In this document: one piece after another, positions 1-64,000 of the stretch
Position numbering within the stretch: the first letter of the stretch is position 1
How the letters are laid out: each line of letters opens with the position of its first letter
NCBI RefSeq assembly: GCF_031312535.1
Contig: NZ_CP133594.1
Location: 868,001 to 932,000, forward strand
Length of the DNA: 64,000 nucleotides
Origin: Methanolobus mangrovi
GTDB taxonomy: Archaea > Halobacteriota > Methanosarcinia > Methanosarcinales > Methanosarcinaceae
Reading direction: 5' to 3'
Translations under genes and position numbers: made by a program
The notes under the pieces: model-generated
Seen by the model: the letters and a program-made list of their open reading frames with translations, nothing else
What the model was told of the DNA's origin: nothing
Database searches by the model: none

Positions 1-335
1 ACACTGCTCACTGCAGAAGGGAATATCTCCATAAGCATTATACTGGCTGCACAGGCTCCTGACATCTGGGATATAATGTAGACAAGACAATCCCTTAATC
101 CTATATTCCGGGTTGCTGCCATTGCTATGGTGACAGCAGGATTAATATGGGCACCTGAGATGTGTCCAATGGCATATATCATCACCATGACTGTAAGACC
201 GGTGACAGCAGCCATGCCGGTCAGACCCAGATAACCGTGTGACAGATGGTCAATTGCATTCGAACCTGCAGCTATGAACACTAGAACAAAAGTCCCTACA
301 AATTCAGCTACATATTTGTGAAACGGACTTGTCAT
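1..335 (-). CDS. MIP-family channel (aquaporin/glycerol facilitator), partial
   Basis: About 111 residues are visible before the frame runs off the left window edge, so the C-terminal half is missing. The N-terminus (MTSPFHKYVAEFVGTF) leads into a first membrane helix, and a His-Ile-Asn-Pro-Ala-Val-Thr stretch near residue 66 is the first NPA half-helix of aquaporins. Family members are six-helix membrane channels for water or small neutral solutes. The ATG at 335 lies 9 bp beyond the stop of the upstream CoA ligase gene and has an AGG-type ribosome site, so it looks like the last gene of the 1-4670 operon. The solute cannot be told from the visible part. Confidence 0.88.
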   Translation of the reverse strand, partial: MTSPFHKYVAEFVGTFVLVFIAAGSNAIDHLSHGYLGLTGMAAVTGLTVMVMIYAIGHISGAHINPAVTIAMAATRNIGLRDCLVYIISQMSGACAASIMLMEIFPSAVSS

Positions 336-344
336 GTTTCAACC

Positions 345-1490
345 TTAGTTACCGGTCCACCTTTCGATGTCACTGATCCTCTGGTCCACACATGCACCAC
401 AGCTACATGGCTCATCGATAATTGAAGTTATATCCCTTGTCCTGTAACGGATAAGAGGCATACATTTTCTTCTCAGGGTTGTGACAACAAGTTCACCTTT
501 CTCACCCGCTGGCAGGATTTTTCCGGTTTTCGGGTCTATGACCTCCACAAGGAAATCAGGATTGTTCAGGTGGAATCCATCCTGATGCTCGCATTCTATG
601 GCATTGGCAAGGCCCAGCTCTGTCATTCCCCATTGCCTGAGGGTCTTGCATCCCCATACGCTTTCTATTTCTTCTCTCATTGTTTCGGTCAATGGTTCGG
701 ATGAACAGATTATCCTCTTGATTCCCAGCTCGCCGGGTTTTATAAGCTCACGGGCCTGCTTTGAGAGTTCATAAAGGAAAGATGAAGTTCCTATAATGAA
801 AGTCGTACCGGATTCTCTCATGGTATTTATCTGATCATGCGCATCAAGAGAATCATTGATAACAGAATTGAATCCTGAAAGGGCACATGCTTTGCTCAGG
901 ACAAGGCCGGGGTCCCATGTTGCTGTTATTGTCGGATACATTATCTGCAATGTATCGTTCCTTGAATCCATTCCGGCCATCTTCAGGCCTGATATAACAG
1001 AATCCACGATCTCAAGTAATTCATCCTGGGTGTATGCCATCCTTTTCAGCATATTAGTAGTGCCTGAGCTTGTAAACTCACGGGCAATATTCTTTCTTGA
1101 AACGCAAAGGAAATGATAGGGCTTGTTTGCAAGTTCTTCCTGCTCTGTGAGGGGAAGCATCTCGAGGTCCTCATAGCTTCTTATCATTGAGGGATCGATT
1201 CCCGTATTTTCATACAGGTCCTTGTAGTAAGGGCTGTTTTCCAATACGTATGACAGTAGTTCCCTGAATTTAATAAGCTTGTACTGTTTGATATCTTCCC
1301 TGTCGGGTTCCTTCTGACCGAACAGTGCTTTCAGTTCCTTACTGTTTTTGATATCATTTTTGATCTTGACCAGACCCCACTGCTCAAGTGGATTCCCGTT
1401 CTGAAGGTATATCTTTCTGGATTCGAGCTTTCTTTTTGCCACATTCATACGAATAGATGTGTTGATCCTTGAAGGAAGACTCACGTTCAT
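345..1490 (-). CDS. Short AMP-forming CoA ligase / F390-synthetase-like (PaaK family), lacks C-terminal domain
   Basis: This 381-residue adenylate-forming enzyme of the phenylacetate-CoA ligase/coenzyme F390 synthetase group has the nucleotide-binding TSSGTTN loop at about residues 140-146, an RQWGMTELG motif and an RYRTRD motif. It stops just after a CSCGAC segment and RISDIERW, about where the small mobile C-terminal domain of PaaK would begin, so that domain with its usual catalytic lysine appears absent. The end is a clean TAA followed 9 bp later by the next gene, so no frameshift is visible. The ATG at 1490 is only 1 nt from GGAGG; a GTG at 1484 has better spacing. The gene follows a radical SAM gene, an arrangement I recall from bacterial DVU_1553-type clusters. 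The substrate is unknown. Confidence 0.8.
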   Translation of the reverse strand: MNVSLPSRINTSIRMNVAKRKLESRKIYLQNGNPLEQWGLVKIKNDIKNSKELKALFGQKEPDREDIKQYKLIKFRELLSYVLENSPYYKDLYENTGIDPSMIRSYEDLEMLPLTEQEELANKPYHFLCVSRKNIAREFTSSGTTNMLKRMAYTQDELLEIVDSVISGLKMAGMDSRNDTLQIMYPTITATWDPGLVLSKACALSGFNSVINDSLDAHDQINTMRESGTTFIIGTSSFLYELSKQARELIKPGELGIKRIICSSEPLTETMREEIESVWGCKTLRQWGMTELGLANAIECEHQDGFHLNNPDFLVEVIDPKTGKILPAGEKGELVVTTLRRKCMPLIRYRTRDITSIIDEPCSCGACVDQRISDIERWTGN

Positions 1491-1548
1491 GCCTCCGTCT
1501 TTTCTGTTATTCAGTTAATGAGATTTAAAAAAATAAATGATAGTTTGT

Positions 1549-3000
1549 TCAGGCAGCGTTTCGGTACAGGAAATTCCCGTTGCAATCGGTCATATTGTAA
1601 TTACAGAATGGAATGAACCTGCCATCCTGAGTTACTACGTGGATGCAACAATTTTCAACACGGTCCTGTTCATATGACCAGACATCCTGAAATGCCATGG
1701 TTGAGATAGTGAGATAAGTATTCTTGCTCATTTCAATGAAATCCGCCCATCCTCCACCCAGCTTGGAGCCTGAATTCTTAGGAAGAATGTCCACAAGTGG
1801 CTTTTCACAGCATGAGCCCTTCACTGTAATGTCACTGAGAGATTTTTCACAACATGAGCTCTTGATAAGAAGATCTCCGCAGGAAGAAGTGGATTTCTCA
1901 TCTTTTTCCAGACCTTTCCAACGGCCCATTATTGATTTTTTAGTCTTGCTTGCTACATCAAAAGCAGATTTTGCAGCTCCCAGTGAAATATTCGTCAATG
2001 GCAGGAATCCATCGCCTTCGACCAATGTGAGACATGTGGCTCCGCAGTGAGCATGTGGCATGAGAGAAGGGGTGAAATTCTTAACCTTAAGTTGTCCGTC
2101 TGTCTGCTTCTCGATCTCCTGCAGGAGTTCCAGTATGGTTACCTTGTCTGTCGTATCCGATGGTGATCTTCCTGAGTGGAACACTGGCTGGAAGTGTACG
2201 CCTCTGACAGCCGGAACTTTGCTGGCTGCAAACTTTATAATCTTGCCAACTTCATGCAGGTTGTAACCATTTGCCACCAATGGAACAAGAACTACTCCTA
2301 TTCCAGCCTTTTCACATCTGTTGATGACTTCGGTTTTGACGTCCAGCATTTTTCTTCCCGTTCTCTGCATGTAAACGTCATCAGATACACCATCAAATCC
2401 AAGGTAAATTGCATCAACACCTGCAGCTGCTATTCTATTAAAATAATCCTGATCCTTTGATATTCTGATACCATTGGTGTTTAATTCGATATGGGTAATC
2501 CCTATTTCCTTCCCCATTCTGATGATTTCCGGAAGGTCGTCCCTCAGAGTTGGTTCACCGCCGGATATCTGGATGCATGTGGGATCGTTCTGGCATTTCT
2601 TGACCGTCTCGAACATCTTCCTTATTGTATCCATATCCGGGTCAAGGCTGGCATCCATAGATGAATTGGCAAAACAATAAGTACAGGCCATATTGCATCT
2701 GTCTGTAACTTCGACAATTGCAAGACAGGTATCCTGTTTATGAGAGGGACACAGGCCACAGTCAAAGGGACAGCCTCTTTCTACATCTGTCAGCGGTGCC
2801 CTGGCTTTTGCCCTGTCAACATCGAAACATTCTTCCATTTGCCGATAATGGTTCACGTCCTCAGAAACAAGGGTTATAAAATTGCCGTGATCAGCACAGT
2901 TCTTCATGATGTATACTTTTCCATCTTCAACATACTTGATGCCTTCAATCTTAGCAAGGCATTCCGGACACAGACTATGGACTGTTCCTATTTGTTCCAT
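1549..3000 (-). CDS. Radical SAM enzyme of the Tes/MJ0619-like group, with Cys-rich insertion
   Basis: This 483-residue protein has an N-terminal Cys-rich, zinc-ribbon-like region (C11, C14, C35), a GCPFDCGLC segment (C77, C81, C84), and the radical SAM CxxxCxxC cluster at C102/C106/C109 followed by SGGEPT near residues 146-151. The layout matches MJ0619 and the archaeal tetraether lipid synthase group, and also bacterial proteins that I recall being called TrsS. Residues 366-412 hold an unusual insert with two SCCEK repeats. The C-terminus adds CC at 451-452 plus C466 and C473, which could bind a further Fe-S cluster. The gene sits 51 bp after the zinc-ribbon gene and upstream of the CoA ligase. 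Product unknown; chemistry on an unactivated carbon is an inference from the family. Confidence 0.82.
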   Translation of the reverse strand: MEQIGTVHSLCPECLAKIEGIKYVEDGKVYIMKNCADHGNFITLVSEDVNHYRQMEECFDVDRAKARAPLTDVERGCPFDCGLCPSHKQDTCLAIVEVTDRCNMACTYCFANSSMDASLDPDMDTIRKMFETVKKCQNDPTCIQISGGEPTLRDDLPEIIRMGKEIGITHIELNTNGIRISKDQDYFNRIAAAGVDAIYLGFDGVSDDVYMQRTGRKMLDVKTEVINRCEKAGIGVVLVPLVANGYNLHEVGKIIKFAASKVPAVRGVHFQPVFHSGRSPSDTTDKVTILELLQEIEKQTDGQLKVKNFTPSLMPHAHCGATCLTLVEGDGFLPLTNISLGAAKSAFDVASKTKKSIMGRWKGLEKDEKSTSSCGDLLIKSSCCEKSLSDITVKGSCCEKPLVDILPKNSGSKLGGGWADFIEMSKNTYLTISTMAFQDVWSYEQDRVENCCIHVVTQDGRFIPFCNYNMTDCNGNFLYRNAA

Positions 3001-3051
3001 AATATCCCTCTCAAAAGTTTGTTTTTTAATTCTCGGAGATTTGAGAGCTGG

Positions 3052-3510
3052 TTAAGCTCTCTTTTCTTCCAGAATTGATTCTGCAGTCTTCAGGGTCTTT
3101 GCGACACCATCGGAAACATAGAATTCATCACATTTTGGACATACAAGGCCTGGTCCCGGTCTTGTAACACCCATATATGTCATGTCTACATTTCTTTCCA
3201 GTGCGATCTCGCCACATTTTGCACATGTCCAGTCGCTTGCATCGTCATAGTCGACATCATTGAGCTCTCCGCCGGTGAGACCGAGAATACTCATTTTGTG
3301 AGCATACACATCAAGCAGTTCGGAAGGTGAATAAACTGCATACATGGTCAGGTTGTCTGAAACACCTTTTGCAATTGAAACATCTCCATCCCGTGCTTTC
3401 AGTTTTACACCACTGGATTCTGCGTTGTCGATCAGTTCCTGGATCTCTTCCTTCTTGAAACCGTTGTCCTTCAGTGTGTTGTCAAGTTCTTCAGTTATTT
3501 TAATATCCAT
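3052..3510 (-). CDS. Zinc-ribbon protein, DVU_1557-like putative redox/carrier partner
   Basis: This 152-residue protein has a helical N-terminal half and a C-terminal zinc ribbon formed by C96/C99 and C124/C127. The ribbon has a conserved-looking YMGVTRPGPGLVCPKC stretch and an acidic helical tail. I recall the tail and ribbon as typical of small proteins encoded beside radical SAM and CoA ligase genes in bacteria (DVU_1557-type), but I could not check this. A GGAGTG ribosome site lies about 9 nt before the ATG. The gene is between the methyltransferase and the radical SAM enzyme, so a role as a carrier, scaffold or electron partner of that enzyme is plausible. The function is unproven. Confidence 0.7.
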   Translation of the reverse strand: MDIKITEELDNTLKDNGFKKEEIQELIDNAESSGVKLKARDGDVSIAKGVSDNLTMYAVYSPSELLDVYAHKMSILGLTGGELNDVDYDDASDWTCAKCGEIALERNVDMTYMGVTRPGPGLVCPKCDEFYVSDGVAKTLKTAESILEEKRA

Positions 3511-3557
3511 AATGAAACACTCCTTAATTTTTACTTATGTTGATGCGATCTCCATCC

Positions 3558-4670
3558 TTAGAACTTCTCATACTTTCCGTGGTCTTTTGCAGCCTTCACC
3601 AGTGCATGGACATTTACAGGTGGTGCGTTGGTCGGACATTCACATGCAGTTCCCAGAATGAATCCTCTTGGACTGTCCTTTCCGGCAAGTACCTGCTCTT
3701 TGGCCTGTTCATAGACCTGTGCAGGGGTTCCACGGTCGACCAGCTTTGTATCGACTGTACCGAAACAGGTACATCTGTCACCGAAGTGTTCTACCAGTTT
3801 GGAGGTAGGGAAGATGTTCTGTCCGTCATACCCGATCTGGACGATGGTGAAAGGACTCATTGGAGCGTTCTTCCACATCTGGAAATCATCGGTATGGTTT
3901 CCACAAAGGTGGTAGTATATACCTGGACCTGCTCCTGCATTCAGGACTTTCCTGACTGCACGGGAAACTGGCTGGAAACTGAACCTCTTGATCTGTTCGG
4001 TATCCATGAGATCACCACTGGCGATAACTGAACCAGTGATCATTACATTTGCACCGTATCTTTCAGCTGTGGCTTTACATGCATTTACCATGTGGTCACC
4101 GGCCTTTACACAGAGTTTGTCAACAAGTTCAGGTTCTGTGATCATCCACATGAATACATCTTCAATAGCAGCCCAGTTGGTTGCTACTTCCATTGTACCG
4201 CCTAACTGAGTGATAGGGGCAAACATGTGAGGAAATTCTTCTTTACATGTGTCAAGTGCTTTGTAGTGGGTCGTAAGTGTTGGACCTTTGGCCAGGTCTT
4301 CGGTTTCAAGTACCTCGAAGTTGTCTACATCTTCAGCAGTCTTGATAGGACGCTTTGTAATACCGGGTGGAGAATTGGTCTGGATCTTTATTTCAGCCCC
4401 ATAGTCCTGACCCCAATAATCAGCGTATAAGTAATGGCCAACAGGAGTGACATCATAAAGTTCACAGGCGTGGCATACCATTCTTATTGCTTCATCAGGG
4501 TTCTGATAAAAGTATCCTGCATTTTTCCTAAACAAGCTTGCAGCATGGGACAGAATAATCGGGTCTACAATAACTCTTTCTGATGGTTTGTCAACCCAAG
4601 GTGTTGTCCACAAACTTCCTGCATCTTCGAGCCAATTTTGATCTATTGGTGCATAATCTTTTGCTGGCAT
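3558..4670 (-). CDS. UroD-fold corrinoid methyltransferase, MtaA/MtbA/CmuA-like
   Basis: The protein belongs to the uroporphyrinogen-decarboxylase superfamily branch that moves methyl groups between corrinoid proteins, coenzyme M or other acceptors. The expected zinc site is present as HLC (H254, C256) with a second cysteine in GTACECP (C343/C345), numbering from the start chosen here. At 370 residues it is slightly longer than MtaA or MtbA (about 340). I chose the ATG at 4670 over the one at 4685 because GGGTGATC, which matches the archaeal 16S tail, precedes it by 5 nt. It is the first gene of the operon running to position 1. No corrinoid protein or substrate-specific MtxB gene lies beside it, so the methyl donor is unknown. 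Confidence 0.82.
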
Positions 4671-4675
4671 GATTT

Positions 4676-4683
4676 GATCACCC
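4676..4683 (-). promoter_or_regulatory. Strong ribosome-binding site deciding the methyltransferase start
   Basis: The minus strand reads GGGTGATC, complementary to the 3' end of archaeal 16S rRNA, 5 nt before the ATG at 4670. It overlaps the upstream in-frame ATG at 4685, which argues against use of that codon. Confidence 0.65.
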
Positions 4684-4746
4684 ATTTTCTTATTTGGTTG
4701 CCAGGAATGGGAAATTTTTCAATATTTCCGTTCCTGTTATCTAATT

Positions 4747-4761
4747 CATATTAATATTTTA
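4747..4761 (-). promoter_or_regulatory. Candidate TATA box of the methyltransferase operon
   Basis: The minus strand reads AAAATATTAATATGA here. Transcription about 25 nt downstream would leave a leader of roughly 50-60 nt before the ATG at 4670. This is an assignment by sequence only. Confidence 0.4.
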
Positions 4762-4787
4762 CAGATCAACAGAACAAATTCTGCTTA

Positions 4788-4799
4788 AACGAATTCGTT
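4788..4799. promoter_or_regulatory. 12-bp perfect palindrome upstream of the operon promoter (possible operator)
   Basis: AACGAATTCGTT is a perfect palindrome about 27 bp upstream of the candidate TATA box. An archaeal activator could bind at this position. An Msr-family regulator is encoded about 330 bp away, so it is a candidate site for that protein. Confidence 0.35.
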
Positions 4800-4902
4800 A
4801 TTGTTGACCATAACAAAATAGCTGAGTAGAATTATATATAATAACTTCAGGTAATTAATCGATAGAGATATTATTGTCAATCAGGTATTCTTTGTTCAAA
4901 TA

Positions 4903-5034
4903 ATGATTAAAACAAATGTTGTACTCCAGATTGATGACGTGCAGGAAAACTTCAACATGGAAAAAAAGAAGACCGTTGATAATATCAAAAGCATGAATAT
5001 AATCAGGGATAGATTAGAGCAGAAAAAGGAATGA
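4903..5034 (+). CDS. Possible 43-residue protein, unrecognised
   Basis: An ATG-to-TGA frame encodes MIKTNVVLQIDDVQ and then a Lys/Glu-rich, helix-forming tail. The composition looks protein-like and is less AT-biased than the surroundings, but no ribosome-binding site precedes the ATG and I recognise no family. It lies in the gap between the methyltransferase operon and the Msr-type regulator. It could be a real microprotein, a remnant or chance. Confidence 0.25.
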   Translation: MIKTNVVLQIDDVQENFNMEKKKTVDNIKSMNIIRDRLEQKKE

Positions 5035-5130
5035 ATAAAAATAATAAGAGGTCAAAAATGGCCAATATTAGTAAATACCAATTAAATGCAAATTTAACCT
5101 GAAAAGCTCAATAAAGTCTTTTTACAAACT

Positions 5131-5913
5131 CTACTTCACTTTTTCTGATTTTTCCTTGTAATGTAAAAAGAGGTCTTTACCCCACTGACGTGCACTTTCT
5201 TCAAAACTGAGAACTTTTTTGTGATCAAATATCCCTTCTTTGTTGAAAAAAGCTATTAACATCATATCATCTGTGATAGAAAGAGCACCCAATTTCAATG
5301 TGTCATTATTACATATGTATAAATGTGCATTTTCTGATTCCATCATTGCATTATACTGGTCAGTATACTCATCCTTCAACCTATCATATACAGGTTGGGT
5401 CAGGAGCAGATGAAAGTTTACATTTTTATTTGATAGTTCTGCATAATTGTAGGGACATGTCGGACAGAAATATGAATAAAAAGTGTATACGTTTGTTGTT
5501 TGATGAAGACTTTTAAGCAATTGGCTTGGTGGTTCAAAAAGATGATTCAAATCAGGCTCATGAACTAAAATCTCTCCAAGCTCACCAATCCTGTCAAGCA
5601 AGTATTCAGGAATGCAACCCAGGTTCCTGCTATCCCAGTAACCTTTATTTTCCTGTACCACATCCAGTGCTTCTACAAGTGGCTTTATTTTTTTCATTAT
5701 GATCTTGCCAATATGGGTCAATCTGTACCCGTCTTCTTTTTGCTCAATCAACCCCTGCTCAAGAAGTATTTTTACCTGAGCCATGATAGCACTGGTAGTT
5801 CCGGTGAGAGAATCTTTGATCTCATCAACTGTGGCTGGTCCGTCCATTAACATAAGTAGAGCACTTTTTCTCTTTTCAGACAGAAATACTGTGCTTATTA
5901 ATTCAGCCTTCAT
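5131..5913 (-). CDS. Msr-family methanogenesis transcriptional regulator (ArsR-like HTH)
   Basis: This 260-residue protein has an N-terminal winged helix (about residues 10-75, SEKRKSALLMLMDGPATVDEI) and a long C-terminal sensor-like region (about 95-250) containing the FCPTCPY motif. The architecture matches the Msr regulators of Methanosarcina, which activate methyltransferase genes for methanol and methyl sulfides. It is encoded on the same strand as, and just upstream of, the corrinoid methyltransferase operon, so regulation of that operon is a reasonable inference. GAAGGG precedes the ATG. The gene ends in TAG, with TAA two codons further on. Confidence 0.8.
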   Translation of the reverse strand: MKAELISTVFLSEKRKSALLMLMDGPATVDEIKDSLTGTTSAIMAQVKILLEQGLIEQKEDGYRLTHIGKIIMKKIKPLVEALDVVQENKGYWDSRNLGCIPEYLLDRIGELGEILVHEPDLNHLFEPPSQLLKSLHQTTNVYTFYSYFCPTCPYNYAELSNKNVNFHLLLTQPVYDRLKDEYTDQYNAMMESENAHLYICNNDTLKLGALSITDDMMLIAFFNKEGIFDHKKVLSFEESARQWGKDLFLHYKEKSEKVK

Positions 5914-6493
5914 TGCAATTTCCCTTCTATAGTTAATATGATTTGATAGTATAAAATTTTGTGCATGTTTCGATTTAAATCGTGTTTTTTACAAAAGCAC
6001 GTAGATAGTTATCCGATATCTACTTCATTTTTATCAACATGTTTACTTCATGTGCAAACTCTATGATTTCCGTATGTTTAAGCTCCCTTCCAGAAATTCA
6101 GCTGTATTGTATGCAGACTAAACAATGTTGTTTGAGATGAATTCACTCTTACGATCATGTTCATTTTCGCATAAAATGATACTTTTAGGAGTCTTTTAGT
6201 ATTTATTTGATGTGTTAACACCGTGAACATCAAATTTCCAAAGTAGCTTTCAAGGAGTAATTTCATCCCACTTCAATACGAAGCTTTACTCTGGAGTTTA
6301 TAGCATTTACTCTCTGACACAACTATAATCCTATTTTTTTCAGTATGCATATATATTTCTATTAAATGATAAAAAAAGATGATAACGATATGAATGCAAC
6401 TTCGAAACTTATAAATATAGGAAACATAAATGATTCATCTTAAAAATATTTCATTTAAAATTGATTCTCCTTAACATATGTTTGAATTCCACC
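5914..6493. other. AT-rich intergenic region with an inverted repeat and a TATA-like motif
   Basis: I see no convincing gene in this 580-bp gap. It holds an 8-bp-stem inverted repeat at 6206-6234 (TTTGATGT, 13-nt loop, ACATCAAA) and a good archaeal TATA-like motif, ACTTATAAATATA, near 6405-6418. That motif could fire towards the 3' end of fen or, read on the other strand, into the gap. A 62-codon minus-strand frame at 6078-6266 has no protein-like features. Confidence 0.5.
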
Positions 6494-7519
6494 TCACCAG
6501 TCTCCAAGACAGGACTGACATTCTTCGATCGTCCTGTTCTCGAGAAGTTCAGTATTCTTCAATACCTGTTTTTCAGAAAAATCCCGCTCGCCAACAAGAA
6601 AATCAAACAGTGCGTCTGATTTCGGTTTTTTCCATTTAATGCTATAATCCGTAGTTACAGGTGGATTCAAAAAGAATTCCCTGATCTCTTCCACTGAAGT
6701 ACAGGCACGGATATCCTTATTTTCTTTACTGATAACAGTGCTGATATCTTTGTGTTTACGAATGAGTTTTAGTGCGGTTTTTGCACCCACACGATGAATT
6801 CCTTCATTAAAATCTGTGCCAGTGCAGATGGCAATATCAATAAGCTGTTCACGAGTGATGCTTAGCTGCTCAAGAGAATCTGTAAGGGAGATATGTTCCG
6901 GCGTTTTTACAACATACTCCTTCTTTCCCGGGACCTTTCTTTTTCCAGTGCTTCCCAGATTACGGATGACATTCTCGGCTCCGAAAAGGAAAACATCGTA
7001 GTCCTGTGAACCCACGAGATCGGCATGCCCACGGGAAACCATGAATGCCGCCTGGGCTTCAGCTTCGGATTCTGCCTGCAGCCATGGGATACCCATGAGA
7101 TCAAGGAGCTTTTTTGATTCTTCTAGTATCTGCGGGGTTATTCTGGAAGTACCCTGGGCATATTTTTTCATGTCCTCAAGATTGCCTTCATCCTTTGCAA
7201 TCTCATAATTAAGCGCTGCATTCTCTTTGCACTCCTTGCGTTTTTCCAGTGTTTCTTTCTTCATCTCAGGAGGTTTGCCATCAAAGATGAAGACTGGTTT
7301 GATGTTTGAATCCCTCAGTTTACTGGTCCTTGAAAACAGACCGGTGAGGTGGGATGTTGGATTTCCGGAGGAATCTGTAAGAAGTGAACCATCCCTCTGG
7401 CGAATGGCACTAAGGAACTGGTAAATTGTATTGTATGCATCAATTGCTATCACTTTTCCTGAAAGTTCCTCGTAAGTGATGGGGGTTTTTGTGAGTAAGG
7501 TTCCTATTTGTGTGCCCAT
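6494..7519 (-). CDS. fen: Flap endonuclease 1 (FEN1)
   Basis: This is a 341-residue structure-specific nuclease that removes 5' flaps during Okazaki fragment processing and repair. The N-domain acidic residues are visible in IAIDAYN and FIFDGKPP, the I-domain acidic cluster in AESEAEAQ and SQDYD, and the helix-hairpin-helix region in CTGTDFNEGIHRVGAKTA. The length is typical of archaeal FEN1 (about 335-345). The C-terminus ends QSCLGDW, which resembles a PCNA-interacting QxxLxxWF box lacking the last aromatic residue. The gene is transcribed divergently from the ferredoxin gene. Confidence 0.96.
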   Translation of the reverse strand: MGTQIGTLLTKTPITYEELSGKVIAIDAYNTIYQFLSAIRQRDGSLLTDSSGNPTSHLTGLFSRTSKLRDSNIKPVFIFDGKPPEMKKETLEKRKECKENAALNYEIAKDEGNLEDMKKYAQGTSRITPQILEESKKLLDLMGIPWLQAESEAEAQAAFMVSRGHADLVGSQDYDVFLFGAENVIRNLGSTGKRKVPGKKEYVVKTPEHISLTDSLEQLSITREQLIDIAICTGTDFNEGIHRVGAKTALKLIRKHKDISTVISKENKDIRACTSVEEIREFFLNPPVTTDYSIKWKKPKSDALFDFLVGERDFSEKQVLKNTELLENRTIEECQSCLGDW

Positions 7520-7634
7520 GATGATTTTCCTTTTTTAGTATCCTTTGATCCATTGGTATTTTGTTTCCAATGGTCATTCTGGTTTATAGTGGTATTCCAA
7601 AATACACGATTATTTTATCTTACTTTCAAGACTA

Positions 7635-7922
7635 ATGTCTTATGTACTATGGAACTCAAATAATTATTATTCGTTCAAAGGGGGAGTAAATATCGCAGAC
7701 AAAAATAGCAAAGTATCGGAGAATGTCCCGGGTCCATATTATGTCGATGAAAGTTGTATCTCATGTCAAATATGTACAGATGAAGCTCCGGACCACTTTA
7801 AAATGGCTGATAACAATTCAACTTCTTATGTTTTCAAACAGCCGGAAAATGATGAGGAAAAAAAGCTTTGTGAAAAAACTTTGAGTATTTGTCCGGTTGA
7901 TGCTATCGGAAACGATGGTTAA
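7635..7922 (+). CDS. Ferredoxin, single [4Fe-4S] cluster
   Basis: The cluster ligands are visible as CISCQIC plus a distal CP (CPVDAIG), the pattern of a small one-cluster ferredoxin. The first 19 residues from the ATG at 7635 look non-native, and no ribosome site precedes that ATG. A GGGGGAG Shine-Dalgarno lies just before an ATC codon at 7692, after which the protein reads ADKNSKVSENVPGPYY. I recall this as the usual start of such ferredoxins, following Met. The real start may therefore be at 7692 with a non-AUG codon. The gene precedes the PEP synthase gene by 46 bp and may be co-transcribed with it. Confidence 0.85.
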   Translation: MSYVLWNSNNYYSFKGGVNIADKNSKVSENVPGPYYVDESCISCQICTDEAPDHFKMADNNSTSYVFKQPENDEEKKLCEKTLSICPVDAIGNDG

Positions 7923-7968
7923 AACCGATATTGAATTACGTAAATTAAATTACAAATGGAGTGGGACC

Positions 7969-10380
7969 ATGACAGGAAATGCCAAGTACGTTCGCTGGTT
8001 TGAGGAAATAACTATAGATGACGTGCCTTCGGTGGGAGGTAAGAATGCATCCCTTGGAGAAATGTACAGAGAACTGACAGATAAGGAGATCAAGATACCG
8101 AATGGTTTTGCGATAACTGCAGATGCCTACTGGCATGTACTGAAGTCTGCTGGCGTGGTGGAAGAACTCAAAGCAACGCTTGAAGAAATGGACATCAATG
8201 ATATCACCGATCTTGCAAAGAGAGGCAAGAAAGCAAGAAATATCGTACTTGATGCAGGCATCCCTGATGACCTCTGGGCAGAGGTTAAAGAAGCTTATGA
8301 CAAACTTTGCGAGCAGTATGGAGAGGATACAGATGTGGCAGTTCGCAGTTCAGCAACTGCTGAGGACCTGCCGAATGCCTCTTTTGCAGGTCAGCAGGAG
8401 ACATACCTGAACGTACACGGGTATCACTCATTAAAAGATGCCTGTAACAGGTGTTTTGCATCACTTTTTACAGACAGGGCTATCTCATACAGGGTGAACA
8501 ACGGATTCGATCATTTCGCAGTCGGCCTTTCCATAGGCGTAATGAAGATGGTGCGCTCGGATCTTGCAGCTAGCGGCGTGATATTTACCATTGACACTGA
8601 ATCAGGTTTTGAGAACGTCGTCTTCATAACCGGAGCTTACGGTCTTGGAGAGAATGTAGTGCAGGGACTTGTCAATCCCGATGAGTTCTATGTGTTCAAA
8701 CCTACTTTAAAAGAAGGTTACAGGCCTATTATCAAGAAAAAGAGAGGCAGTAAAGAGATCAAGATGATCTACGGCCGTGGTGATTCCCGTGTACTGACCC
8801 GTAATGTGGATGTGCCGGAGACTGACAGGAAGCGTTATTGTATTGCGGATGATGAGGCTCTGACGCTGGCAAAGTTCGCAGTGACCATCGAGGACCACTA
8901 TTCCAAAAAGAGGGGGAAGCATGTACCCATGGATGTGGAGTGGGCCAAGGATGGCGAAACCGGCGAGCTGTTCATAGTACAGGCAAGACCGGAAACCGTG
9001 CAATCACTGAAGAGGAAGGATGTGCTTGAAACCTATTACCTTGATGAGAGTGCAGATGTCATTGTAACGGGAAGAAGTGTAGGTTCGAAGATAGCTGCCG
9101 GTAAAGTTCATGTGATTCCTGATGTGTCTATGATCTCTGATTTCAAAGCAGGGGAGATACTGGTGGCTGATACTACAACACCGGACTGGGAACCTGTGAT
9201 GAAGCAGGCTGCTGCTATCATAACCAATAAAGGTGGAAGAACCTGTCATGCAGCCATTGTCAGCCGTGAACTTGGCATCCCGGCCGTTGTAGGCGCAGAG
9301 GATGCAACGGAAAAACTGAGAGATGAAATGGATGTCACGGTGAATTGTGCAGAAGGGGATGCAGGTAAAGTCCATGAAGGAATCCTTCCGTTCCACATTG
9401 AAACGGTTGACCTGAAAGGGCTGGAGAAGACAAAGACGGAGATCATGATGAATCTGGGCAATCCAGAGGAGGCTTTTGCAATGTCAATGATACCAAATGA
9501 CGGTATAGGACTTGCAAGACTTGAGTTCATCATTACCAGTTATATCAAAGTGCATCCCATGGCACTTGTGCATCCTGAAAAGGTAGAGGATCCGGAAGTG
9601 CTGGAAGAGATTGACAAACTCACAGGCAGGTACGAGAACAAGGCGGACTTTTTCGTGGAGAAGCTGGCTCATGGTGTTGCAACGATCACTGCTTCCTTCC
9701 ACCCGAAGCCGGTGGTAGTGCGTATGAGCGATTTCAAGTCCAATGAGTATGCAAGCCTTATGGGCGGCGAGTACTTCGAATTCGAGGAGAACAACCCCAT
9801 GCTTGGTTTCAGGGGTGCCTCACGTTACTATGACGAGCGTTACAGGGAAGGCTTCGCCCTTGAGTGTAAAGCCATGAAAAAAGTGAGAGATGAAATGGGA
9901 CTGACGAATCTCATTCTTATGATCCCATTCTGCCGCCGAGTAGAAGAAGCCAAAAAAGTCCTCGAGGAAATGAACAGGAACGGCCTGGTCAGAGGAGAGA
10001 ACGGCCTTCAGGTCTACATGATGACCGAGATACCAAGCAACGTCCTGCTGATAGACGAATTCAGCCAGTACTTCGACGGTTTCTCCATCGGTTCCAACGA
10101 CCTCACACAACTGACACTGGGCGTAGACAGGGATTCCGAAATCCTCGCCTCCTCCTTCGACGAACGTGATGAGGCCGTGAAGAAAATTGTCTCAATGGCA
10201 ATACAGGGAGCAAAGAGAAACAACAAACACAGCGGCCTCTGCGGTCAGGCTCCCAGCGATTATCCCGACTTCGCAGAGTTTCTGGTGAAGGAAGGGATTG
10301 ATTCTATCTCGCTGAATCCTGATTCTGTGATGAAGATCGCGTTGAGAGTTGTCGAGGTTGAGAAGGGTATGGAGAAGTAA
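7969..10380 (+). CDS. ppsA: Phosphoenolpyruvate synthase
   Basis: The enzyme converts pyruvate and ATP to PEP, AMP and phosphate for gluconeogenesis. Domains in order are an N-terminal ATP-grasp domain (about 20-345), the swivelling phosphohistidine domain with GGRTCHAAIVSRE (His427), and a C-terminal PEP-binding TIM barrel with GLCGQAPSD (Cys758). I chose the ATG at 7969 because GGAG lies about 7 nt upstream and because the VRWFEEI...GGKNASLGEM start follows directly. This gives 803 residues, close to the family's usual 760-800. Earlier in-frame ATGs overlap the ferredoxin gene and lack a ribosome site. Confidence 0.96.
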   Translation: MTGNAKYVRWFEEITIDDVPSVGGKNASLGEMYRELTDKEIKIPNGFAITADAYWHVLKSAGVVEELKATLEEMDINDITDLAKRGKKARNIVLDAGIPDDLWAEVKEAYDKLCEQYGEDTDVAVRSSATAEDLPNASFAGQQETYLNVHGYHSLKDACNRCFASLFTDRAISYRVNNGFDHFAVGLSIGVMKMVRSDLAASGVIFTIDTESGFENVVFITGAYGLGENVVQGLVNPDEFYVFKPTLKEGYRPIIKKKRGSKEIKMIYGRGDSRVLTRNVDVPETDRKRYCIADDEALTLAKFAVTIEDHYSKKRGKHVPMDVEWAKDGETGELFIVQARPETVQSLKRKDVLETYYLDESADVIVTGRSVGSKIAAGKVHVIPDVSMISDFKAGEILVADTTTPDWEPVMKQAAAIITNKGGRTCHAAIVSRELGIPAVVGAEDATEKLRDEMDVTVNCAEGDAGKVHEGILPFHIETVDLKGLEKTKTEIMMNLGNPEEAFAMSMIPNDGIGLARLEFIITSYIKVHPMALVHPEKVEDPEVLEEIDKLTGRYENKADFFVEKLAHGVATITASFHPKPVVVRMSDFKSNEYASLMGGEYFEFEENNPMLGFRGASRYYDERYREGFALECKAMKKVRDEMGLTNLILMIPFCRRVEEAKKVLEEMNRNGLVRGENGLQVYMMTEIPSNVLLIDEFSQYFDGFSIGSNDLTQLTLGVDRDSEILASSFDERDEAVKKIVSMAIQGAKRNNKHSGLCGQAPSDYPDFAEFLVKEGIDSISLNPDSVMKIALRVVEVEKGMEK

Positions 10381-10444
10381 AGAGAGGAAAATAGACTTTT
10401 CCTTCTTTCCTATCTACCAGAACACGTAGTTCAAATCCCTCCCA

Positions 10445-11359
10445 TCATATTGAATATTCAAAAGCTTTTACATCCCACTTTCCTCTTTTGGCACCGGCCT
10501 GATAGACACTATCCATGAAATCCAATATTGCCTTTTTTGGGTCAGATAATCCTCGCACATCATCATACATCAAAAGAGCCATGCCACCTCCTTCAGGCGA
10601 CCAAAATGCTTTCTCCGGGCTCAAAGGTTCATCGGTAAGTCCTTCTGGTTCGGGGTATACGGAAGCATAGAATGCCGGTTCTCTGATATTCTCATCCCCT
10701 GGCCAAAAACCAAAGGCTATTAATTCATGCGAATAGGCTTCGCTATTCACTGGACCGGCTCCTTCCCATAAAGGCGCAGGTCTTCCAGAATAAAATATTA
10801 ATGACAGATCCCTATGATGCCAGAAAAATTGAACTGGTGAACATTTTCCCAGAAATGTTCCTCTATAGGTCTGGAAGATCGAACTTACCTGTACAAGAAT
10901 ACGCCAATATGTATTCACATATTTTTCATCGTATGACGCATGTTGATCATCTGTTTCGAATGGTTCTGTACTAAAAGGTGTATCATAAGGAACTGCCCAG
11001 ATATTCACAGTTATACCGAGTTCTGAAAGAGCTGAAAATAGTTCTTTGTAGAACTGGGATACAGAGAGCCCCTTTAAGGCTATTACCTTTTCAGAGTTTT
11101 TGCTTGTACTGATAACCAGCACATGATCAATGAGATCAAATTCCATCTCGAATATCATATCTTCGTAGGGAATGGGGCCTGTAGTGAGCCCTCTTGTCGA
11201 TACATAGGACGTAATGTGCCACCAATGATTCCTTTTAGGAAATAGTTTGAGGCGGATCTTCCCGATTATTTGCAAAAATAGATGAAGTGTGTTCAGTGTA
11301 TCTTCCCATTGTTCAATAGGAAGAGATGGAAATTGTTCTTCTTGATATGTGTTGTTCAT
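10445..11359 (-). CDS. DUF5996 family protein
   Basis: This 304-residue soluble protein has PIEQWEDTLNTLHLFLQIIGKIRL near the start, an NHWWH motif, and a conserved-looking HELIAFGFWPGD segment, all typical of DUF5996. No catalytic role is established for the family that I can name. I moved the start to the ATG at 11359, which follows TGGGAG by 8 nt; an in-frame ATG 30 codons upstream would add an implausible hydrophobic leader. The gene converges on ppsA with about 60 bp between stops. Its neighbours are accessory genes, so it may be laterally acquired. Confidence 0.8.
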   Translation of the reverse strand: MNNTYQEEQFPSLPIEQWEDTLNTLHLFLQIIGKIRLKLFPKRNHWWHITSYVSTRGLTTGPIPYEDMIFEMEFDLIDHVLVISTSKNSEKVIALKGLSVSQFYKELFSALSELGITVNIWAVPYDTPFSTEPFETDDQHASYDEKYVNTYWRILVQVSSIFQTYRGTFLGKCSPVQFFWHHRDLSLIFYSGRPAPLWEGAGPVNSEAYSHELIAFGFWPGDENIREPAFYASVYPEPEGLTDEPLSPEKAFWSPEGGGMALLMYDDVRGLSDPKKAILDFMDSVYQAGAKRGKWDVKAFEYSI

Positions 11360-11592
11360 AATTATTACTCCCACAGAAATCGTTAAAGATGAATTCTTTA
11401 ATACTCTCAATAAAAGTATGAGAACAATGATATAAAAGTGATAGGACAAAATAATATTTCAACAGAGCCAAACGAGTATATAATAAAAAAACCAATTAGT
11501 AGTGGGGAGCTTAGTTGTATTTTTCTACCAATGCAGAAGTTTTGTTTTAACAGAGAGCTACCGAACTGTAAAGAACAATTAAGGGGAGTAAA

Positions 11593-12027
11593 ATGACTGT
11601 TGAAGAAAATCTGGAATTGATGATAACATTGGACGATGCCTGGAATGCACAGGATTGGGAAACATTCAACAAACGCCATACTGAAGATACAGCAGTTTAT
11701 TGGCCAGGACAAACTGATCCAACAAGGGGAAGAAAAGCGCATAACGAAGAAGCCATAGAGTTCTATAAGACCTTCCCGGACAATCATGTTGAGAATAGAC
11801 CGTATAAAGTACTTTTTGGGCAGGGAGACTGGACATGTTCAGTGGCCGTACTTTCCGGTACTATGAAAGGTCCGATGAAAACTCCTGAAGGAGAGGAAAT
11901 TCCACCTACAAATAGGAAATTCAAAGTGGACTTTTGTACCGTGGCTCATTGGAAAGACGGACAGATCGTTGAAGAGAAACTTTTCTATGACCTTGTAAGT
12001 GTAATGAGACAAATTGGTCTGATGTAA
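11593..12027 (+). CDS. SnoaL-like / ester-cyclase-type NTF2-fold protein
   Basis: This 144-residue protein fits a single NTF2-like cone: an N-terminal helix (EENLELMITLDDAWNAQDWE), HTEDTAVYWPG, RGRKAHNEEAIEFYKTFPDNH, and a C-terminal AHWKDGQIVEEKLFYDLVSVMRQIGL strand pair. These are hallmarks of the SnoaL-like polyketide cyclase/ester cyclase family, whose members have many substrates or none known. GGGGAG precedes the ATG by about 6 nt. It stands alone between convergent or unrelated genes. The function cannot be assigned from sequence. Confidence 0.85.
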   Translation: MTVEENLELMITLDDAWNAQDWETFNKRHTEDTAVYWPGQTDPTRGRKAHNEEAIEFYKTFPDNHVENRPYKVLFGQGDWTCSVAVLSGTMKGPMKTPEGEEIPPTNRKFKVDFCTVAHWKDGQIVEEKLFYDLVSVMRQIGLM

Positions 12028-12486
12028 CCCATATTTTTCACAAAAATACAAACAATATGGACTGGGATTAAAATATCATGGAAATTTATTCCTGGTCTAT
12101 TAGCTTTGATTGTTTTAGCCTAAGATGCTATTAATGGTTGGCCGATAATGAAAGAATTTATTAACTCAACTTTAACTTAGGCTACAAATTATCTTCCTCA
12201 TGTTCCTAACCTTAAAATTCAAATTCCCTTCCTTCTCTTTTTCTTCAAATAAACCAAATACTCCTATACTTGATCCCTATTTGTTTTTCTCTTTCAGGAA
12301 TCAGCTTCAAAATAATTGTTGCAACTCAGGATTTTTGTATGTAAAATTGGCCTATGAAAAAGAATAATACAAAATTGTGCGTAAGCATTTTGTTTTTGCA
12401 TACAAAGTCACATCAAAAAAATATCTGTCTGCTAACATTCTAGTTTATTCTAAAAAAAGAATTTATGTAAAATCGTTTCTTTCAAT
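12028..12486. repeat. Non-coding gap with a 9-bp inverted repeat
   Basis: TAGCCTAAG at 12116-12124 and CTTAGGCTA at 12176-12184 form perfect inverted arms around 51 bp, and the match extends weakly outwards. It could be the trace of a small mobile element or a long-loop hairpin. I see nothing else supported in this AT-rich stretch. Confidence 0.4.
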
Positions 12487-12813
12487 TTATGCCTTTTTTG
12501 TCAAATATTCGCCAACTTGTTGAAGTTCTTTGGCAAACGTCTCATAATCGTAATGTTGGGCATGGATCATGGCACTCCATCTTGAAGTGAAACTGGCCAT
12601 AAATGCAGTTTCAGCAAATTCCTCTTCACTGGCCCCCATCATATGAGCCACATTTTTATGGAATAATTCGCAATAAGGGCATTTTAGATTGGCTGCAACA
12701 GCCAGTGACATAAGTTTATCGTATTTAGATTGCGAAACTATGTTTAGTAACAATCTAAACCAGCGTACAAAAATAGGAGCTAACTATATCCAGGCACATT
12801 GTTTTTTGGACAT
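12487..12813 (-). CDS. CMD/AhpD-family protein with in-frame TAG (possible pyrrolysine codon or decayed gene)
   Basis: The clear part encodes a carboxymuconolactone-decarboxylase/AhpD fold with the redox motif CPYCELFH and the GASEEEFAETAFMAS helix, in which the CxxC and His act in peroxide-linked chemistry. An uninterrupted frame begins only at a TTG (12753), inside what looks like conserved helix. The same frame continues upstream as APIFVRWFR, meets TAG at 12784-12786, and reaches ATG at 12813 (MSKKQCAWI). If TAG is decoded as pyrrolysine, the product is about 108 residues. If not, this is an N-terminally broken gene. Some relatives of this type are longer, and no ribosome site is visible at either start, so decay remains quite possible. 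Confidence 0.6.
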
Positions 12814-13125
12814 AGTTACAAGAAAAAAAGAACTTTTTAGATAAGAAGGAATAGATTTTACATCCCAGAGCTTTGCTTCGATCAATAAATACGTTATAAA
12901 CAGTTTTTTATATGAATATCTTTTGTTTTTAATATGGGGAAAGTGGATATGTTAGGTTTCTTTTGGTATGAATATCAAGATTTCAGATAATTTTACTGTT
13001 GATTTTGTAGAAACAGCCAATTAAATGTGAGTTTTAACAAAACTGTTGTTTAATTGGGTTTTTTTCTTGTTCCCTATTTCTCCTGGCTATATGCTCCAAC
13101 TCTGTGAGCAACGGTGGTGGAAATA
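12814..13125. other. AT-rich intergenic region, nothing supported
   Basis: The reading frame of the CMD-like gene stays open upstream of 12813, but it is AT-rich with no further start codon. No RNA gene or other frame is convincing. The end of the region carries GGTGG at 13116-13120, the ribosome site of the next gene. Confidence 0.4.
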
Positions 13126-14658
13126 ATGATGAACATAAAAAGTTCGGAACTTATTGGGTTACTGGTAATTATGGCAATTCTGTTCGCAGCCATCGGTTGC
13201 GTTGAGACTCCTGAATCTACCACATATTGGCCCACTGAGGGCTGGCATAACAATACTCCTGAGGAACACGGATTCGACTCAGCTAAACTGGCGGAAGCGC
13301 TGCTGACCATGAGGGAGCAAAACATCAACATCCACAGTTTACTAATCATCCGAGATGGTGAGGTTTTGCTAGACGCATATTTCTACCCCTATGACGGCAC
13401 GACCGTCCATGACCAGGCATCGGTGACAAAAAGCGTCATGACCACCTTGATAGCCATCGCCGACGAAGAGGGGAAGCTGCAACTCGATCAGCCCATGCTC
13501 GCGTACTTCCCGGAGCGAACCATCCAAAACGTTGATGCCCGCAAAGAAAAAATCACTGTGCGCCATCTGGCAAGCATGTCAGCTGGGCTGGAGTGTACAA
13601 GCGAACGCGATGAAGAGACCCTTAATGAGATGATGGCAAGTCCGGACTGGATACAGTTCACACTGGACCGCCAGGTGATCTGGGAACCTGGCACCCATTT
13701 TGTTTACTGCAGCCCGGGGATGCACCTGCTTTCTGCTATCCTGCAAAATGCGACCGGCATGGCGGGTCTTGAATACGCTCGTCTGAATCTTTTTGAACCT
13801 CTGGGCATCCGCGATGTCATCTGGTATACTGACCCTCAGGGTTACAACATGGGATCAGCGGATCTCTACCTGCACCCGCATGATATGGCTAAGATCGGTT
13901 ATCTGTGGCTCAACAAAGGTCAGTGGGATGGTAAGCAGATAGTCTCCCGTGAATGGGCGGAGGACTCGGTCAAGGTGCAGATGGTTACAGGAGGTGACGA
14001 TGATTATGGCTATGGCTGGTGGGTGCCAAAGGACGAACCTGTGGCATATAGCGCCATTGGAAGAGGAGGGCAGCGAATACTAGTTGTGCCGGACTGGGAC
14101 CTTATAGTGGTGACAACGGGCGGAGGTTTTGATTTTGACGAAATTGAGCCTTTGCTCATCCCTACCATTGTGGACCTGGATCATGAGCTTCCTGCTAATC
14201 CAGCCGGAATGGTCCAGCTTGAAGCAGCCCTTGATACCATTGCACAGCCCCCCGCACCCTTGCCGGTGACACCACTGCCCGAAATGGCAAGGGAGATCTC
14301 CAGCAAGAATTTTACTTTTGACCCTAATCCTTTGGGAGTGGAGAAGATACGTCTCGAGTTCAATGATTCGGATGAAGCGATAACGTATCTTATGTTTACT
14401 GAAGAGGAACAGATGCTGCTTTGGCCCGTCGGTATGGATGGTGTGTATCGCCTGTCCCCGGGAGATAATGGTTTTCCGCTTGGTCTGAGAGGTTACTGGG
14501 CAGATGAACAGACCTTCGTACTGGAATACGACGAAATCGCAAACAATGGTAACATCATTCTGCGGATGAGCTTTGAGGGGGATCGAGTGGTAATGGAAGG
14601 ACAGGAGGCTGCTCATGAACTTAGCTTGAATTTCGAAGGCGTGCAGGAAAAACCATAA
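13126..14658 (+). CDS. Secreted beta-lactamase-family serine hydrolase (class C-like), lipoprotein
   Basis: The 510-residue protein starts with a lipoprotein signal (hydrophobic stretch ending LFAAIGC). It has the class C beta-lactamase/esterase core: SVTK (nucleophile Ser99, Lys102), YCS as the second motif, and a GRGGQ strand in the third-motif position. Family members hydrolyse esters, amides or peptides and are often not beta-lactamases. The last 150 residues form an additional beta-rich domain. The start at ATG 13126 follows GGTGG by 5 nt; GTG codons at 13114 and 13117 are alternatives. Its base composition is more GC-rich than its surroundings, which suggests acquisition from another lineage. 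Confidence 0.88.
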   Translation: MMNIKSSELIGLLVIMAILFAAIGCVETPESTTYWPTEGWHNNTPEEHGFDSAKLAEALLTMREQNINIHSLLIIRDGEVLLDAYFYPYDGTTVHDQASVTKSVMTTLIAIADEEGKLQLDQPMLAYFPERTIQNVDARKEKITVRHLASMSAGLECTSERDEETLNEMMASPDWIQFTLDRQVIWEPGTHFVYCSPGMHLLSAILQNATGMAGLEYARLNLFEPLGIRDVIWYTDPQGYNMGSADLYLHPHDMAKIGYLWLNKGQWDGKQIVSREWAEDSVKVQMVTGGDDDYGYGWWVPKDEPVAYSAIGRGGQRILVVPDWDLIVVTTGGGFDFDEIEPLLIPTIVDLDHELPANPAGMVQLEAALDTIAQPPAPLPVTPLPEMAREISSKNFTFDPNPLGVEKIRLEFNDSDEAITYLMFTEEEQMLLWPVGMDGVYRLSPGDNGFPLGLRGYWADEQTFVLEYDEIANNGNIILRMSFEGDRVVMEGQEAAHELSLNFEGVQEKP

Positions 14659-14804
14659 TGCTGTATGCTTTCCACTATTATACCCTGAAACTTTAATCTC
14701 AATATCCGAAAATTCGATGCAGAACGCATGGAATAATTTGAATTGGTTCGATGATCAATATATGTTGACTCATCGAAATCACTTCTAATGTTTTATAGCA
14801 CTTA

Positions 14805-14823
14805 TTTCTTTTTTCTCTTTTTT
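14805..14823 (+). terminator. T-rich terminator-like stretch after the serine hydrolase gene
   Basis: Several runs of T (TTTCTTTTTTCTCTTTTTT) follow the hydrolase gene by about 150 bp, the usual form of archaeal intrinsic termination. The distance makes the link uncertain. Confidence 0.35.
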
Positions 14824-14894
14824 AGTTGAACACAATACTTCCATCATTCAACAACACCCTTCCCACAACTTCAACCTCACCCTAAAATGAGCAT

Positions 14895-15038
14895 TTAAGC
14901 TAATGGTTTTTCATCTTCAGCACTCTTTTTCATATCAAGAAACATGACCTTGGGTTTTGAGTCCTTCTCCTCAAATAATTCATAATAATATGACCGCCAG
15001 TTGCTTATATTAGTAGTTACATAGTATAAATTGGTCAT
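14895..15038 (-). CDS. Possible 47-residue protein or C-terminal remnant
   Basis: An ATG-to-TAA frame begins MTNLYYVTTNISNWRS and ends in an acidic/basic tail (KVMFLDMKKSAEDEKPLA). The composition is protein-like, with many aromatic residues, but no ribosome site is seen. The frame lies immediately downstream (minus strand) of the 66-bp repeats. It may be the C-terminal end of a decayed larger gene. I recognise no family. Confidence 0.3.
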   Translation of the reverse strand: MTNLYYVTTNISNWRSYYYELFEEKDSKPKVMFLDMKKSAEDEKPLA

Positions 15039-15039
15039 A

Positions 15040-15237
15040 AGGGAGTAAGCTTGAAAATGGAGCAACGTTCAGAACGAAATTAGAAGCGTTCCGTAACAAA
15101 CTTCATTTGCGCGTAATTCAAATGAAGCGAAATTCAGACCGGAGTAAAAGCCGGTTCCGAAATAACCTTCATCAACGCAGAGCTGAAATGAAGCGAAATT
15201 CAGGACGGGATAAAACCCGATCCCGTAATAACCTTCA
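15040..15237. repeat. 66-bp tandem repeat, about 3 copies, with conserved hairpins
   Basis: Units lie at 15106-15171 and 15172-15237, with a more diverged third unit before them (about 15040-15105). Each unit has an inner hairpin at the same offset but with different paired bases: GAACG/CGTTC (15072-15076/15087-15091), ACCGG/CCGGT (15138-15142/15151-15155) and CGGGAT/ATCCCG (15206-15211/15220-15225). CTTCAT...ATGAAG hairpins span the unit boundaries. Pairing is kept while sequence changes, which suggests selection on RNA or single-stranded DNA structure. The 66-bp period would also keep a 22-codon reading frame; the plus strand has a basic repeat frame without a start codon. Confidence 0.75.
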
Positions 15238-15540
15238 ATACCTTGTGACCACCTGATTAACTGTTTTAATTAAGCTCTTTAAATAATTTCTTTTTGAATA
15301 CTTCATCTCCTGAAACCTGCTTTTAGAAAAACCTATAGTTAAGGCTTGTTTTTGTGACATACCGTATATCTTATCCATTATCTCTTGTTTGTTGATAAAT
15401 TCTTGAGCCATGTTCAAATCAAGAGTCTGCTCGTTAATGTTATTGGCTTTTTTGCCAATATAGATAACACAATCTGCCTGAACATGTTTTCTTTCAAGTA
15501 TTCTTGGTTCCCCATGAGAACCAAATAAAAACCCAAGCAT
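15235..15540 (-). CDS. 101-residue unrecognised protein, possibly a Cas1-like C-terminal remnant
   Basis: The frame starts with ATG after GGGAG and stops with the TGA that begins the adjacent 66-bp repeat unit. It is basic, with ERKHVQADCVIYIGKKANN and then MSQKQALTIGFSKSRFQEMKY. The second pattern weakly recalls the tail of some archaeal Cas1 proteins, but no CRISPR array or other cas gene is here, so this is only a possibility. The first 37 bp from the start codon overlap no other convincing gene. It could also be part of a decayed mobile element together with the repeats. Confidence 0.4.
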   Translation of the reverse strand: MLGFLFGSHGEPRILERKHVQADCVIYIGKKANNINEQTLDLNMAQEFINKQEIMDKIYGMSQKQALTIGFSKSRFQEMKYSKRNYLKSLIKTVNQVVTRY

Positions 15541-15623
15541 CTTCTCCCAAATTCCAATCTTATGCAGATGAATTTTTATACTTAACCAACAGAATTCAAT
15601 ATATTATCAGGGAGGTTTTAGTG

Positions 15624-15917
15624 ATGGTTACAAGACATATCAATAGAGTTGGGGTATTCTCACTCGGGAAGATCCTTGCAGCGGTTTATGGAATACTGGG
15701 GCTCATATTCGGGGCTCTGATAACTCTTATGTCCCTGGGGATGGGATCCATAATGGGAAGCCAGGGAGCATTTGCAGGTATCATGTTTGGAGCAGGAGCG
15801 ATCATAGCATTACCCATCTTTTACGGAATCATGGGATTTATCGGCGGTGTGATCGTAGCTTTGATATTCAATGCTGCAACAGGAATAATAGGCGGTCTGG
15901 AAATAGACGTTGAATAA
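15624..15917 (+). CDS. Small two-to-three-helix membrane protein
   Basis: The 97-residue product begins MVTRHINRVGVFSLGKILAAVYGILGLIFG and consists mainly of Gly/Ala-rich hydrophobic segments, consistent with two or three membrane helices, ending in an acidic tail (GGLEIDVE). GGGAGG at 15610-15615 supports either the GTG at 15621 or the ATG at 15624. A longer in-frame extension upstream lacks a ribosome site and reads through the start region of a minus-strand frame. It resembles widespread DUF3566-like small membrane proteins of methanogens. No function is known to me. Confidence 0.75.
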   Translation: MVTRHINRVGVFSLGKILAAVYGILGLIFGALITLMSLGMGSIMGSQGAFAGIMFGAGAIIALPIFYGIMGFIGGVIVALIFNAATGIIGGLEIDVE

Positions 15918-15939
15918 ATTACAGGATTTAAACAATATC

Positions 15940-15955
15940 TTCTTTTTTTATTTTC
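15940..15955 (+). terminator. Poly-T terminator after the small membrane protein gene
   Basis: A run TTCTTTTTTTATTTT begins about 22 bp after the stop codon at 15917, typical of archaeal intrinsic termination. Confidence 0.5.
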
Positions 15956-16154
15956 CAGGTAACTGCTAACTGTTTATTCAATATGCTAAGCGCCTTTAGC
16001 GATGCTAAGTAGCAATGTTCCTTAATTTAGATTCAAAAGAGATATGGCTTTTGAAAACCAGTTTTGATATGTGTATAATTTTTGACCAGTTGTCACAAAT
16101 TATTATTCGAATTTAAGTAAACAATATGAAAAAGGAACAGGGAGTGTTAAACAA

Positions 16155-16436
16155 ATGTTGTTTATGGATATAGTCACGTGGGAACCAAAGGACACCGACG
16201 AAGTACTGAGCCGCTTTGAAAAATGGGAATACCCGCAAGGTATCGAGGTTATCAGCGAATGGGATGATCTGTCCTCATGCCGGCACATAGTAGTCTATGA
16301 TGCAAAAAACTCTGAAGCCTATCTTGCTGCCACCTTCCCCTGGAGGGACATCTGCTATTTCGACAGTTTCCCGGTGATGGAATCAAACGCCTGTATAAAA
16401 TGTCTGGCTGATACATGGAATCAAATGCCTGTGTAA
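16155..16436 (+). CDS. DUF3303-like small protein with duplicated 3' end
   Basis: The 93-residue protein starts MLFMDIVTWEPKDTDEVLSRF and continues with GIEVISEWDDLSSCRHIVVYDA, YLAATFPWRDICYFDSFPVMES, the typical pattern of the short DUF3303 family common in methanogens. Its biochemical role is unknown. A 38-bp tandem duplication covers the last 13 codons (16377-16414 and 16415-16452). Because 38 is not a multiple of three, translation enters the second copy in a different frame and stops there, so the final residues (TWNQMPV) are probably recent and not ancestral. Confidence 0.8.
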   Translation: MLFMDIVTWEPKDTDEVLSRFEKWEYPQGIEVISEWDDLSSCRHIVVYDAKNSEAYLAATFPWRDICYFDSFPVMESNACIKCLADTWNQMPV

Positions 16437-16452
16437 AATACCTGCCTGATAC
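16377..16452. repeat. 38-bp tandem duplication
   Basis: Two copies, 16377-16414 and 16415-16452, both beginning ATGGAATCAAA and differing at a handful of bases; a third copy starts with ATGAAATG. It changes the C-terminus of the DUF3303-like protein. Confidence 0.85.
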
Positions 16453-16579
16453 ATGAAATGAACTGTCAGCACTATTTTTACATTGAATAAATCCGTTGCT
16501 CAGCATTTAATCGGGCAATGGAGCTTTTTTTAATAACCAGATAAATCTGTTTTCTGAATAAAGATGCAAGATTATTGTA

Positions 16580-16807
16580 TCAAGGCTCGATCCAGACCTC
16601 AAGGACCCTGTCCTTAATCTCATAATCCTTAACAGTAGTAATCTTCATATCTTTAGGATTCTCAACCCATCCCAGATCATAGTCTTTCTTGTCCCTTCCA
16701 CCGCAGCAGACTTTCCTTGTGATGGTCAGATTCAGCTTGACACGGTCAATATCTTTCTCATTGATCTCATCTGCGATATCCTGATATCTTTTTTGTATAA
16801 GAATCAT
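16580..16807 (-). CDS. 75-residue protein with CCGG motif, unrecognised
   Basis: The start at ATG 16807 (MILIQKRYQDIADEINEKD) follows TGGGGA by 6 nt; an earlier in-frame ATG lacks a ribosome site. The protein has a helical N-terminus, a central TRKVCCGGRDKKDY segment and a beta-rich end (KDYEIKDRVLEVWIEP). Two adjacent cysteines could bind metal or form a disulfide. Real coding is supported by the ribosome site and composition. I cannot name a family. Confidence 0.65.
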   Translation of the reverse strand: MILIQKRYQDIADEINEKDIDRVKLNLTITRKVCCGGRDKKDYDLGWVENPKDMKITTVKDYEIKDRVLEVWIEP

Positions 16808-16907
16808 GAAAATTCCCCACTCATAGAATATAGCTGCGTTTATGGAGAAAATCATTTGTATTTATTGGAATAAAAGGATAATTAAAATTGGACTAAAAAA
16901 GAAAGAA

Positions 16908-17612
16908 TCACATCAATAATTTAGCCAGTATTGGAGCAAGGAATACAGTTACCAGCCCGGCAATACCGATAGCCAGACCACTCATAGCTCCTTCAGTTTC
17001 CCCCAGCTCAACAGCCTTGGTCGTACCGAGAGCATGGGATGAAGTGCCAATGGCCACACCTACTGCAACCTTGTTGTCGATTTTGAACAGCTTGCAGACC
17101 ATTGGACCGAGTAGAACACCAGCTATACCTGTAAAGACTATGGCTGCCACGGTAATCGATGGCAGACCTCCAAGCTGGTTCGATATCTCGATCCCGATGG
17201 GAGTTGTGACTGATTTAGGGATCATGGAGATGCTTATAAGTTCATCAAGTCCGAACATCTTGCACATTATAATTATGCTGGCAATACCTGCTGCAGAGCC
17301 AATACTGATACCGGCAAGAATGGGAACTACGTTCTCTTTCAGCAGGGTTATTTTCTTGTATAGGGGAACGGCCAGAATAACGGTAGCAGGACCCAGGAAG
17401 AATGATATGAACTGCCCGCCCCTGTTGTAGTCTTCAAAACTTATGTGAAAACTCAGAAGAAGAGCTATGATCATCAGCATGCTCAGTACAAGCGGATTCA
17501 TGAGGGGCGAACCCGTCTTTTTGTAGAGAAGAGCACCTGCGTAGAATGTCAGCAGTGATATTCCGATACCGAAAACAGGAGACCCAACAAACTGGGAGAT
17601 AAGTTCACTCAA
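16908..17612 (-). CDS. lrgB: LrgB/CidB-family membrane protein
   Basis: This 234-residue protein of about six membrane segments carries typical LrgB sequence such as FFLGPATVILAVPLYKK, SISMIPKSVTTPIGIEIS and GTSSHALGTTKAVELGE. In bacteria LrgAB/CidAB affect murein hydrolase export or organic-acid transport; archaea lack murein, so transport is the likelier role here. The start codon is TTG at 17612, supported by GGAGG 7 nt upstream. It overlaps the end of lrgA by 8 bp, so the two are translationally coupled. Confidence 0.9.
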   Translation of the reverse strand: MSELISQFVGSPVFGIGISLLTFYAGALLYKKTGSPLMNPLVLSMLMIIALLLSFHISFEDYNRGGQFISFFLGPATVILAVPLYKKITLLKENVVPILAGISIGSAAGIASIIIMCKMFGLDELISISMIPKSVTTPIGIEISNQLGGLPSITVAAIVFTGIAGVLLGPMVCKLFKIDNKVAVGVAIGTSSHALGTTKAVELGETEGAMSGLAIGIAGLVTVFLAPILAKLLM

Positions 17613-17961
17613 CTGACTGCCTCCTTTTCATCAGTATCTGGACCGTCATACCGGTCACCACTGCAATTATGAAGGTCGATACCACTGAAATGACCACAAG
17701 GGCAGTCCATTTTCCTTCAAGTATTGTAAAACACGTTATCAATCCCACTGCTGCCGGGATGAAGAAAAATGAGAGATGCTTGAGCAGAAAATTGCTTATA
17801 TCCTCTATCATGGGCAGCTTGATGATGCCTGTCAGAAGAAAGATCAGTAATACCAGCATTCCCAGAACATTGCCGGGGATAGGCAGATGAAGATAATCAT
17901 GGAGCAGGTCACCAATGATGCAGATGGCAAGAATGATTGCAAACTGGATGACATACCTCAT
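17605..17961 (-). CDS. lrgA: CidA/LrgA-family holin-like membrane protein
   Basis: The 118-residue protein has four hydrophobic segments and the family hallmarks LHLPIPGNVLGMLVLLIFLLTG and FFFIPAAVGLITCF. It is the usual small partner of LrgB and lies directly upstream in the same operon, with overlapping ends. The basic C-terminus (MKRRQSVE) fits an inside tail. Together the pair probably forms a membrane complex for export of small organic acids, which is inferred from work on bacterial and plant relatives. Confidence 0.9.
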   Translation of the reverse strand: MRYVIQFAIILAICIIGDLLHDYLHLPIPGNVLGMLVLLIFLLTGIIKLPMIEDISNFLLKHLSFFFIPAAVGLITCFTILEGKWTALVVISVVSTFIIAVVTGMTVQILMKRRQSVE

Positions 17962-17981
17962 TTGGGATCACTTTCGTTTTT

Positions 17982-18176
17982 GTGGATCAGGACCAAAGTC
18001 CTGAGTATAAGGCAAATGGGCAGCACCTTCAAAATAATAGCTTTGCACCAATGAGCGCGAATAACTACCTGACCGGAGTTAAATCTTTCTATCGCTGTTT
18101 CGATATCGAGTTACCAACACTTCCCAGAGCAGGTAATAAAGCAAGACAATTAGAGAGACATAATAAGCCACTGTAA
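17982..18176 (+). pseudogene. Tyrosine-integrase N-terminal fragment
   Basis: A 64-codon frame contains ANNYLTGVKSFYRCFDIELPTLPR, the core-binding (SAM-like) domain pattern of XerC/D-type integrases, and then stops. There is no catalytic domain, and the first 20 residues look unrelated. It starts at a GTG within the upstream region of lrgA and is best read as a remnant of a former integrase gene. Together with nearby accessory genes it marks past element insertion in this part of the window. Confidence 0.6.
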
Positions 18177-18342
18177 TTATCCTATGGGTTTCTCTGGGCT
18201 TCGTTATGAGGCTAAAATAAATTCGTAATAGTGGTTTGGCAAGCCAATTATTTTTCATTCATTATCCAGTTGCTGCTATGAAAAATTCTCCTTCAAAATC
18301 ATTCAACTTTTCTGCATAGACGGATGAAAAGGGAAGGACACT

Positions 18343-19116
18343 TCATCTTTCCCCTAACCGATACAATCCAGCCAAACAGAAAATCAAAAGAGATACTGTA
18401 AACAGATTGTCATATCCAACCTTATTTTCAATGGATTCTGAGTTGGAATATAAATCATCAGATTCTGCTGATTCAGATGCAGTTGACTTTTTCGATTCTT
18501 CATTAACATCCAAATCCAAGCCTTCAACTGCAGATGTTGTTATATTTTCACTTACCTCTGCTTGTTGAAAATTATCAGTAGAAGTAGACGAAAAGCCTGA
18601 AGTCTTTGAATCACTTACACCGGAAGCAACATCATTTGAATCATCGCTAACCAACTCTGAAATTATAATTTGTGAATCACCGCTTACTGGAATGGAAATT
18701 CTATTACCACCTTGAGCAGGCAGTTGTCTCCCAAGGACATTTCCACTTATAAGGTATTCACCAGATTCCTCTGTTTCTGGAACTTTTAGTTTGTATTCAA
18801 TCGTCGTGACTGTACCATAAGGAACATTATTAGAAAAGTCACTCCATATCCATTCATTGTTCGACGCTGAGTATGTAAAAAGTTCAGAACTGGTTACTTC
18901 CACTTCCCACCCTGAAGGCACCATTTCCTGAAGACCAAGCGTAACAAGTTCTGTATTTGTAGTTATACTAACTGAAACTACTAATGCATCTCCTGTATTT
19001 ATCCCATATTCCGAGATTGATCTTGATACAGTAACCTCATCTGCTGTAACCAGTGTTACAGACAGGATCAATACAACAAATGTAGCAGTTGCTACAAGAA
19101 AACTTCTTTTATTCAA
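18343..19116 (-). CDS. Secreted or surface protein with one archaeal beta-domain and C-terminal hydrophobic tail
   Basis: From the TTG at 19116 the product is 257 residues: a signal peptide (to about residue 26), one beta-sandwich domain (VTVSRSISEYGINTGDALVV...GEYLISGNVLGRQLPAQGG), a long Ser/Asp/Glu-rich linker, and a C-terminal membrane segment ending YRLGER. The domain is the same type found twice in the 1088-residue protein encoded at 30865-34131. The TTG is favoured over an upstream GTG at 19128 because GGGTGG precedes it at a distance like that of the paralogue's ATG. Probably an anchored surface protein; no ligand is suggested. Confidence 0.72.
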   Translation of the reverse strand: MNKRSFLVATATFVVLILSVTLVTADEVTVSRSISEYGINTGDALVVSVSITTNTELVTLGLQEMVPSGWEVEVTSSELFTYSASNNEWIWSDFSNNVPYGTVTTIEYKLKVPETEESGEYLISGNVLGRQLPAQGGNRISIPVSGDSQIIISELVSDDSNDVASGVSDSKTSGFSSTSTDNFQQAEVSENITTSAVEGLDLDVNEESKKSTASESAESDDLYSNSESIENKVGYDNLFTVSLLIFCLAGLYRLGER

Positions 19117-19281
19117 GACAATAACCACCCAAACACCTTATATCTTTATTTTTACTTTTCAAATTAATATATAATTCTTCTCTTATTATATCAGACAGAA
19201 ATCCTGATAGACAACTGATTTAGAACCACAGATACACTCATCACAGGAGATTGAATATATCTGCATCATCTGGAGTTTATT

Positions 19282-22200
19282 TTATCCAAACCTCCAGCTA
19301 TAAATCAAATCCTGCAATCTAACAAGATCAACAAGCTCACCTGTTAAGGTTTGTACTCCAAATCTCCAGCAGTAGATTGCATCCTGTAGCTCGATGAGGG
19401 TTATGGATTCACCACCATCGGAATCTGGGTCATTCCAGGGATTCCAGTCATTTGTAGGATTAAGCCATCCATTTTGATCCATGAATGGATATGCATCTGC
19501 AAAATCATCTGTTATATTATAGGGAATATCCCCTATACCATCACTACCCAATACATTTTGAGAGAGACCACTAAAGTTGTCTACACCCAGATAATCATTC
19601 CAGTAATTTCCACCTGTTGGGTACTCCATGTTCCAGATATTGCTTCCAAGATCATTTACTTGTACAGAGTTATTCACAAAGTTGTTATGCACTACTGAAT
19701 TGTTATATGAACCGTACAGGTCCATACCTATATTATTACCAGTTATTGAATTCTCAAAGATATTGCACTCTTGAACAGAGTCCAAATATATACCGGTAGT
19801 ACAATTCTTTACAGTAAAACCTGTTATATTGACATTGTTTGCTGATACAATAATACCATTTGCATCTAAATTACCATCTATGACAGTATTGTTCTTATTT
19901 TCCCCAATCAAATTCAATGGCTTATCGATAAGAACTTCCTCTGAATATATACCATCATAAACAAATATCGTGTCTCCGATATTTGCATCATCCAGACCTT
20001 TCTCGATAGAATTCCATTCATGTCTAATTGGTGAATCTACGTAATCATCATCCACATAAATGGATTTTATCTCCTCTATATTCAATGTAAACGGTACATT
20101 TTCAACTGAACCATTGTTATCAGATATCACAACCGAACCTGTAAATGTAGAACCCGACGTTACTGTATCGGGAATATTCACTGTAAGGTTGGCGGTGATT
20201 TCAGAACCTGCCGATATTGTGTAGTCCGAAACATCTATGTCAATGTCTATATAGGTGATCTTTTCATTATATTCATTAGTTAAGTTAGATAAACTAATGT
20301 CAGATAAAATCAAATCGCTGAAGCCACCATATTCATTAATAGTTATGCTTTCTTCAATTGTATCTCCTAATGATCCTGAAATATCAATGCTAGATGGCAT
20401 TGCACTAATCATAGGAGGCAATTTAGGAACCTCAGTAATAGATAAGCAATATGCTTCTTCACCTTCGGTTTCCACTGCTACAACTCTAACTGAATACGTA
20501 TTTTCTCCTGAATTATTTACAATGATCCATTCCGGTATGCAATCAGAACCAGAGTAGGAAGCACCTTGGATTTCATTTTCGATAAGACCTGTAGAATAAT
20601 TTAATCCAACATGGTTTCCGTCTGAATCATATAGATGAAGATCTAAGTCACTTCCTGGATACGTAACAGTATAAATTACTTGTTCCGTAGAGGAATCAGT
20701 ATCGTATATTTTCTCTGCCATTTCCCCTTCTACTAAAACTCCATTTTGAGTATATTCTAACATCTCTTCATTCTCATCTGAAAATGTCACTGTGCCCCAA
20801 AAATTACTTTCAGCATAATAAGATGTTGCAGAAACTGTGGCTAAATATTTAGTATATAACCCAAAAGAATCTCCATTTGGTACTATGTAATTAAAATCAA
20901 TTTTCAGGGATTCACCTGCTGGAATTTCTGTATATCCTTCACTGCCAGCAATTGAGATTACATCATTCGCATCTACACTCAAGTCTTTTTGAGGATATGG
21001 CTTTACGTCCACAAAAACATTAACTTTTGCATCATTTTGACCAGAATTCTCTACCAGAACATAGCCAGTTCCACCATACCAATCACCATTTGTATCCGAA
21101 TCTAAAGTTGCTGGAGAGAAGTATACTTCTTTAATCTCAAGAGAATTTATCTGAGGGTTAAGGCTGAATTCAAGAGATTTTGTAAAAATGTCATCCACTG
21201 CAATAACCTCATTTTGCATTGAAAACAATGAGTTAAAACAATTGAAGACCAGCGTTTCACTGTAAGTTAAATCAACTTCTTCAAAATGATAATTTGCTAT
21301 GGCAGACATTCCAGTAAAGTAAACACTTTCAGCAATCAACATGCCTCCGCTTAATCCACCAGAAGGAATTACAGCAATACACTTTGCTAGTCCAACAATA
21401 GGGACCGCATAAGCCGTTATTCGGGCATATTCAGAACTCTCTTCTTTATCCAGTATCAATTGATCAATGGTCTTGTCAAAAGTATTGAGACAACCAATTT
21501 TTATCGTTGATGCAGACTTGTCTTCTGGGTTCAGATATACAACATTGCGTTCTGAACGTAAGCTTTGATCTAAATCTGTATTTAATGTTTGAAGATATAG
21601 CAGTACGTCTTGTGTTGGATAATCCGTCAAATCCTTATTTCTAAATTCATCCTCAAATTCAGAATAAGATGTTTCAATATTTTCAAGATTAAAGTTGCAA
21701 TATATCCCTTCTTCGTTATAAAGAATTTGTTCTTTAGATGCTTCTCTTATATATGTTTCCAACTCGTCAAGAGTTGGTTCATAATGGTAAGACTTTATTT
21801 GGTTTTTATAGCCTACAATAACGTTATTGTAACCAGTGTTTGTTGAATCACATACTTCAATACCCAAAATACTTCCATAACTGTTTCCGAAACTTTCAAT
21901 CGAATAAAGATCCTCAAAATTTGAAGTTTCTTTGAACCTTAAACAGAAAACATTAGTTGATCCTTCATATAAAAATGAATATATTATTTCATTGTTTATT
22001 GGAACTTCATTATCTATATCTCCAATAGTTATATCTGCATCAAGCATTTTTCCTACAATTGTAAGGTGATTTTCCCCTACTTTCTCAAAGAAACCATTCT
22101 CATAACGATAAATTTCTATGTAACCATTTTTGTCTGCAACACCAATTTCATTTCCATTATCTTTTGTATTATCAACATCTCCTACACAGATTCCTGTTGC

Positions 22201-25200
22201 TTCAGATGAACCTTCAAAATCTTGAGTGGAGACTATGTTTTTTAAGCTACTGTCAAAATTAATAATCTCTATCTTTGTTTTGCTATCTTCTGAATTAAAG
22301 CATAAAATGCTTAGATCACTAGAGTCGTCATTAAGAACATCGCCAATCGAAAGATCAAGGATTTCATATCCCTCTTCAATTGCCATATTAATCGAACATT
22401 CTGTCTCAAAAAATTCAAGATTGTTTTCATTAAAATCATTCACACCTTTGTATACATAGGTGTTGTGTTTATCGTAGAATAACAAATCATTAATGCCATC
22501 GGAATTCAAATCCTCTGACAATATTTTTAAATCACCGTTATATTCTGGTCCGATACTATCGTCATCCCAAACCGATATATTTTCGAAATCACCTTTGCTA
22601 AAATTATAAGTATACATCTTAAGTAAAGATGGTAAATATTTTGATTGTCCCCCATCATTCCATGTTTTTGGTTCAGTTAGAACAATTATTCTATTTTCAT
22701 TTTCATTTTCATATTTTGTGAAGCTCTGTATAGATAAAACACCAGCATTCACATCTCTGCATTCAATAATTCGATGTCCAAAATCTACAGAACTATACGA
22801 ATTCAACAATTTCTGGGCAAGTTCTTCATCATATCCCTGGTAAAACTTGTCTATGACTACATCGAGACCCACATCCACAACATAAAATACATATGAAGTA
22901 ACACTGGTAACACCATTAATTAGTTGTAAACCACCCAGTACAAAATCACGTTCCTCTTTATCATAAATTACTCTTCCAACCTTTGCCTGCATAGATGCAG
23001 TTTTTTCTACATCATGATTGATCTTTTCAATCGATTTATCCTTTAGAGCAGCAATCTCATCTAAAATTTCCTCTCGATCAGCTATTCCATTATTGTTATT
23101 ATCAACAGGATCTCTTGTCACGATTCCACTAATAACTTCATTTACTTCCCCAAAAGGTGTGTAGTAAGCTGAGATGGTTATATCACATGGAGTTTCGGTA
23201 TATATACTAGAAACGGTAGTTGCTGTCCATTCAGCCGCATAAATCCCATCTTCTGCCACACCATCATTGTGTTTTCCATCATCATAAAGCTGAATAGTAT
23301 CATCTTTATTTGAAAATGATGCACGAACATAACCTATTGCAGAACCCGGTACACTGTTTCCGATGTTTTCAGTCACCTTTGCTTTTACAAGCTGAACATC
23401 GCCAGTCTTCAGTTCAAATACATCTGCTGGAGACAAAATATCAACATTCATGGAAGTAGGATCTATTCCAGTATAAATTTCAGTTCTTGAATTGTCCTCA
23501 TCACTTATCTCATTAAGTTCTTCTCTTGCGTCAGCTACAACTTTGATAGTATCAGTTCCACCGGAATAAGTGTAAGTGTAATCGAAAGATTCAATACTCC
23601 ACTCACCTGGCTGCAGGGAATCAACATAATCGTATTTTATGTAATCATCCATATCATTGATATAGAGATATGAAAAAGTAGACCCTGCCATAATTGAGCC
23701 TGTATTTCGTATTCTATAATATACAGCATCATCTTCTACAAAAATATCAGAAATAACAAGGTTAGAACTTGGATACACATTTTCAGTATAATTGTCAACA
23801 TACCAACCCTGCTGGTCAATCTTTTCCCCTGATTCTGGATCGCGTACATAGTCACCAGTGCCATTTTTCAATGCGGCCCTTACATAGAATTCAAGTTTAT
23901 CCGCACCTTCGTTGGGTTTAACTTTAATTGTGAGTGTTTTAGTTTGGCCGGTTGCCCAGCTAGAATCACACAATTCTGCAAGAGGGTTGATTGATGTTAT
24001 TTGACTAGTCTTGCTATAAAGTGTGCTTCCAATTGGATACAATTTGTTGTACTCATTGCCTGTACCAGAGATCTCTAATACTTCTTCATTATTGGGGAAA
24101 GATACGGAAATGTATCCCTCGTCAGCAAACACTCCAGTGTTCTTTACAAACACTTTGATTGTCGCATTATCTCCCTCATAAACACCCATCAAAGGTTCTA
24201 CGACAACACTGGTAATTTCAGGTGCAGGGGAACCGGGATACTCACTTGAAGAATTATCTAAATTCAATGTCATGACAGCAATCTCTGAACCACCTGAAGA
24301 ACCAGATGGATTTGCACAGAAAACAATCTTTTTACCATCGCTACTCCAATGAGGATAGGCATCAGGTACTTTATAACCATATGTTAATCTGACCTTGAAA
24401 GTTCCATCTAAATTCCTTAACCAGAGCTCATGTTCCCCGGTTTCTGCTGATGAGTAGACTATGTAATTCCCATCTGGACTAAAACTTGGATACCAATCCA
24501 TATAAGATGGATTATCTGTCAACTGACTTAGATTTGTACCGTCCGAATCGATAATCCACAGGTCACGTTTGTTTGCAGAGCCTTCTGCACTAAATATAAT
24601 TTTCTTGCCGTTGGGACTCCAGTCTCCAACAAGGGGGCTATTTGAACTTAGTATTTCATGTTTGTTATTTCCATCAGAATCCATTATGCAAAGTTCGTTA
24701 TCCTGTGAATAAGCAATTTTTGTACCGTCGGGGTTCCAGAATGCACCTGACTCTATCTTCGATGAATCGGCAGCCAAGGGAACCCTTGTTCCATTGTTAA
24801 GGTACACTTTATATACATCATACCAATATCCATAAACTACTGTTTCTAATAATTCATTTCCATCTGGACTAAGATCACTAAAATAATCAAGCTTCCCTTC
24901 ACCAATTCCAGTTCTTATTTTATTAGAACCGTCAGCATTCATAGAATAAGAATCTCTGTCAGACCAAGCCACTCTTTCAAATGTGTAAAATATTTTTTCA
25001 TCATCAAATGACCAGACAGGAGAACGTTCAGGTTCAGCTGCGTCTGTAAGTAAAGTGATATCCTGCACAATCTTATCCTGTGTAAGCTCCTCAGCAATCT
25101 CCCCAGCCTTCTCATACCTCTGGGCTTCAGTTGTGTCACCCCACATCCAGTGTACATAGAAAGCGAATTTCTGGTCCTGATTTATGGGTTGAGTGATTGG

Positions 25201-26946
25201 AGCTTCTAAAGTTTCACTGTAACCTCCCGACTCTGGTGAACGATCAGCATACCAACACCAATCAACCAAACCAGCAGCATAATACAAAGGATTAGCTGAA
25301 TTATCATAAGAGATTCTTCCTCCCCATATAGCATCATTGGCCTGAGAAGACTCCACCCACTCCCAATCTTCTTCTTGATCAGCTTTTGGTTCTACTATAA
25401 GACAAGTATAACCATCATTTGTATCTTTGTAGAATTGATAAGGATGTGACAAAGATATGTCTGAAAAATGAGCATTGGTTATTGTAGCTCCTGTGTTAGC
25501 AGGGGTAGCAATCTGTTTAGTGCCACCACTAAATGTCACAGTATTAGTCAACTCAGAATCCGGACTTGATCTTATTCCTACAATATCATTGACTTCAGGA
25601 GAAACGCACCAGGTGAACATCAACGCATAGGTAGATTCCATTGAACCTCCAGTCCGTGGTATTACCTTTGCATCACCATTCGGATAAATCTCCCATCTTA
25701 CAGTTCCTGTAACTGTTTCAAACTCAGAGGTAAAATCAATAATTACTTTTTCTTCTGTCGCTTCGACTATATTATGTGAATATGCTCCACCACTCACACT
25801 TCCTGCATATAGTTCACCACCACTACTCTTTGAAGTGATTGCTCCCCAGCTTGCAAAACCAAAATAAGGATATTCAAGAGTTGTATCCTCAAACCCAATA
25901 TCCTCATCATAAATTCCATCGCCATCATGGTCCACCCAGAGTTCACGGGCGAAACCACCGTTTGCAAGGTAGTACTTAACTCTTGGAGTTTCGACGATGA
26001 CACCGTCTGAGACTTCAGAAACTGTAAACTCACCTATTTTTTCACCAAGTGTCAATTCATAGATAGCTCCTCCGGAAAATAGGATTTTATTACCGTTCGG
26101 ATGCCAGTCAGGAGTATGGCCTTCAACTCCGTCTTCATAATAATTTGTTAGCTGGGTCTGCTCAGTACCGTCAGCTTCCATAACCCACAAATTTTGATGT
26201 GATCCGGCTACTTTTTGATAGCTTATGTATTTCCCATCAGGACTCCAATCCGGGCTACCTTCCGTGACAGAACCAAAGGTCAACTGTTGTTTACCTGTGC
26301 CATCAACATTCATGGTCCAGATATTAGTGTAAGGCCAAGTGCCAGAATAGTAAGCAATTTTTGTGCCATCTGGACTGAAATATGGATCTCCATTGTATAA
26401 TCCATCGTCAGTTAATTGCACTTTGTTTGAACCATCTGAGTTCATAATCCAGATATTACCTTTCTTCCCACCATCATAGTAATCACAGTATACTATTTTA
26501 CTTCCTTCTGGACTGTATCCAACACCTCCAAAGTCCAGATTCTGATCAGTTGTAAGACATGTCTTTTCAGAGCCATCTAAATTTATCGTGTAAAGACCAT
26601 AAGTTCCTGAAACACCGTACAGAGAATCGCGGAACAATATTTTGTCTCCAAGAGGACTCCATTCTATACAGTATAACCAATTTGAATCAGGAACTATTAT
26701 TTCACTTAAATCTTCGTTTGTCAAATCAAATATCCACATTGAGCTGGAGTCAGGATTTCCATTATTTGTACAAAAAACTATTTTGTTACCTTCAGGATTA
26801 TAACTTGGATTTGATTCTGTATCCAAATCAATTATTTCCTTGATCCCTTCATTCGAAAAAGTACTTGCTAATCCTATACCACATGTTGCTACTATAATCA
26901 AAATAACAGCTATGCCACTACCACTAACTTCAGATTTTAATCTCAT
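19282..26946 (-). CDS. Giant secreted multidomain protein (TolB-like propellers, beta-helix, C-terminal surface module)
   Basis: 2554 residues. After a signal peptide come a TolB/PD40 beta-propeller with repeated WSPDGKKI-type blades (about 35-305), a beta-rich region of carbohydrate-enzyme type (about 306-635), a second TolB-like propeller (about 640-905), CARDB-like domains (about 910-1240), an FG-GAP-like region (about 1400-1700), further beta domains, and a NosD-type right-handed beta-helix near 2300-2490. It ends with a 55-residue module shared with two neighbours. The protein should be extracellular, perhaps an adhesin, S-layer-associated or polysaccharide-interacting protein. The frame is intact throughout. 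GGGGTTGG lies just before the ATG. Confidence 0.85.
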   Translation of the reverse strand: MRLKSEVSGSGIAVILIIVATCGIGLASTFSNEGIKEIIDLDTESNPSYNPEGNKIVFCTNNGNPDSSSMWIFDLTNEDLSEIIVPDSNWLYCIEWSPLGDKILFRDSLYGVSGTYGLYTINLDGSEKTCLTTDQNLDFGGVGYSPEGSKIVYCDYYDGGKKGNIWIMNSDGSNKVQLTDDGLYNGDPYFSPDGTKIAYYSGTWPYTNIWTMNVDGTGKQQLTFGSVTEGSPDWSPDGKYISYQKVAGSHQNLWVMEADGTEQTQLTNYYEDGVEGHTPDWHPNGNKILFSGGAIYELTLGEKIGEFTVSEVSDGVIVETPRVKYYLANGGFARELWVDHDGDGIYDEDIGFEDTTLEYPYFGFASWGAITSKSSGGELYAGSVSGGAYSHNIVEATEEKVIIDFTSEFETVTGTVRWEIYPNGDAKVIPRTGGSMESTYALMFTWCVSPEVNDIVGIRSSPDSELTNTVTFSGGTKQIATPANTGATITNAHFSDISLSHPYQFYKDTNDGYTCLIVEPKADQEEDWEWVESSQANDAIWGGRISYDNSANPLYYAAGLVDWCWYADRSPESGGYSETLEAPITQPINQDQKFAFYVHWMWGDTTEAQRYEKAGEIAEELTQDKIVQDITLLTDAAEPERSPVWSFDDEKIFYTFERVAWSDRDSYSMNADGSNKIRTGIGEGKLDYFSDLSPDGNELLETVVYGYWYDVYKVYLNNGTRVPLAADSSKIESGAFWNPDGTKIAYSQDNELCIMDSDGNNKHEILSSNSPLVGDWSPNGKKIIFSAEGSANKRDLWIIDSDGTNLSQLTDNPSYMDWYPSFSPDGNYIVYSSAETGEHELWLRNLDGTFKVRLTYGYKVPDAYPHWSSDGKKIVFCANPSGSSGGSEIAVMTLNLDNSSSEYPGSPAPEITSVVVEPLMGVYEGDNATIKVFVKNTGVFADEGYISVSFPNNEEVLEISGTGNEYNKLYPIGSTLYSKTSQITSINPLAELCDSSWATGQTKTLTIKVKPNEGADKLEFYVRAALKNGTGDYVRDPESGEKIDQQGWYVDNYTENVYPSSNLVISDIFVEDDAVYYRIRNTGSIMAGSTFSYLYINDMDDYIKYDYVDSLQPGEWSIESFDYTYTYSGGTDTIKVVADAREELNEISDEDNSRTEIYTGIDPTSMNVDILSPADVFELKTGDVQLVKAKVTENIGNSVPGSAIGYVRASFSNKDDTIQLYDDGKHNDGVAEDGIYAAEWTATTVSSIYTETPCDITISAYYTPFGEVNEVISGIVTRDPVDNNNNGIADREEILDEIAALKDKSIEKINHDVEKTASMQAKVGRVIYDKEERDFVLGGLQLINGVTSVTSYVFYVVDVGLDVVIDKFYQGYDEELAQKLLNSYSSVDFGHRIIECRDVNAGVLSIQSFTKYENENENRIIVLTEPKTWNDGGQSKYLPSLLKMYTYNFSKGDFENISVWDDDSIGPEYNGDLKILSEDLNSDGINDLLFYDKHNTYVYKGVNDFNENNLEFFETECSINMAIEEGYEILDLSIGDVLNDDSSDLSILCFNSEDSKTKIEIINFDSSLKNIVSTQDFEGSSEATGICVGDVDNTKDNGNEIGVADKNGYIEIYRYENGFFEKVGENHLTIVGKMLDADITIGDIDNEVPINNEIIYSFLYEGSTNVFCLRFKETSNFEDLYSIESFGNSYGSILGIEVCDSTNTGYNNVIVGYKNQIKSYHYEPTLDELETYIREASKEQILYNEEGIYCNFNLENIETSYSEFEDEFRNKDLTDYPTQDVLLYLQTLNTDLDQSLRSERNVVYLNPEDKSASTIKIGCLNTFDKTIDQLILDKEESSEYARITAYAVPIVGLAKCIAVIPSGGLSGGMLIAESVYFTGMSAIANYHFEEVDLTYSETLVFNCFNSLFSMQNEVIAVDDIFTKSLEFSLNPQINSLEIKEVYFSPATLDSDTNGDWYGGTGYVLVENSGQNDAKVNVFVDVKPYPQKDLSVDANDVISIAGSEGYTEIPAGESLKIDFNYIVPNGDSFGLYTKYLATVSATSYYAESNFWGTVTFSDENEEMLEYTQNGVLVEGEMAEKIYDTDSSTEQVIYTVTYPGSDLDLHLYDSDGNHVGLNYSTGLIENEIQGASYSGSDCIPEWIIVNNSGENTYSVRVVAVETEGEEAYCLSITEVPKLPPMISAMPSSIDISGSLGDTIEESITINEYGGFSDLILSDISLSNLTNEYNEKITYIDIDIDVSDYTISAGSEITANLTVNIPDTVTSGSTFTGSVVISDNNGSVENVPFTLNIEEIKSIYVDDDYVDSPIRHEWNSIEKGLDDANIGDTIFVYDGIYSEEVLIDKPLNLIGENKNNTVIDGNLDANGIIVSANNVNITGFTVKNCTTGIYLDSVQECNIFENSITGNNIGMDLYGSYNNSVVHNNFVNNSVQVNDLGSNIWNMEYPTGGNYWNDYLGVDNFSGLSQNVLGSDGIGDIPYNITDDFADAYPFMDQNGWLNPTNDWNPWNDPDSDGGESITLIELQDAIYCWRFGVQTLTGELVDLVRLQDLIYSWRFG
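19285..19449 (-). repeat. C-terminal surface module, copy 1
   Basis: This encodes a 55-residue ending: DWNPWNDPDSDGG, then two related helices, ELQDAIYCWRFG and RLQDLIYSWRFG. It is dockerin-like in shape, with Asp/Asn loops and paired helices. The same module ends the proteins at 27138 and 34703, and the DNA itself is strongly conserved. Confidence 0.85.
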
Positions 26947-27137
26947 ATTCCAACCCCATAATTTTATTTCAAATTCAATCTTTACATAACAAACCCCAGT
27001 GGTGTAATGACTTTAACAAAATAGGCCTCATTTCATGCTAACAATAAGAGCTACCTACCCACCCTTACATTCAATTCACTACACCACATTTTAATTCATG
27101 AAAATAATTGAGTACAAAACTAAGAGTTCTACACAAA

Positions 27138-30100
27138 TCAATATCCAAACCTCCAGCTATAGATTAGATCCTGCAATCTGACAAGGTCGACCAGTTCACC
27201 TGTGGAAGTATCAATACCAAATCTCCAACAGTAGATAGCATCCTGCAGTTCGACGAGAGTTATCGCTTCACCACCGTCTGAACCCAGGTCATTCCATGGG
27301 TTCCAGTCATATACAATAATGTAATCCACCTTTGTTTCGATGTTATAACCCTCAGAGCTACTCGCATTCAGACTCACAGCATATTTTCCCTCTTCATTAT
27401 AGATATGCACTGGATTCTGTTCGAATGATAATGGTGATCCATCACCAAAATCCCATTCTAAAGATGTAGCGTCGAGAGATTGATCATAGAACTGAACGGT
27501 TAATGGCTGGACTCCTGATACTTTGTCTGTAGAGAAATCTGACCATGGTGTTATTGATTGAGGATCCAGGCTTTCTACTTCAACACAAGTGGAGTATGAT
27601 GCTGATGCTCCATCGTTCGTTCGAACCGTTAAAGATGGATAAAATATCCCACTTACTTCATATGTATGAACTACATCCTCTATATCTGCTGTAGTGTTGT
27701 CGCCAAAGTCCCATACATATGTCTGATTATCAGATTTAGAATCAACTTTTGCATCAAATAAAATAGATTCGCCAGTTATTATCTTTGTCCTGTCGACAGT
27801 GAATGATACTGAAGGCGCTTCGATTATTTGATCGATAACTCCATCATCGTTTATGTCTAAATTTAATGTGCTGATATCTGATGTATTGGAGAATGCGGTA
27901 GTATTTTCTCCAATGGTAACATTTTTAAAATATATTGACTGTTTTTCCTGGAAATTGTTCACACTGGATACAATATCACATTCTCCACCATCATCTTTTG
28001 GGATCATGTAGAATTTTACATTGAGGTTCAGGTCATCTACGGAAAGTACCTGAGGATGTTCATCCGGGCCTGAGTAGTAGGCTCCTGGAATTTGCATATC
28101 AATTTCACCGGTAGTTGCATTATATCCAACCCTTCTACCATATTCATCAATTGCACATAGATATGCTGGAGAATGCACTTCACGTCGTTGACTTGTTAAT
28201 TCCAGTTTAGGATTGAATTTTTCTTGTACCGAGGGTGTTTTTGGAGAGCCATCAAAATTAATAAATGAAATACTCCAAGGATCAGTATCTCCCCATCTTC
28301 CATTGAAGTATGGCCATTTATGAGCGTTCATTAAGTCACTGAAAAAGTAAACATTCTCTTCAAAATCTTTATAATGGAATGTTCGACCATCACCAAAATG
28401 ATAATCATGGTATATAATATCTCCTTCAAGATATAGATCTTTATAGATATGTAAACCATAATTTGAATAGCTAGCATGAGACCCTCTTGCAACAAATACT
28501 GATGGATGATTTCCTATTGAAGCAATTTGATCAGGTGTGAAACATTTGCCGTCATAATGCTGACCATACGATGCATATTCAAGATTACCTGTGTTTTTGT
28601 TAACATAAACTGTTATATGTTCCCAATCGCCTTCATGATCAAGCCAAACCTCATGAGAATTGTAATATGACAACCACCAGTATTGAATACCAATAAAATC
28701 TGTCTTACCAATTTCATCAATGTCCACAGAGAAATCTTTAATATTAACATAAACAGCCGGAATACTTTTTCCTTCATATTCACTCGCATCATTCTTCAGA
28801 TCTAATTTATAAAATTGATACATAGAAGATAACGGGCCAACATATGGACTAAAAGCCGCATCATCCATGTTGTCTTCAATTAAAATCCAACCAACAAGCA
28901 GAGGTTCAAATGGAAGAACAGTCCCTTTTAAAGAACTTTCCTTTAAAAAATGCTCTACTGTTGTTATATGATACTCATCACCTTGACTATACCGAAGACT
29001 TGGCAGGTATTCCATGGCTAAATATTGATAGTCCATAATCACTTCAAAAGCATTGGATTCTGTTTGACTATCAAGTTGATCACTGAGTTCTCCGTTTGGT
29101 AACTTATCAGACCAAACTGCTACCTTTGAATCAAAACTGCCCAGATGATCCTCAGTTAGCCATGGAACATCCCATGTGAGTACAACGGTCTTTGATTCTC
29201 CAGAAGACAGGGTCACATCCTTAGAATCTATATCATATAATGTATCAAGAGAATCCCAAACAGAATAACCAATGTAAAAAGTATTTTCTACATTTCCAGT
29301 ATTCCTTACTTGTACACTAACCTTAGCTTCGCCTCCGTTTGGAACAGTAACTAGATCGTAATCCACGGATATAAGTTCTGCATCAGCAGTCGATGATTGA
29401 TTATTTTGCCTAGATGCCCACAATGCACCAGCAAGTTCCAATTCATTAAGCTTCTCTGAACTATTCAGGGCAGCTGTATAGAACATCCTACCGGCACCAT
29501 AATTATTGGTAAACGCAAAAATGCGGTCACTTGAATAATCCCACATTGCGAGATTCATTGTAGTGTCTTGATTTAAGTTACTAACTGCAGCTCCACCCCA
29601 ACCTGAACAATGGGCAAGATAATCACCGGATATCAGAGTGGTTCCAAATGGATTATCCATTGTTATTGTCGCATCACTCACACCAACATTTTCATATCTA
29701 GCCGTACCAAACCATTCAGAGATATATGAAATATCATAATAACCAAAGCTTGAGCCTATTTCTTGATATTCCTTTGGAAAATTCGAAGGTACACCAGATA
29801 CCAGGACGGCACCACCACCATTGGCTATATATTCTTTCATGTAATTTGCCGTGGTTTGCCAGCATGCATCATAACTTTGCACGATTACAAGATCGTACTC
29901 ATTCATGTCTTCTGGAATAGATACTGACCTTGTGATATTGAATCCTTCGTTTATCAGACGATTATACAATGAATATGATTCAATGTCCGCAGATTCATAT
30001 GTCACGAATAGAGCCTTGCGAGAAGGTGAGTTTGTTTCATTTATTTCCGTAGTTATTTTTATATTATCAATCCAACATCCATTCCCAGGAGATGACGCGG

Positions 30101-30749
30101 ATTTTCCCTGAATCACAATTTTTGAGATATCAGAATCATTTTCAGATTGTGCTATGAGACTGCCCTTATTATCACCGTCAATGTAGAGTGTCCATTTGTG
30201 TTCTGATTTTAAAAACACCAATTTGACGGTATGACTTTCATTTCTACTGATAGGATCAATTTCGAAGTGCTGACTATCTGTACGCAGTAGACATAAACAT
30301 CCAGAGTCATCATTTTCCAGATGCTGGAAACCTGATTTCCAATCATCTGCCCAATAAGGACCTGTATTTAATGCGATGTTATATGATGATGAATAATCGC
30401 TGTTTGTAAGACCAAGACCGCACCCTGTATAATCACCAGATGACAGTTTGAATTGGTATGATAATTCAAAATTCTGAGATAGTAAACCTGATACTTCTGT
30501 CTCGTAAGTTGGAATGTCTTTATCATCACTTACCCGGAATAATTTCATCCAGTGATTTCCATTAATGTTCTCAATAGTGGCAGGGCCGTCTCCATAACAC
30601 CATTTCCATGTTGGGTTATTAGTGAAATCTTCATCTTCATAATCATCGAAAAATATTAATGATTCATTTGATGTCGCGCTTGCTATACCTACTGCAGATA
30701 AAAAAAAGCTGCAGACAATTAAAAACACAAAACAAAGTTCTCGAATCAT
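27138..30749 (-). CDS. Secreted multidomain protein with Vps62-like and PKD domains
   Basis: 1203 residues with a signal peptide, a LamG-like/laminin-type region (about 30-230), a Rossmann-like segment beginning RKALFVTYESADIESYSLY (about 245-450), a CARDB-like domain (about 455-570), a Vps62-like domain (EGDWEHITVYV...VFVARGSHASY, about 690-790), two PKD domains with WDFGD motifs (about 1000-1145), and the shared 55-residue C-terminal module. Vps62-like domains are better known in fungi and plants, so this combination is unusual. The protein is presumably surface-bound. Its function is unknown. Confidence 0.82.
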   Translation of the reverse strand: MIRELCFVFLIVCSFFLSAVGIASATSNESLIFFDDYEDEDFTNNPTWKWCYGDGPATIENINGNHWMKLFRVSDDKDIPTYETEVSGLLSQNFELSYQFKLSSGDYTGCGLGLTNSDYSSSYNIALNTGPYWADDWKSGFQHLENDDSGCLCLLRTDSQHFEIDPISRNESHTVKLVFLKSEHKWTLYIDGDNKGSLIAQSENDSDISKIVIQGKSASSPGNGCWIDNIKITTEINETNSPSRKALFVTYESADIESYSLYNRLINEGFNITRSVSIPEDMNEYDLVIVQSYDACWQTTANYMKEYIANGGGAVLVSGVPSNFPKEYQEIGSSFGYYDISYISEWFGTARYENVGVSDATITMDNPFGTTLISGDYLAHCSGWGGAAVSNLNQDTTMNLAMWDYSSDRIFAFTNNYGAGRMFYTAALNSSEKLNELELAGALWASRQNNQSSTADAELISVDYDLVTVPNGGEAKVSVQVRNTGNVENTFYIGYSVWDSLDTLYDIDSKDVTLSSGESKTVVLTWDVPWLTEDHLGSFDSKVAVWSDKLPNGELSDQLDSQTESNAFEVIMDYQYLAMEYLPSLRYSQGDEYHITTVEHFLKESSLKGTVLPFEPLLVGWILIEDNMDDAAFSPYVGPLSSMYQFYKLDLKNDASEYEGKSIPAVYVNIKDFSVDIDEIGKTDFIGIQYWWLSYYNSHEVWLDHEGDWEHITVYVNKNTGNLEYASYGQHYDGKCFTPDQIASIGNHPSVFVARGSHASYSNYGLHIYKDLYLEGDIIYHDYHFGDGRTFHYKDFEENVYFFSDLMNAHKWPYFNGRWGDTDPWSISFINFDGSPKTPSVQEKFNPKLELTSQRREVHSPAYLCAIDEYGRRVGYNATTGEIDMQIPGAYYSGPDEHPQVLSVDDLNLNVKFYMIPKDDGGECDIVSSVNNFQEKQSIYFKNVTIGENTTAFSNTSDISTLNLDINDDGVIDQIIEAPSVSFTVDRTKIITGESILFDAKVDSKSDNQTYVWDFGDNTTADIEDVVHTYEVSGIFYPSLTVRTNDGASASYSTCVEVESLDPQSITPWSDFSTDKVSGVQPLTVQFYDQSLDATSLEWDFGDGSPLSFEQNPVHIYNEEGKYAVSLNASSSEGYNIETKVDYIIVYDWNPWNDLGSDGGEAITLVELQDAIYCWRFGIDTSTGELVDLVRLQDLIYSWRFGY
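27144..27308 (-). repeat. C-terminal surface module, copy 2
   Basis: Same 55-residue ending as copy 1, with DLGSDGG replacing DPDSDGG and one extra Tyr at the end. It directly follows a PKD domain. Confidence 0.85.
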
Positions 30750-30864
30750 CTAATCAACCAACACTTATCAGATTATGTCCACTATACGATTAGCATTCCA
30801 AAGTTCAATTTGTTAAAAAATAATTGATGACCACTGAAGAGTGATAGTGGCCATCATTACCCAA

Positions 30865-33800
30865 TTACTTCCTTCTCATGTACAACATTAACACAAATCC
30901 AAGCACACTAGCTGTGACTAACGGATGAGCCGTTGGTACTTCGTGAATAGGATTATTATCATCAGACGGAATGTAACCATAGTAGCTACTTGGATCTATG
31001 TCTGAAACTATCAAGCCATTATACTCAGCAGTAAGCTGGGCTTCATTTGTGTACAGACCGTATTCAGCAGTTCCGTAAAGGAGGTACTCGACTGTTTCAC
31101 CAGGGTTCAAAACATCCTTTGTGCCCACAAGTCCTTCTTTGTCATCCACGATTTCGATGTTAACCAGTGGGACTCCTCCAGTATTTGTGACAATATACTT
31201 CCAGGTGACAGTTTCACCTACCGGAATGTAGACACTTACGGGAGTGTCAGAATCATGCCCATTGGTCAATTTCTCGATGCTAATGGAAGGAACCTGTGAA
31301 ATGACGTTAGTTTCGTCGGTTGCAAGGAATGTGGATGTTTCTTCACAATCAAACATAGCACAGCAGATAATCTCTCCGGTGCAGTTATCATTTACCATTA
31401 CAGTAACAGTAATAACACCTGATGCGTCTTTTGGAACATCCCCAAGATACCAGGTAATGGCACTTGCATTCTCGTCGAATACACCATTATCCGAAGCAGA
31501 CACAAAGGTCACACCGTCAGGCAATCCATTGGTTATTACAGCTCCATGGAGATCCATACTCATCCTGTTGTCATAGCTGATCTCATAGGTCACCTCAGTA
31601 TTAGGAGTTATCACTTCCAATCCATCGGATATTTCCAGAAGCATGGTAGGGGTTACTTGTACTATGATGTTTATCTTTTGGGAATCAGTTAACGTACCAT
31701 CAGTGACTGAGAACTCAACTATATACTCACCCACGTCATCAAATCCTGGTGTCCAGCTAAATTCGTTTCCAACCAGTTCACCAAATGAAGCATTGGTTGA
31801 ATATACCAAGACATCTTCTGGATCGGGATCGATTGCTGAGATCGTGAATATCAGCGATTCATTCTCATTTACCGTCTTGTCACCAATCGTATCCATTGCT
31901 GGAGCCCTGTCAACATTTTCCACTGTTATTGTGATAGTTTCTGAGTCATTCAGAGAGTTTGCTACTACAATGAACTCAACATCATAATTGCCAGAATCAT
32001 TGTATCCGGGTGTCCAACTGAACTCACCGCTTACATCATCAAGGGTGGCTCCGGTGGGTAAACCATTTGCAGTGTATGTTACAGCATCACCGTCAAGATC
32101 TGTTGCTAAGATAGTGAAACTGAGAAGCTCATTCTCATTGACAAACTTGTTACCAATCGGATCGATTTCAGGAGCTCTATCAACATCCCCAACACTTATT
32201 GTGATAGTTTCAGAATCTTCAACACCATTAGCTGTTGCAATAAACTCGACAGCATAATTACCTGCTAAACCAAATTCAGGAGTCCAGGTAAACTCACCGC
32301 TTACGTCATCAAGGGTAGCTCCAGCAGGCAAACCTTTTGCGGAGTATGTCACAGTATCGCCATCTGAATCAGTTGCTAAGATCGTGAAACTTAGAAGTTC
32401 ATTCTCATTGGCAACCTTATTACCGATTGGATTAAGTTCAGGGGCTCTGTCGATATTTTCAACAGTTATTGTGATAGTTTCGGAATCTTCAACACCAAAA
32501 GCTGTTGCAATGAACTCGACATTATAATTGCCTGCATCATTATAATTCGGAATCCAGCTGAACTCACCGCTTACATCATCAAGGGTAGATCCGGCAGGCA
32601 AACCATTTGAGGAGTAGGCTACAGTATCACCATCAGGGTCTGTTGCAGAGATAATGAAACTTAAAAGTTCATTCTCATTGACAACCTTATTACCGATTGG
32701 ATCAAGTTCAGGGGCTCTGTCGATATTTTCAACGCTTATTGTGATAGTTTCGGAATCTTCAACACCATTAGCTGTTGCAATGAACTCGACATTATAATTG
32801 CCTGCATCATTATAATTCGGGATCCAGCTGAACTCACCGCTTACATCATCAAAGATGGCTCCGGCTGGCAAGCCATTTGCAGAGTATGTCACAGTATCGC
32901 CATCAGGGTCTGTTGCAGAGATCATGATACTCAGAAGCTCATTCTCATTAACCACTTTATTACCAATAGAATCAAGTTCAAGTGGCCTATCAATATTGTT
33001 AACTTTTATGTTTACGATAGTTGAGTTTTCTAATTCTCCATCCGATACTTTGAACATTACCATATAGGTACCGTCCTGGGAATAGGAAGGTGTCCACTCA
33101 AATGTCAATGTAGTAGCATTGAAATTAGCACCCGGTAATGCTTCCAGACCTACTGCAGAATAGGTAAGTGTATCACATTCCTGGTCACTTGCAGCAACAT
33201 TGAATGAAAGGTATTCATTTTCATCAACTTCAAGGTCATCGATTGCATCGAATACAGGAGGAACATTGTTTACAAGCACTTGGTCTTGACCTTCAATGGC
33301 GAATTCAATACTGGCACCTCCACTTGAAGGAAGGAGCTTTCCAACGGTTTTTCCGGAAATAGAGTATTCACCGAAGCAGATATTCTCAGGGACGGTAACA
33401 TCATAAATGATTGTTGCTGTGGTTCCGGAAGGAACATTTGACATTATGTTTGACCACACCCATTCATTCTGACTCGGAGAATAAGTGAACAGACCAGAGT
33501 TATTTTCAGCAATAACCCAACCTTCAGGAACGGTTTCCTGAACTCCAAGCGTCACAAGCTCTTCTGCCGTGGTCAGTTCAATAAGAACACTAAAAATATC
33601 CCCGGGATTTACAGATGTCTGTGAGAGTGTTCTTACACCTGAAATCGCATCACCCGAAGATGAAATGCTAATCAGATCGTCACCAAGAGTATCATAAACT
33701 ATCGAAGTACCTCCATTGTCTGGAGTTTGTTTTCCAAGAGTCTTACCAGATATAATATAATCTCCTGGCAAAGCACTTGCAGGGACTGTAACATCATAAA

Positions 33801-34131
33801 TGACCGTTGCTGAAGTTCCGGAAGGAACATTTGACATTATATTAGACCATACCCATTCATTCTGACTTGGAGAATATGTGAACAGACCTGAATTATTTTC
33901 AGTAATAGTCCATCCCGAAGGTAAAACCTCTTGTAACCCAATTGTCACAAGTTCTTCTGCTGTACTTAGATCAATAACAACAGTGAAGTTTTCACCGGGA
34001 TTTACGGTTGTTTTTGAAATCTGTCTGGTTGCTGTAATTTCACCTGAAGCTAATACGGGAATCGAAAGCATCAGTAAGGAAAACACAATCAACACGCTTA
34101 TTTTGATACATTTATGCTCCACACAATACAT
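30865..34131 (-). CDS. Repeat-rich surface protein with Ig/cadherin-like repeats and sorting-signal-like tail
   Basis: 1088 residues: a signal peptide, two beta-domains of the type in the 18343-19116 protein (about 30-285), six Ig/cadherin-like repeats of about 90 residues opening with D-R-A-P-E-L-D-P-I-G-N-K (about 290-815), two DUF11-like domains (about 820-1040) and a tail VPTAHP, hydrophobic segment, YMRRK. The tail has the motif/helix/basic layout of PEP-CTERM-type signals that are cut by exosortase or archaeosortase, so covalent anchoring is possible. The repeats are nearly identical at the DNA level with a 270-bp period. Expected role: cell-surface stalk or adhesin. Confidence 0.82.
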   Translation of the reverse strand: MYCVEHKCIKISVLIVFSLLMLSIPVLASGEITATRQISKTTVNPGENFTVVIDLSTAEELVTIGLQEVLPSGWTITENNSGLFTYSPSQNEWVWSNIMSNVPSGTSATVIYDVTVPASALPGDYIISGKTLGKQTPDNGGTSIVYDTLGDDLISISSSGDAISGVRTLSQTSVNPGDIFSVLIELTTAEELVTLGVQETVPEGWVIAENNSGLFTYSPSQNEWVWSNIMSNVPSGTTATIIYDVTVPENICFGEYSISGKTVGKLLPSSGGASIEFAIEGQDQVLVNNVPPVFDAIDDLEVDENEYLSFNVAASDQECDTLTYSAVGLEALPGANFNATTLTFEWTPSYSQDGTYMVMFKVSDGELENSTIVNIKVNNIDRPLELDSIGNKVVNENELLSIMISATDPDGDTVTYSANGLPAGAIFDDVSGEFSWIPNYNDAGNYNVEFIATANGVEDSETITISVENIDRAPELDPIGNKVVNENELLSFIISATDPDGDTVAYSSNGLPAGSTLDDVSGEFSWIPNYNDAGNYNVEFIATAFGVEDSETITITVENIDRAPELNPIGNKVANENELLSFTILATDSDGDTVTYSAKGLPAGATLDDVSGEFTWTPEFGLAGNYAVEFIATANGVEDSETITISVGDVDRAPEIDPIGNKFVNENELLSFTILATDLDGDAVTYTANGLPTGATLDDVSGEFSWTPGYNDSGNYDVEFIVVANSLNDSETITITVENVDRAPAMDTIGDKTVNENESLIFTISAIDPDPEDVLVYSTNASFGELVGNEFSWTPGFDDVGEYIVEFSVTDGTLTDSQKINIIVQVTPTMLLEISDGLEVITPNTEVTYEISYDNRMSMDLHGAVITNGLPDGVTFVSASDNGVFDENASAITWYLGDVPKDASGVITVTVMVNDNCTGEIICCAMFDCEETSTFLATDETNVISQVPSISIEKLTNGHDSDTPVSVYIPVGETVTWKYIVTNTGGVPLVNIEIVDDKEGLVGTKDVLNPGETVEYLLYGTAEYGLYTNEAQLTAEYNGLIVSDIDPSSYYGYIPSDDNNPIHEVPTAHPLVTASVLGFVLMLYMRRK
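31901..32980 (-). repeat. 270-bp tandem DNA repeats coding Ig/cadherin-like domains
   Basis: The repeat boundary at 31901, 32171, 32441, 32711 and 32981 recurs at exactly 270 bp. The units are similar enough at nucleotide level to recombine, so copy number may vary between strains. Confidence 0.88.
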
Positions 34132-34178
34132 TGTAAACCACCCATTGAATTAATTGAAAATAGTAAATCCACCTGCAG

Positions 34179-34334
34179 TTACTGCGAATGATCACCTTCT
34201 TTTACTTCTGTTGCTGAAATCACTCTGAATTCAGATTTTCCTTCAACCACACGTGCAGGCATCGAGAATATTATCAGTATAATAAAAATCAGTATGACAA
34301 AGTACGCCCTCAACTTATCAAAAATATATTTCAT
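34179..34334 (-). CDS. Possible 51-residue secreted or membrane microprotein
   Basis: The frame MKYIFDKLRAYFVILIFIILIIFSMPARVVEGKSEF has a basic start, one strongly hydrophobic segment and a polar end, like a signal peptide followed by a short mature part. GGTTGGGGT abuts the ATG, resembling the leader of other genes in this surface island. It is too short to classify and may also be the truncated start of a larger surface gene. Confidence 0.5.
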   Translation of the reverse strand: MKYIFDKLRAYFVILIFIILIIFSMPARVVEGKSEFRVISATEVKEGDHSQ

Positions 34335-34702
34335 ACCCCAACCAACTTTCTATTATCTAATAATTTTATCATAAAACCCATTAACATCCTACTATATATT
34401 GAATTTGAAGTAATATTCTGTAATAATGTTCTGAAGAAAAACTCAGTGTTGGATTTTTTAGCAATTGTTTGAACGACAACTTAGAAAATATAATATCGAT
34501 AGTGTGTTATGATTATGGAATTCTTAAGTCAGAGTTGACAAGTTCCTCGGGTACGACACTGTAAACCAGATAAAAACAATACAAGAAAAAGAATATAATC
34601 TCGTGGCTATCGCAATAAATGTTTAAGTTTCAGAAGATAGCCACTAAAACATATCAATGTGTTCATATTTTACTCAAGCTGAGAATCTTTCCTGCATATA
34701 AA
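34335..34702. other. Intergenic region, nothing supported
   Basis: This AT-rich gap separates the 190-residue surface gene from the microprotein. No RNA gene, repeat or convincing frame is visible. Confidence 0.4.
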
Positions 34703-35275
34703 TTATCCAAACCTCCAGCTATAAATCAAGTCCTGCAACCTAACAAGATCAATCAGTTCACCAGTAGAAGTATCAATACCAAATCTCCAACAATAGATAG
34801 CATCCTGTAACTCAATCAGGGTAATTGCTTCGCCACCGTCAGAATCAGGGTCGTTCCAGGGATTCCAGTCGTTGACTTCATCAAAAGCATCTCCCTTTGT
34901 CATATCATACACATTGATAGCATCAGCATATTTCACAACGATGATAACGGGTTCACCTAAAAGATGACCGATGTTAGCCGTATCTTCAAGTGAATAAACT
35001 GATTTCGTATCAGCATATTTCACAACGATGACACCGGGCTCGCCGGAGAGATAACTGATATTCGTAGTACCTTCAAGCGAATAAACTGATCTTGTGTCAG
35101 CATATTTCACAACGATGATACCAGGTTCACCGGAAAGATGCTCCACATTGACAGCATCCGTTAAATCCAGCTCCCATACGGTATCTGCATTTACAACCAA
35201 TATCTCTTCCGCATTGACCAGAGCCATGTTCATCAGGAATAACAAAAAGATTATTCCCACGGCTTTAGTCTGCAT
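34703..35275 (-). CDS. Small secreted repeat protein with the shared C-terminal module
   Basis: 190 residues: a signal peptide (about 1-22), three tandem 29-residue repeats (SGEPGIIVVKYADTRSVYSLE type, spanning about 35-125), a short linker, and the same 55-residue C-terminal module as the two large proteins. The repeat is a beta-strand-rich unit that I do not recognise. The ATG at 35275 lies inside the end of the upstream gene (11-bp overlap), so the two are probably translationally coupled. This is the simplest protein carrying the module. Confidence 0.75.
   Translation of the reverse strand: MQTKAVGIIFLLFLMNMALVNAEEILVVNADTVWELDLTDAVNVEHLSGEPGIIVVKYADTRSVYSLEGTTNISYLSGEPGVIVVKYADTKSVYSLEDTANIGHLLGEPVIIVVKYADAINVYDMTKGDAFDEVNDWNPWNDPDSDGGEAITLIELQDAIYCWRFGIDTSTGELIDLVRLQDLIYSWRFG
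34706..34870 (-). repeat. C-terminal surface module, copy 3
   Basis: Same 55-residue ending as copies 1 and 2; it keeps WNPWNDPDSDGG and both WRFG helices. Confidence 0.85.
34927..35187 (-). repeat. 87-bp tandem repeats (29-residue units)
   Basis: CATATTTCACAACGATGA recurs at 34927, 35014 and 35101, a period of 87 bp. The repeats lie in the secreted protein encoded at 34703-35275. Confidence 0.8.
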
Positions 35276-36020
35276 ACTCCAGCACCAATCCTACTCTTCC
35301 TGTTGCATAATTATCTGTTTGTATCATTACTGTTTGTTCTACACCATTCTGGACCTGTCCGGTAAAGGAGCCATAATTTGAGTCGGTTGTAGCTAAATAA
35401 CTAACTTGGACTCCATTTAAATACGCATAACTTTTGCCGTAACCAGCATTACTTGGGTAGCCATCGATATTGTAGTGAGACCAATCAACAGCATATGTCT
35501 GAAAAATGGTCGGGATAGTAAATTTGAAGAAATTTTCTCCACCTTGAACTGATTCAACTATGATCATCATATTCTTTGCATCTTCATACCTGAAATCATA
35601 GTATTTTATCCCACTAGAAGTTCCTCCGACGCTTGTAGCCATTATTCCTATAGCCTTGCTCAATGTGGTGGAAGTTATTGCTTCACCACTGTAATCTGCC
35701 CATGGCAATATCCAGCTTGATGGCCTTTCACTTGGATAGTAAGCTACCACCCATCCATCTGTACTCACATACACATGTGGATATTCTTCTTCGTCATGTA
35801 CGTCAAGGGCAACCGTACCTATCACATAATCCGAGGTTTCCCTTTCAATAGTTGCAAAAGCAGATTTTGCAGATTCCAGATTAATGCCGCTTGGTTTAGC
35901 CTGCACATATGCAGAAATTCCAGCTTCATCAGCCGGGAAGTCAACTGCTGCACTGGCACATCCTGTTAATGCAAATAACACAAGAAGTGCAAAAGACAAT
36001 ATCATTGCTTTTCTTATCAT
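35265..36020 (-). CDS. Secreted protein or lipoprotein of unknown function
   Basis: The 251-residue product begins with a signal ending LFALTGCASA, which fits a lipobox (Cys21). The mature part has two similar beta-rich halves with VALDVHDEEEYPHVYVSTDGWVVAYYPSERPSSWILPW and YLNGVQVSYLATTDSNYGSFTGQV segments. I recognise no named family. It lies between a 72-residue secreted protein gene and the module-bearing repeat protein, with which it overlaps, and so belongs to the surface-protein island. Possibly a membrane-attached surface lipoprotein. Confidence 0.7.
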   Translation of the reverse strand: MIRKAMILSFALLVLFALTGCASAAVDFPADEAGISAYVQAKPSGINLESAKSAFATIERETSDYVIGTVALDVHDEEEYPHVYVSTDGWVVAYYPSERPSSWILPWADYSGEAITSTTLSKAIGIMATSVGGTSSGIKYYDFRYEDAKNMMIIVESVQGGENFFKFTIPTIFQTYAVDWSHYNIDGYPSNAGYGKSYAYLNGVQVSYLATTDSNYGSFTGQVQNGVEQTVMIQTDNYATGRVGLVLEYAD

Positions 36021-36032
36021 CCTATCTCAACC

Positions 36033-36251
36033 CTATTCTATGAATGGGGGTTTTTCAAGGGATATGGAGACCGGACCTGCTGATTTATTCGTTTCATTTA
36101 AATTTGCAGCAGTTTCATTGATGGTGTTGCTTTTAGACATGGTTTCATTCACACTTGTATCCTGTTTATTATCTATATCAGCAACTACCGAGATTGCCGC
36201 AAGTAACAGTATTACTATAATACCACTAAATAAAAATTTGTAGCTACTCAT
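36033..36251 (-). CDS. Short secreted, Asn/Ser/Thr-rich protein
   Basis: From the ATG at 36251 (MSSYKFLFSGIIVILLLAAISVVADIDNK) the 72-residue product is a signal peptide or membrane anchor followed by a polar tail with several N-x-T/S sequons (NET, NETNKS), suggesting N-glycosylation outside the cell. GGGGAT precedes the ATG; an earlier in-frame ATG 20 codons upstream has no such site. The stop is TAG, with TGA one codon later. It ends 12 bp before the next gene, so it is probably the first gene of a small surface operon. Confidence 0.6.
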   Translation of the reverse strand: MSSYKFLFSGIIVILLLAAISVVADIDNKQDTSVNETMSKSNTINETAANLNETNKSAGPVSISLEKPPFIE

Positions 36252-36563
36252 CACTAAATCCCCAATCCAACCCCAAAAAATTATACACAGCCACACTAAA
36301 TTTCTAAGCATTATATAATTTTTATAGATAATAGAAGTGTGAAGGACGTTAACCTTTTGGAAACTATTTTACTGAATAAAGATACTTATTTACATCTTGT
36401 AACAGCTCTGTAGAAAAACTATTTCTTATTTTATTTTAACTTGCTAATTTAAAAAGGATTAATCCCTCTTAGCATCATCTGACAACGAAAACACATGTGA
36501 AATGATTGTGTTTTGTCTAATAAGCATTTAAAGTTTGTTGATACAGCGTTAGCTGCATCATAA
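36252..36563. other. Intergenic region upstream of the surface operon
   Basis: This holds the leader of the 72-residue secreted protein, with TTGGGGTTGGATTGGGG just before its start, and AT-rich DNA beyond. No gene is supported. Confidence 0.4.
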
Positions 36564-36827
36564 AACTCATATATTCAGATCTATAGTTGCAAATATTCTA
36601 AAAGGAAATATGTACAGCATCAGCTACTGACTTTGGTTTTATTGAAAGAATATCTTAATGGGGCTTATCAATATAGGGTAGAAATTGTGGAAGTGGTGGA
36701 TAAAATCAGAGAGATAATTGGACTTAAACAGGTTACACACCTTGCTATAAAATTTCGTTATCTCCTGTTCATTTTATCTTTTTTGTCTTTTGATTGTTTT
36801 TCCACCACACATCAAAATAATATATGA
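36564..36827 (+). pseudogene. IS5-like transposase N-terminal fragment
   Basis: An open frame without a normal start reads CKYSKRKYVQHQLLTLVLLKEYLNGAYQYRVEIVEVVDKIREIIGL in overlapping parts. This is the helical N-terminus typical of archaeal IS5-group DDE transposases (Q-H-Q-L-L-T-L-V-L-L-K-E-Y-L). Homology stops near 36755 after LKQVTH, and the rest of the frame is unrelated. No catalytic DDE region follows. It marks the edge of the surface-protein island. Confidence 0.6.
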
Positions 36828-37014
36828 TGTAGGCATTCTACAGATCCGAAATCAGAGAAAAACTCAAATTGAGTTTACCTTTTTGAAGATAAACATGAAA
36901 CACTATTAATAACTCTCTTAAATATATGCGTGGACCGAATTTCTTGGCAAGCAGACGGCCCTTTAATATTTTTAACTATCTCTTCCTGTTATTTTCTCCT
37001 GCTTTACGTGATAT

Positions 37015-39060
37015 TTACCGAAGGAGGAAAATATTGTGATCTGCTTTATCATCATATCTTTCTTTGGATGGTGAATAAGCTATTATAAGATTACAACTGA
37101 AAAATGTAGTAATACGTCTCGGTAGCACTTGTAATATCGAATGCCACCCCGGAGTGTCACGGCGAGCACTTGCAATTATTATTAGCTCATTTTTACATTC
37201 ACCTCTTGCATCCAGAGAACCTACAAGAGCTTCCCATCCTTCAATATCTTCAAATGTGATGGAAATATCAGAACCTGACCCATTGAAAAATTCCTTATAT
37301 TTTTCGGGTTTATCATCCACCACTATAGCTTTCACTGGTGCTGATGTCTGTTCAGCTATTCTTTTTATGGAATCCGCTACAGAACAAAAACCCGAATTAT
37401 GATCCATACCAGGTGGGATTATAAGAGTGATTCTCTGCGTATTGCACAAAGGAATCCTTATCATTGAAACAAGCACAAGTTCCTTAGTTCCCCTTAGTAC
37501 CTGGTCAATGACCGAACCTATAATACCCTCCTTTAGGGAATGGATACCATCCCAGCCTATTACGGTGGTTGAGATTCTGTTCTCAAGAATCGCTCCCATT
37601 ATACCGGAAGCTACGTTGTAGCCAAGACGTACATGAGTTTTTACAGGAACTTCAGTACATGCAGCATAATTAGTGGTTTCCATAAGCATTTTCTCAGCTT
37701 CAGCAACCTTTTTTTCAGAATTATCACTATCATATTTTACAACAGAAAGTACATGCAACGGTTCACTTGATCTTTTCTCCCGAATCATCAGGGCTAAGTC
37801 CATTAAAAGTTGCTTGTAAGCAGATTGCGTCGAAAATGAAACAAGTATACGGGAGTCTGTTTCCTGAAGATGGCATGTGACACTCTCTGCAAGAGAGACC
37901 CTGTGACCATAAATCTCAACAATCTGAGGACTTATTATCCCGACGATAAGTATCATTATCACTACGGCATTTACCAGACCTTCATTGAAAAGACCGGCTT
38001 CAAAACCGACTAACACAATTGCAAGTGCTGCTGCAGCATGGCCAATAGACAAACCGAACATGCTCATTATCTGATTCCTATTATAGCGGTATATTTTCCC
38101 TGTAAACCATGCAGCTCCAAACTTGCCAATGAACATAGCGCCTATCATCCAGAGTGCCACGCTGAGCTGGTTCCCTCCTTCAAAGAAAGAATGGATATTT
38201 GTAAGCATTCCTACTGAAAAAAGGAAGAAAGGTATGAACAATACATTTCCAGCGAACTCTATCCTGTTCATGAGTGGACTGGTATTTGGAATGATACGAT
38301 TAAGCAAAAGGCCGGCCAGAAAAGACCCAATAATAGGTTCAACTCCGGCAATTTCTGCAAGATATGCAAGTATAAATGCTATAGCTAACACAAAAAGAAA
38401 TTCAAAATAACTCTCATCTGTAAGTTTACTGAAAAACAATCGTGCAATGCGAGGTACAATAAACAACGAGCCTACAAAGAAAACAGTCAGCCCGAAAAGC
38501 AATCTGATCCAGAAGAATAAATCAAGGCTGCCCTCTAGAGAAGAAATCACAACAGCAAGAATCATCAAGGTCATTGTATCAGTAAGTAAAGTAGCTCCAA
38601 TCGCTGCAGTGATGGCCTCATTGTTGACGATTCCAAGCTTCTTGATAACGGGATATGCAAGTAAGGTTTGTGAAGCAAACACGGAAGCAAACAGGAGGGC
38701 TTCAATGAAGGGCAGACCCAATACATAATATCCTGCAGCAGTGCCTGCAACCTGTGGAATTAAAAATGATAATGTGCCAAAGACCAAGCTCCTATCTATC
38801 TTCTCAATGAACTTATTAATATTAATCTCCAGTCCCGCTATGAACATAAGATAAACAAGACCAATCTCACCAAGAAGGACTATGGTCTCATCCCTCTCCA
38901 ATATATGCAACGCATTGGGACCGATCAATGCACCGGCAAGGATCACACCAATCATCCCGGGTAATCTAAATGATTTGAATAGGAGAGGTGCAATAAGGAA
39001 CACAAGCATAGACAACGCGAAAATCAGCACGGGTTCATGTAGAGGGATCGACGGGAACAT
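37015..39060 (-). CDS. CPA2-type cation/proton antiporter with cytosolic USP-like domains
   Basis: The N-terminal 390 residues form about 12 membrane helices of a Kef/NapA-like Na+ or K+/H+ exchanger (LPGMIGVILAGALIGP, GLVYLMFIAGLE, FFLFSVGM). The remaining 290 residues contain two universal-stress-protein-like folds (about 400-530 and 540-660). Such proteins exchange cations for protons under regulation by the cytosolic part. The first half of the second fold has a weak GPAM-like site, so nucleotide binding is uncertain. The ATG at 39060 is preferred, since GGTGA lies 6 nt upstream and abuts the ATG at 39066. Confidence 0.88.
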   Translation of the reverse strand: MFPSIPLHEPVLIFALSMLVFLIAPLLFKSFRLPGMIGVILAGALIGPNALHILERDETIVLLGEIGLVYLMFIAGLEININKFIEKIDRSLVFGTLSFLIPQVAGTAAGYYVLGLPFIEALLFASVFASQTLLAYPVIKKLGIVNNEAITAAIGATLLTDTMTLMILAVVISSLEGSLDLFFWIRLLFGLTVFFVGSLFIVPRIARLFFSKLTDESYFEFLFVLAIAFILAYLAEIAGVEPIIGSFLAGLLLNRIIPNTSPLMNRIEFAGNVLFIPFFLFSVGMLTNIHSFFEGGNQLSVALWMIGAMFIGKFGAAWFTGKIYRYNRNQIMSMFGLSIGHAAAALAIVLVGFEAGLFNEGLVNAVVIMILIVGIISPQIVEIYGHRVSLAESVTCHLQETDSRILVSFSTQSAYKQLLMDLALMIREKRSSEPLHVLSVVKYDSDNSEKKVAEAEKMLMETTNYAACTEVPVKTHVRLGYNVASGIMGAILENRISTTVIGWDGIHSLKEGIIGSVIDQVLRGTKELVLVSMIRIPLCNTQRITLIIPPGMDHNSGFCSVADSIKRIAEQTSAPVKAIVVDDKPEKYKEFFNGSGSDISITFEDIEGWEALVGSLDARGECKNELIIIASARRDTPGWHSILQVLPRRITTFFSCNLIIAYSPSKERYDDKADHNIFLLR

Positions 39061-39066
39061 GTCCAT

Positions 39067-39415
39067 TCACCATAATTATCAAGGTATATTTGAATGCAAA
39101 AAGACTCATATTAGTGATTACGCAACTAATACCTATGTATAGGTGAGCTTCATAATATAAAGTAGTAATGATGTTACTACTGCCTATTGTTCTGACACTT
39201 CCTATGATTGCCGGAAAAGTCCAGGCCCTACAACCCAACTTTGACATTCAAAATAATAAAAGTGTTCTTAGTTTTTGCTTAATCGATTAAGATGCAACAA
39301 AACATAAGAAAGAATGTGGCTACTCAGGCAAGAAAGCAAAAATAATATCAGGTATTATGATTTCGGTCCATTTATAGAACCGAAACCTGAATACTGAAAT
39401 ATTCTTTTAATAGAA
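39067..39415. other. Intergenic region between antiporter and DEAD-box helicase genes
   Basis: This carries the upstream region of the antiporter gene and the 3' end of the helicase transcript. A 70-codon minus-strand frame (39035-39247) overlaps the antiporter start and is not convincing. No RNA or repeat is seen. Confidence 0.4.
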
Positions 39416-40834
39416 CTACTGGCGGCCTCTTGAATGACCTGGGCTTCGTGAAGCAGAGTGGTTCTTAGTAGCTGTTTTACTGCCACCCCTATTGCTCCTA
39501 TTGCCAGTACTGCTGCTAACCTTGTTCACGCTCTTACCCTGGCTTGGCCTTACGCCCGTGGATTGCATAGGCTTGGATTTATTAGCTTTACCTTCGCCCT
39601 TTTTACCTCGGCCCTGACTTCTTTTAGGTCCGGAGCTTCCCCTTGGTTTTCCTTGCTGTCTCGGGGCTGGCTTTGCTTCATCACCTGTGGCATTTCTTGC
39701 CTTTTCTGAATGATAATTATGTTCAGCAACCTCAATATCCATTCTGGTGAGCTTTTCAATACTTCTAAGGAAATCACGCTCATCTGCGGAACAGAAAGAG
39801 AATGCAGTCCCATCAGCTCCTGCTCTTGCAGTACGCCCTATACGGTGCACGTAACTCTCAGAGACATTTGGCAGGTCATAGTTTATGACGTGTGATATGT
39901 CAGGAATATCAATTCCACGAGCTGCGATATCCGTTGCAACCAGCACACGAAGATGTCCTGACCTGAAATCCTGAAGTGTCTTTGTACGGTGGGTCTGGGA
40001 CTTGTTACCATGAATAGCATCAGCAGGAACCTTGTTCTTGTTAAGCGTCTGAGCAACCTTGTTAGCACGGTGCTTTGTACGTGTGAACACAAGAACACAT
40101 TCCAGATGTTTGCCTCTCAGGAGCTGCAAAAGTAATTCGTTCTTATCCTCAGAATCCACGAAGAATACGAACTGTTCTATGCGCTCTACTGTTGTCGCCT
40201 GCGGAGTTACCTCTACTGTAACAGGATTGGTTAGCAATTTCCTGGCAAGTGCAGATACTTCCGGGGACATAGTGGCTGAATAGAAAAGTGACTGACGGTT
40301 ATTTGGCAGTAAGTCAACGACCTTGTACACATCATTGACAAAGCCCATGTCAAGCATCCTGTCTGCCTCATCAAGGACAAAATACTCCACACCGGATAGT
40401 CTTACATGTCCCTGGTCGACAAGATCAAGCAACCTGCCAGGAGTCGCCACAAGGATATCTACGCCCCTTGAGAGAGCTCTTACCTGCGGACCCTGGCCAA
40501 CGCCACCAAATACGACTGTGTGCTTGAATCGTGTGAACTGGCCATATGTTGCAAAACTATCTCCGATCTGTGCTGCAAGCTCTCTGGTGGGTGCGAGTAC
40601 AAGAACACGTGGTTTTCCAGGACGTGGTGACTTGTATGATGCAGACATGTTTTGAAGGATTGGTAATGAGAAAGCAGCAGTTTTACCTGTACCTGTCTGA
40701 GCGATACCGATCATATCCTTACCACTTAACAAATGTGGTATGGAGAGGTTCTGTATCGGTGTAGGAGTAGTGTACCCTTTTTCAGACAAAGCCCGCTTCA
40801 GCGGGTGTATTAAATTAAGATTATCAAATGACAC
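39416..40834 (-). CDS. DEAD-box RNA helicase (RhlE/DeaD-like) with basic tail
   Basis: 472 residues with the complete motif set: Q-motif (TPTPIQ), AQTGTGKT, PTRELAAQ, TPGRLLD, DEAD, SAT, and HRIGRTAR. The last 95 residues are a low-complexity basic RGS/K-rich tail that should bind RNA. It probably unwinds RNA in ribosome assembly or cold adaptation, as related archaeal helicases do. I chose the GTG at 40834 (VSFDNLNL) because GAGGT lies 5 nt upstream, over an ATG at 40858 with no such site. The gene ends with TAG, followed by TAA two codons on. Confidence 0.93.
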   Translation of the reverse strand: MSFDNLNLIHPLKRALSEKGYTTPTPIQNLSIPHLLSGKDMIGIAQTGTGKTAAFSLPILQNMSASYKSPRPGKPRVLVLAPTRELAAQIGDSFATYGQFTRFKHTVVFGGVGQGPQVRALSRGVDILVATPGRLLDLVDQGHVRLSGVEYFVLDEADRMLDMGFVNDVYKVVDLLPNNRQSLFYSATMSPEVSALARKLLTNPVTVEVTPQATTVERIEQFVFFVDSEDKNELLLQLLRGKHLECVLVFTRTKHRANKVAQTLNKNKVPADAIHGNKSQTHRTKTLQDFRSGHLRVLVATDIAARGIDIPDISHVINYDLPNVSESYVHRIGRTARAGADGTAFSFCSADERDFLRSIEKLTRMDIEVAEHNYHSEKARNATGDEAKPAPRQQGKPRGSSGPKRSQGRGKKGEGKANKSKPMQSTGVRPSQGKSVNKVSSSTGNRSNRGGSKTATKNHSASRSPGHSRGRQ

Positions 40835-40935
40835 GTATACCTCGGAATTACGGTGCAAAACTCATTGAAAATTGAATTCGACCAATTTTCCCAGAGGGAT
40901 ACACCACCAGGATAAAAGCCGAGCTTTTTAATTGA

Positions 40936-40995
40936 TTCCGCACAGTAAAAAATCTAAAGATTGAATTTTAATTGAATATTACAAAAAGCGACATC
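40936..40995. repeat. 60-bp direct repeat, copy 1
   Basis: TTCCGCACAGTAAAAA...TTTTAATTGAAT...ACAAAAAGCGACATC recurs, with few changes, at 41220-41278. The two copies flank the first tRNA-Glu gene. Confidence 0.75.
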
Positions 40996-41068
40996 TATAC
41001 AATAAAAGTCAGATAATTATTGTTTTTCAAGAAAACATGAACTCTAGAAAATTACTTGATGATTTGTA

Positions 41069-41146
41069 TGGTGCTCCGGCCGGGATTCGAACCCGAGTCT
41101 TCGGCTCGAAAGGCCGGAATGATTGGCCGGACTACACTACCGGAGC
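41069..41146 (-). tRNA. tRNA-Glu (anticodon TTC), copy 1
   Basis: A complete cloverleaf: acceptor GCTCCGG/CCGGAGC, T-arm TCGGG-TTCGAAT-CCCGG, anticodon loop CTTTCGA giving TTC. The 3' CCA is encoded (41069-41071). The outer anticodon-stem pair is a C-A mismatch (27/43). It is identical to the copy at 42502-42579. Confidence 0.95.
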
Positions 41147-41155
41147 ACGTTGATT

Positions 41156-41201
41156 TCGCTTTAGTGAAGCGACTCCAACATGGCACATATAGTTATTAAA
41201 C
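41156..41201 (-). promoter_or_regulatory. tRNA-Glu promoter and 5' leader hairpin
   Basis: A TATA-like box (TTTAATAACTATATG, 41187-41201) lies about 45 bp before the tRNA. A hairpin TCGCTT/AAGCGA with a 5-nt loop (41156-41172) lies in the leader. Both the hairpin and the promoter region are repeated at copy 2 (hairpin 42589-42605, box about 42616-42633). Confidence 0.55.
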
Positions 41202-41219
41202 CTTTCGCTTGCTGTATGG

Positions 41220-41278
41220 TTCCGTACAGTAAAAATCTATAAATTGAATTTTAATTGAATTTTACAAAAAGCGATATC
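41220..41278. repeat. 60-bp direct repeat, copy 2
   Basis: Partner of 40936-40995. Beyond it there is an AT-rich stretch of about 230 bp (41279-41506) with a TATA-like CTTATATCA shortly before the next gene, and nothing else clear. Confidence 0.75.
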
Positions 41279-41506
41279 GAGATAGTTAAAAGGTTGCTAT
41301 TTTAAAAAAACATGAGCGTTAACTTTAAAGTATTATTTGAAAAATAATAGGAGTTACTCTAGCCAGGAGTGACAGCATAATGATTATAACCTCATAGATG
41401 AATTTGTTTTCTTAATTATTGGGGTTTGGTTGCGTGGATGGTCTGTGATTTTAAAAATATCTATCTCCACATAATTTCTTATATCAATTAATGTATTACT
41501 ATATTT

Positions 41507-42274
41507 ATGAAGTTAACTGCTCTTAAAAGTGAAGATGTAAACAATCATTTAGGTGAATGCCTCAATTTTAGAATAAATGGAACTCCTGAACGTAAAAGAT
41601 ATTCCTCTTATGACTACTGTTATAATTATTTCAGAGATTTCTATGTAGATGGTAATAAAGAAAATCTCACAAATGGGAACAATTTACATATGGGGTGCCT
41701 TCATTTAGGACATTATTTGGCTAGCTGGGGAATGTACCGAGGATCAGGTGCATTGCATCGTCGAAGCTTTAGAATTTATGAAGGGTTAATAAAAAGGATA
41801 TCTGAAGAGGTTACGTTATGGGAAATTGATGTGGAAGACTATTGTTACAGTAGAAATGACGCAAATATAGATACCATAAAAGCCATCAATGATTTTAAGG
41901 AAGATGTTAAAAAACTTCTCTCTGATGATTATAATGAAATAAAAACCTATAAATGTATAAATTTTGATTCAAAACTGGTGCATAAATCACTATCAGTGAG
42001 TGACATTCTTTCTAGTAAAATAATGATGGGTGTTTTTGGGTGCGTCCCTGCTTTTGACAGTTATTTTAAAAGTTCGCTGGTTAACAATAAATTTAATGAA
42101 AAATTATTTAATGAAATTTATGACTTCTATGATAAACATAAGATATTGTTAGACAAATATCAAAAAGACTTCAAAACACTTGATGTGAATGGAGGGCTAA
42201 CACAGCATACATACAAAAAAGCAAAAATGATAGATGTAATTGGTTTTCGCATTAAGGAACAAAAAGAAGGCTGA
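41507..42274 (+). CDS. Conserved hypothetical protein between duplicated tRNA genes
   Basis: The 255-residue soluble protein contains SSYDYCYNYFRDF, NLHMGCLHLGHYLASWGMYRGSGALHRRSFRIYEGLI and a C-terminal helical region (NEIYDFYDKHKILLDKY). I recall very similar motifs (LHLGxYLASWGMxRGS) in uncharacterised bacterial proteins, with no known function. The gene is AT-rich, lacks a ribosome-binding site and sits between two identical tRNA-Glu genes. All three facts suggest it arrived by lateral transfer. Defence or element-maintenance roles are guesses. Confidence 0.75.
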   Translation: MKLTALKSEDVNNHLGECLNFRINGTPERKRYSSYDYCYNYFRDFYVDGNKENLTNGNNLHMGCLHLGHYLASWGMYRGSGALHRRSFRIYEGLIKRISEEVTLWEIDVEDYCYSRNDANIDTIKAINDFKEDVKKLLSDDYNEIKTYKCINFDSKLVHKSLSVSDILSSKIMMGVFGCVPAFDSYFKSSLVNNKFNEKLFNEIYDFYDKHKILLDKYQKDFKTLDVNGGLTQHTYKKAKMIDVIGFRIKEQKEG

Positions 42275-42501
42275 CCTCTTTTTCAACCAATTGAACCAAA
42301 TCCAAACCTTGAATAATGCGAACGTGGTATGATATTGCGCTTTCAGAATAAATTTGGTAGTGAACACTTATACAATGTGTAGACTCCACACGATTGTTGA
42401 TTAATGGGCAAAGTGACCTCGTGAAGCAATAGCTCATATAAAAAATAAATCATATCTCTATGTAAATCAAACCAAAATAAGTGAGATTTTATGTAAGAAA
42501 T

Positions 42502-42579
42502 TGGTGCTCCGGCCGGGATTCGAACCCGAGTCTTCGGCTCGAAAGGCCGGAATGATTGGCCGGACTACACTACCGGAGC
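42502..42579 (-). tRNA. tRNA-Glu (anticodon TTC), copy 2
   Basis: Identical over the whole gene to the copy at 41069-41146, including the encoded CCA and the leader hairpin region. The upstream promoter region is conserved with a few changes, so both copies should be expressed. Confidence 0.95.
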
Positions 42580-42646
42580 ACGTTGATTTCGCTTTAGTGA
42601 AGCGACTCCAACAAGGTATATCTAGTCATTAAACCTTTCGCTCGAA

Positions 42647-42997
42647 TCAGCATTTTTCCTCTGTTTCCTCATTGTCATTAAGATTTGCAACCCATGCAGT
42701 AAGCTTCCAACATGTCTCTGGCTGACATGCATCCCTGCAACCTGCACAAGGTGAGAACATATCCCCGGATAACAGGAGATCAAAACAAGGCCTTTCTTCT
42801 TCCTTGACTTTAAGAAGATAAGTCCGGGCTCCGTTAGAGACAGCTTGCTCCCGGATGATAAGATCATCGTCCAAAAGCTTCGACACAACCCTAGAGCATT
42901 TACGACTGTCGATGTCAAGCATTTTCCAGAGTTCATTCTGGAAAACGCCTTCCTTACTGTCGCGAATAATGTTTAATGCATCTTCTTCGACACTCAT
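42647..42997 (-). CDS. Winged-helix protein with C-terminal Cys cluster (RPC34/TFIIIC B-block-like)
   Basis: From the ATG at 42997 (MSVEEDALNIIRDSKEGVFQNELWKMLDIDSRKCSRVVSKL) the 116-residue product has one winged helix (about 1-65) and then a short region with CAGCRDACQPETC, a CxxCxxxCxxxxC set suited to an Fe-S cluster or zinc. The pattern G-V-F-Q-x-E-L-W-K-x-L is typical of archaeal proteins related to RNA polymerase III subunit RPC34 or B-block regulators. It starts 19 bp after the LSm gene, with which it is surely co-transcribed. A role linking RNA metabolism and transcription is an inference. Confidence 0.75.
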   Translation of the reverse strand: MSVEEDALNIIRDSKEGVFQNELWKMLDIDSRKCSRVVSKLLDDDLIIREQAVSNGARTYLLKVKEEERPCFDLLLSGDMFSPCAGCRDACQPETCWKLTAWVANLNDNEETEEKC

Positions 42998-43016
42998 GTT
43001 AGTTTCCACTGGGTGT

Positions 43017-43241
43017 TTATTCTTCCATCGGAACAACAAGAATAATATTATTTCCACGCAATACGACAGAGCCAAGGGATCTCAGACGCTCGCCGTTTGC
43101 TATCTCTACAGTATCCACCATATGCAGGTTCATGTAATCATCAGCACTTTTTAAAGTTCCTTCGAGGAGGTGAAGGTCACCTTTCATCTCTACCTGGACT
43201 TTGGATCCAACTAATTTCTGGACTTTCTTACTAGGGAACAA
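43017..43241 (-). CDS. LSm/Sm-like archaeal RNA-binding protein
   Basis: The 74-residue protein shows both Sm motifs: VQVEMKGDLHLLEGTLKSADDYMNLHMVD and LGSVVLRGNNIILVVP. Archaeal LSm proteins form heptameric rings that bind U-rich RNA and take part in tRNA and rRNA processing. The start is TTG at 43241, supported by GAGGAT 6 nt upstream; no better start is in frame. The winged-helix gene follows it directly. The length matches the family (70-90). Confidence 0.92.
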   Translation of the reverse strand: MFPSKKVQKLVGSKVQVEMKGDLHLLEGTLKSADDYMNLHMVDTVEIANGERLRSLGSVVLRGNNIILVVPMEE

Positions 43242-43366
43242 AATTAATCCTCACTTTCATTTAAAAGAATAATATTTACCTGTATGCCATTCTATTTTCA
43301 GGCTAATTAAAATAGCCAATATCGTATTTATTCTTGGCGATTTGCACATAAATACTTGATGCAGGG

Positions 43367-43768
43367 TCACATATAACCCTGTAATTCAGTACTATCCTGC
43401 ACAGCATCCGGCTTTTTAGCCTTTATGCCAACCTGGGGTTTTGTAATTGGGCCAAATGTAGCTTCATAGTTCTGTATATGCTGATTAAGCCAGCGTACAA
43501 GTTCAACAGTTGCCAGAGGGGAAAGTATAACCTCAGTCTCAAGCCTTCTCTGAATGACCTGCTCATCGCCTTTCTTGCTCACAGCCATGGGCATATCATT
43601 GTAGAACCCGATCCTGAAATCATATGGACTGTGTCCGCCCACTGCGCCAATGGAGTAGACCTGCTTAAAATCATCAGGTTTATGTAATTCAATTCTGACA
43701 TTCTTCTTTTTCTTTATCTCTTCAGGTTTATCGGTCATCTTGTCACCTTCGTTTTTTTCTGTGTCCAT
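43367..43768 (-). CDS. DUF3467 family protein
   Basis: The 133-residue protein has a charged N-terminus and then the DUF3467 core: DDFKQVYSIGAVGGHSPYDFRIGFYND, VEVILSPLATVELVRWLNQHIQNYEATFGPI in near form, and a short tail. The family is common in methanogens and many bacteria but has no known role. Two starts are plausible: ATG 43768 after GAGGATG, or ATG 43738 after GAAGGTGA with good spacing (123 residues). It stands alone between the LSm pair and the helicase gene. Confidence 0.82.
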   Translation of the reverse strand: MDTEKNEGDKMTDKPEEIKKKKNVRIELHKPDDFKQVYSIGAVGGHSPYDFRIGFYNDMPMAVSKKGDEQVIQRRLETEVILSPLATVELVRWLNQHIQNYEATFGPITKPQVGIKAKKPDAVQDSTELQGYM

Positions 43769-43860
43769 ATAATCACATCCTCAATAGGCTTCTATCTGCA
43801 GACATAACTTTTATAATTTATGATACTGAAAATATTTAAGTGAGTGAGCAGAATGCAATA

Positions 43861-46338
43861 TCAGCCTTCAACGAGTTTCTTAAGGCTTCTTGCCCGCAAG
43901 GATATTTCCCTCTTGGAATGTGCTGCAGCTATCATTTCCACAGCCTCAAGGTTACGTACCACATTATCGAGATATCCAAGCACATCTCCCGGATAAGCAG
44001 TTATTCCATAAAGGCTCTCAAGTTTCCTGACAATTCCATCCGGCTCATATCCTTCAGCCCTGATAGTAATGATCTTCTCTGAGAACTTTCGTTCAGCACA
44101 GCCACAATAAGGCGAATCACGGCAATTACAGGTCAGAAAATCAGCGGCAAACTCGAACAACTGATCACGCAGCGTGATATCCAGTTTATCCATATTCTCA
44201 CCTTCAAATAATATATCCAGAGAAGCTCCCTGGAACACCCTTGAAGGAAGATTAACATTAAGGGCAGCAGATATGCGGGCAGCATACTTGTAATAGACCG
44301 AATCAAAGAACTCCAGATTGGAAACAGTAACCAGAGGGTCCTGCCCCACCAGAACGGAGTCACGAATCAGAAACGCCTTTGAAACTGAAAGAAAATGTCC
44401 TGCTGCTATCTTTCCGAATCTTGTAAGCGATATAAGATCATCTTTTTTATGCAGGAACTTATTTCTTGCAAGTTTGTTAAGCAAGAAATCTACGTTATAA
44501 TCAGCCAGCATATTGGAGTGTATCTTTTCAAGGTCCTTCTTCGATGAAGTCACAGCGGCTGTTGCAAGAACTTCTTCCAGTTGTTCATCATCACCATACT
44601 GGACCTTTGTATGCTGCATCTCACCTTTAAGCAACTTCAGGGCAACAGCATCCTCTGTATCACCTTTGTCACCGGAATACTTCTTATTAGGAACAGCAAG
44701 CACAATTACCTCACCACGATCATGGTAATCAGGTCTTCCTGCACGACCTAGCATCTGAAGGAAATCCTGCATAGTGAGCCATTCAATACCCATTGCCAGG
44801 GATTCGAATATAACCTGTGATGCCGGGAAATCCACTCCGGCTGCAAGGGCTGCCGTTGTAACAACAACAGGGAGCTTGCCTTTGACAAAAGCAATCTCAA
44901 CCTTTTTGCGTTCCTGACTTGTAAGGCCTGCATGATATGGAGCTGCAGATATTGGCAGTGCTTCAGCAATGCTATGACAATTACGCCTTGAATTTGTGAA
45001 TATTATAGTCTGACCTTTATGACCTTTTGAAGACGTTATGGCAAACTCTTCCCTTACAAGCTTGGTCATTATCTTTACCTTGGAATATTCAGGACAAAGT
45101 ATCAGGTGCCTTTCAATAGGCACCGGACGATACTCATACTCAATGAGCTTCGCACCAAGCTGTTTTGCACGTAACGCAGGTTTGGCTACGGTTGCCGACA
45201 GATAAATGAATTGAGCATCAGGTGCAATGTACTTCAACCTTGCAATAACACCATCAAGACGATGACCTCTTTCGGAATCTTCTATCGTATGAACCTCATC
45301 TACTACAACTGTTCCGACATGCCCCAGCAGGTCAGCACCACCCGTCCTCAGGACATAGTCAAGACCCTCGTATGTCCCTATTATTATATCCGAATCCAGA
45401 GTCCTCGTCATGGATGCATTCTTTGAGGTTTTGATACGTGCACTGCCCACCCTGATAGATGTTTTGATACCAATTGGAGAATACCGTTTTGTGAACTGGT
45501 CATATTTCTGGTTCGCAAGTGCCACCAGTGGCACAAGATAGAGCATTTTGCCCTTCTTCCTTAAAATATTCTCAATACCCGCAAGCTCGGCTATCAGGGT
45601 CTTACCTGTGGCTGTCACAGACGTAACAAGCTGGTTCTGTCCTTTGAGAAGACCGTTCTCAACTGAGAGAGATTGCACCGGCAGAAGAGTATCTGATTTT
45701 TCAAGCAGTATTTTTTTAAAACTCTTGTGCAAAGGCAGATCTTTTATCATCCCTTTTGGCACTGAAGTGTTTGCAGCAATGGAATCGAACTTTGTAAGCT
45801 CACGGTCCAGGTCATCAGGACTTATCATAGCCATCGTCCTGTCAAGATCCTTTGTCTTGAGCATTATATCCTCAAATCTCTGGCACACTTCATCCCCATA
45901 GTTCACATGGGAACTTTTCAGCATACGGAAGAGTTCTTCCCTTGCACATTCCTCACATACTTTATCCCGATGATACTTTATAGAGCGCCGATTCAGGAAA
46001 TTGAACCTGTTCTTTAACAAACAGAATTTGCATGCATTTACAATATCTGCGCTGAGCTGGAATCCCTGAAGCATATCGATAAATCTGGTAGTCTGGTCAT
46101 CATCACCGCCCTTGGCTATCATTATACGGTCAGCTATCCTTATAAGATCGATAAATTCCGATGGTGGCCTGTACTCACCCTCTCCATCGGTTTTGACCTT
46201 GAATTTATGCGGACGTGGACCTACATCTGTCTGCCTCAGAAGAAGTTCACCGACAAAAAGAGGTTTTTTCTTTTTATCCCGTATCGGCAGGATAATAATT
46301 TTGGACCTTTCGGCGCTTGCAAGTATCCAGAGAGTCAT
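43861..46338 (-). CDS. Ski2-like superfamily 2 helicase (ASH-Ski2 / DUF5814 type)
   Basis: 825 residues. The N-terminal region carries a zinc-finger-like pair (CKFC...CEEC, about 102-135). A helicase core follows with TATGKT, a DEVH box, SATVAKP, TNSRRNCH, and QMLGRAGRPDY, then a winged-helix/ratchet region and a Cys-rich C-terminus (CNCRDSPYCGC). This is the layout of euryarchaeal ASH-Ski2 helicases, reported to bind and unwind nucleic acids; a role in RNA decay is suspected. It is divergent from the KaiC-like gene at 46448 across a 109-bp shared promoter region. No clear ribosome site precedes the ATG. Confidence 0.88.
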   Translation of the reverse strand: MTLWILASAERSKIIILPIRDKKKKPLFVGELLLRQTDVGPRPHKFKVKTDGEGEYRPPSEFIDLIRIADRIMIAKGGDDDQTTRFIDMLQGFQLSADIVNACKFCLLKNRFNFLNRRSIKYHRDKVCEECAREELFRMLKSSHVNYGDEVCQRFEDIMLKTKDLDRTMAMISPDDLDRELTKFDSIAANTSVPKGMIKDLPLHKSFKKILLEKSDTLLPVQSLSVENGLLKGQNQLVTSVTATGKTLIAELAGIENILRKKGKMLYLVPLVALANQKYDQFTKRYSPIGIKTSIRVGSARIKTSKNASMTRTLDSDIIIGTYEGLDYVLRTGGADLLGHVGTVVVDEVHTIEDSERGHRLDGVIARLKYIAPDAQFIYLSATVAKPALRAKQLGAKLIEYEYRPVPIERHLILCPEYSKVKIMTKLVREEFAITSSKGHKGQTIIFTNSRRNCHSIAEALPISAAPYHAGLTSQERKKVEIAFVKGKLPVVVTTAALAAGVDFPASQVIFESLAMGIEWLTMQDFLQMLGRAGRPDYHDRGEVIVLAVPNKKYSGDKGDTEDAVALKLLKGEMQHTKVQYGDDEQLEEVLATAAVTSSKKDLEKIHSNMLADYNVDFLLNKLARNKFLHKKDDLISLTRFGKIAAGHFLSVSKAFLIRDSVLVGQDPLVTVSNLEFFDSVYYKYAARISAALNVNLPSRVFQGASLDILFEGENMDKLDITLRDQLFEFAADFLTCNCRDSPYCGCAERKFSEKIITIRAEGYEPDGIVRKLESLYGITAYPGDVLGYLDNVVRNLEAVEMIAAAHSKREISLRARSLKKLVEG

Positions 46339-46447
46339 TGATGCTCTTTGATGACTTATAGCCTATAAATACTATTGTATATACTCAAAACAAACGTTTT
46401 ATAATATTAAGGATTATATAATAATTGAGTATTATTGAGGATAAAAA

Positions 46448-47281
46448 ATGCTGGATTCTATAAAAATGATGGAAACTAAAACCATTTCCCATGAGACTGA
46501 ATTAATAGATGGAGGAGAAACTTCCCTTTATGAAAGTCTTAAAAAACAGGACAAAAATATGGTAGTTGAAGAAGGATTCCGTCTGAGTTCAACCGGAATT
46601 TTAGTTCTTGACAGGACATTGGGAGGAGGATTGCCAGCAGGATCACTTACATACTTTTCAGCTGACCCACGTTCGATGTCTGAAGTCTTCCTTTACCAAT
46701 TCACCCAATCACGCAAAACATACTACTTTACGACAAACAGGAAACCAAGATTTGTGCTCAATGATGTGATAAACCTTGGATTTGATCCTAGTAATATCAT
46801 TTTTGTGGACATATACAGCGAATACTATTGTACGGCATGCGGAGATAAGTCCGATAATGTAGGCAACGAATTCATAGATTCTAAAATAATAGACTTCACT
46901 GAGTTCAACCTGCGTAATATCGCAAATGATTCAAGCGGGGAAGAAGTGAATATAATCTTCGATTCCTTCTCTTTCTTCATGGAACTAACTGTTAACAACG
47001 GCCACATAAAACAACTTGTTAACGTACTCTATGAAACAACAAAGGAACTGGGATGCCTGACCTACCTATATGGATTGAATAACAATAAAGCTCGGGACAT
47101 TGAGAACTTTACTTTTAACATCTGCGATGTTCTTTTTGAGTCCATGCTTGACTGTGGGGCTGACAAGGTAATAAGTAAACTTGCAATTCCAAAGATCAGA
47201 GGAATGGTACCCAGTGCAGACATCATAAAATTCAAGATTGGAGACGGTATACAGATTGACACATCCAGGGATATTGCATAA
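46448..47281 (+). CDS. KaiC/RadA-like protein with degenerate P-loop
   Basis: The 277-residue protein keeps the RecA/KaiC lead-in (STGILVLDRTLGGGLPAGSLTYFSA), but the Walker A lysine region is replaced by DPRSMSE in place of a GxxxxGKT loop. A Walker-B-like strand NIIFDSFSFF and a CxxC pair (YYCTACGDK) follow. Such degenerate members are common in methanogens (HTR-like group) and probably signal or bind partners without ATP hydrolysis. GAGGAT lies about 6 nt before the ATG. It is divergent from the Ski2-like helicase gene. Confidence 0.78.
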   Translation: MLDSIKMMETKTISHETELIDGGETSLYESLKKQDKNMVVEEGFRLSSTGILVLDRTLGGGLPAGSLTYFSADPRSMSEVFLYQFTQSRKTYYFTTNRKPRFVLNDVINLGFDPSNIIFVDIYSEYYCTACGDKSDNVGNEFIDSKIIDFTEFNLRNIANDSSGEEVNIIFDSFSFFMELTVNNGHIKQLVNVLYETTKELGCLTYLYGLNNNKARDIENFTFNICDVLFESMLDCGADKVISKLAIPKIRGMVPSADIIKFKIGDGIQIDTSRDIA

Positions 47282-47300
47282 TATCCTGGCACTCTTATTT

Positions 47301-48095
47301 TTAAAGTTCCGCATCTGAAGTTGCAAGCGAACAATTGCATGGATATTGCTCCGGAATTGATCGTACCACATCCGAAAGCACGCCTCGCAATTTATCATTT
47401 ATGTCTGCGAGGGTATCAAGTACCTCACTAACAGTCATTTTTCCTGTTCCCAGCCCACATGCGTCATTGGTCACGGTACAAATGGATGCATAACACATGT
47501 TCAGTTCTTTTGCGAGCACAAGCTCAGGTAGTCCGGTCATACCGACAACATCCCCGAATTGGCGCATCATTCGTATTTCCGCTTTTGTTTCAAATCTTGG
47601 ACCTTCGGTACAGACATAAACACCTTCTGAAAAACCGATGTTCCTGCAGGTAAGAGAAGCCCCTATAAGCTGTCTCGTATGTGGACAGTATGGTTCACTT
47701 ACATCTACATGAACTGTCCGTTCATTAAAGAAAGTAGAAGGTCTGCTCTTAGTAAGATCAATAAAATCATTCGGTAAAAAAAAACTTCCAACAGGATGAT
47801 TCTTCATGGTGCCTACAGAATTGGTGGCTATTATCCTCTTTACACCTAATTCATGGATAGCATGAATATTTGCCCGATAATTTAGCATGTGGGGTGGAAC
47901 ATGCCTGTTACCATCTGCGTGTCTGGGTATCAATGCAACATTCCTGCCACCAATTTCCAGAATATGAGCAAGAACATCGCCATACGGAGTGCCTACCGAT
48001 AATTCCTGAAATGAACCTTCCGAAGTAAAAGCAACCCCGCCTATTAAAGCAACCTGCAGATCCAGATCACTATAAATGTTCTCTCTTTCCTGCAT
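47301..48095 (-). CDS. mtnP: 5'-methylthioadenosine / methylthioinosine phosphorylase (MTAP family)
   Basis: The 264-residue product has the PNP/MTAP-II hallmarks: IGGVAF, TPYGDV, IPRHADGNRHVPPHMLNYRANIHA, NSVGTMK, YVCTEGPRFETKAEIRM, GMTGLPE and TNDACG. It releases the purine base from methylthioadenosine or, as in other methanogens, from methylthioinosine, recycling the product of polyamine and SAM chemistry. I set the start at 48095, where GAGGTAAAACA precedes ATG; it lies 4 bp after the DUF373 stop, so the two genes are coupled. Substrate preference cannot be read from sequence with certainty. Confidence 0.9.
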   Translation of the reverse strand: MQERENIYSDLDLQVALIGGVAFTSEGSFQELSVGTPYGDVLAHILEIGGRNVALIPRHADGNRHVPPHMLNYRANIHAIHELGVKRIIATNSVGTMKNHPVGSFFLPNDFIDLTKSRPSTFFNERTVHVDVSEPYCPHTRQLIGASLTCRNIGFSEGVYVCTEGPRFETKAEIRMMRQFGDVVGMTGLPELVLAKELNMCYASICTVTNDACGLGTGKMTVSEVLDTLADINDKLRGVLSDVVRSIPEQYPCNCSLATSDAEL

Positions 48096-48099
48096 TGTT

Positions 48100-49203
48100 T
48101 TACCTCTTTGACTTTTTTGCAGTTGCTTGAGGGCGATTTGAGGCCTTGATACCTGCCAGTGCAAGTATGATAGCAAATATAATGGAATACACGAATTGTT
48201 CTAACCCTGCACGCGGGTCAGCAATATCGCTTCCAAGCACAGGGTTCATTGACATAATGTAACTGGTGGCTCCCCAAAAAAGGAAACCTACGGATAACAC
48301 AAAGAAAACAGGTATCAGGTATTTCCCTAAAGGCTCAGCACGCTGTTTGCAATCTATTATTTTTCCTGCGTCTGCAAAGAGTATTGCCAGAATATAGATC
48401 CAGATAGTCCTGTGAATGAAAGCTGTGAATAGCGGGACAACTCCATAGTACCATAAGCCTTCTGCTGTGTAAACCTCCCATACCTCCATAAGACCTGCCA
48501 GAGTGGCCACTACTATTAAGAAAAACGCTGTTGAATAAGTGAAGAATGTCATTCTGCCAGAGTGGAAAGAATCTTTTAGTTTTTCCCAGTAGAAAGCAAC
48601 TGTATCGCTGAATCCACGGTAAAGCATGTAAAGACCAACAGCCGCCAGAATACCTATAATAGCACCCTGGGAATAGTTGATCAGCAGGAAAAATGCGTAT
48701 ATAAGAGCTGTAAGTCCCAGCGGAACGAAAAATGTCTGGGATATTTTAGGATCATTGAAAGCATGTTTGATTATATAATAGGTACTTTCAAGATTGGCAC
48801 TCTGCATTACTACAATACGTCTTACAGAGTCGATCTTGACCCTGGACTGAACAATTGGAAGCAGGGTTTCATCTTCAGCACCATCGGATACGAATATAAC
48901 TGATTCTGCCGGGAATTTCTTCAAAAGCATATCAAGCTGATTGGCTATCTTCTGGTCAGAGATGATACCAATGTTCCGGTCACCTGCAAGAGTAAAGATT
49001 TCCGCATCAACTCCTTTTGCAAGCAACTCGTCAAGTATCTTGACGCCTCCGAAGATAGTGTTTGTATCAGAATCTTCAGGGTCTGCTAATGCAAGCTTGA
49101 CCGCGGCCTCTATATTTGCTTCTTTGCCTATCAGAGGGCCCTGAACGTTCGCTTTGTCCCCAAGGTCATTATCCCTGTCTATGCAGATTACCAGTGTTTG
49201 CAT
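48100..49203 (-). CDS. DUF373 family membrane protein
   Basis: 367 residues: a cytosolic N-terminal Rossmann-like domain (MQTLVICIDRDNDLGDKANVQGPLIGKEANIEAAVKLALADPEDSDTN region, about 1-150) with Asp-rich motifs, then about six membrane helices (about 160-355). This architecture defines DUF373, an archaeal family of unknown role. AGGAG precedes the ATG. It is followed 4 bp later by the MTAP gene. No transporter motif is obvious; an enzyme acting at the membrane is possible. Confidence 0.88.
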   Translation of the reverse strand: MQTLVICIDRDNDLGDKANVQGPLIGKEANIEAAVKLALADPEDSDTNTIFGGVKILDELLAKGVDAEIFTLAGDRNIGIISDQKIANQLDMLLKKFPAESVIFVSDGAEDETLLPIVQSRVKIDSVRRIVVMQSANLESTYYIIKHAFNDPKISQTFFVPLGLTALIYAFFLLINYSQGAIIGILAAVGLYMLYRGFSDTVAFYWEKLKDSFHSGRMTFFTYSTAFFLIVVATLAGLMEVWEVYTAEGLWYYGVVPLFTAFIHRTIWIYILAILFADAGKIIDCKQRAEPLGKYLIPVFFVLSVGFLFWGATSYIMSMNPVLGSDIADPRAGLEQFVYSIIFAIILALAGIKASNRPQATAKKSKR

Positions 49204-49303
49204 GAAACTCCTGTAGATATTTATAACGAAAATATAAATAGATTCTGATAAATCAGCATCTGTAAAGAACTTAGAAAAAAGATGAATTGACTACCAAATG
49301 AAT

Positions 49304-49933
49304 TTAAGGAACTATATTTTCAATGAGCAAGCGAGCCCATTTTAGTTTCTTTTTCTTGATCGGGTTAACATCCTTATCCTCAAAATCAAAACCTATCAGG
49401 GTTATACTGGCAGCACCGAACTCCTTTGCCAGATAGACACACCGGTCACCATCACTAAAACCACCGAAATTGTAGACATTCTCCAGAGGTGCGGCCTGAG
49501 TACTCCCGATTATCTTTGTAAGTCGGGGAACATATTTCTCAAGTTTATCAATATTGTCACCATGTCCATGCACTACCATCACTGAACCTTTTTGATTGGA
49601 TATAATCTCTTTTTCAATATCGCCATCAAGGTCCGTCACTATGACATCAGGAACAATATCATTATCAACAAGTACAGCGGCAGCCCCATCGGCAGCTATT
49701 ATGACAAGATCATCTGTATTTACAAGTTCCAGTTCATCACGGAGTACCGGAGCATTGCCGCATACAAGGATGTCCTTACCTTTGATCAAATGTTCCAGCT
49801 CAAAAATACCAGTGTTGTTTGAGACTGTGAGCATATCAGAGAGGATGAGAGCAGCCTGCTCATCACCTTCTCTGCTAAAGCCCATATCTTTTAAAATGGA
49901 CTCGTAAATGGGTTCCCATTCATTAAAGTCCAT
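49304..49933 (-). CDS. mptE: 6-hydroxymethyl-7,8-dihydropterin pyrophosphokinase, MptE-like (DUF115)
   Basis: The 209-residue protein has the DUF115/MptE-like core: GKDILVCGNAPVLRDEL, IIAADGAAAVLVDNDIVPDVIVTDLDGD, MVVHGHGDNIDKL and FGGFSDGDRCVYLAKEFGA. MJ1634 from this family pyrophosphorylates 6-hydroxymethyl-dihydropterin in tetrahydromethanopterin synthesis. It starts 7 bp after the ileS stop and has a TGAGG ribosome site, so it belongs to the ileS operon. The Asp-rich DLDGD segment is the probable metal site. Confidence 0.85.
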   Translation of the reverse strand: MDFNEWEPIYESILKDMGFSREGDEQAALILSDMLTVSNNTGIFELEHLIKGKDILVCGNAPVLRDELELVNTDDLVIIAADGAAAVLVDNDIVPDVIVTDLDGDIEKEIISNQKGSVMVVHGHGDNIDKLEKYVPRLTKIIGSTQAAPLENVYNFGGFSDGDRCVYLAKEFGAASITLIGFDFEDKDVNPIKKKKLKWARLLIENIVP

Positions 49934-49939
49934 AGGTCC

Positions 49940-52900
49940 TCAGTTAACCTTCGATATGCCTATCTTCATGGATATGCCTTCGACATCCCAGTCCTTCTCA
50001 AGGGAACCAGAGGTGTCAACATCAAGACCTATCACCTGTACATTCGAGCGGGTTTCCTTTGCGATGAACTGTTCACGGTCAAGCACAAGATCAAGAACCC
50101 TTTCATCATTGATCTGAATGTGGGACCTGATGTTATCATCCACTGCAAGATTGAGCTCTTTCCTCATGTCCTGAACTCTGCGGATAACTTCTCGTGTGAA
50201 ACCTTCGGATTCGATCTCACGGCTGAGAGTTGCATCCACATAAATGATACCTGCAGTTGACTGAGCACTTGCGACCATTTCAGGTAAGGTTTCTACGAAG
50301 TTAACCATTTCAGGTTTTATGGTAACTGTTCCACCGGGAATCTCCAGTTCAAACTGCTCTTCCAGTGCCAGTGCTTTCTTTAACTCTGCAGCGTCTGCCT
50401 GCTTTATAGCTCCAATGACCTTACCGGCATCACCTTTAAAGACAGGTCCGATAGCACCAGGATCAGGATTTGTCTCGAATCCGAGTTCATCCCATGATTC
50501 ACCGATACCAGTCAGTACAATATCCTTGGAATTTGTCTGGTCCATAAGCACGGACTTAAGTTCCATCACAGCATCGGCTGCCTGCTGGGTTACAGGTGTG
50601 AGCACTATCTTTGATACAGGCCATCTGAGCTTCCTGCCTACCTTCTGGCGGGCGTTGGATGCAGATTCCACAATTGAGCGAACCATCTTCATGTGGGCTT
50701 CAAGATCCTTGTCCACGAGACTCTCATCGATAAGCGGCCAATCGGTCATGTGAACTGATACCGGAGCGTCAGGATACACATTCCTCACAAGGTTCTGGTA
50801 CATCTCTTCGGCCAGATGTGGCATGAATGGTGCAATTACCTTTGCGGTCAGGACGAAGACATCATACAGCACACGATAGACTGCAAGTTTGTCCGGATCG
50901 TCAGCTTCTACCCAGGTCCTTGGCCTGATGAGCTGGATATACCATCTTGAAAGATCTTCCAGAACGAATTCGTTGACAGATCTTAGTGCCCTGTGCAGCG
51001 TGCACTTATCCATAGCATCATTCACGTCAGCGATGAGTGATTGTGCCCTGGAAAGTATCCACTTGTCTTCCTTGCGCAGATGTGGCATGACAGATTCAAG
51101 TGATACCCTGGACGGATCGAACTTATCAAGCACCATGTAAGGCAATGGGAAACGGTACACATTCCAGAGAATGTTCAATGTCCTGTTGATGTTTCCAAGT
51201 TCATCCTGGACAAATTTCAGGTCATCCCATGGTGCACTTGAAGAGAGTACGAAACTTCTCAGTGTGTCTGCACCGAACTTCTCTATGACATCAACTGGTG
51301 CAATGACATTACCAAGACTCTTTGACATTTTCCTGCCTTTATCGTCAAGGGTGAAACCATGCATTAGCACGCTCTTGTACGGAGCCTTGCCGAAAGCTAC
51401 CATACTGGCACCAAGCTGTGAATAGAACCATCCACGAGTCTGGTCCTGCCCTTCTGTGATGAAGTCTGCAGGCCACCATTTATCGAATTCTTCCTTTTGC
51501 TGCGGGAAGTGCAGGGTTGCCCAGGAAGCTACAGCTGAATCGAACCAGACATCAAAGACATCTTCTACACGCTTCATCTTGCCGCCGCATTCACAGTCCA
51601 GCAAAATCTTATCCACATATGGTCTGTGTAATTCGATGTCTTCGGTCAGGCCTGATATTTCCTGAAGTTCTTCCTTGGTACCCATGACATGCAATCTGTC
51701 ACAAGTATTACACTTCCAGACTGGTATAGGGATACCCCAGTATCTCTGGCGGGATATACACCAGTCACGTGCACCTTCTACCCAGCCCTTGAACCTTGCA
51801 GAACCTGCCCATTCAGGATACCATTTTACCTTTGCAATTTCAGAGAGCATCTCTTCCTTGAGCTCTCCTATTTTTATGAACCACTGTTCAGTAGCAAGGT
51901 AGATAATAGGCGTCTTACAGCGCCAGCAGTGTCCGTACCTGTGTTCGATGGTTCCTTCTGAAAGAAGGTTACCACGTTCGATAAGATCCTCGATAATGAC
52001 CTTATTGGCCTCGCGAATGTGCATTCCGGCATATTCACCAGCTTCTTCGGTGTAGCGTCCGTCAGGACCTACAGGACAGAAAATGGGAAGGCCATTCTTC
52101 TTACCAACATCAAAGTCGTCCATACCATGCCCCGGGGCAATGTGTACACAACCTGTGTTCTCTGCTGTCACGAAATCAGCAAGATAGATACCGTGCGCCA
52201 TAGCTGCCTGTTTTGGCACCATGTCAAACAGCGGACTTTCGTATGAAAGTGATGTGAGGTCCTCGCCAAGCATTGTATCAAGAACTTCATAGTCAACATA
52301 TCTGCCTTTCCTTAGCAGGCCTTCCATGAGATCGGAAGCCACAATAAGAACCTCTTCCTTGCCATCGGAATTCACAGCCTTTACTTTTGAATACTCAAAT
52401 GAAGGATGTACTGCCACTGCAACATTGGAAGGGATGGTCCACGGGGTTGTGGTCCATATGACAACAAAGGTGTTCTCTTCACCCTTTATCTTGAATTTCA
52501 CAAATATTGAAGGGTCTTTGCGTTCCTCGTACTCAACCTCAGAATCCGCAATTGCTGTTTCGCATCGTGGACACCAGTTGACCACACGTTTTCCCAGCTC
52601 AAGCAGCTTTTTATCCTGAGCCTGTTTGAGGGTCCACCAGGCGGCTTCGATATACTCGTCCTTCAGTGTCATGTAAGGATCTTTCCAGTCAAGCCATGCA
52701 CCAAGCATCTGAAACTGATCGGTCATGTCATCTTTCTGAGTAAGCGCAAATTCCTTACATTTTTCGATGAAATTACCGACACCATATGTCTCAATATCTT
52801 TCTTGGAAGTAAAACCAAGAGCTTCTTCTACTTTTACCTCTATTGGAAGTCCATGCATATCCCAGCCCGGGCGGTCAATGATATCAAATCCGTTCATGGA

Positions 52901-53116
52901 ACGGTATCTTAAGATGGAGTCTTTGATTATCTTATTCCAGGCAGTTCCCAGATGTATATGTCCGGTGGTGTATGGCGGACCGTCTACGAAAAAGAACTTT
53001 TTTCCACCTTTTCTGTGCTCACGTACCTTGGAATAGGCCTCGACCTCTGTCCAGAAATCATGTACCTCTTTCTCTATTTTCTGTGGGTCATACTGATTGG
53101 TGATCTCCTCTATCAT
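49940..53116 (-). CDS. ileS: Isoleucyl-tRNA synthetase
   Basis: The 1058-residue class I synthetase has the HIGH-type signature [11 protein letters not shown] (about residue 52), KMSKSLGNV (about 605), a CP1 editing domain with the usual TTPWTIPSN and [11 protein letters not shown] motifs, and a zinc-ribbon-like CNTC...CECGGK segment. It charges tRNA-Ile and edits valine. The length matches archaeal/eukaryotic-type IleRS. GGAG lies about 10 nt before the ATG. A TATA box at about 53193-53202 is the likely promoter. The pterin kinase gene follows directly. Confidence 0.97.
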
Positions 53117-53192
53117 ACGGGATTCTCCATGCTAAAAGTTAATTGTGATTATATATGTAAATGCAATTGTGGTATTCCTACTGCAATATTCA

Positions 53193-53202
53193 ATTTAAAT
53201 AT
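53193..53202 (-). promoter_or_regulatory. Candidate TATA box of the ileS-mptE operon
   Basis: The minus strand reads ATATTTAAAT within AATATATTTAAATTG, about 75 bp before the ileS ATG. This would leave a leader of roughly 50 nt. Confidence 0.45.
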
Positions 53203-53360
53203 ATTGCATCGGGATAACCATTTTGCTTCATTTGAATGAGTTCGTTTTCAACTAATGGCAGCATGAATCATACTTAAAAGTTTCGAATTGAACGATTATC
53301 CTGAAGAAACGAGACACATAATTTAAAAAAAGAAATTGGAACCAGATATCCTAAAGGATA

Positions 53361-54215
53361 TCAAAGTTCTTTCAAAATACGGAAACCAATATAGTTCTTG
53401 TGACTTCCTTCACCTATACTGTCCCGGTCAGCTGAACGACAGTTGGGTTCTGCATTTTCCCAGCTACCACCACGGACTACTCTCCTGTCAACTCCACCAG
53501 TCCATTCACTTCCATCGGCAGGTGCTTTCTGATAGTTGCTGTGGTATTCATCGGTCACCCATTCAGCGACATTGCCATGCACATCGTACAATCCCCATGG
53601 ATTTGCTTCTTTCATACCAACAGGCCATGTTTTATCTTCGGAGACATCATCATACCAGCCATACTCAGCAAGCATTCCTTCTTCATCGCCAAATGAAAAA
53701 GCTGTATCTGTGCCAGCCCTGGCTGCATATTCCCATTCAGCTTCAGTAGGCAGGCGATATGTATCAGTATCTTCAAGTTGATTGAGCTGATCAATGAATT
53801 TATTTGCTTCTACCCAGGAAACTTTCTCTACAGGCAGGTCATCGCCTACAAAATAAGAAGGGTTTTCCCCCATTACTTCTTCCCATTGTTCCTGAGTGAC
53901 TTCATAGATACCCATATAAAAACTATTTCCAATAGTTACCTCGTGCATAGGCCTCTCATCCCTATCGCTATAAGTTTCCTCTTCGGATGCACCCATAATG
54001 AATGTGCCCTCAGGGATCTTCACAAACTGCATCCCAATGGAATTGGTAAATGTACTGTCATCAACCTCTGGTTCCTCAGGAGTGGTATCAATTTCTACAG
54101 GCTCATCATACCCATCATCTGTGCCAGTATCATTGGAATCAGTACAGCCGCTACCAAAAACCGAAATCATAAGGATGATACCCATAATAATTGTCATGTA
54201 TAATCTTTTGTTCAT
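53361..54215 (-). CDS. SUMF1/FGE-domain lipoprotein
   Basis: From the ATG at 54215 (after GAGGATAGG) the product is 284 residues: a lipoprotein signal with cleavage before Cys (SVFGSGC), an acidic linker, and a formylglycine-generating-enzyme-like domain (MQFVKIPEGTFIMGA, YEVTQEQWEEVMG, RLPTEAEWEYAARAG, GNVAEWVTDEY, VVRGGSW, NYIGFRI). The domain often serves as a binding or scaffold fold without FGE activity; only one candidate active-site cysteine (NCRSADR) is visible. The protein is likely tethered outside the membrane. It is monocistronic. Confidence 0.88.
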   Translation of the reverse strand: MNKRLYMTIIMGIILMISVFGSGCTDSNDTGTDDGYDEPVEIDTTPEEPEVDDSTFTNSIGMQFVKIPEGTFIMGASEEETYSDRDERPMHEVTIGNSFYMGIYEVTQEQWEEVMGENPSYFVGDDLPVEKVSWVEANKFIDQLNQLEDTDTYRLPTEAEWEYAARAGTDTAFSFGDEEGMLAEYGWYDDVSEDKTWPVGMKEANPWGLYDVHGNVAEWVTDEYHSNYQKAPADGSEWTGGVDRRVVRGGSWENAEPNCRSADRDSIGEGSHKNYIGFRILKEL

Positions 54216-54521
54216 AGACCTATCCTCGTACATATAAACAACCAGAATAATATTAGATTTTATTCCTGCCCTCAATTTAACCTCTTTGGTTTGTTCCTAC
54301 GTGCAGGGCTATAGAAATCCGGAATTGATTAAAATCGATGAAAGCAAAAATCAATATTTACATGACAAAATTGATAGGCACCTTTTTGTCGGATAAAAGG
54401 CGCCCGATAAATCTCCAACCACCCGTACAAACGAGTTTCCAACTTACACTAATAAGCATTAACATCCATGAAATATAAATTATACGTAGGTTGAGCCATA
54501 GTTATTTCAAAAAAGGAAATT
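54216..54521. other. Intergenic region between SUMF1 lipoprotein and cobY
   Basis: Holds the upstream region of the lipoprotein gene. No RNA gene or frame is supported; the sequence is AT-rich. Confidence 0.4.
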
Positions 54522-55151
54522 TTAGTTTTTAAGCGAGCCTGCATTTCTTTTCAGGAGCATATTCTTACACCTTTCCAGATCCTCACCAGTGTTAACATTG
54601 AGGGCAAGCTCAATATCATCCAGGACAAGGCTGACATAATCCTGTTCATGATCAACATCATTACCGTCCAGTATGTTGATACCTGAAGGAACTATCAGTT
54701 TCCCGTCCCAGTTGAAAACCGTATCAGGTCTGATCCCAAGACTTTTACAAACATGTATGGGAGAAAAAATGGACATTGCCGGTTTCCCGCATTCCTTATA
54801 CTCCCTTATTACCTTTTCAAGAAGTTGCGGTGTCAAAAGAGGCAGGTCTGCCATAAGGATCATAAGCGGGTCTGTGATACAAGCAGCTTTTACTGCATAC
54901 ACCATATCGCCTACATAGTTGCCCCCACCCGTTGGGATGACCATTATCTTGTCATCGTATTCTTCCTGGACAAAGGATGCTGTTTTTGGGGTTGCAGGAG
55001 AAACAGCAACATATATGTCACCTATACTCTCGGTTCTTTGCAGGGTGTCGATTACATAAGAAATAAGAGGTTTTCCCAGAAGTTCAACACAGGGTTTTTC
55101 ACCCATGCCAAGCCTGCTTCCAAATCCTCCGGCCATTATTATAGCGTTCAA
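54522..55151 (-). CDS. cobY: GTP:adenosylcobinamide-phosphate guanylyltransferase
   Basis: The 209-residue protein has the nucleotidyltransferase start AIIMAGGFGSRLGMGEKPCVELLGKPLI and an MILMADLPLL metal site. CobY is the archaeal replacement for CobU and makes AdoCbi-GDP in the late cobamide pathway. It starts at TTG 55151, with GGAGGT 5 nt upstream; TTG overlaps the TGA of cobS, so translation is coupled. As the last gene of the six-gene cob operon its identity is also supported by context. Confidence 0.93.
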   Translation of the reverse strand: MNAIIMAGGFGSRLGMGEKPCVELLGKPLISYVIDTLQRTESIGDIYVAVSPATPKTASFVQEEYDDKIMVIPTGGGNYVGDMVYAVKAACITDPLMILMADLPLLTPQLLEKVIREYKECGKPAMSIFSPIHVCKSLGIRPDTVFNWDGKLIVPSGINILDGNDVDHEQDYVSLVLDDIELALNVNTGEDLERCKNMLLKRNAGSLKN

Positions 55152-55960
55152 ATAATACCTCCATACATTAATATCAGCGTGATACTGATCAATGCAATTA
55201 TCCTTCCAATTTCGTTGGAAGCGCCAATGACATCACCATTGACACCACCAAAATGCCTGTTACTTACGTTAAGCAAGACAAATGTCGCTACTATTGCCGC
55301 TATGAATGCGAAGATACCGGTAATTCCAAGACCAAAGTAAAAAGATGCTCCAAGACAGGCAATACTACCAATTACAAAACCTATAAGGTATTTAGATACT
55401 GTGGTATTGTTAATGAGTATGGAACCCAATCCCTCATGAATAGGTTTTCCGAATGCTGCAATTGTCAACATAGACTGCATTGCACTTACCTCGGAAACGA
55501 ACATTGCAAAGAAGAATATACCTGCTATTTCTGCGGTCGTTGAGTACAGAGCCGTAGCTTCACCATAAAGCGATGTAAGGGAGGCGTAGAAGGCAATGAT
55601 CACAAGAGCAGCATATGCAACCCCACCGATCCCCAGGGACATGTCTTTCAGGGCTTTTAGCTTCTTTTCCACAGAACCATGAGCAGTCAGGCCGTCACCC
55701 AGATCAGCTATTCCATCAAGATGGTTCAGGCCTGTAATATAATAGACAAAAGCAATGATAAGTACTGCACTTATTGAGATTGGCAGGAAGCTTATCAAAA
55801 AGTAGGCTACTGCACCCATCAATAAACCGAGTACAAGACCTACGACCAGATGCAGGTATGTCCTTTTGAAGAATTCATCAAGCCCCTCCATGGTAATTCC
55901 CACAGGTATGGTTGACAGAAACCCGAAACTTGAGCGAAGAGCCAATAAAAAAGCATTCAT
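55148..55960 (-). CDS. cobS: Adenosylcobinamide-GDP ribazoletransferase (cobalamin 5'-phosphate synthase)
   Basis: The 270-residue membrane protein has about seven helices and the CobS motif NHLDGIADLGDGLTAHG near residues 80-95. It joins AdoCbi-GDP and alpha-ribazole (phosphate) to make the cobamide. It overlaps cobZ upstream by 4 bp and cobY downstream by 4 bp. Confidence 0.95.
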   Translation of the reverse strand: MNAFLLALRSSFGFLSTIPVGITMEGLDEFFKRTYLHLVVGLVLGLLMGAVAYFLISFLPISISAVLIIAFVYYITGLNHLDGIADLGDGLTAHGSVEKKLKALKDMSLGIGGVAYAALVIIAFYASLTSLYGEATALYSTTAEIAGIFFFAMFVSEVSAMQSMLTIAAFGKPIHEGLGSILINNTTVSKYLIGFVIGSIACLGASFYFGLGITGIFAFIAAIVATFVLLNVSNRHFGGVNGDVIGASNEIGRIIALISITLILMYGGII

Positions 55961-56568
55961 CCTGCCATCACATCACTTTTGCTGTTGGCATCTTTTTTTG
56001 CGGCCCTCTTTGTTTTACCAGAAGATGATGATGCATCCGCCATGGCCCTTGTGTACATACTAGCAGAGACCCCACCTATAAGCCCACCTATTATATCATC
56101 CATGAAAGGACCAAGCTCTGAGAGGATACCGGGTTTCTGCTTGTCAAAGCGAACGAATTCAAACATCCCTTTGTCACCGCTGATATATTTGGAGATGCTC
56201 ATTCCAAGAACCTCATCGGCGATTATAAAAGTCAGGTCCTTTTCATAAGAGCTTTTGCTGATATTGGGCAGCCTGCCTTCACGGCCCTCTCTTTCAAGTA
56301 ATATCCCGGAATAGACAAGCATACATAGGTTGGGATCGAAAAGAGCAAGATCAAGTTCGTAAAGGAATTTTTCCTCTGCAAGCTCTCTTGTTTCAATACC
56401 AGGGTGTGGAACATATAACTCCAGTGCAGTGTCAACAAGCATCTGGACTGTTATTCCTTCCTCTTCAAGAATATCAATGATATCCCTGGTGATCTCACCT
56501 TCCAGCTCTTTGGACTGGTCTTTTTTCCGGTCTTCTGATTCTATATCCGATAATTTCATTGCCATCAC
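55957..56568 (-). CDS. cobZ: Alpha-ribazole-phosphate phosphatase, CobZ-like (PgpA-related)
   Basis: The 203-residue protein matches the archaeal CobZ type reported in Methanosarcina mazei, which dephosphorylates alpha-ribazole-phosphate (or the cobamide phosphate). Visible features are a helical N-terminus (ELEGEITRDIIDILEEEGI), YVPHPGIETRELAEEKFLYEL, and the conserved FMDDIIGGLIGG segment of the PgpA-like fold. The charged C-terminus (SSGKTKRAAKKDA) is variable. The start among three close ATGs (56568 to 56559) is uncertain. It lies between cbiB and cobS. Confidence 0.82.
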   Translation of the reverse strand: MMAMKLSDIESEDRKKDQSKELEGEITRDIIDILEEEGITVQMLVDTALELYVPHPGIETRELAEEKFLYELDLALFDPNLCMLVYSGILLEREGREGRLPNISKSSYEKDLTFIIADEVLGMSISKYISGDKGMFEFVRFDKQKPGILSELGPFMDDIIGGLIGGVSASMYTRAMADASSSSGKTKRAAKKDANSKSDVMAG

Positions 56569-56607
56569 TTCGGAGAGATTTATTAAATTGAATATGATAT
56601 GTCAAGA

Positions 56608-57582
56608 CTATGTCAAAATTGTAAATAATGATACTATAATTGCAAAGAATGCTGCTATCAGGGTTATCCATGAGGTAAGTTTGATATCTTCGGACACTGG
56701 ATAAATAAAACCCTTACCAAGTACGTAGGTATTGGGTTTTTCGAGTTTTATCCTGAGTGCACCGGCAACTGATGCCATGGGAAAACCTGAGTTTGGAGAT
56801 GGAGTTTTCAAACCATCTGCAAGTCCGCTCTTGAATGCACTTTTATAATCCGGTACTTTGATCCCATGATAGAACAACCTGACTGTCAGAGTCGCTGCGG
56901 AAATGAAGAGAACGGACAAACGTGCAGGTACCCAGTTGAGCACATCATCCAGCTTTGCAGAGAACCAGCCCATATCCCTATGACGCTCATCCGTGTATCC
57001 AACCATTGAATCAAGGGTGCTTGTTGCTTTAAAGACATATGCTGCGATCAGTCCGAAAGGACCAAAACACGCATAGAACAAAAGCGGGGAAAGAATACCA
57101 TCTACATAGTTCTCTGATGTTGTTTCAATGATGGCGGACGAGATATGGCTCTCATCCAGCTTTGATGTATCCCTGCTAACATACATGGATAGTTTTTGCC
57201 TTGCACCGTCAAGCTTCCCTGCATCCAGTTCTTTGCGGACTTCATCTGCAGCGCCATAGAGACAGCGTATTGCAAATGTTGCCTTGAGGAAATAAGCAGC
57301 AACAAGGTAGCGTAACGGAGAAGGAATGTTTTCTATCCCCATGAAAAGCATTACAAGATATGCTATAAGACTGCCAAACAGTATAGTGGTCAGACCCATG
57401 AATATGCCATAGAGCTTCCTGTGGGTCTTTGGGACATGCTTCTTGAAAAAGGATATCAACCTGCCCATCCATACAACCGGATGGATAGCAGCAGGAGGCT
57501 CACAAAATACCATATCCAGGGCATAGGCTAACAGAAGTACTATCACAAGCTCACTTGGATCAGCCTGTACCGGTGGTATCAT
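56608..57582 (-). CDS. cbiB: Adenosylcobinamide-phosphate synthase (CbiB/CobD-type)
   Basis: The 324-residue polytopic membrane protein carries the family motifs PPAAIHPVVWMGR, SRDTSKLDESHISSAIIETTSENYVDGILSPLLFY, ATSTLDSMVGYTDERHRDMGWFSAKLDDVLNWVPARL and SPNSGFPMASVAGALRIKLEKPN. It attaches aminopropanol phosphate (from the CobD product) to adenosylcobyric acid. The ATG overlaps the cobD stop as ATGA, a sign of translational coupling. Confidence 0.95.
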   Translation of the reverse strand: MIPPVQADPSELVIVLLLAYALDMVFCEPPAAIHPVVWMGRLISFFKKHVPKTHRKLYGIFMGLTTILFGSLIAYLVMLFMGIENIPSPLRYLVAAYFLKATFAIRCLYGAADEVRKELDAGKLDGARQKLSMYVSRDTSKLDESHISSAIIETTSENYVDGILSPLLFYACFGPFGLIAAYVFKATSTLDSMVGYTDERHRDMGWFSAKLDDVLNWVPARLSVLFISAATLTVRLFYHGIKVPDYKSAFKSGLADGLKTPSPNSGFPMASVAGALRIKLEKPNTYVLGKGFIYPVSEDIKLTSWITLIAAFFAIIVSLFTILT

Positions 57583-59081
57583 AAATTAGTCTCCATTACG
57601 CTCTTCCATGCCTTCTCAATACTTTCTTTATTGAGTCCATCCACGGTGAACACAGATAATAAGTCATCAACGATTTTTTCCTTGTGAACTATATTGCATT
57701 TAAGACAGCTCCATACCTGACCACCGCTGGAACTCTCGATCCAGCTACCTCCGGTGCGGGTGTCCTCACATGGATAGAACGGACAGAAGCAGAAGGTACA
57801 ATCCTGTTCTTCAAAATGACAGGGGTAATAGTCACAGTCTGTATTGCTACCTTTGCGCCCGCATTCTGCAGCTGCTTTAATATTTTCTCCTAGCTGCATC
57901 TCTGCCTGTTCCCGACCCCATTCATAGATAACCTGACGAATGGTAGATGCGATAAGTTCGTTCTCTTCCCTTTTGCGTATGGCTATTCGAATGTAATTTG
58001 GACCTATGTTCTGGAAAGAGTTACAATCACGTATCAATACACCATGGGAAGCCATGCGTTCTGCAAGCTCAGAAGAAGTAAGGGATAGTTCGGAGATATC
58101 CACAAAAATGTAGTTCACACTGCTTTCGATAGGCTTGAAGCCCCTGCGTGAGAGTTTCTCCATCAGGAAATCATGTTCTTTTCTTATGAAAGCCCTGGAA
58201 TCTTTCAGATATTTGCTGTTTACTCCCCCTTCCATATTCAGAAGAGCAGTTGCTACTGTATCTGCAATACATCCCATATTCCATGACAGCCTTGCACTGT
58301 TAAGTACACAGGCAAACTTCTTTGATGCTATACCAAAACCCATCCTGATACCGGGGATAGCAAAGGCCTTTGTGAGAGAGCGCTGGATGAAAAGATAGTC
58401 ATTTTCCTCAACAAGATATGCAACACTTTGTTCAGGATCTGCAAGTTCTATGAATGCTTCATCTACAAAGAGAATGGTCTTGTGGGCTGCACAGATCTTT
58501 GCAAGCTCTTCGATCTGCTCCTTTAAGAGTAATTTTCCTGTAGGATTATTGGGATTGCATACGAAGATGATTTTAGCTTCGTCAAGCAGTTTATCGTCAA
58601 GATCGAATATGTTTTCCTGATCGACGTATTTTACCTGTGCCCCCATAACCTTGCACTGCATCTCATATTCACTGAATGTCGGTGTGGGAATAAGTACAAC
58701 ATCCCCTTCACTGATGGCGCACTCAGCAACAAGCCTTATGATCTCAGTTGACCCGTTTCCCGGGATTATGTTTTCGTATGTTATGCCCATACCAACAAAA
58801 TCAGCTGCAGCTGTCCTGTATTCCATATAACGGTTATCAGGATACTGTTCTAGTTTTTCAAGTCCGGTTTTAAGAAGGTCCTCAAGATCAAGTTCCGAAT
58901 CAGGTTGCTCAAATGGTGTTCCAAACGGATTCAAGCTTGCACTTGCATCCAGTATTTCCGATTCAGGTATCCCGTATCTCTGGGAACTTTTTCGTATCAG
59001 TCCGCCATGTGCACATGGCTCAAGGCTTAGAAGATAATTCTTTACCGGGAGAGATGATCTTTGTCCTGTCAAAATAATCAA
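57579..59081 (-). CDS. cobD: Threonine-phosphate decarboxylase with C-terminal Cys-rich kinase-type domain
   Basis: 500 residues. Residues 20-390 are an aminotransferase-fold decarboxylase with NPNNPTG, DEAF and the PLP lysine in RSLTKAF (Lys238), making aminopropanol phosphate from threonine phosphate. The last 100 residues are Cys-rich (CDYYPC, CTFCFCPFYPC, CLKC). In M. mazei MM2060 a matching domain was reported to be a threonine kinase, so the protein probably makes its own threonine phosphate. The start (TTG at 59081) is uncertain, with no good ribosome site. It overlaps cbiB and follows a paralogue. Confidence 0.92.
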   Translation of the reverse strand: MIILTGQRSSLPVKNYLLSLEPCAHGGLIRKSSQRYGIPESEILDASASLNPFGTPFEQPDSELDLEDLLKTGLEKLEQYPDNRYMEYRTAAADFVGMGITYENIIPGNGSTEIIRLVAECAISEGDVVLIPTPTFSEYEMQCKVMGAQVKYVDQENIFDLDDKLLDEAKIIFVCNPNNPTGKLLLKEQIEELAKICAAHKTILFVDEAFIELADPEQSVAYLVEENDYLFIQRSLTKAFAIPGIRMGFGIASKKFACVLNSARLSWNMGCIADTVATALLNMEGGVNSKYLKDSRAFIRKEHDFLMEKLSRRGFKPIESSVNYIFVDISELSLTSSELAERMASHGVLIRDCNSFQNIGPNYIRIAIRKREENELIASTIRQVIYEWGREQAEMQLGENIKAAAECGRKGSNTDCDYYPCHFEEQDCTFCFCPFYPCEDTRTGGSWIESSSGGQVWSCLKCNIVHKEKIVDDLLSVFTVDGLNKESIEKAWKSVMETNL

Positions 59082-59135
59082 AGCATGTAGTAAATAGGAA
59101 ATATATTAACCTGTTTAGCTGATCTTCAAGAAAGA

Positions 59136-60650
59136 TCAAAGCAGAGGCTCAATCACTTCCTTCCATGCCCTCCTTATGTTCTCATCAGTGTCTCCGTCAG
59201 CCATCAGTGCATCAAGCACCATTCTGGCGACCTTTGATCTATGCAATAGAGTACAATGTTCACAACTCCATACCTGTCCACCTGTGGAGCTCTCTATTAA
59301 TTTACCACCTGTATTTTCGTTCTGGCATGGATAAAAAGGACAGAAGCAAAATGTACAGTCCTGACCTGTGAAATGGCATGGATAATATTCGCAGGAGCCA
59401 CGGCCAGCAGCAGTCGCACCACCATGTTCAATGGTTTCCTCCAGTTTTTCCCGGGCATCTTCCCTGCTAAGTTCAGCAAATACATCATCAAGAGTTCGTA
59501 TCAGTTTCTCAAATTCAACCCTGGGTCGTACAGATATCCTGACATATCTTTTCGAACCATCAAAAAAATCACCGCATTCACGAATCATTATTCCATATGA
59601 TGCCAGTCCTTCAGTGAGCCTTACAGAATCCACAAAGAGATCCTTGACATCCACAAGCAGATAACTGGCACTGCTTTCGATGGGATCGAAACCGTAGATG
59701 CCTGAAAGACGTTTGATGATGTAATCCCTTTCTTTTTTAATGAAAGCTCTGGACTCGGAGAGATACTTGCAACCGGAACCACCTTCCAGATTAAGGAAAG
59801 AAATTCCAATAGCTTCTTCAACCACCCCGATATTCCATGAAAGTCTGGCAGAATTCAATACTTCTGCAAGGGAAAGGGAGGCAATGCCATAAGCCAGTCT
59901 CATGCCAGGCATCCCAATAATGTTTGAGACAGACCGTATTACAAAAAGAGAATCATTTTCCAGCGCCACATCCGCAATACTCATTGCAGGGTCAGCAAGC
60001 TCGATAGATGATTCATCGACTATGAGTAAAGTATTATGTGCAGCGCATTTTTCTGCGAATTCAACCAGTGATTCCCTGGATGTAAGCTCCCCGGTGGGAT
60101 CGTTAGGGTTCTCAATAATTACGATCTTTGCCCGATCCAATGTCATCCGGGGAAGATTTAGTAATTCCTTTGAAGTGAACGAATTTACACGAGCACCGAA
60201 GATCTCAGCTACGTGCCGATACTGCCCGGAAGAAGGAGAAGGAACTATTATCATATCTCCTTCATTTATAACTGACCCAATAATCAGGCGTAATAACTCG
60301 CATGAACCATTACCGGGAACTATATTTTCAAAGTTGATGCCATGACCCAGAAAACTGGCGGCAGCTGTTCTTAATTCAAGGTACCGATTATCAGGATACT
60401 GATCTGATCGGGCAATAGAATCAAAGATTATCTGCTCTTTGTCAAGTTCACTTTCCTTAAAATCAAACGGTGTGCCCAGAGGATTTGCATTTGAGCTGAA
60501 ATCAAGCATATCTGTTTCAGACATATTATATTTTTCAGCTGCCTCATAAACCCTCCCGCCATGCTTCCTTGCTTGCAATGCAAGCAAATAATGCTTCAAA
60601 TGAAGTGGGAAATTTTTTCGGTACACACTTATCAACAGGTGGTTACGCAC
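59136..60650 (-). CDS. CobD paralogue with degenerate PLP site and intact Cys-rich domain
   Basis: The 504-residue protein has the same two-part layout as the cobD product next to it. The Cys-rich domain is complete (CEYYPC, CTFCFCPFYPC, CEHC). In the aminotransferase-like part the PLP lysine is replaced: RSVSNII has Asn243 (codon AAC at 59922-59924) where cobD has Lys. NPNNPTG has become NPNDPTG, while the DES aspartate and the terminal Arg motif are kept. It is therefore unlikely to decarboxylate. It may be a dedicated threonine kinase, a regulatory partner or a new activity. The GTG start at 60650 is uncertain. It is the first gene of the cobamide operon. Confidence 0.87.
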   Translation of the reverse strand: MRNHLLISVYRKNFPLHLKHYLLALQARKHGGRVYEAAEKYNMSETDMLDFSSNANPLGTPFDFKESELDKEQIIFDSIARSDQYPDNRYLELRTAAASFLGHGINFENIVPGNGSCELLRLIIGSVINEGDMIIVPSPSSGQYRHVAEIFGARVNSFTSKELLNLPRMTLDRAKIVIIENPNDPTGELTSRESLVEFAEKCAAHNTLLIVDESSIELADPAMSIADVALENDSLFVIRSVSNIIGMPGMRLAYGIASLSLAEVLNSARLSWNIGVVEEAIGISFLNLEGGSGCKYLSESRAFIKKERDYIIKRLSGIYGFDPIESSASYLLVDVKDLFVDSVRLTEGLASYGIMIRECGDFFDGSKRYVRISVRPRVEFEKLIRTLDDVFAELSREDAREKLEETIEHGGATAAGRGSCEYYPCHFTGQDCTFCFCPFYPCQNENTGGKLIESSTGGQVWSCEHCTLLHRSKVARMVLDALMADGDTDENIRRAWKEVIEPLL

Positions 60651-60807
60651 AGGAGATATATTAAACTATTCAAGTTAAGTTGTGCAAATATCCACAATTT
60701 AAACACTAAAAAGGTAAAAACATAAATATACGGCAATATAAATCTATCAAAAGTTCTATAACGATGTATCGTACAACATTATATCAGGGCATATTGGAGA
60801 TTTCCTC

Positions 60808-61590
60808 ATGGCAGATGAAATTGATTATAAAATAATTGGCGACGACATGCAGCTTGTAGAGATTGAACTTGACACTAATGAGGCAGTAAGAGCAGAAGCT
60901 GGCGCAATGATGTATATGGGACCAGGCATCAAAATGGAAACATCTACAGGTGGCGGTTTACTCAAAGGCCTTAAACGTGCAGTAACAGGAGAGAGTTTCT
61001 TTATTACAAGTTTTATTCATGAGGGATCAGGAAAAGGGTATGTTGCATTTGGAGCTCCATACCCCGGAAAGATAATTCCACTTGACCTTGGAAAACTGGG
61101 AGGCAGCTTCCTGTGTCAGAAAGATTCATTTCTCTGTGCAGCAAATGGTATAGATATTGAGGTTGCACTTACCAAAAAGGTAGGAGCAGGACTGTTTGGA
61201 GGGGAAGGTTTTATTCTCCAGAGACTCAAAGGTGACGGACTTGCTTTTGTACATGCCGGTGGAACCATTATTGAAAAAGACCTTGCTGCCGGAGAGACCA
61301 TCAGAGTTGATACCGGATGCATAACCGCCTTTGCAGAAAGTGTAACATACAATATACAGCTGGCAAGCGGATTCAAAAATGCACTGTTCGGTGGGGAAGG
61401 ACTTGTACTGGCAAGTCTTACCGGCCCCGGAAAGATCTATCTTCAAAGTCTTCCTTTCTCACGTCTTGCAGACAGGATCGTTGCAGCTTCAAGGTACCAG
61501 GGCGGTAGCAGAAGAGACGAATCAACCGGAATAGCCGGAATTGGCAGCGGTGCACTTGGGGCTATTCTTGGAGGGGACCGTTCATTCTGA
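60808..61590 (+). CDS. TIGR00266/AIM24-family protein
   Basis: The 260-residue all-beta protein has MQLVEIELDTNEAVRAEAGAMMYM, GGGLLKGLKRAVTGESFFITSF, GGSFLCQKDSFLCAANGIDI, AGLFGGEGFILQRLKGDG and GEGLVLASLTGPGKIYLQSLPFSRLADRI, all typical of the family. No enzymatic role is established; eukaryotic AIM24 affects mitochondrial organisation. GGAG lies about 8 nt before the ATG. It is divergent from the cobamide operon. The metallophosphoesterase gene follows 40 bp later and may be co-transcribed. Confidence 0.92.
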   Translation: MADEIDYKIIGDDMQLVEIELDTNEAVRAEAGAMMYMGPGIKMETSTGGGLLKGLKRAVTGESFFITSFIHEGSGKGYVAFGAPYPGKIIPLDLGKLGGSFLCQKDSFLCAANGIDIEVALTKKVGAGLFGGEGFILQRLKGDGLAFVHAGGTIIEKDLAAGETIRVDTGCITAFAESVTYNIQLASGFKNALFGGEGLVLASLTGPGKIYLQSLPFSRLADRIVAASRYQGGSRRDESTGIAGIGSGALGAILGGDRSF

Positions 61591-61630
61591 GAACAGGCGT
61601 TGCTGTCCGACATATGAGGAGACACTAAAA

Positions 61631-62290
61631 ATGAGACTGTTTGCTATTGCAGATCCGCATGGCAATTATTCCAAAATAGAAGAGTTACTTGAACAGTCCG
61701 GAGACATTGATGTAATTTTGATTGCCGGAGACATCACCAATTTCGGACCTGATGAAAAGGCACTGGAACTCATTGATATGTTCAAGCCACCAATACTTGC
61801 AGTTCCGGGAAACTGCGATCATGAATCTATATTAGAAGTAATAGACAATTCAAGAGCCACAAATCTTCATAATGGATCTATTACAATAGACGGAGTTCAG
61901 TTTGTAGGTATGGGCGGGTCCAATCCCACACCATTCTGCACTCCTTTTGAGATAGAGGAATCTGATTTTGAGACAAATCTCAATAGCCTGATGAATGAAA
62001 CTGGAAATACAGAAGAGCCCGTTGTCATCCTCACACATGTACCTCCCTACGGAATTCTTGACGAGGTGGGAGGCATGCACGTAGGGTGCAAAGCCCTAAG
62101 CGTATTTCTTGATAAAGCTGACATTATGGTCTGCGGACATATCCATGAAGCAAGAGGTATTCGAAACTCCGGAAAAACCATAATAGTCAATCCCGGAATG
62201 GCTGCATTGGGTTTTGCAGCACTTATAGATATTAATAGAGAGAATCATGAATATGATATAAGTATACAGCTACTAGAAGCTGGCAGATAA
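61631..62290 (+). CDS. Metallophosphoesterase, YfcE/MJ0936-like
   Basis: From the ATG at 61631 (after GAGGAGA) the 219-residue enzyme has the calcineurin-like motifs in order: ADPHGN (DxH), GDIT (GD), GNCDHE (GNCD), THVPPYG (H), and CGHIHEA (GHxH), giving a complete dimetal site. It should hydrolyse phosphodiesters, but the substrate is unknown. It follows the TIGR00266 gene; a longer frame that overlaps that gene lacks a ribosome site. Confidence 0.93.
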   Translation: MRLFAIADPHGNYSKIEELLEQSGDIDVILIAGDITNFGPDEKALELIDMFKPPILAVPGNCDHESILEVIDNSRATNLHNGSITIDGVQFVGMGGSNPTPFCTPFEIEESDFETNLNSLMNETGNTEEPVVILTHVPPYGILDEVGGMHVGCKALSVFLDKADIMVCGHIHEARGIRNSGKTIIVNPGMAALGFAALIDINRENHEYDISIQLLEAGR

Positions 62291-62332
62291 GTTATTTAAC
62301 CATCCAAATTATATTATAAAGCAGGTGATCAG

Positions 62333-62821
62333 ATGAAAGCAAAGATTTTGCTCATTTTCCTAATATTACTCTCTTTTACCGTCATCGGATGTGTTGACGA
62401 AGATAAAGAGACCCCTAATGAAACTGATATGTTGAACGAAACTACAGAAGAAGTTGTCAATGAAACGGTCACTGAAGACGCAGGTATGAATGAAAGCGTT
62501 GAAGAAGTAGCAGTTGACGAAGAGGAAGACCAAAAACTTGAGATTGTAGAGTCAGAAGGTCCGAAGACCTATACAATATATATGGAGAAATTCCTGACAC
62601 AGCCTAACAATATAACCATTAACACAGGAGATACAGTTATATGGTTCAACCGTAATGACCCAACAAGGCTCTTCACACTTGTAAGCAATGAAGACCTTTG
62701 GGAAAATACAACCATAGGATACAGATTATCCTTCAAATATACTTTCAACGAAACGGGCACATACACATACAAAGTACTCGGTTGGGAAGAAAGGATGAAG
62801 GGAACCATTATTGTTAAATAA
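62333..62821 (+). CDS. Lipoprotein with cupredoxin-like domain lacking copper ligands
   Basis: 162 residues: a signal with a lipobox (TVIGC, Cys20), a Glu/Asn-rich linker with several N-x-T sites, and a C-terminal beta-sandwich of plastocyanin type ([48 protein letters not shown]). The usual His, Cys, His and Met copper ligands are not seen. AGGTGATCAG lies just before the ATG, a nearly perfect 16S match. The surface protein may be structural or bind something other than copper. It ends 22 bp before the trm1 start. Confidence 0.85.
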
Positions 62822-62843
62822 GAATGAATCTTCAGGGAACCGG

Positions 62844-63998
62844 ATGAAAGTAAGATCTATTACGGAAGGAGATACCGAAGTCCTGGTCCCCATCCCTGTG
62901 GAAGGAGCTAATTTTGCGCCATCCGCAGCCCCTGTTTTTTATAATCCGGTCATGGAGATGAATCGTGATATCTCCGTAGCTGCAACATCTGCTTTTGTTA
63001 AGAGGATGGAACCTGACCCTGAGAAGACCATCACTTATGTTGATGCCCTCTCTGCTTCGGGTATCCGTGGGCTCAGGATAGCAAATGAGACAGGTATACA
63101 CACAACCCTCAATGACTGGAGCGAAGAAGCTTGTGACCTTATACAGCAGAACATAGATAATCTGGAAATCGGGCACAATACCATTGCAAGCCATAAGAAT
63201 GCGAACGTACTTCTTCACGAGAAACATTTCAATATAGTCGACCTTGATCCATTCGGCACACCAGCACCTTTCCTGGCAGCAGCTGCCCGCTCTGTCATCA
63301 ATCTGCTTGAAGTGACGGCAACGGATACTGCACCTCTTTGCGGTGCTCACCTCAATTCAGGCATACGAAAATATGCTGCAATTCCTTTTAATAACGAATA
63401 TCACAGTGAGATGGGAGTACGTATACTCCTTGGAAGGATAGCCAGGGAATTATCACTTCAGGATAAGGCTATGAATCCTCTCCTGACCCATGCTACGAGG
63501 CATTACGTACGTACCTACCTTGAGATGAAAAAAGGTGCAAAGCAAGCTGACAAAATGCTGAAGAACATGGGATTCATTGTCCATTGTCCTGCATGTGGAA
63601 ACAGGGAAGCTATCTACGGCCTTGCGGCCCATATTGAAGAGAAATGTGGTCGTTGTGGTGAAAAGAATATGCTTGGTGGGCCTATGTGGCTTGGGAAAAT
63701 ACATAGTCCCGATTTTTGTAGCGAAACCATTGCAGAACTGGAAGCTCGCAACTGCGGCACCAAACAATTAGCCATCAAGATGCTTGAATTATGCCGGGAT
63801 GAACTGGATATTCCAATGTTCTATGACCAGCACCTGATATGTAAAAAACTTGGAGTTTCCGCTTCTGCAATTGAAACAGTTATACAGGAGCTCCGGAACA
63901 GAGGATTTAAAGCTTCAAGAACACATTTTAGTGGTATTTCTTTCAAAACGGATGCAGATATATCGGATATTGAGATAATTATAGCTGATCTCCGATAG
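62844..63998 (+). CDS. trm1: tRNA (guanine26-N2)-dimethyltransferase
   Basis: The 384-residue enzyme has the Trm1 features [37 protein letters not shown] (SAM motif), [18 protein letters not shown] (catalytic D-P-F-G), the ALCGAH-like TAPLCGAH segment, and a C-terminal CPACG...CGRCGE zinc finger. It methylates G26 of tRNA. I chose the ATG at 62844 over in-frame codons inside the previous gene. The gene ends with TAG 2 bp before the window end, so readthrough cannot be judged. Confidence 0.95.
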
Positions 63999-64000
63999 AA

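Follow-up and report, generated by a model that had tools for sequence, protein, structure and literature searches.

Directly upstream of a normal cobD gene, Methanolobus mangrovi encodes a CobD paralogue in which the lysine that forms the Schiff base with pyridoxal phosphate (PLP) is replaced by asparagine. Sequence comparison indicates that this lysine was lost independently at least twice in Methanosarcinaceae, in each case in a lineage that carries CobD in duplicate, and that the paralogues are under purifying selection. PLP-dependent decarboxylation by the paralogue itself is very unlikely, because residues of the PLP pocket were lost from a conserved and selected copy that co-occurs with a lysine-bearing CobD in the same genome.

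The paralogue and its gene cluster

Within the window (the whole stretch of 64,000 nucleotides that was analysed), the paralogue is the first gene of a cobamide cluster on the minus strand. The order is the paralogue (59136..60650; 504 aa with the GTG start as given, open throughout), cobD (57579..59081; 500 aa), cbiB (56608..57582; PF03186), a PgpA-family gene (55957..56568), cobS (55148..55960; PF02654) and a gene for a MobA-like NTP transferase (54522..55151). By their context, the PgpA-family protein is probably the alpha-ribazole phosphatase CobZ and the MobA-like gene is probably cobY. The stop of the paralogue and the start of cobD are separated by 54 bp. The host genome, a single contig of 2.62 Mb, contains only these two genes for CobD with a Cys-rich domain.

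Two similar A/T-rich elements, TTTAATATATCTCCT and GTTAATATATTTCCT, lie 5′ of the paralogue (60650-60740) and of cobD (59082-59135), respectively. The element ahead of the paralogue is kept in other Methanolobus and is very near the GTG. Therefore, the true start of the paralogue may lie some codons further on, and each gene may have a promoter of its own. An Rfam search of 54000-62000 revealed no RNA element at gathering scores, and a scan with sigma-70 and terminator models, which are ill-suited to archaea, gave hits at chance level only.

Fold and domain composition

The paralogue shares 46% identity with the neighbouring CobD. Both proteins contain the fold-type I domain Aminotran_1_2 (PF00155; 59496..60515, minus strand, in the paralogue) and, as in MM2060-type proteins, a C-terminal Cys-rich small domain (PF04071; 59199..59396, minus strand). 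The AlphaFold model of the paralogue (pLDDT 82.7) matched the CobD structure 1lc8 in Foldseek with a TM score of 0.87 on the target, which is consistent with a CobD/HisC-like fold-type I fold. The lysine-less protein of Methanohalophilus was also predicted to have a confident fold (pLDDT 81.6). The neighbouring cobD product scored above the curated cut-off (290.55) of the CobD equivalog TIGR01140 with 294.3, whereas the paralogue scored below it with 220.4. The other lysine-less proteins scored were below the cut-off as well: 223.9 for a Methanolobus orthologue, 198.9 for Methanomethylovorans and 176.4 for Methanohalophilus.

The initial annotation had noted the motif RSVSNII in the paralogue in place of RSLTKAF in the adjacent cobD, and both motifs were confirmed. 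Asn243 (AAC codon at 59922..59924, minus strand) aligns with the Schiff-base Lys216 of Salmonella enterica CobD; the equivalent residue of the normal cobD is Lys238 (58368-58370, minus strand). A second difference, NPNDPTG instead of NPNNPTG, is present as well (GAT codon of Asp184 at 60099..60101, minus strand; Asn157 in S. enterica). However, this change is not general: Asp occurs in 8 of the 23 representative Methanolobus paralogues, and it was therefore regarded as a secondary feature and rejected as the defining change.

Distribution of lysine-less copies

We scanned 112 genomes of the family for CobD with the Cys-rich domain. At least two matches were found in all genomes of Methanolobus (27/27), Methanomethylovorans (6/6) and Methanohalophilus (8/8). 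Methanococcoides genomes also have two or more, with Lys present in both copies, and Methanosarcina has one match as a rule. The asparagine variant, which the initial annotation had proposed to look for across the family, recurs: the second copy lacks Lys in all 27 Methanolobus genomes, with Asn in 24 and Arg, Asp or Gly in one each. Sequencing error as the source of the Asn was consequently rejected. The Lys column is occupied by His in the Methanomethylovorans orthologues and by Thr, Asp, Tyr or Asn in the lysine-less copy of Methanohalophilus. For each lysine-less gene examined within Methanosarcinaceae, a lysine-bearing CobD was encoded in the same genome. The Methanohalophilus motif RSLKDTF has a Lys one residue earlier; a substitute role for it was rejected, since it is missing from two copies (L088 and L171) and the pocket is otherwise lost.

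Two unusual Methanolobus copies were observed. In one metagenome-assembled genome (G050; L043, upstream of 6043), in-frame stops occur near the N-terminus of the paralogue, possibly due to a decaying copy, an assembly error or a later start codon. Another genome (G063) has a third, strongly diverged CobD-like protein without the Lys (L176:3660-5165; RSISNTF), in which the Cys-rich domain is intact and the YPDN and GNGS motifs are gone. Its gene is flanked by rnhB-like and purQ/purS-like genes, apart from the cobamide operon.

Two origins of the lysine loss

In a tree of 91 proteins computed after removal of the motif columns, the lysine-less copies of Methanolobus and Methanomethylovorans formed one clade (SH-aLRT 100), and those of Methanohalophilus were sister to the lysine-bearing second copies of Methanococcoides (SH-aLRT 99). 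The minimum number of changes on this tree is two. A single origin for all lysine-less copies was rejected, as the constraint costs 41 log units (AU test: p = 0.0104), with the caveat of long branches. Synteny agrees with the tree, because a different copy was affected in each case. Of the tandem copies in Methanolobus and Methanomethylovorans, the upstream one lacks Lys and the cbiB-adjacent one bears it. In Methanohalophilus it is the cbiB-adjacent copy that lacks Lys, and the lysine-bearing copy is located elsewhere, divergent from pylSBCD.

The arrangement of a lysine-bearing cobD divergent from pylSBCD was seen in Methanococcoides (L056:49-9809) and Methanohalophilus (L064, L065, L068, L134 and L135). 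In Methanococcoides, mtbA lies beyond pylSBCD, and an extra cobY-like gene lies between the two cobD copies.

Selection and residues of the PLP pocket

The dN/dS ratio was 0.12-0.13 in the lysine-less clade of Methanolobus and Methanomethylovorans and 0.21, from few pairs, in the lysine-less copies of Methanohalophilus. Lysine-bearing copies showed 0.06-0.09, and cobD showed about 0.06, half the value of the paralogue.

We used as a reference the 90 positions that are invariant among 58 lysine-bearing CobDs, comprising 25 in the Cys-rich domain and 65 in the PLP domain. All 25 positions of the Cys-rich domain were intact in all three lysine-less groups, in agreement with the initial annotation, which had described this domain of the paralogue as complete. 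Of the 65 invariant positions in the PLP domain, 47 were retained in Methanolobus, 46 in Methanomethylovorans and 26 in Methanohalophilus. The lost positions cluster around PLP: Lys216, the Phe expected to stack on PLP, Ala187, Phe188, Thr215, Gly226 and Ala339 (S. enterica numbering). The Phe site, which we take to be where HisC enzymes stack an aromatic residue on PLP, is Phe in 58 of 58 lysine-bearing CobDs and never Phe in lysine-less representatives (Ser, Pro, Ala, Asn or Thr); it is Ser141 in the M. mangrovi paralogue (60228..60230, minus strand). Ala187 is replaced by Ser in 33 of 33 lysine-less representatives from both origins, so that the VDEA motif reads VDES (Ser214 in the paralogue; 60009..60011, minus strand).

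Several other pocket residues are retained in Methanolobus, namely His8, Ser30, Tyr56, Asp185, Ser213, Arg224, Arg323 and Arg337, which presumably contact the substrate or the phosphate and ring nitrogen of the cofactor as in CobD structures. The lysine-less copies of Methanohalophilus have also lost His8, Tyr56, Arg224 and the GNGS loop. Four residues (S214, D361, F380 and S395) are newly fixed in the Methanolobus paralogues, each in 23 of 23 representatives. Because several replacements were fixed, the pocket seems to have been remodelled, which is more than decay. The proposal of the initial annotation that decarboxylation had been lost is thus strongly supported by the disappearance of further PLP-pocket residues together with the Lys and by at least two such losses.

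Possible roles of the paralogue

We tentatively favour the possibility that the paralogue works without PLP and serves CobD as a partner or regulatory subunit that carries a Cys-rich metal domain, by analogy with LCB1. This reading is favoured by the co-occurrence with a lysine-bearing CobD, the small loss in the latter, the Cys-rich domain common to all copies and a distant relative (L177, described below). The feature shared by all lysine-less copies is a perfect Cys-rich domain, and the threonine-phosphate pocket is partly lost in Methanohalophilus. The paralogue would then be a CobD pseudoenzyme, dead in PLP chemistry and retained as the partner of the intact CobD encoded alongside. Since fold-type I enzymes are dimeric with shared active sites, it would associate as a non-catalytic subunit with CobD alone or with CobD plus its neighbours in the pathway; conservation of YPDN and other dimer motifs would be no less expected if the paralogue formed a homodimer. 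In such a complex the paralogue would enhance or gate the activity of CobD and would supply a second Cys-rich centre, probably Fe-S. Such an arrangement would resemble that of the lysine-less LCB1 subunit in serine palmitoyltransferase or that of prozyme-type dead paralogues.

CobD with a Cys-rich domain is among the few enzymes reported to join kinase and PLP-dependent decarboxylase activities. MM2060 of M. mazei is reportedly such a bifunctional L-threonine kinase and decarboxylase, and the initial annotation had accordingly offered a kinase-only copy as one option and a regulatory or new role as another. In the former case, the paralogue would retain the L-threonine kinase, give up decarboxylation and feed threonine phosphate to the intact CobD. 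The modelled threonine-phosphate-binding residues H8, R323 and R337 are intact in 23 of 23 Methanolobus representatives. PduX was rejected as an alternative threonine kinase, as the four GHMP proteins found in the genome were all assigned to other enzymes: mevalonate kinase, shikimate kinase, pantoate kinase (below its cut-off) and beta-RFAP synthase (the search covered the GHMP family; threonine kinases such as BluE belong to other families). However, among sites conserved in single-copy CobDs, 19 were altered in the lysine-less copies alone and four in the lysine-bearing partner alone, and no reciprocal subfunctionalisation of the partner was seen. If kinase and decarboxylase had been cleanly divided between the copies, both would be expected to show losses, and the lysine-bearing CobD is nearly unchanged relative to single-copy CobDs, although the kinase residues could be few. 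In addition, the independently arisen Methanohalophilus copies have lost H8, Y56, R224 and GNGS, and neither cbiB nor cobS was detected in the genome of the distant relative. These points are not decisive. A kinase-only function is ranked second, as a rather unlikely reading, and a regulatory or new role fits better.

Less probable still is a role in sensing or trafficking a metabolite of the cobamide pathway, in which the vacated PLP pocket would bind a different ligand and act together with the Cys-rich centre. The pocket was remodelled and not randomised, with S214 present in both origins and D361 and F380 invariant in Methanolobus; the Cys-rich domain also occurs fused to CbiZ or alone in other archaea, and the distant relative adjoins genes for a B12-dependent ribonucleotide reductase and a BtuF-like protein. 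However, a partner of CobD would account just as well for the location beside cobD and for the co-occurrence with it.

We consider it highly improbable that the paralogue remains a PLP or PMP enzyme minus the Schiff-base Lys, as in the Lys-to-His PMP-dependent sugar dehydratases. His is found at the Lys site in Methanomethylovorans, and Asp185, Ser213 and Arg224 (the last in Methanolobus) are retained. However, the site is variable (Asn, Asp, Arg, Gly, His, Tyr or Thr), and the aromatic expected to stack on PLP is gone from every lysine-less representative. The ColD-type combination of a conserved His and an intact cofactor pocket is thus absent, with His in Methanomethylovorans only. A functionless, decaying duplicate has equally little to recommend it: the paralogue evolves faster than cobD and in-frame stops occur in one Methanolobus genome (G050), but dN/dS is well under 1, the copy is present in 27 of 27 Methanolobus genomes, the Cys-rich domain is invariant and new residues are fixed.

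Distant relatives and the Cys-rich domain

A more distant lysine-less fusion of CobD and the Cys-rich domain (L177:2767-4128) was found in genome G221 beside a B12-dependent ribonucleotide reductase gene and a BtuF-like gene. Since neither cbiB nor cobS was detected in G221, this protein cannot serve CobD there in the cobamide pathway, which counts against the partner reading, as do the in-frame stops in G050. At the syntenic place in a sister species (G276), a 155-aa ORF encodes the Cys-rich domain alone (L190:1495-1959). In other archaea of the phylum the domain is fused to the adenosylcobinamide amidohydrolase CbiZ (L195:1468-2397 and L200:781-1749), and in yet others it is free-standing. 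The Cys-rich domain is apparently a mobile cobamide-associated domain. A broader, somewhat doubtful generalisation would be that methylotrophic methanogens repeatedly made one CobD copy a PLP-free pseudoenzyme whose conserved Cys-rich centre is a general cobamide module that controls nucleotide-loop flux or cobamide use through a function in redox chemistry, sensing or delivery.

Our search of the open-access literature found no report of a lysine-less CobD paralogue and nothing on threonine-phosphate decarboxylase of Methanolobus. The repeatedly evolved lysine-less copy represents a natural separation-of-function variant, which can reveal the dependence of the kinase on PLP, if any, the function of the Cys-rich centre and any regulation of CobD by a dead partner. 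The label 'threonine-phosphate decarboxylase' is probably wrong for the lysine-less gene in Methanolobus, Methanomethylovorans and Methanohalophilus, and the active CobD is not always the gene within the cbiB operon.

Comparison with known systems

The paralogue resembles S. enterica CobD (1LC5-1LC8) in its predicted fold-type I structure (to the extent of the TM score given above), its place in a cobamide operon and, in Methanolobus, the presence of H8, R323 and R337. It differs from CobD in lacking the Schiff-base Lys and the PLP-stacking aromatic and in scoring below the TIGR01140 cut-off. The Salmonella enzyme, in turn, lacks the C-terminal Cys-rich domain that the paralogue has. MM2060, the CobD of M. 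mazei, has an identical two-domain architecture, and CobD of Methanosarcina represents the single-copy counterpart. However, RSLTK is retained in MM2060-type proteins and absent from the paralogue.

Dead paralogues that work with a live partner are known from other families. In serine palmitoyltransferase, the LCB1 subunit, a paralogue of a fold-type I PLP enzyme, is without the PLP Lys and pairs with its Lys-bearing homologue LCB2 (PMC3794620). The CobD paralogue shares with it the loss of the PLP Lys and has a Lys-bearing homologue in its own genome. LCB1 belongs, however, to another family with another reaction, and the LCB1/LCB2 complex has been demonstrated, whereas a pairing with CobD is a proposal here. 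Trypanosomatid deoxyhypusine synthase is activated 3000-fold by a dead paralogue (PMC3663545), and the plant pseudoenzyme TSB-like is likewise described as activating TSA (PMC12727527). Both cases share with the paralogue a dead copy conserved beside a live copy or partner (PMC3663545; PMC12727527), although their folds or reactions are unrelated to CobD. By analogy, LCB1, deoxyhypusine synthase and TSB-like could illustrate a possible mode of working for the paralogue, not membership in their families.
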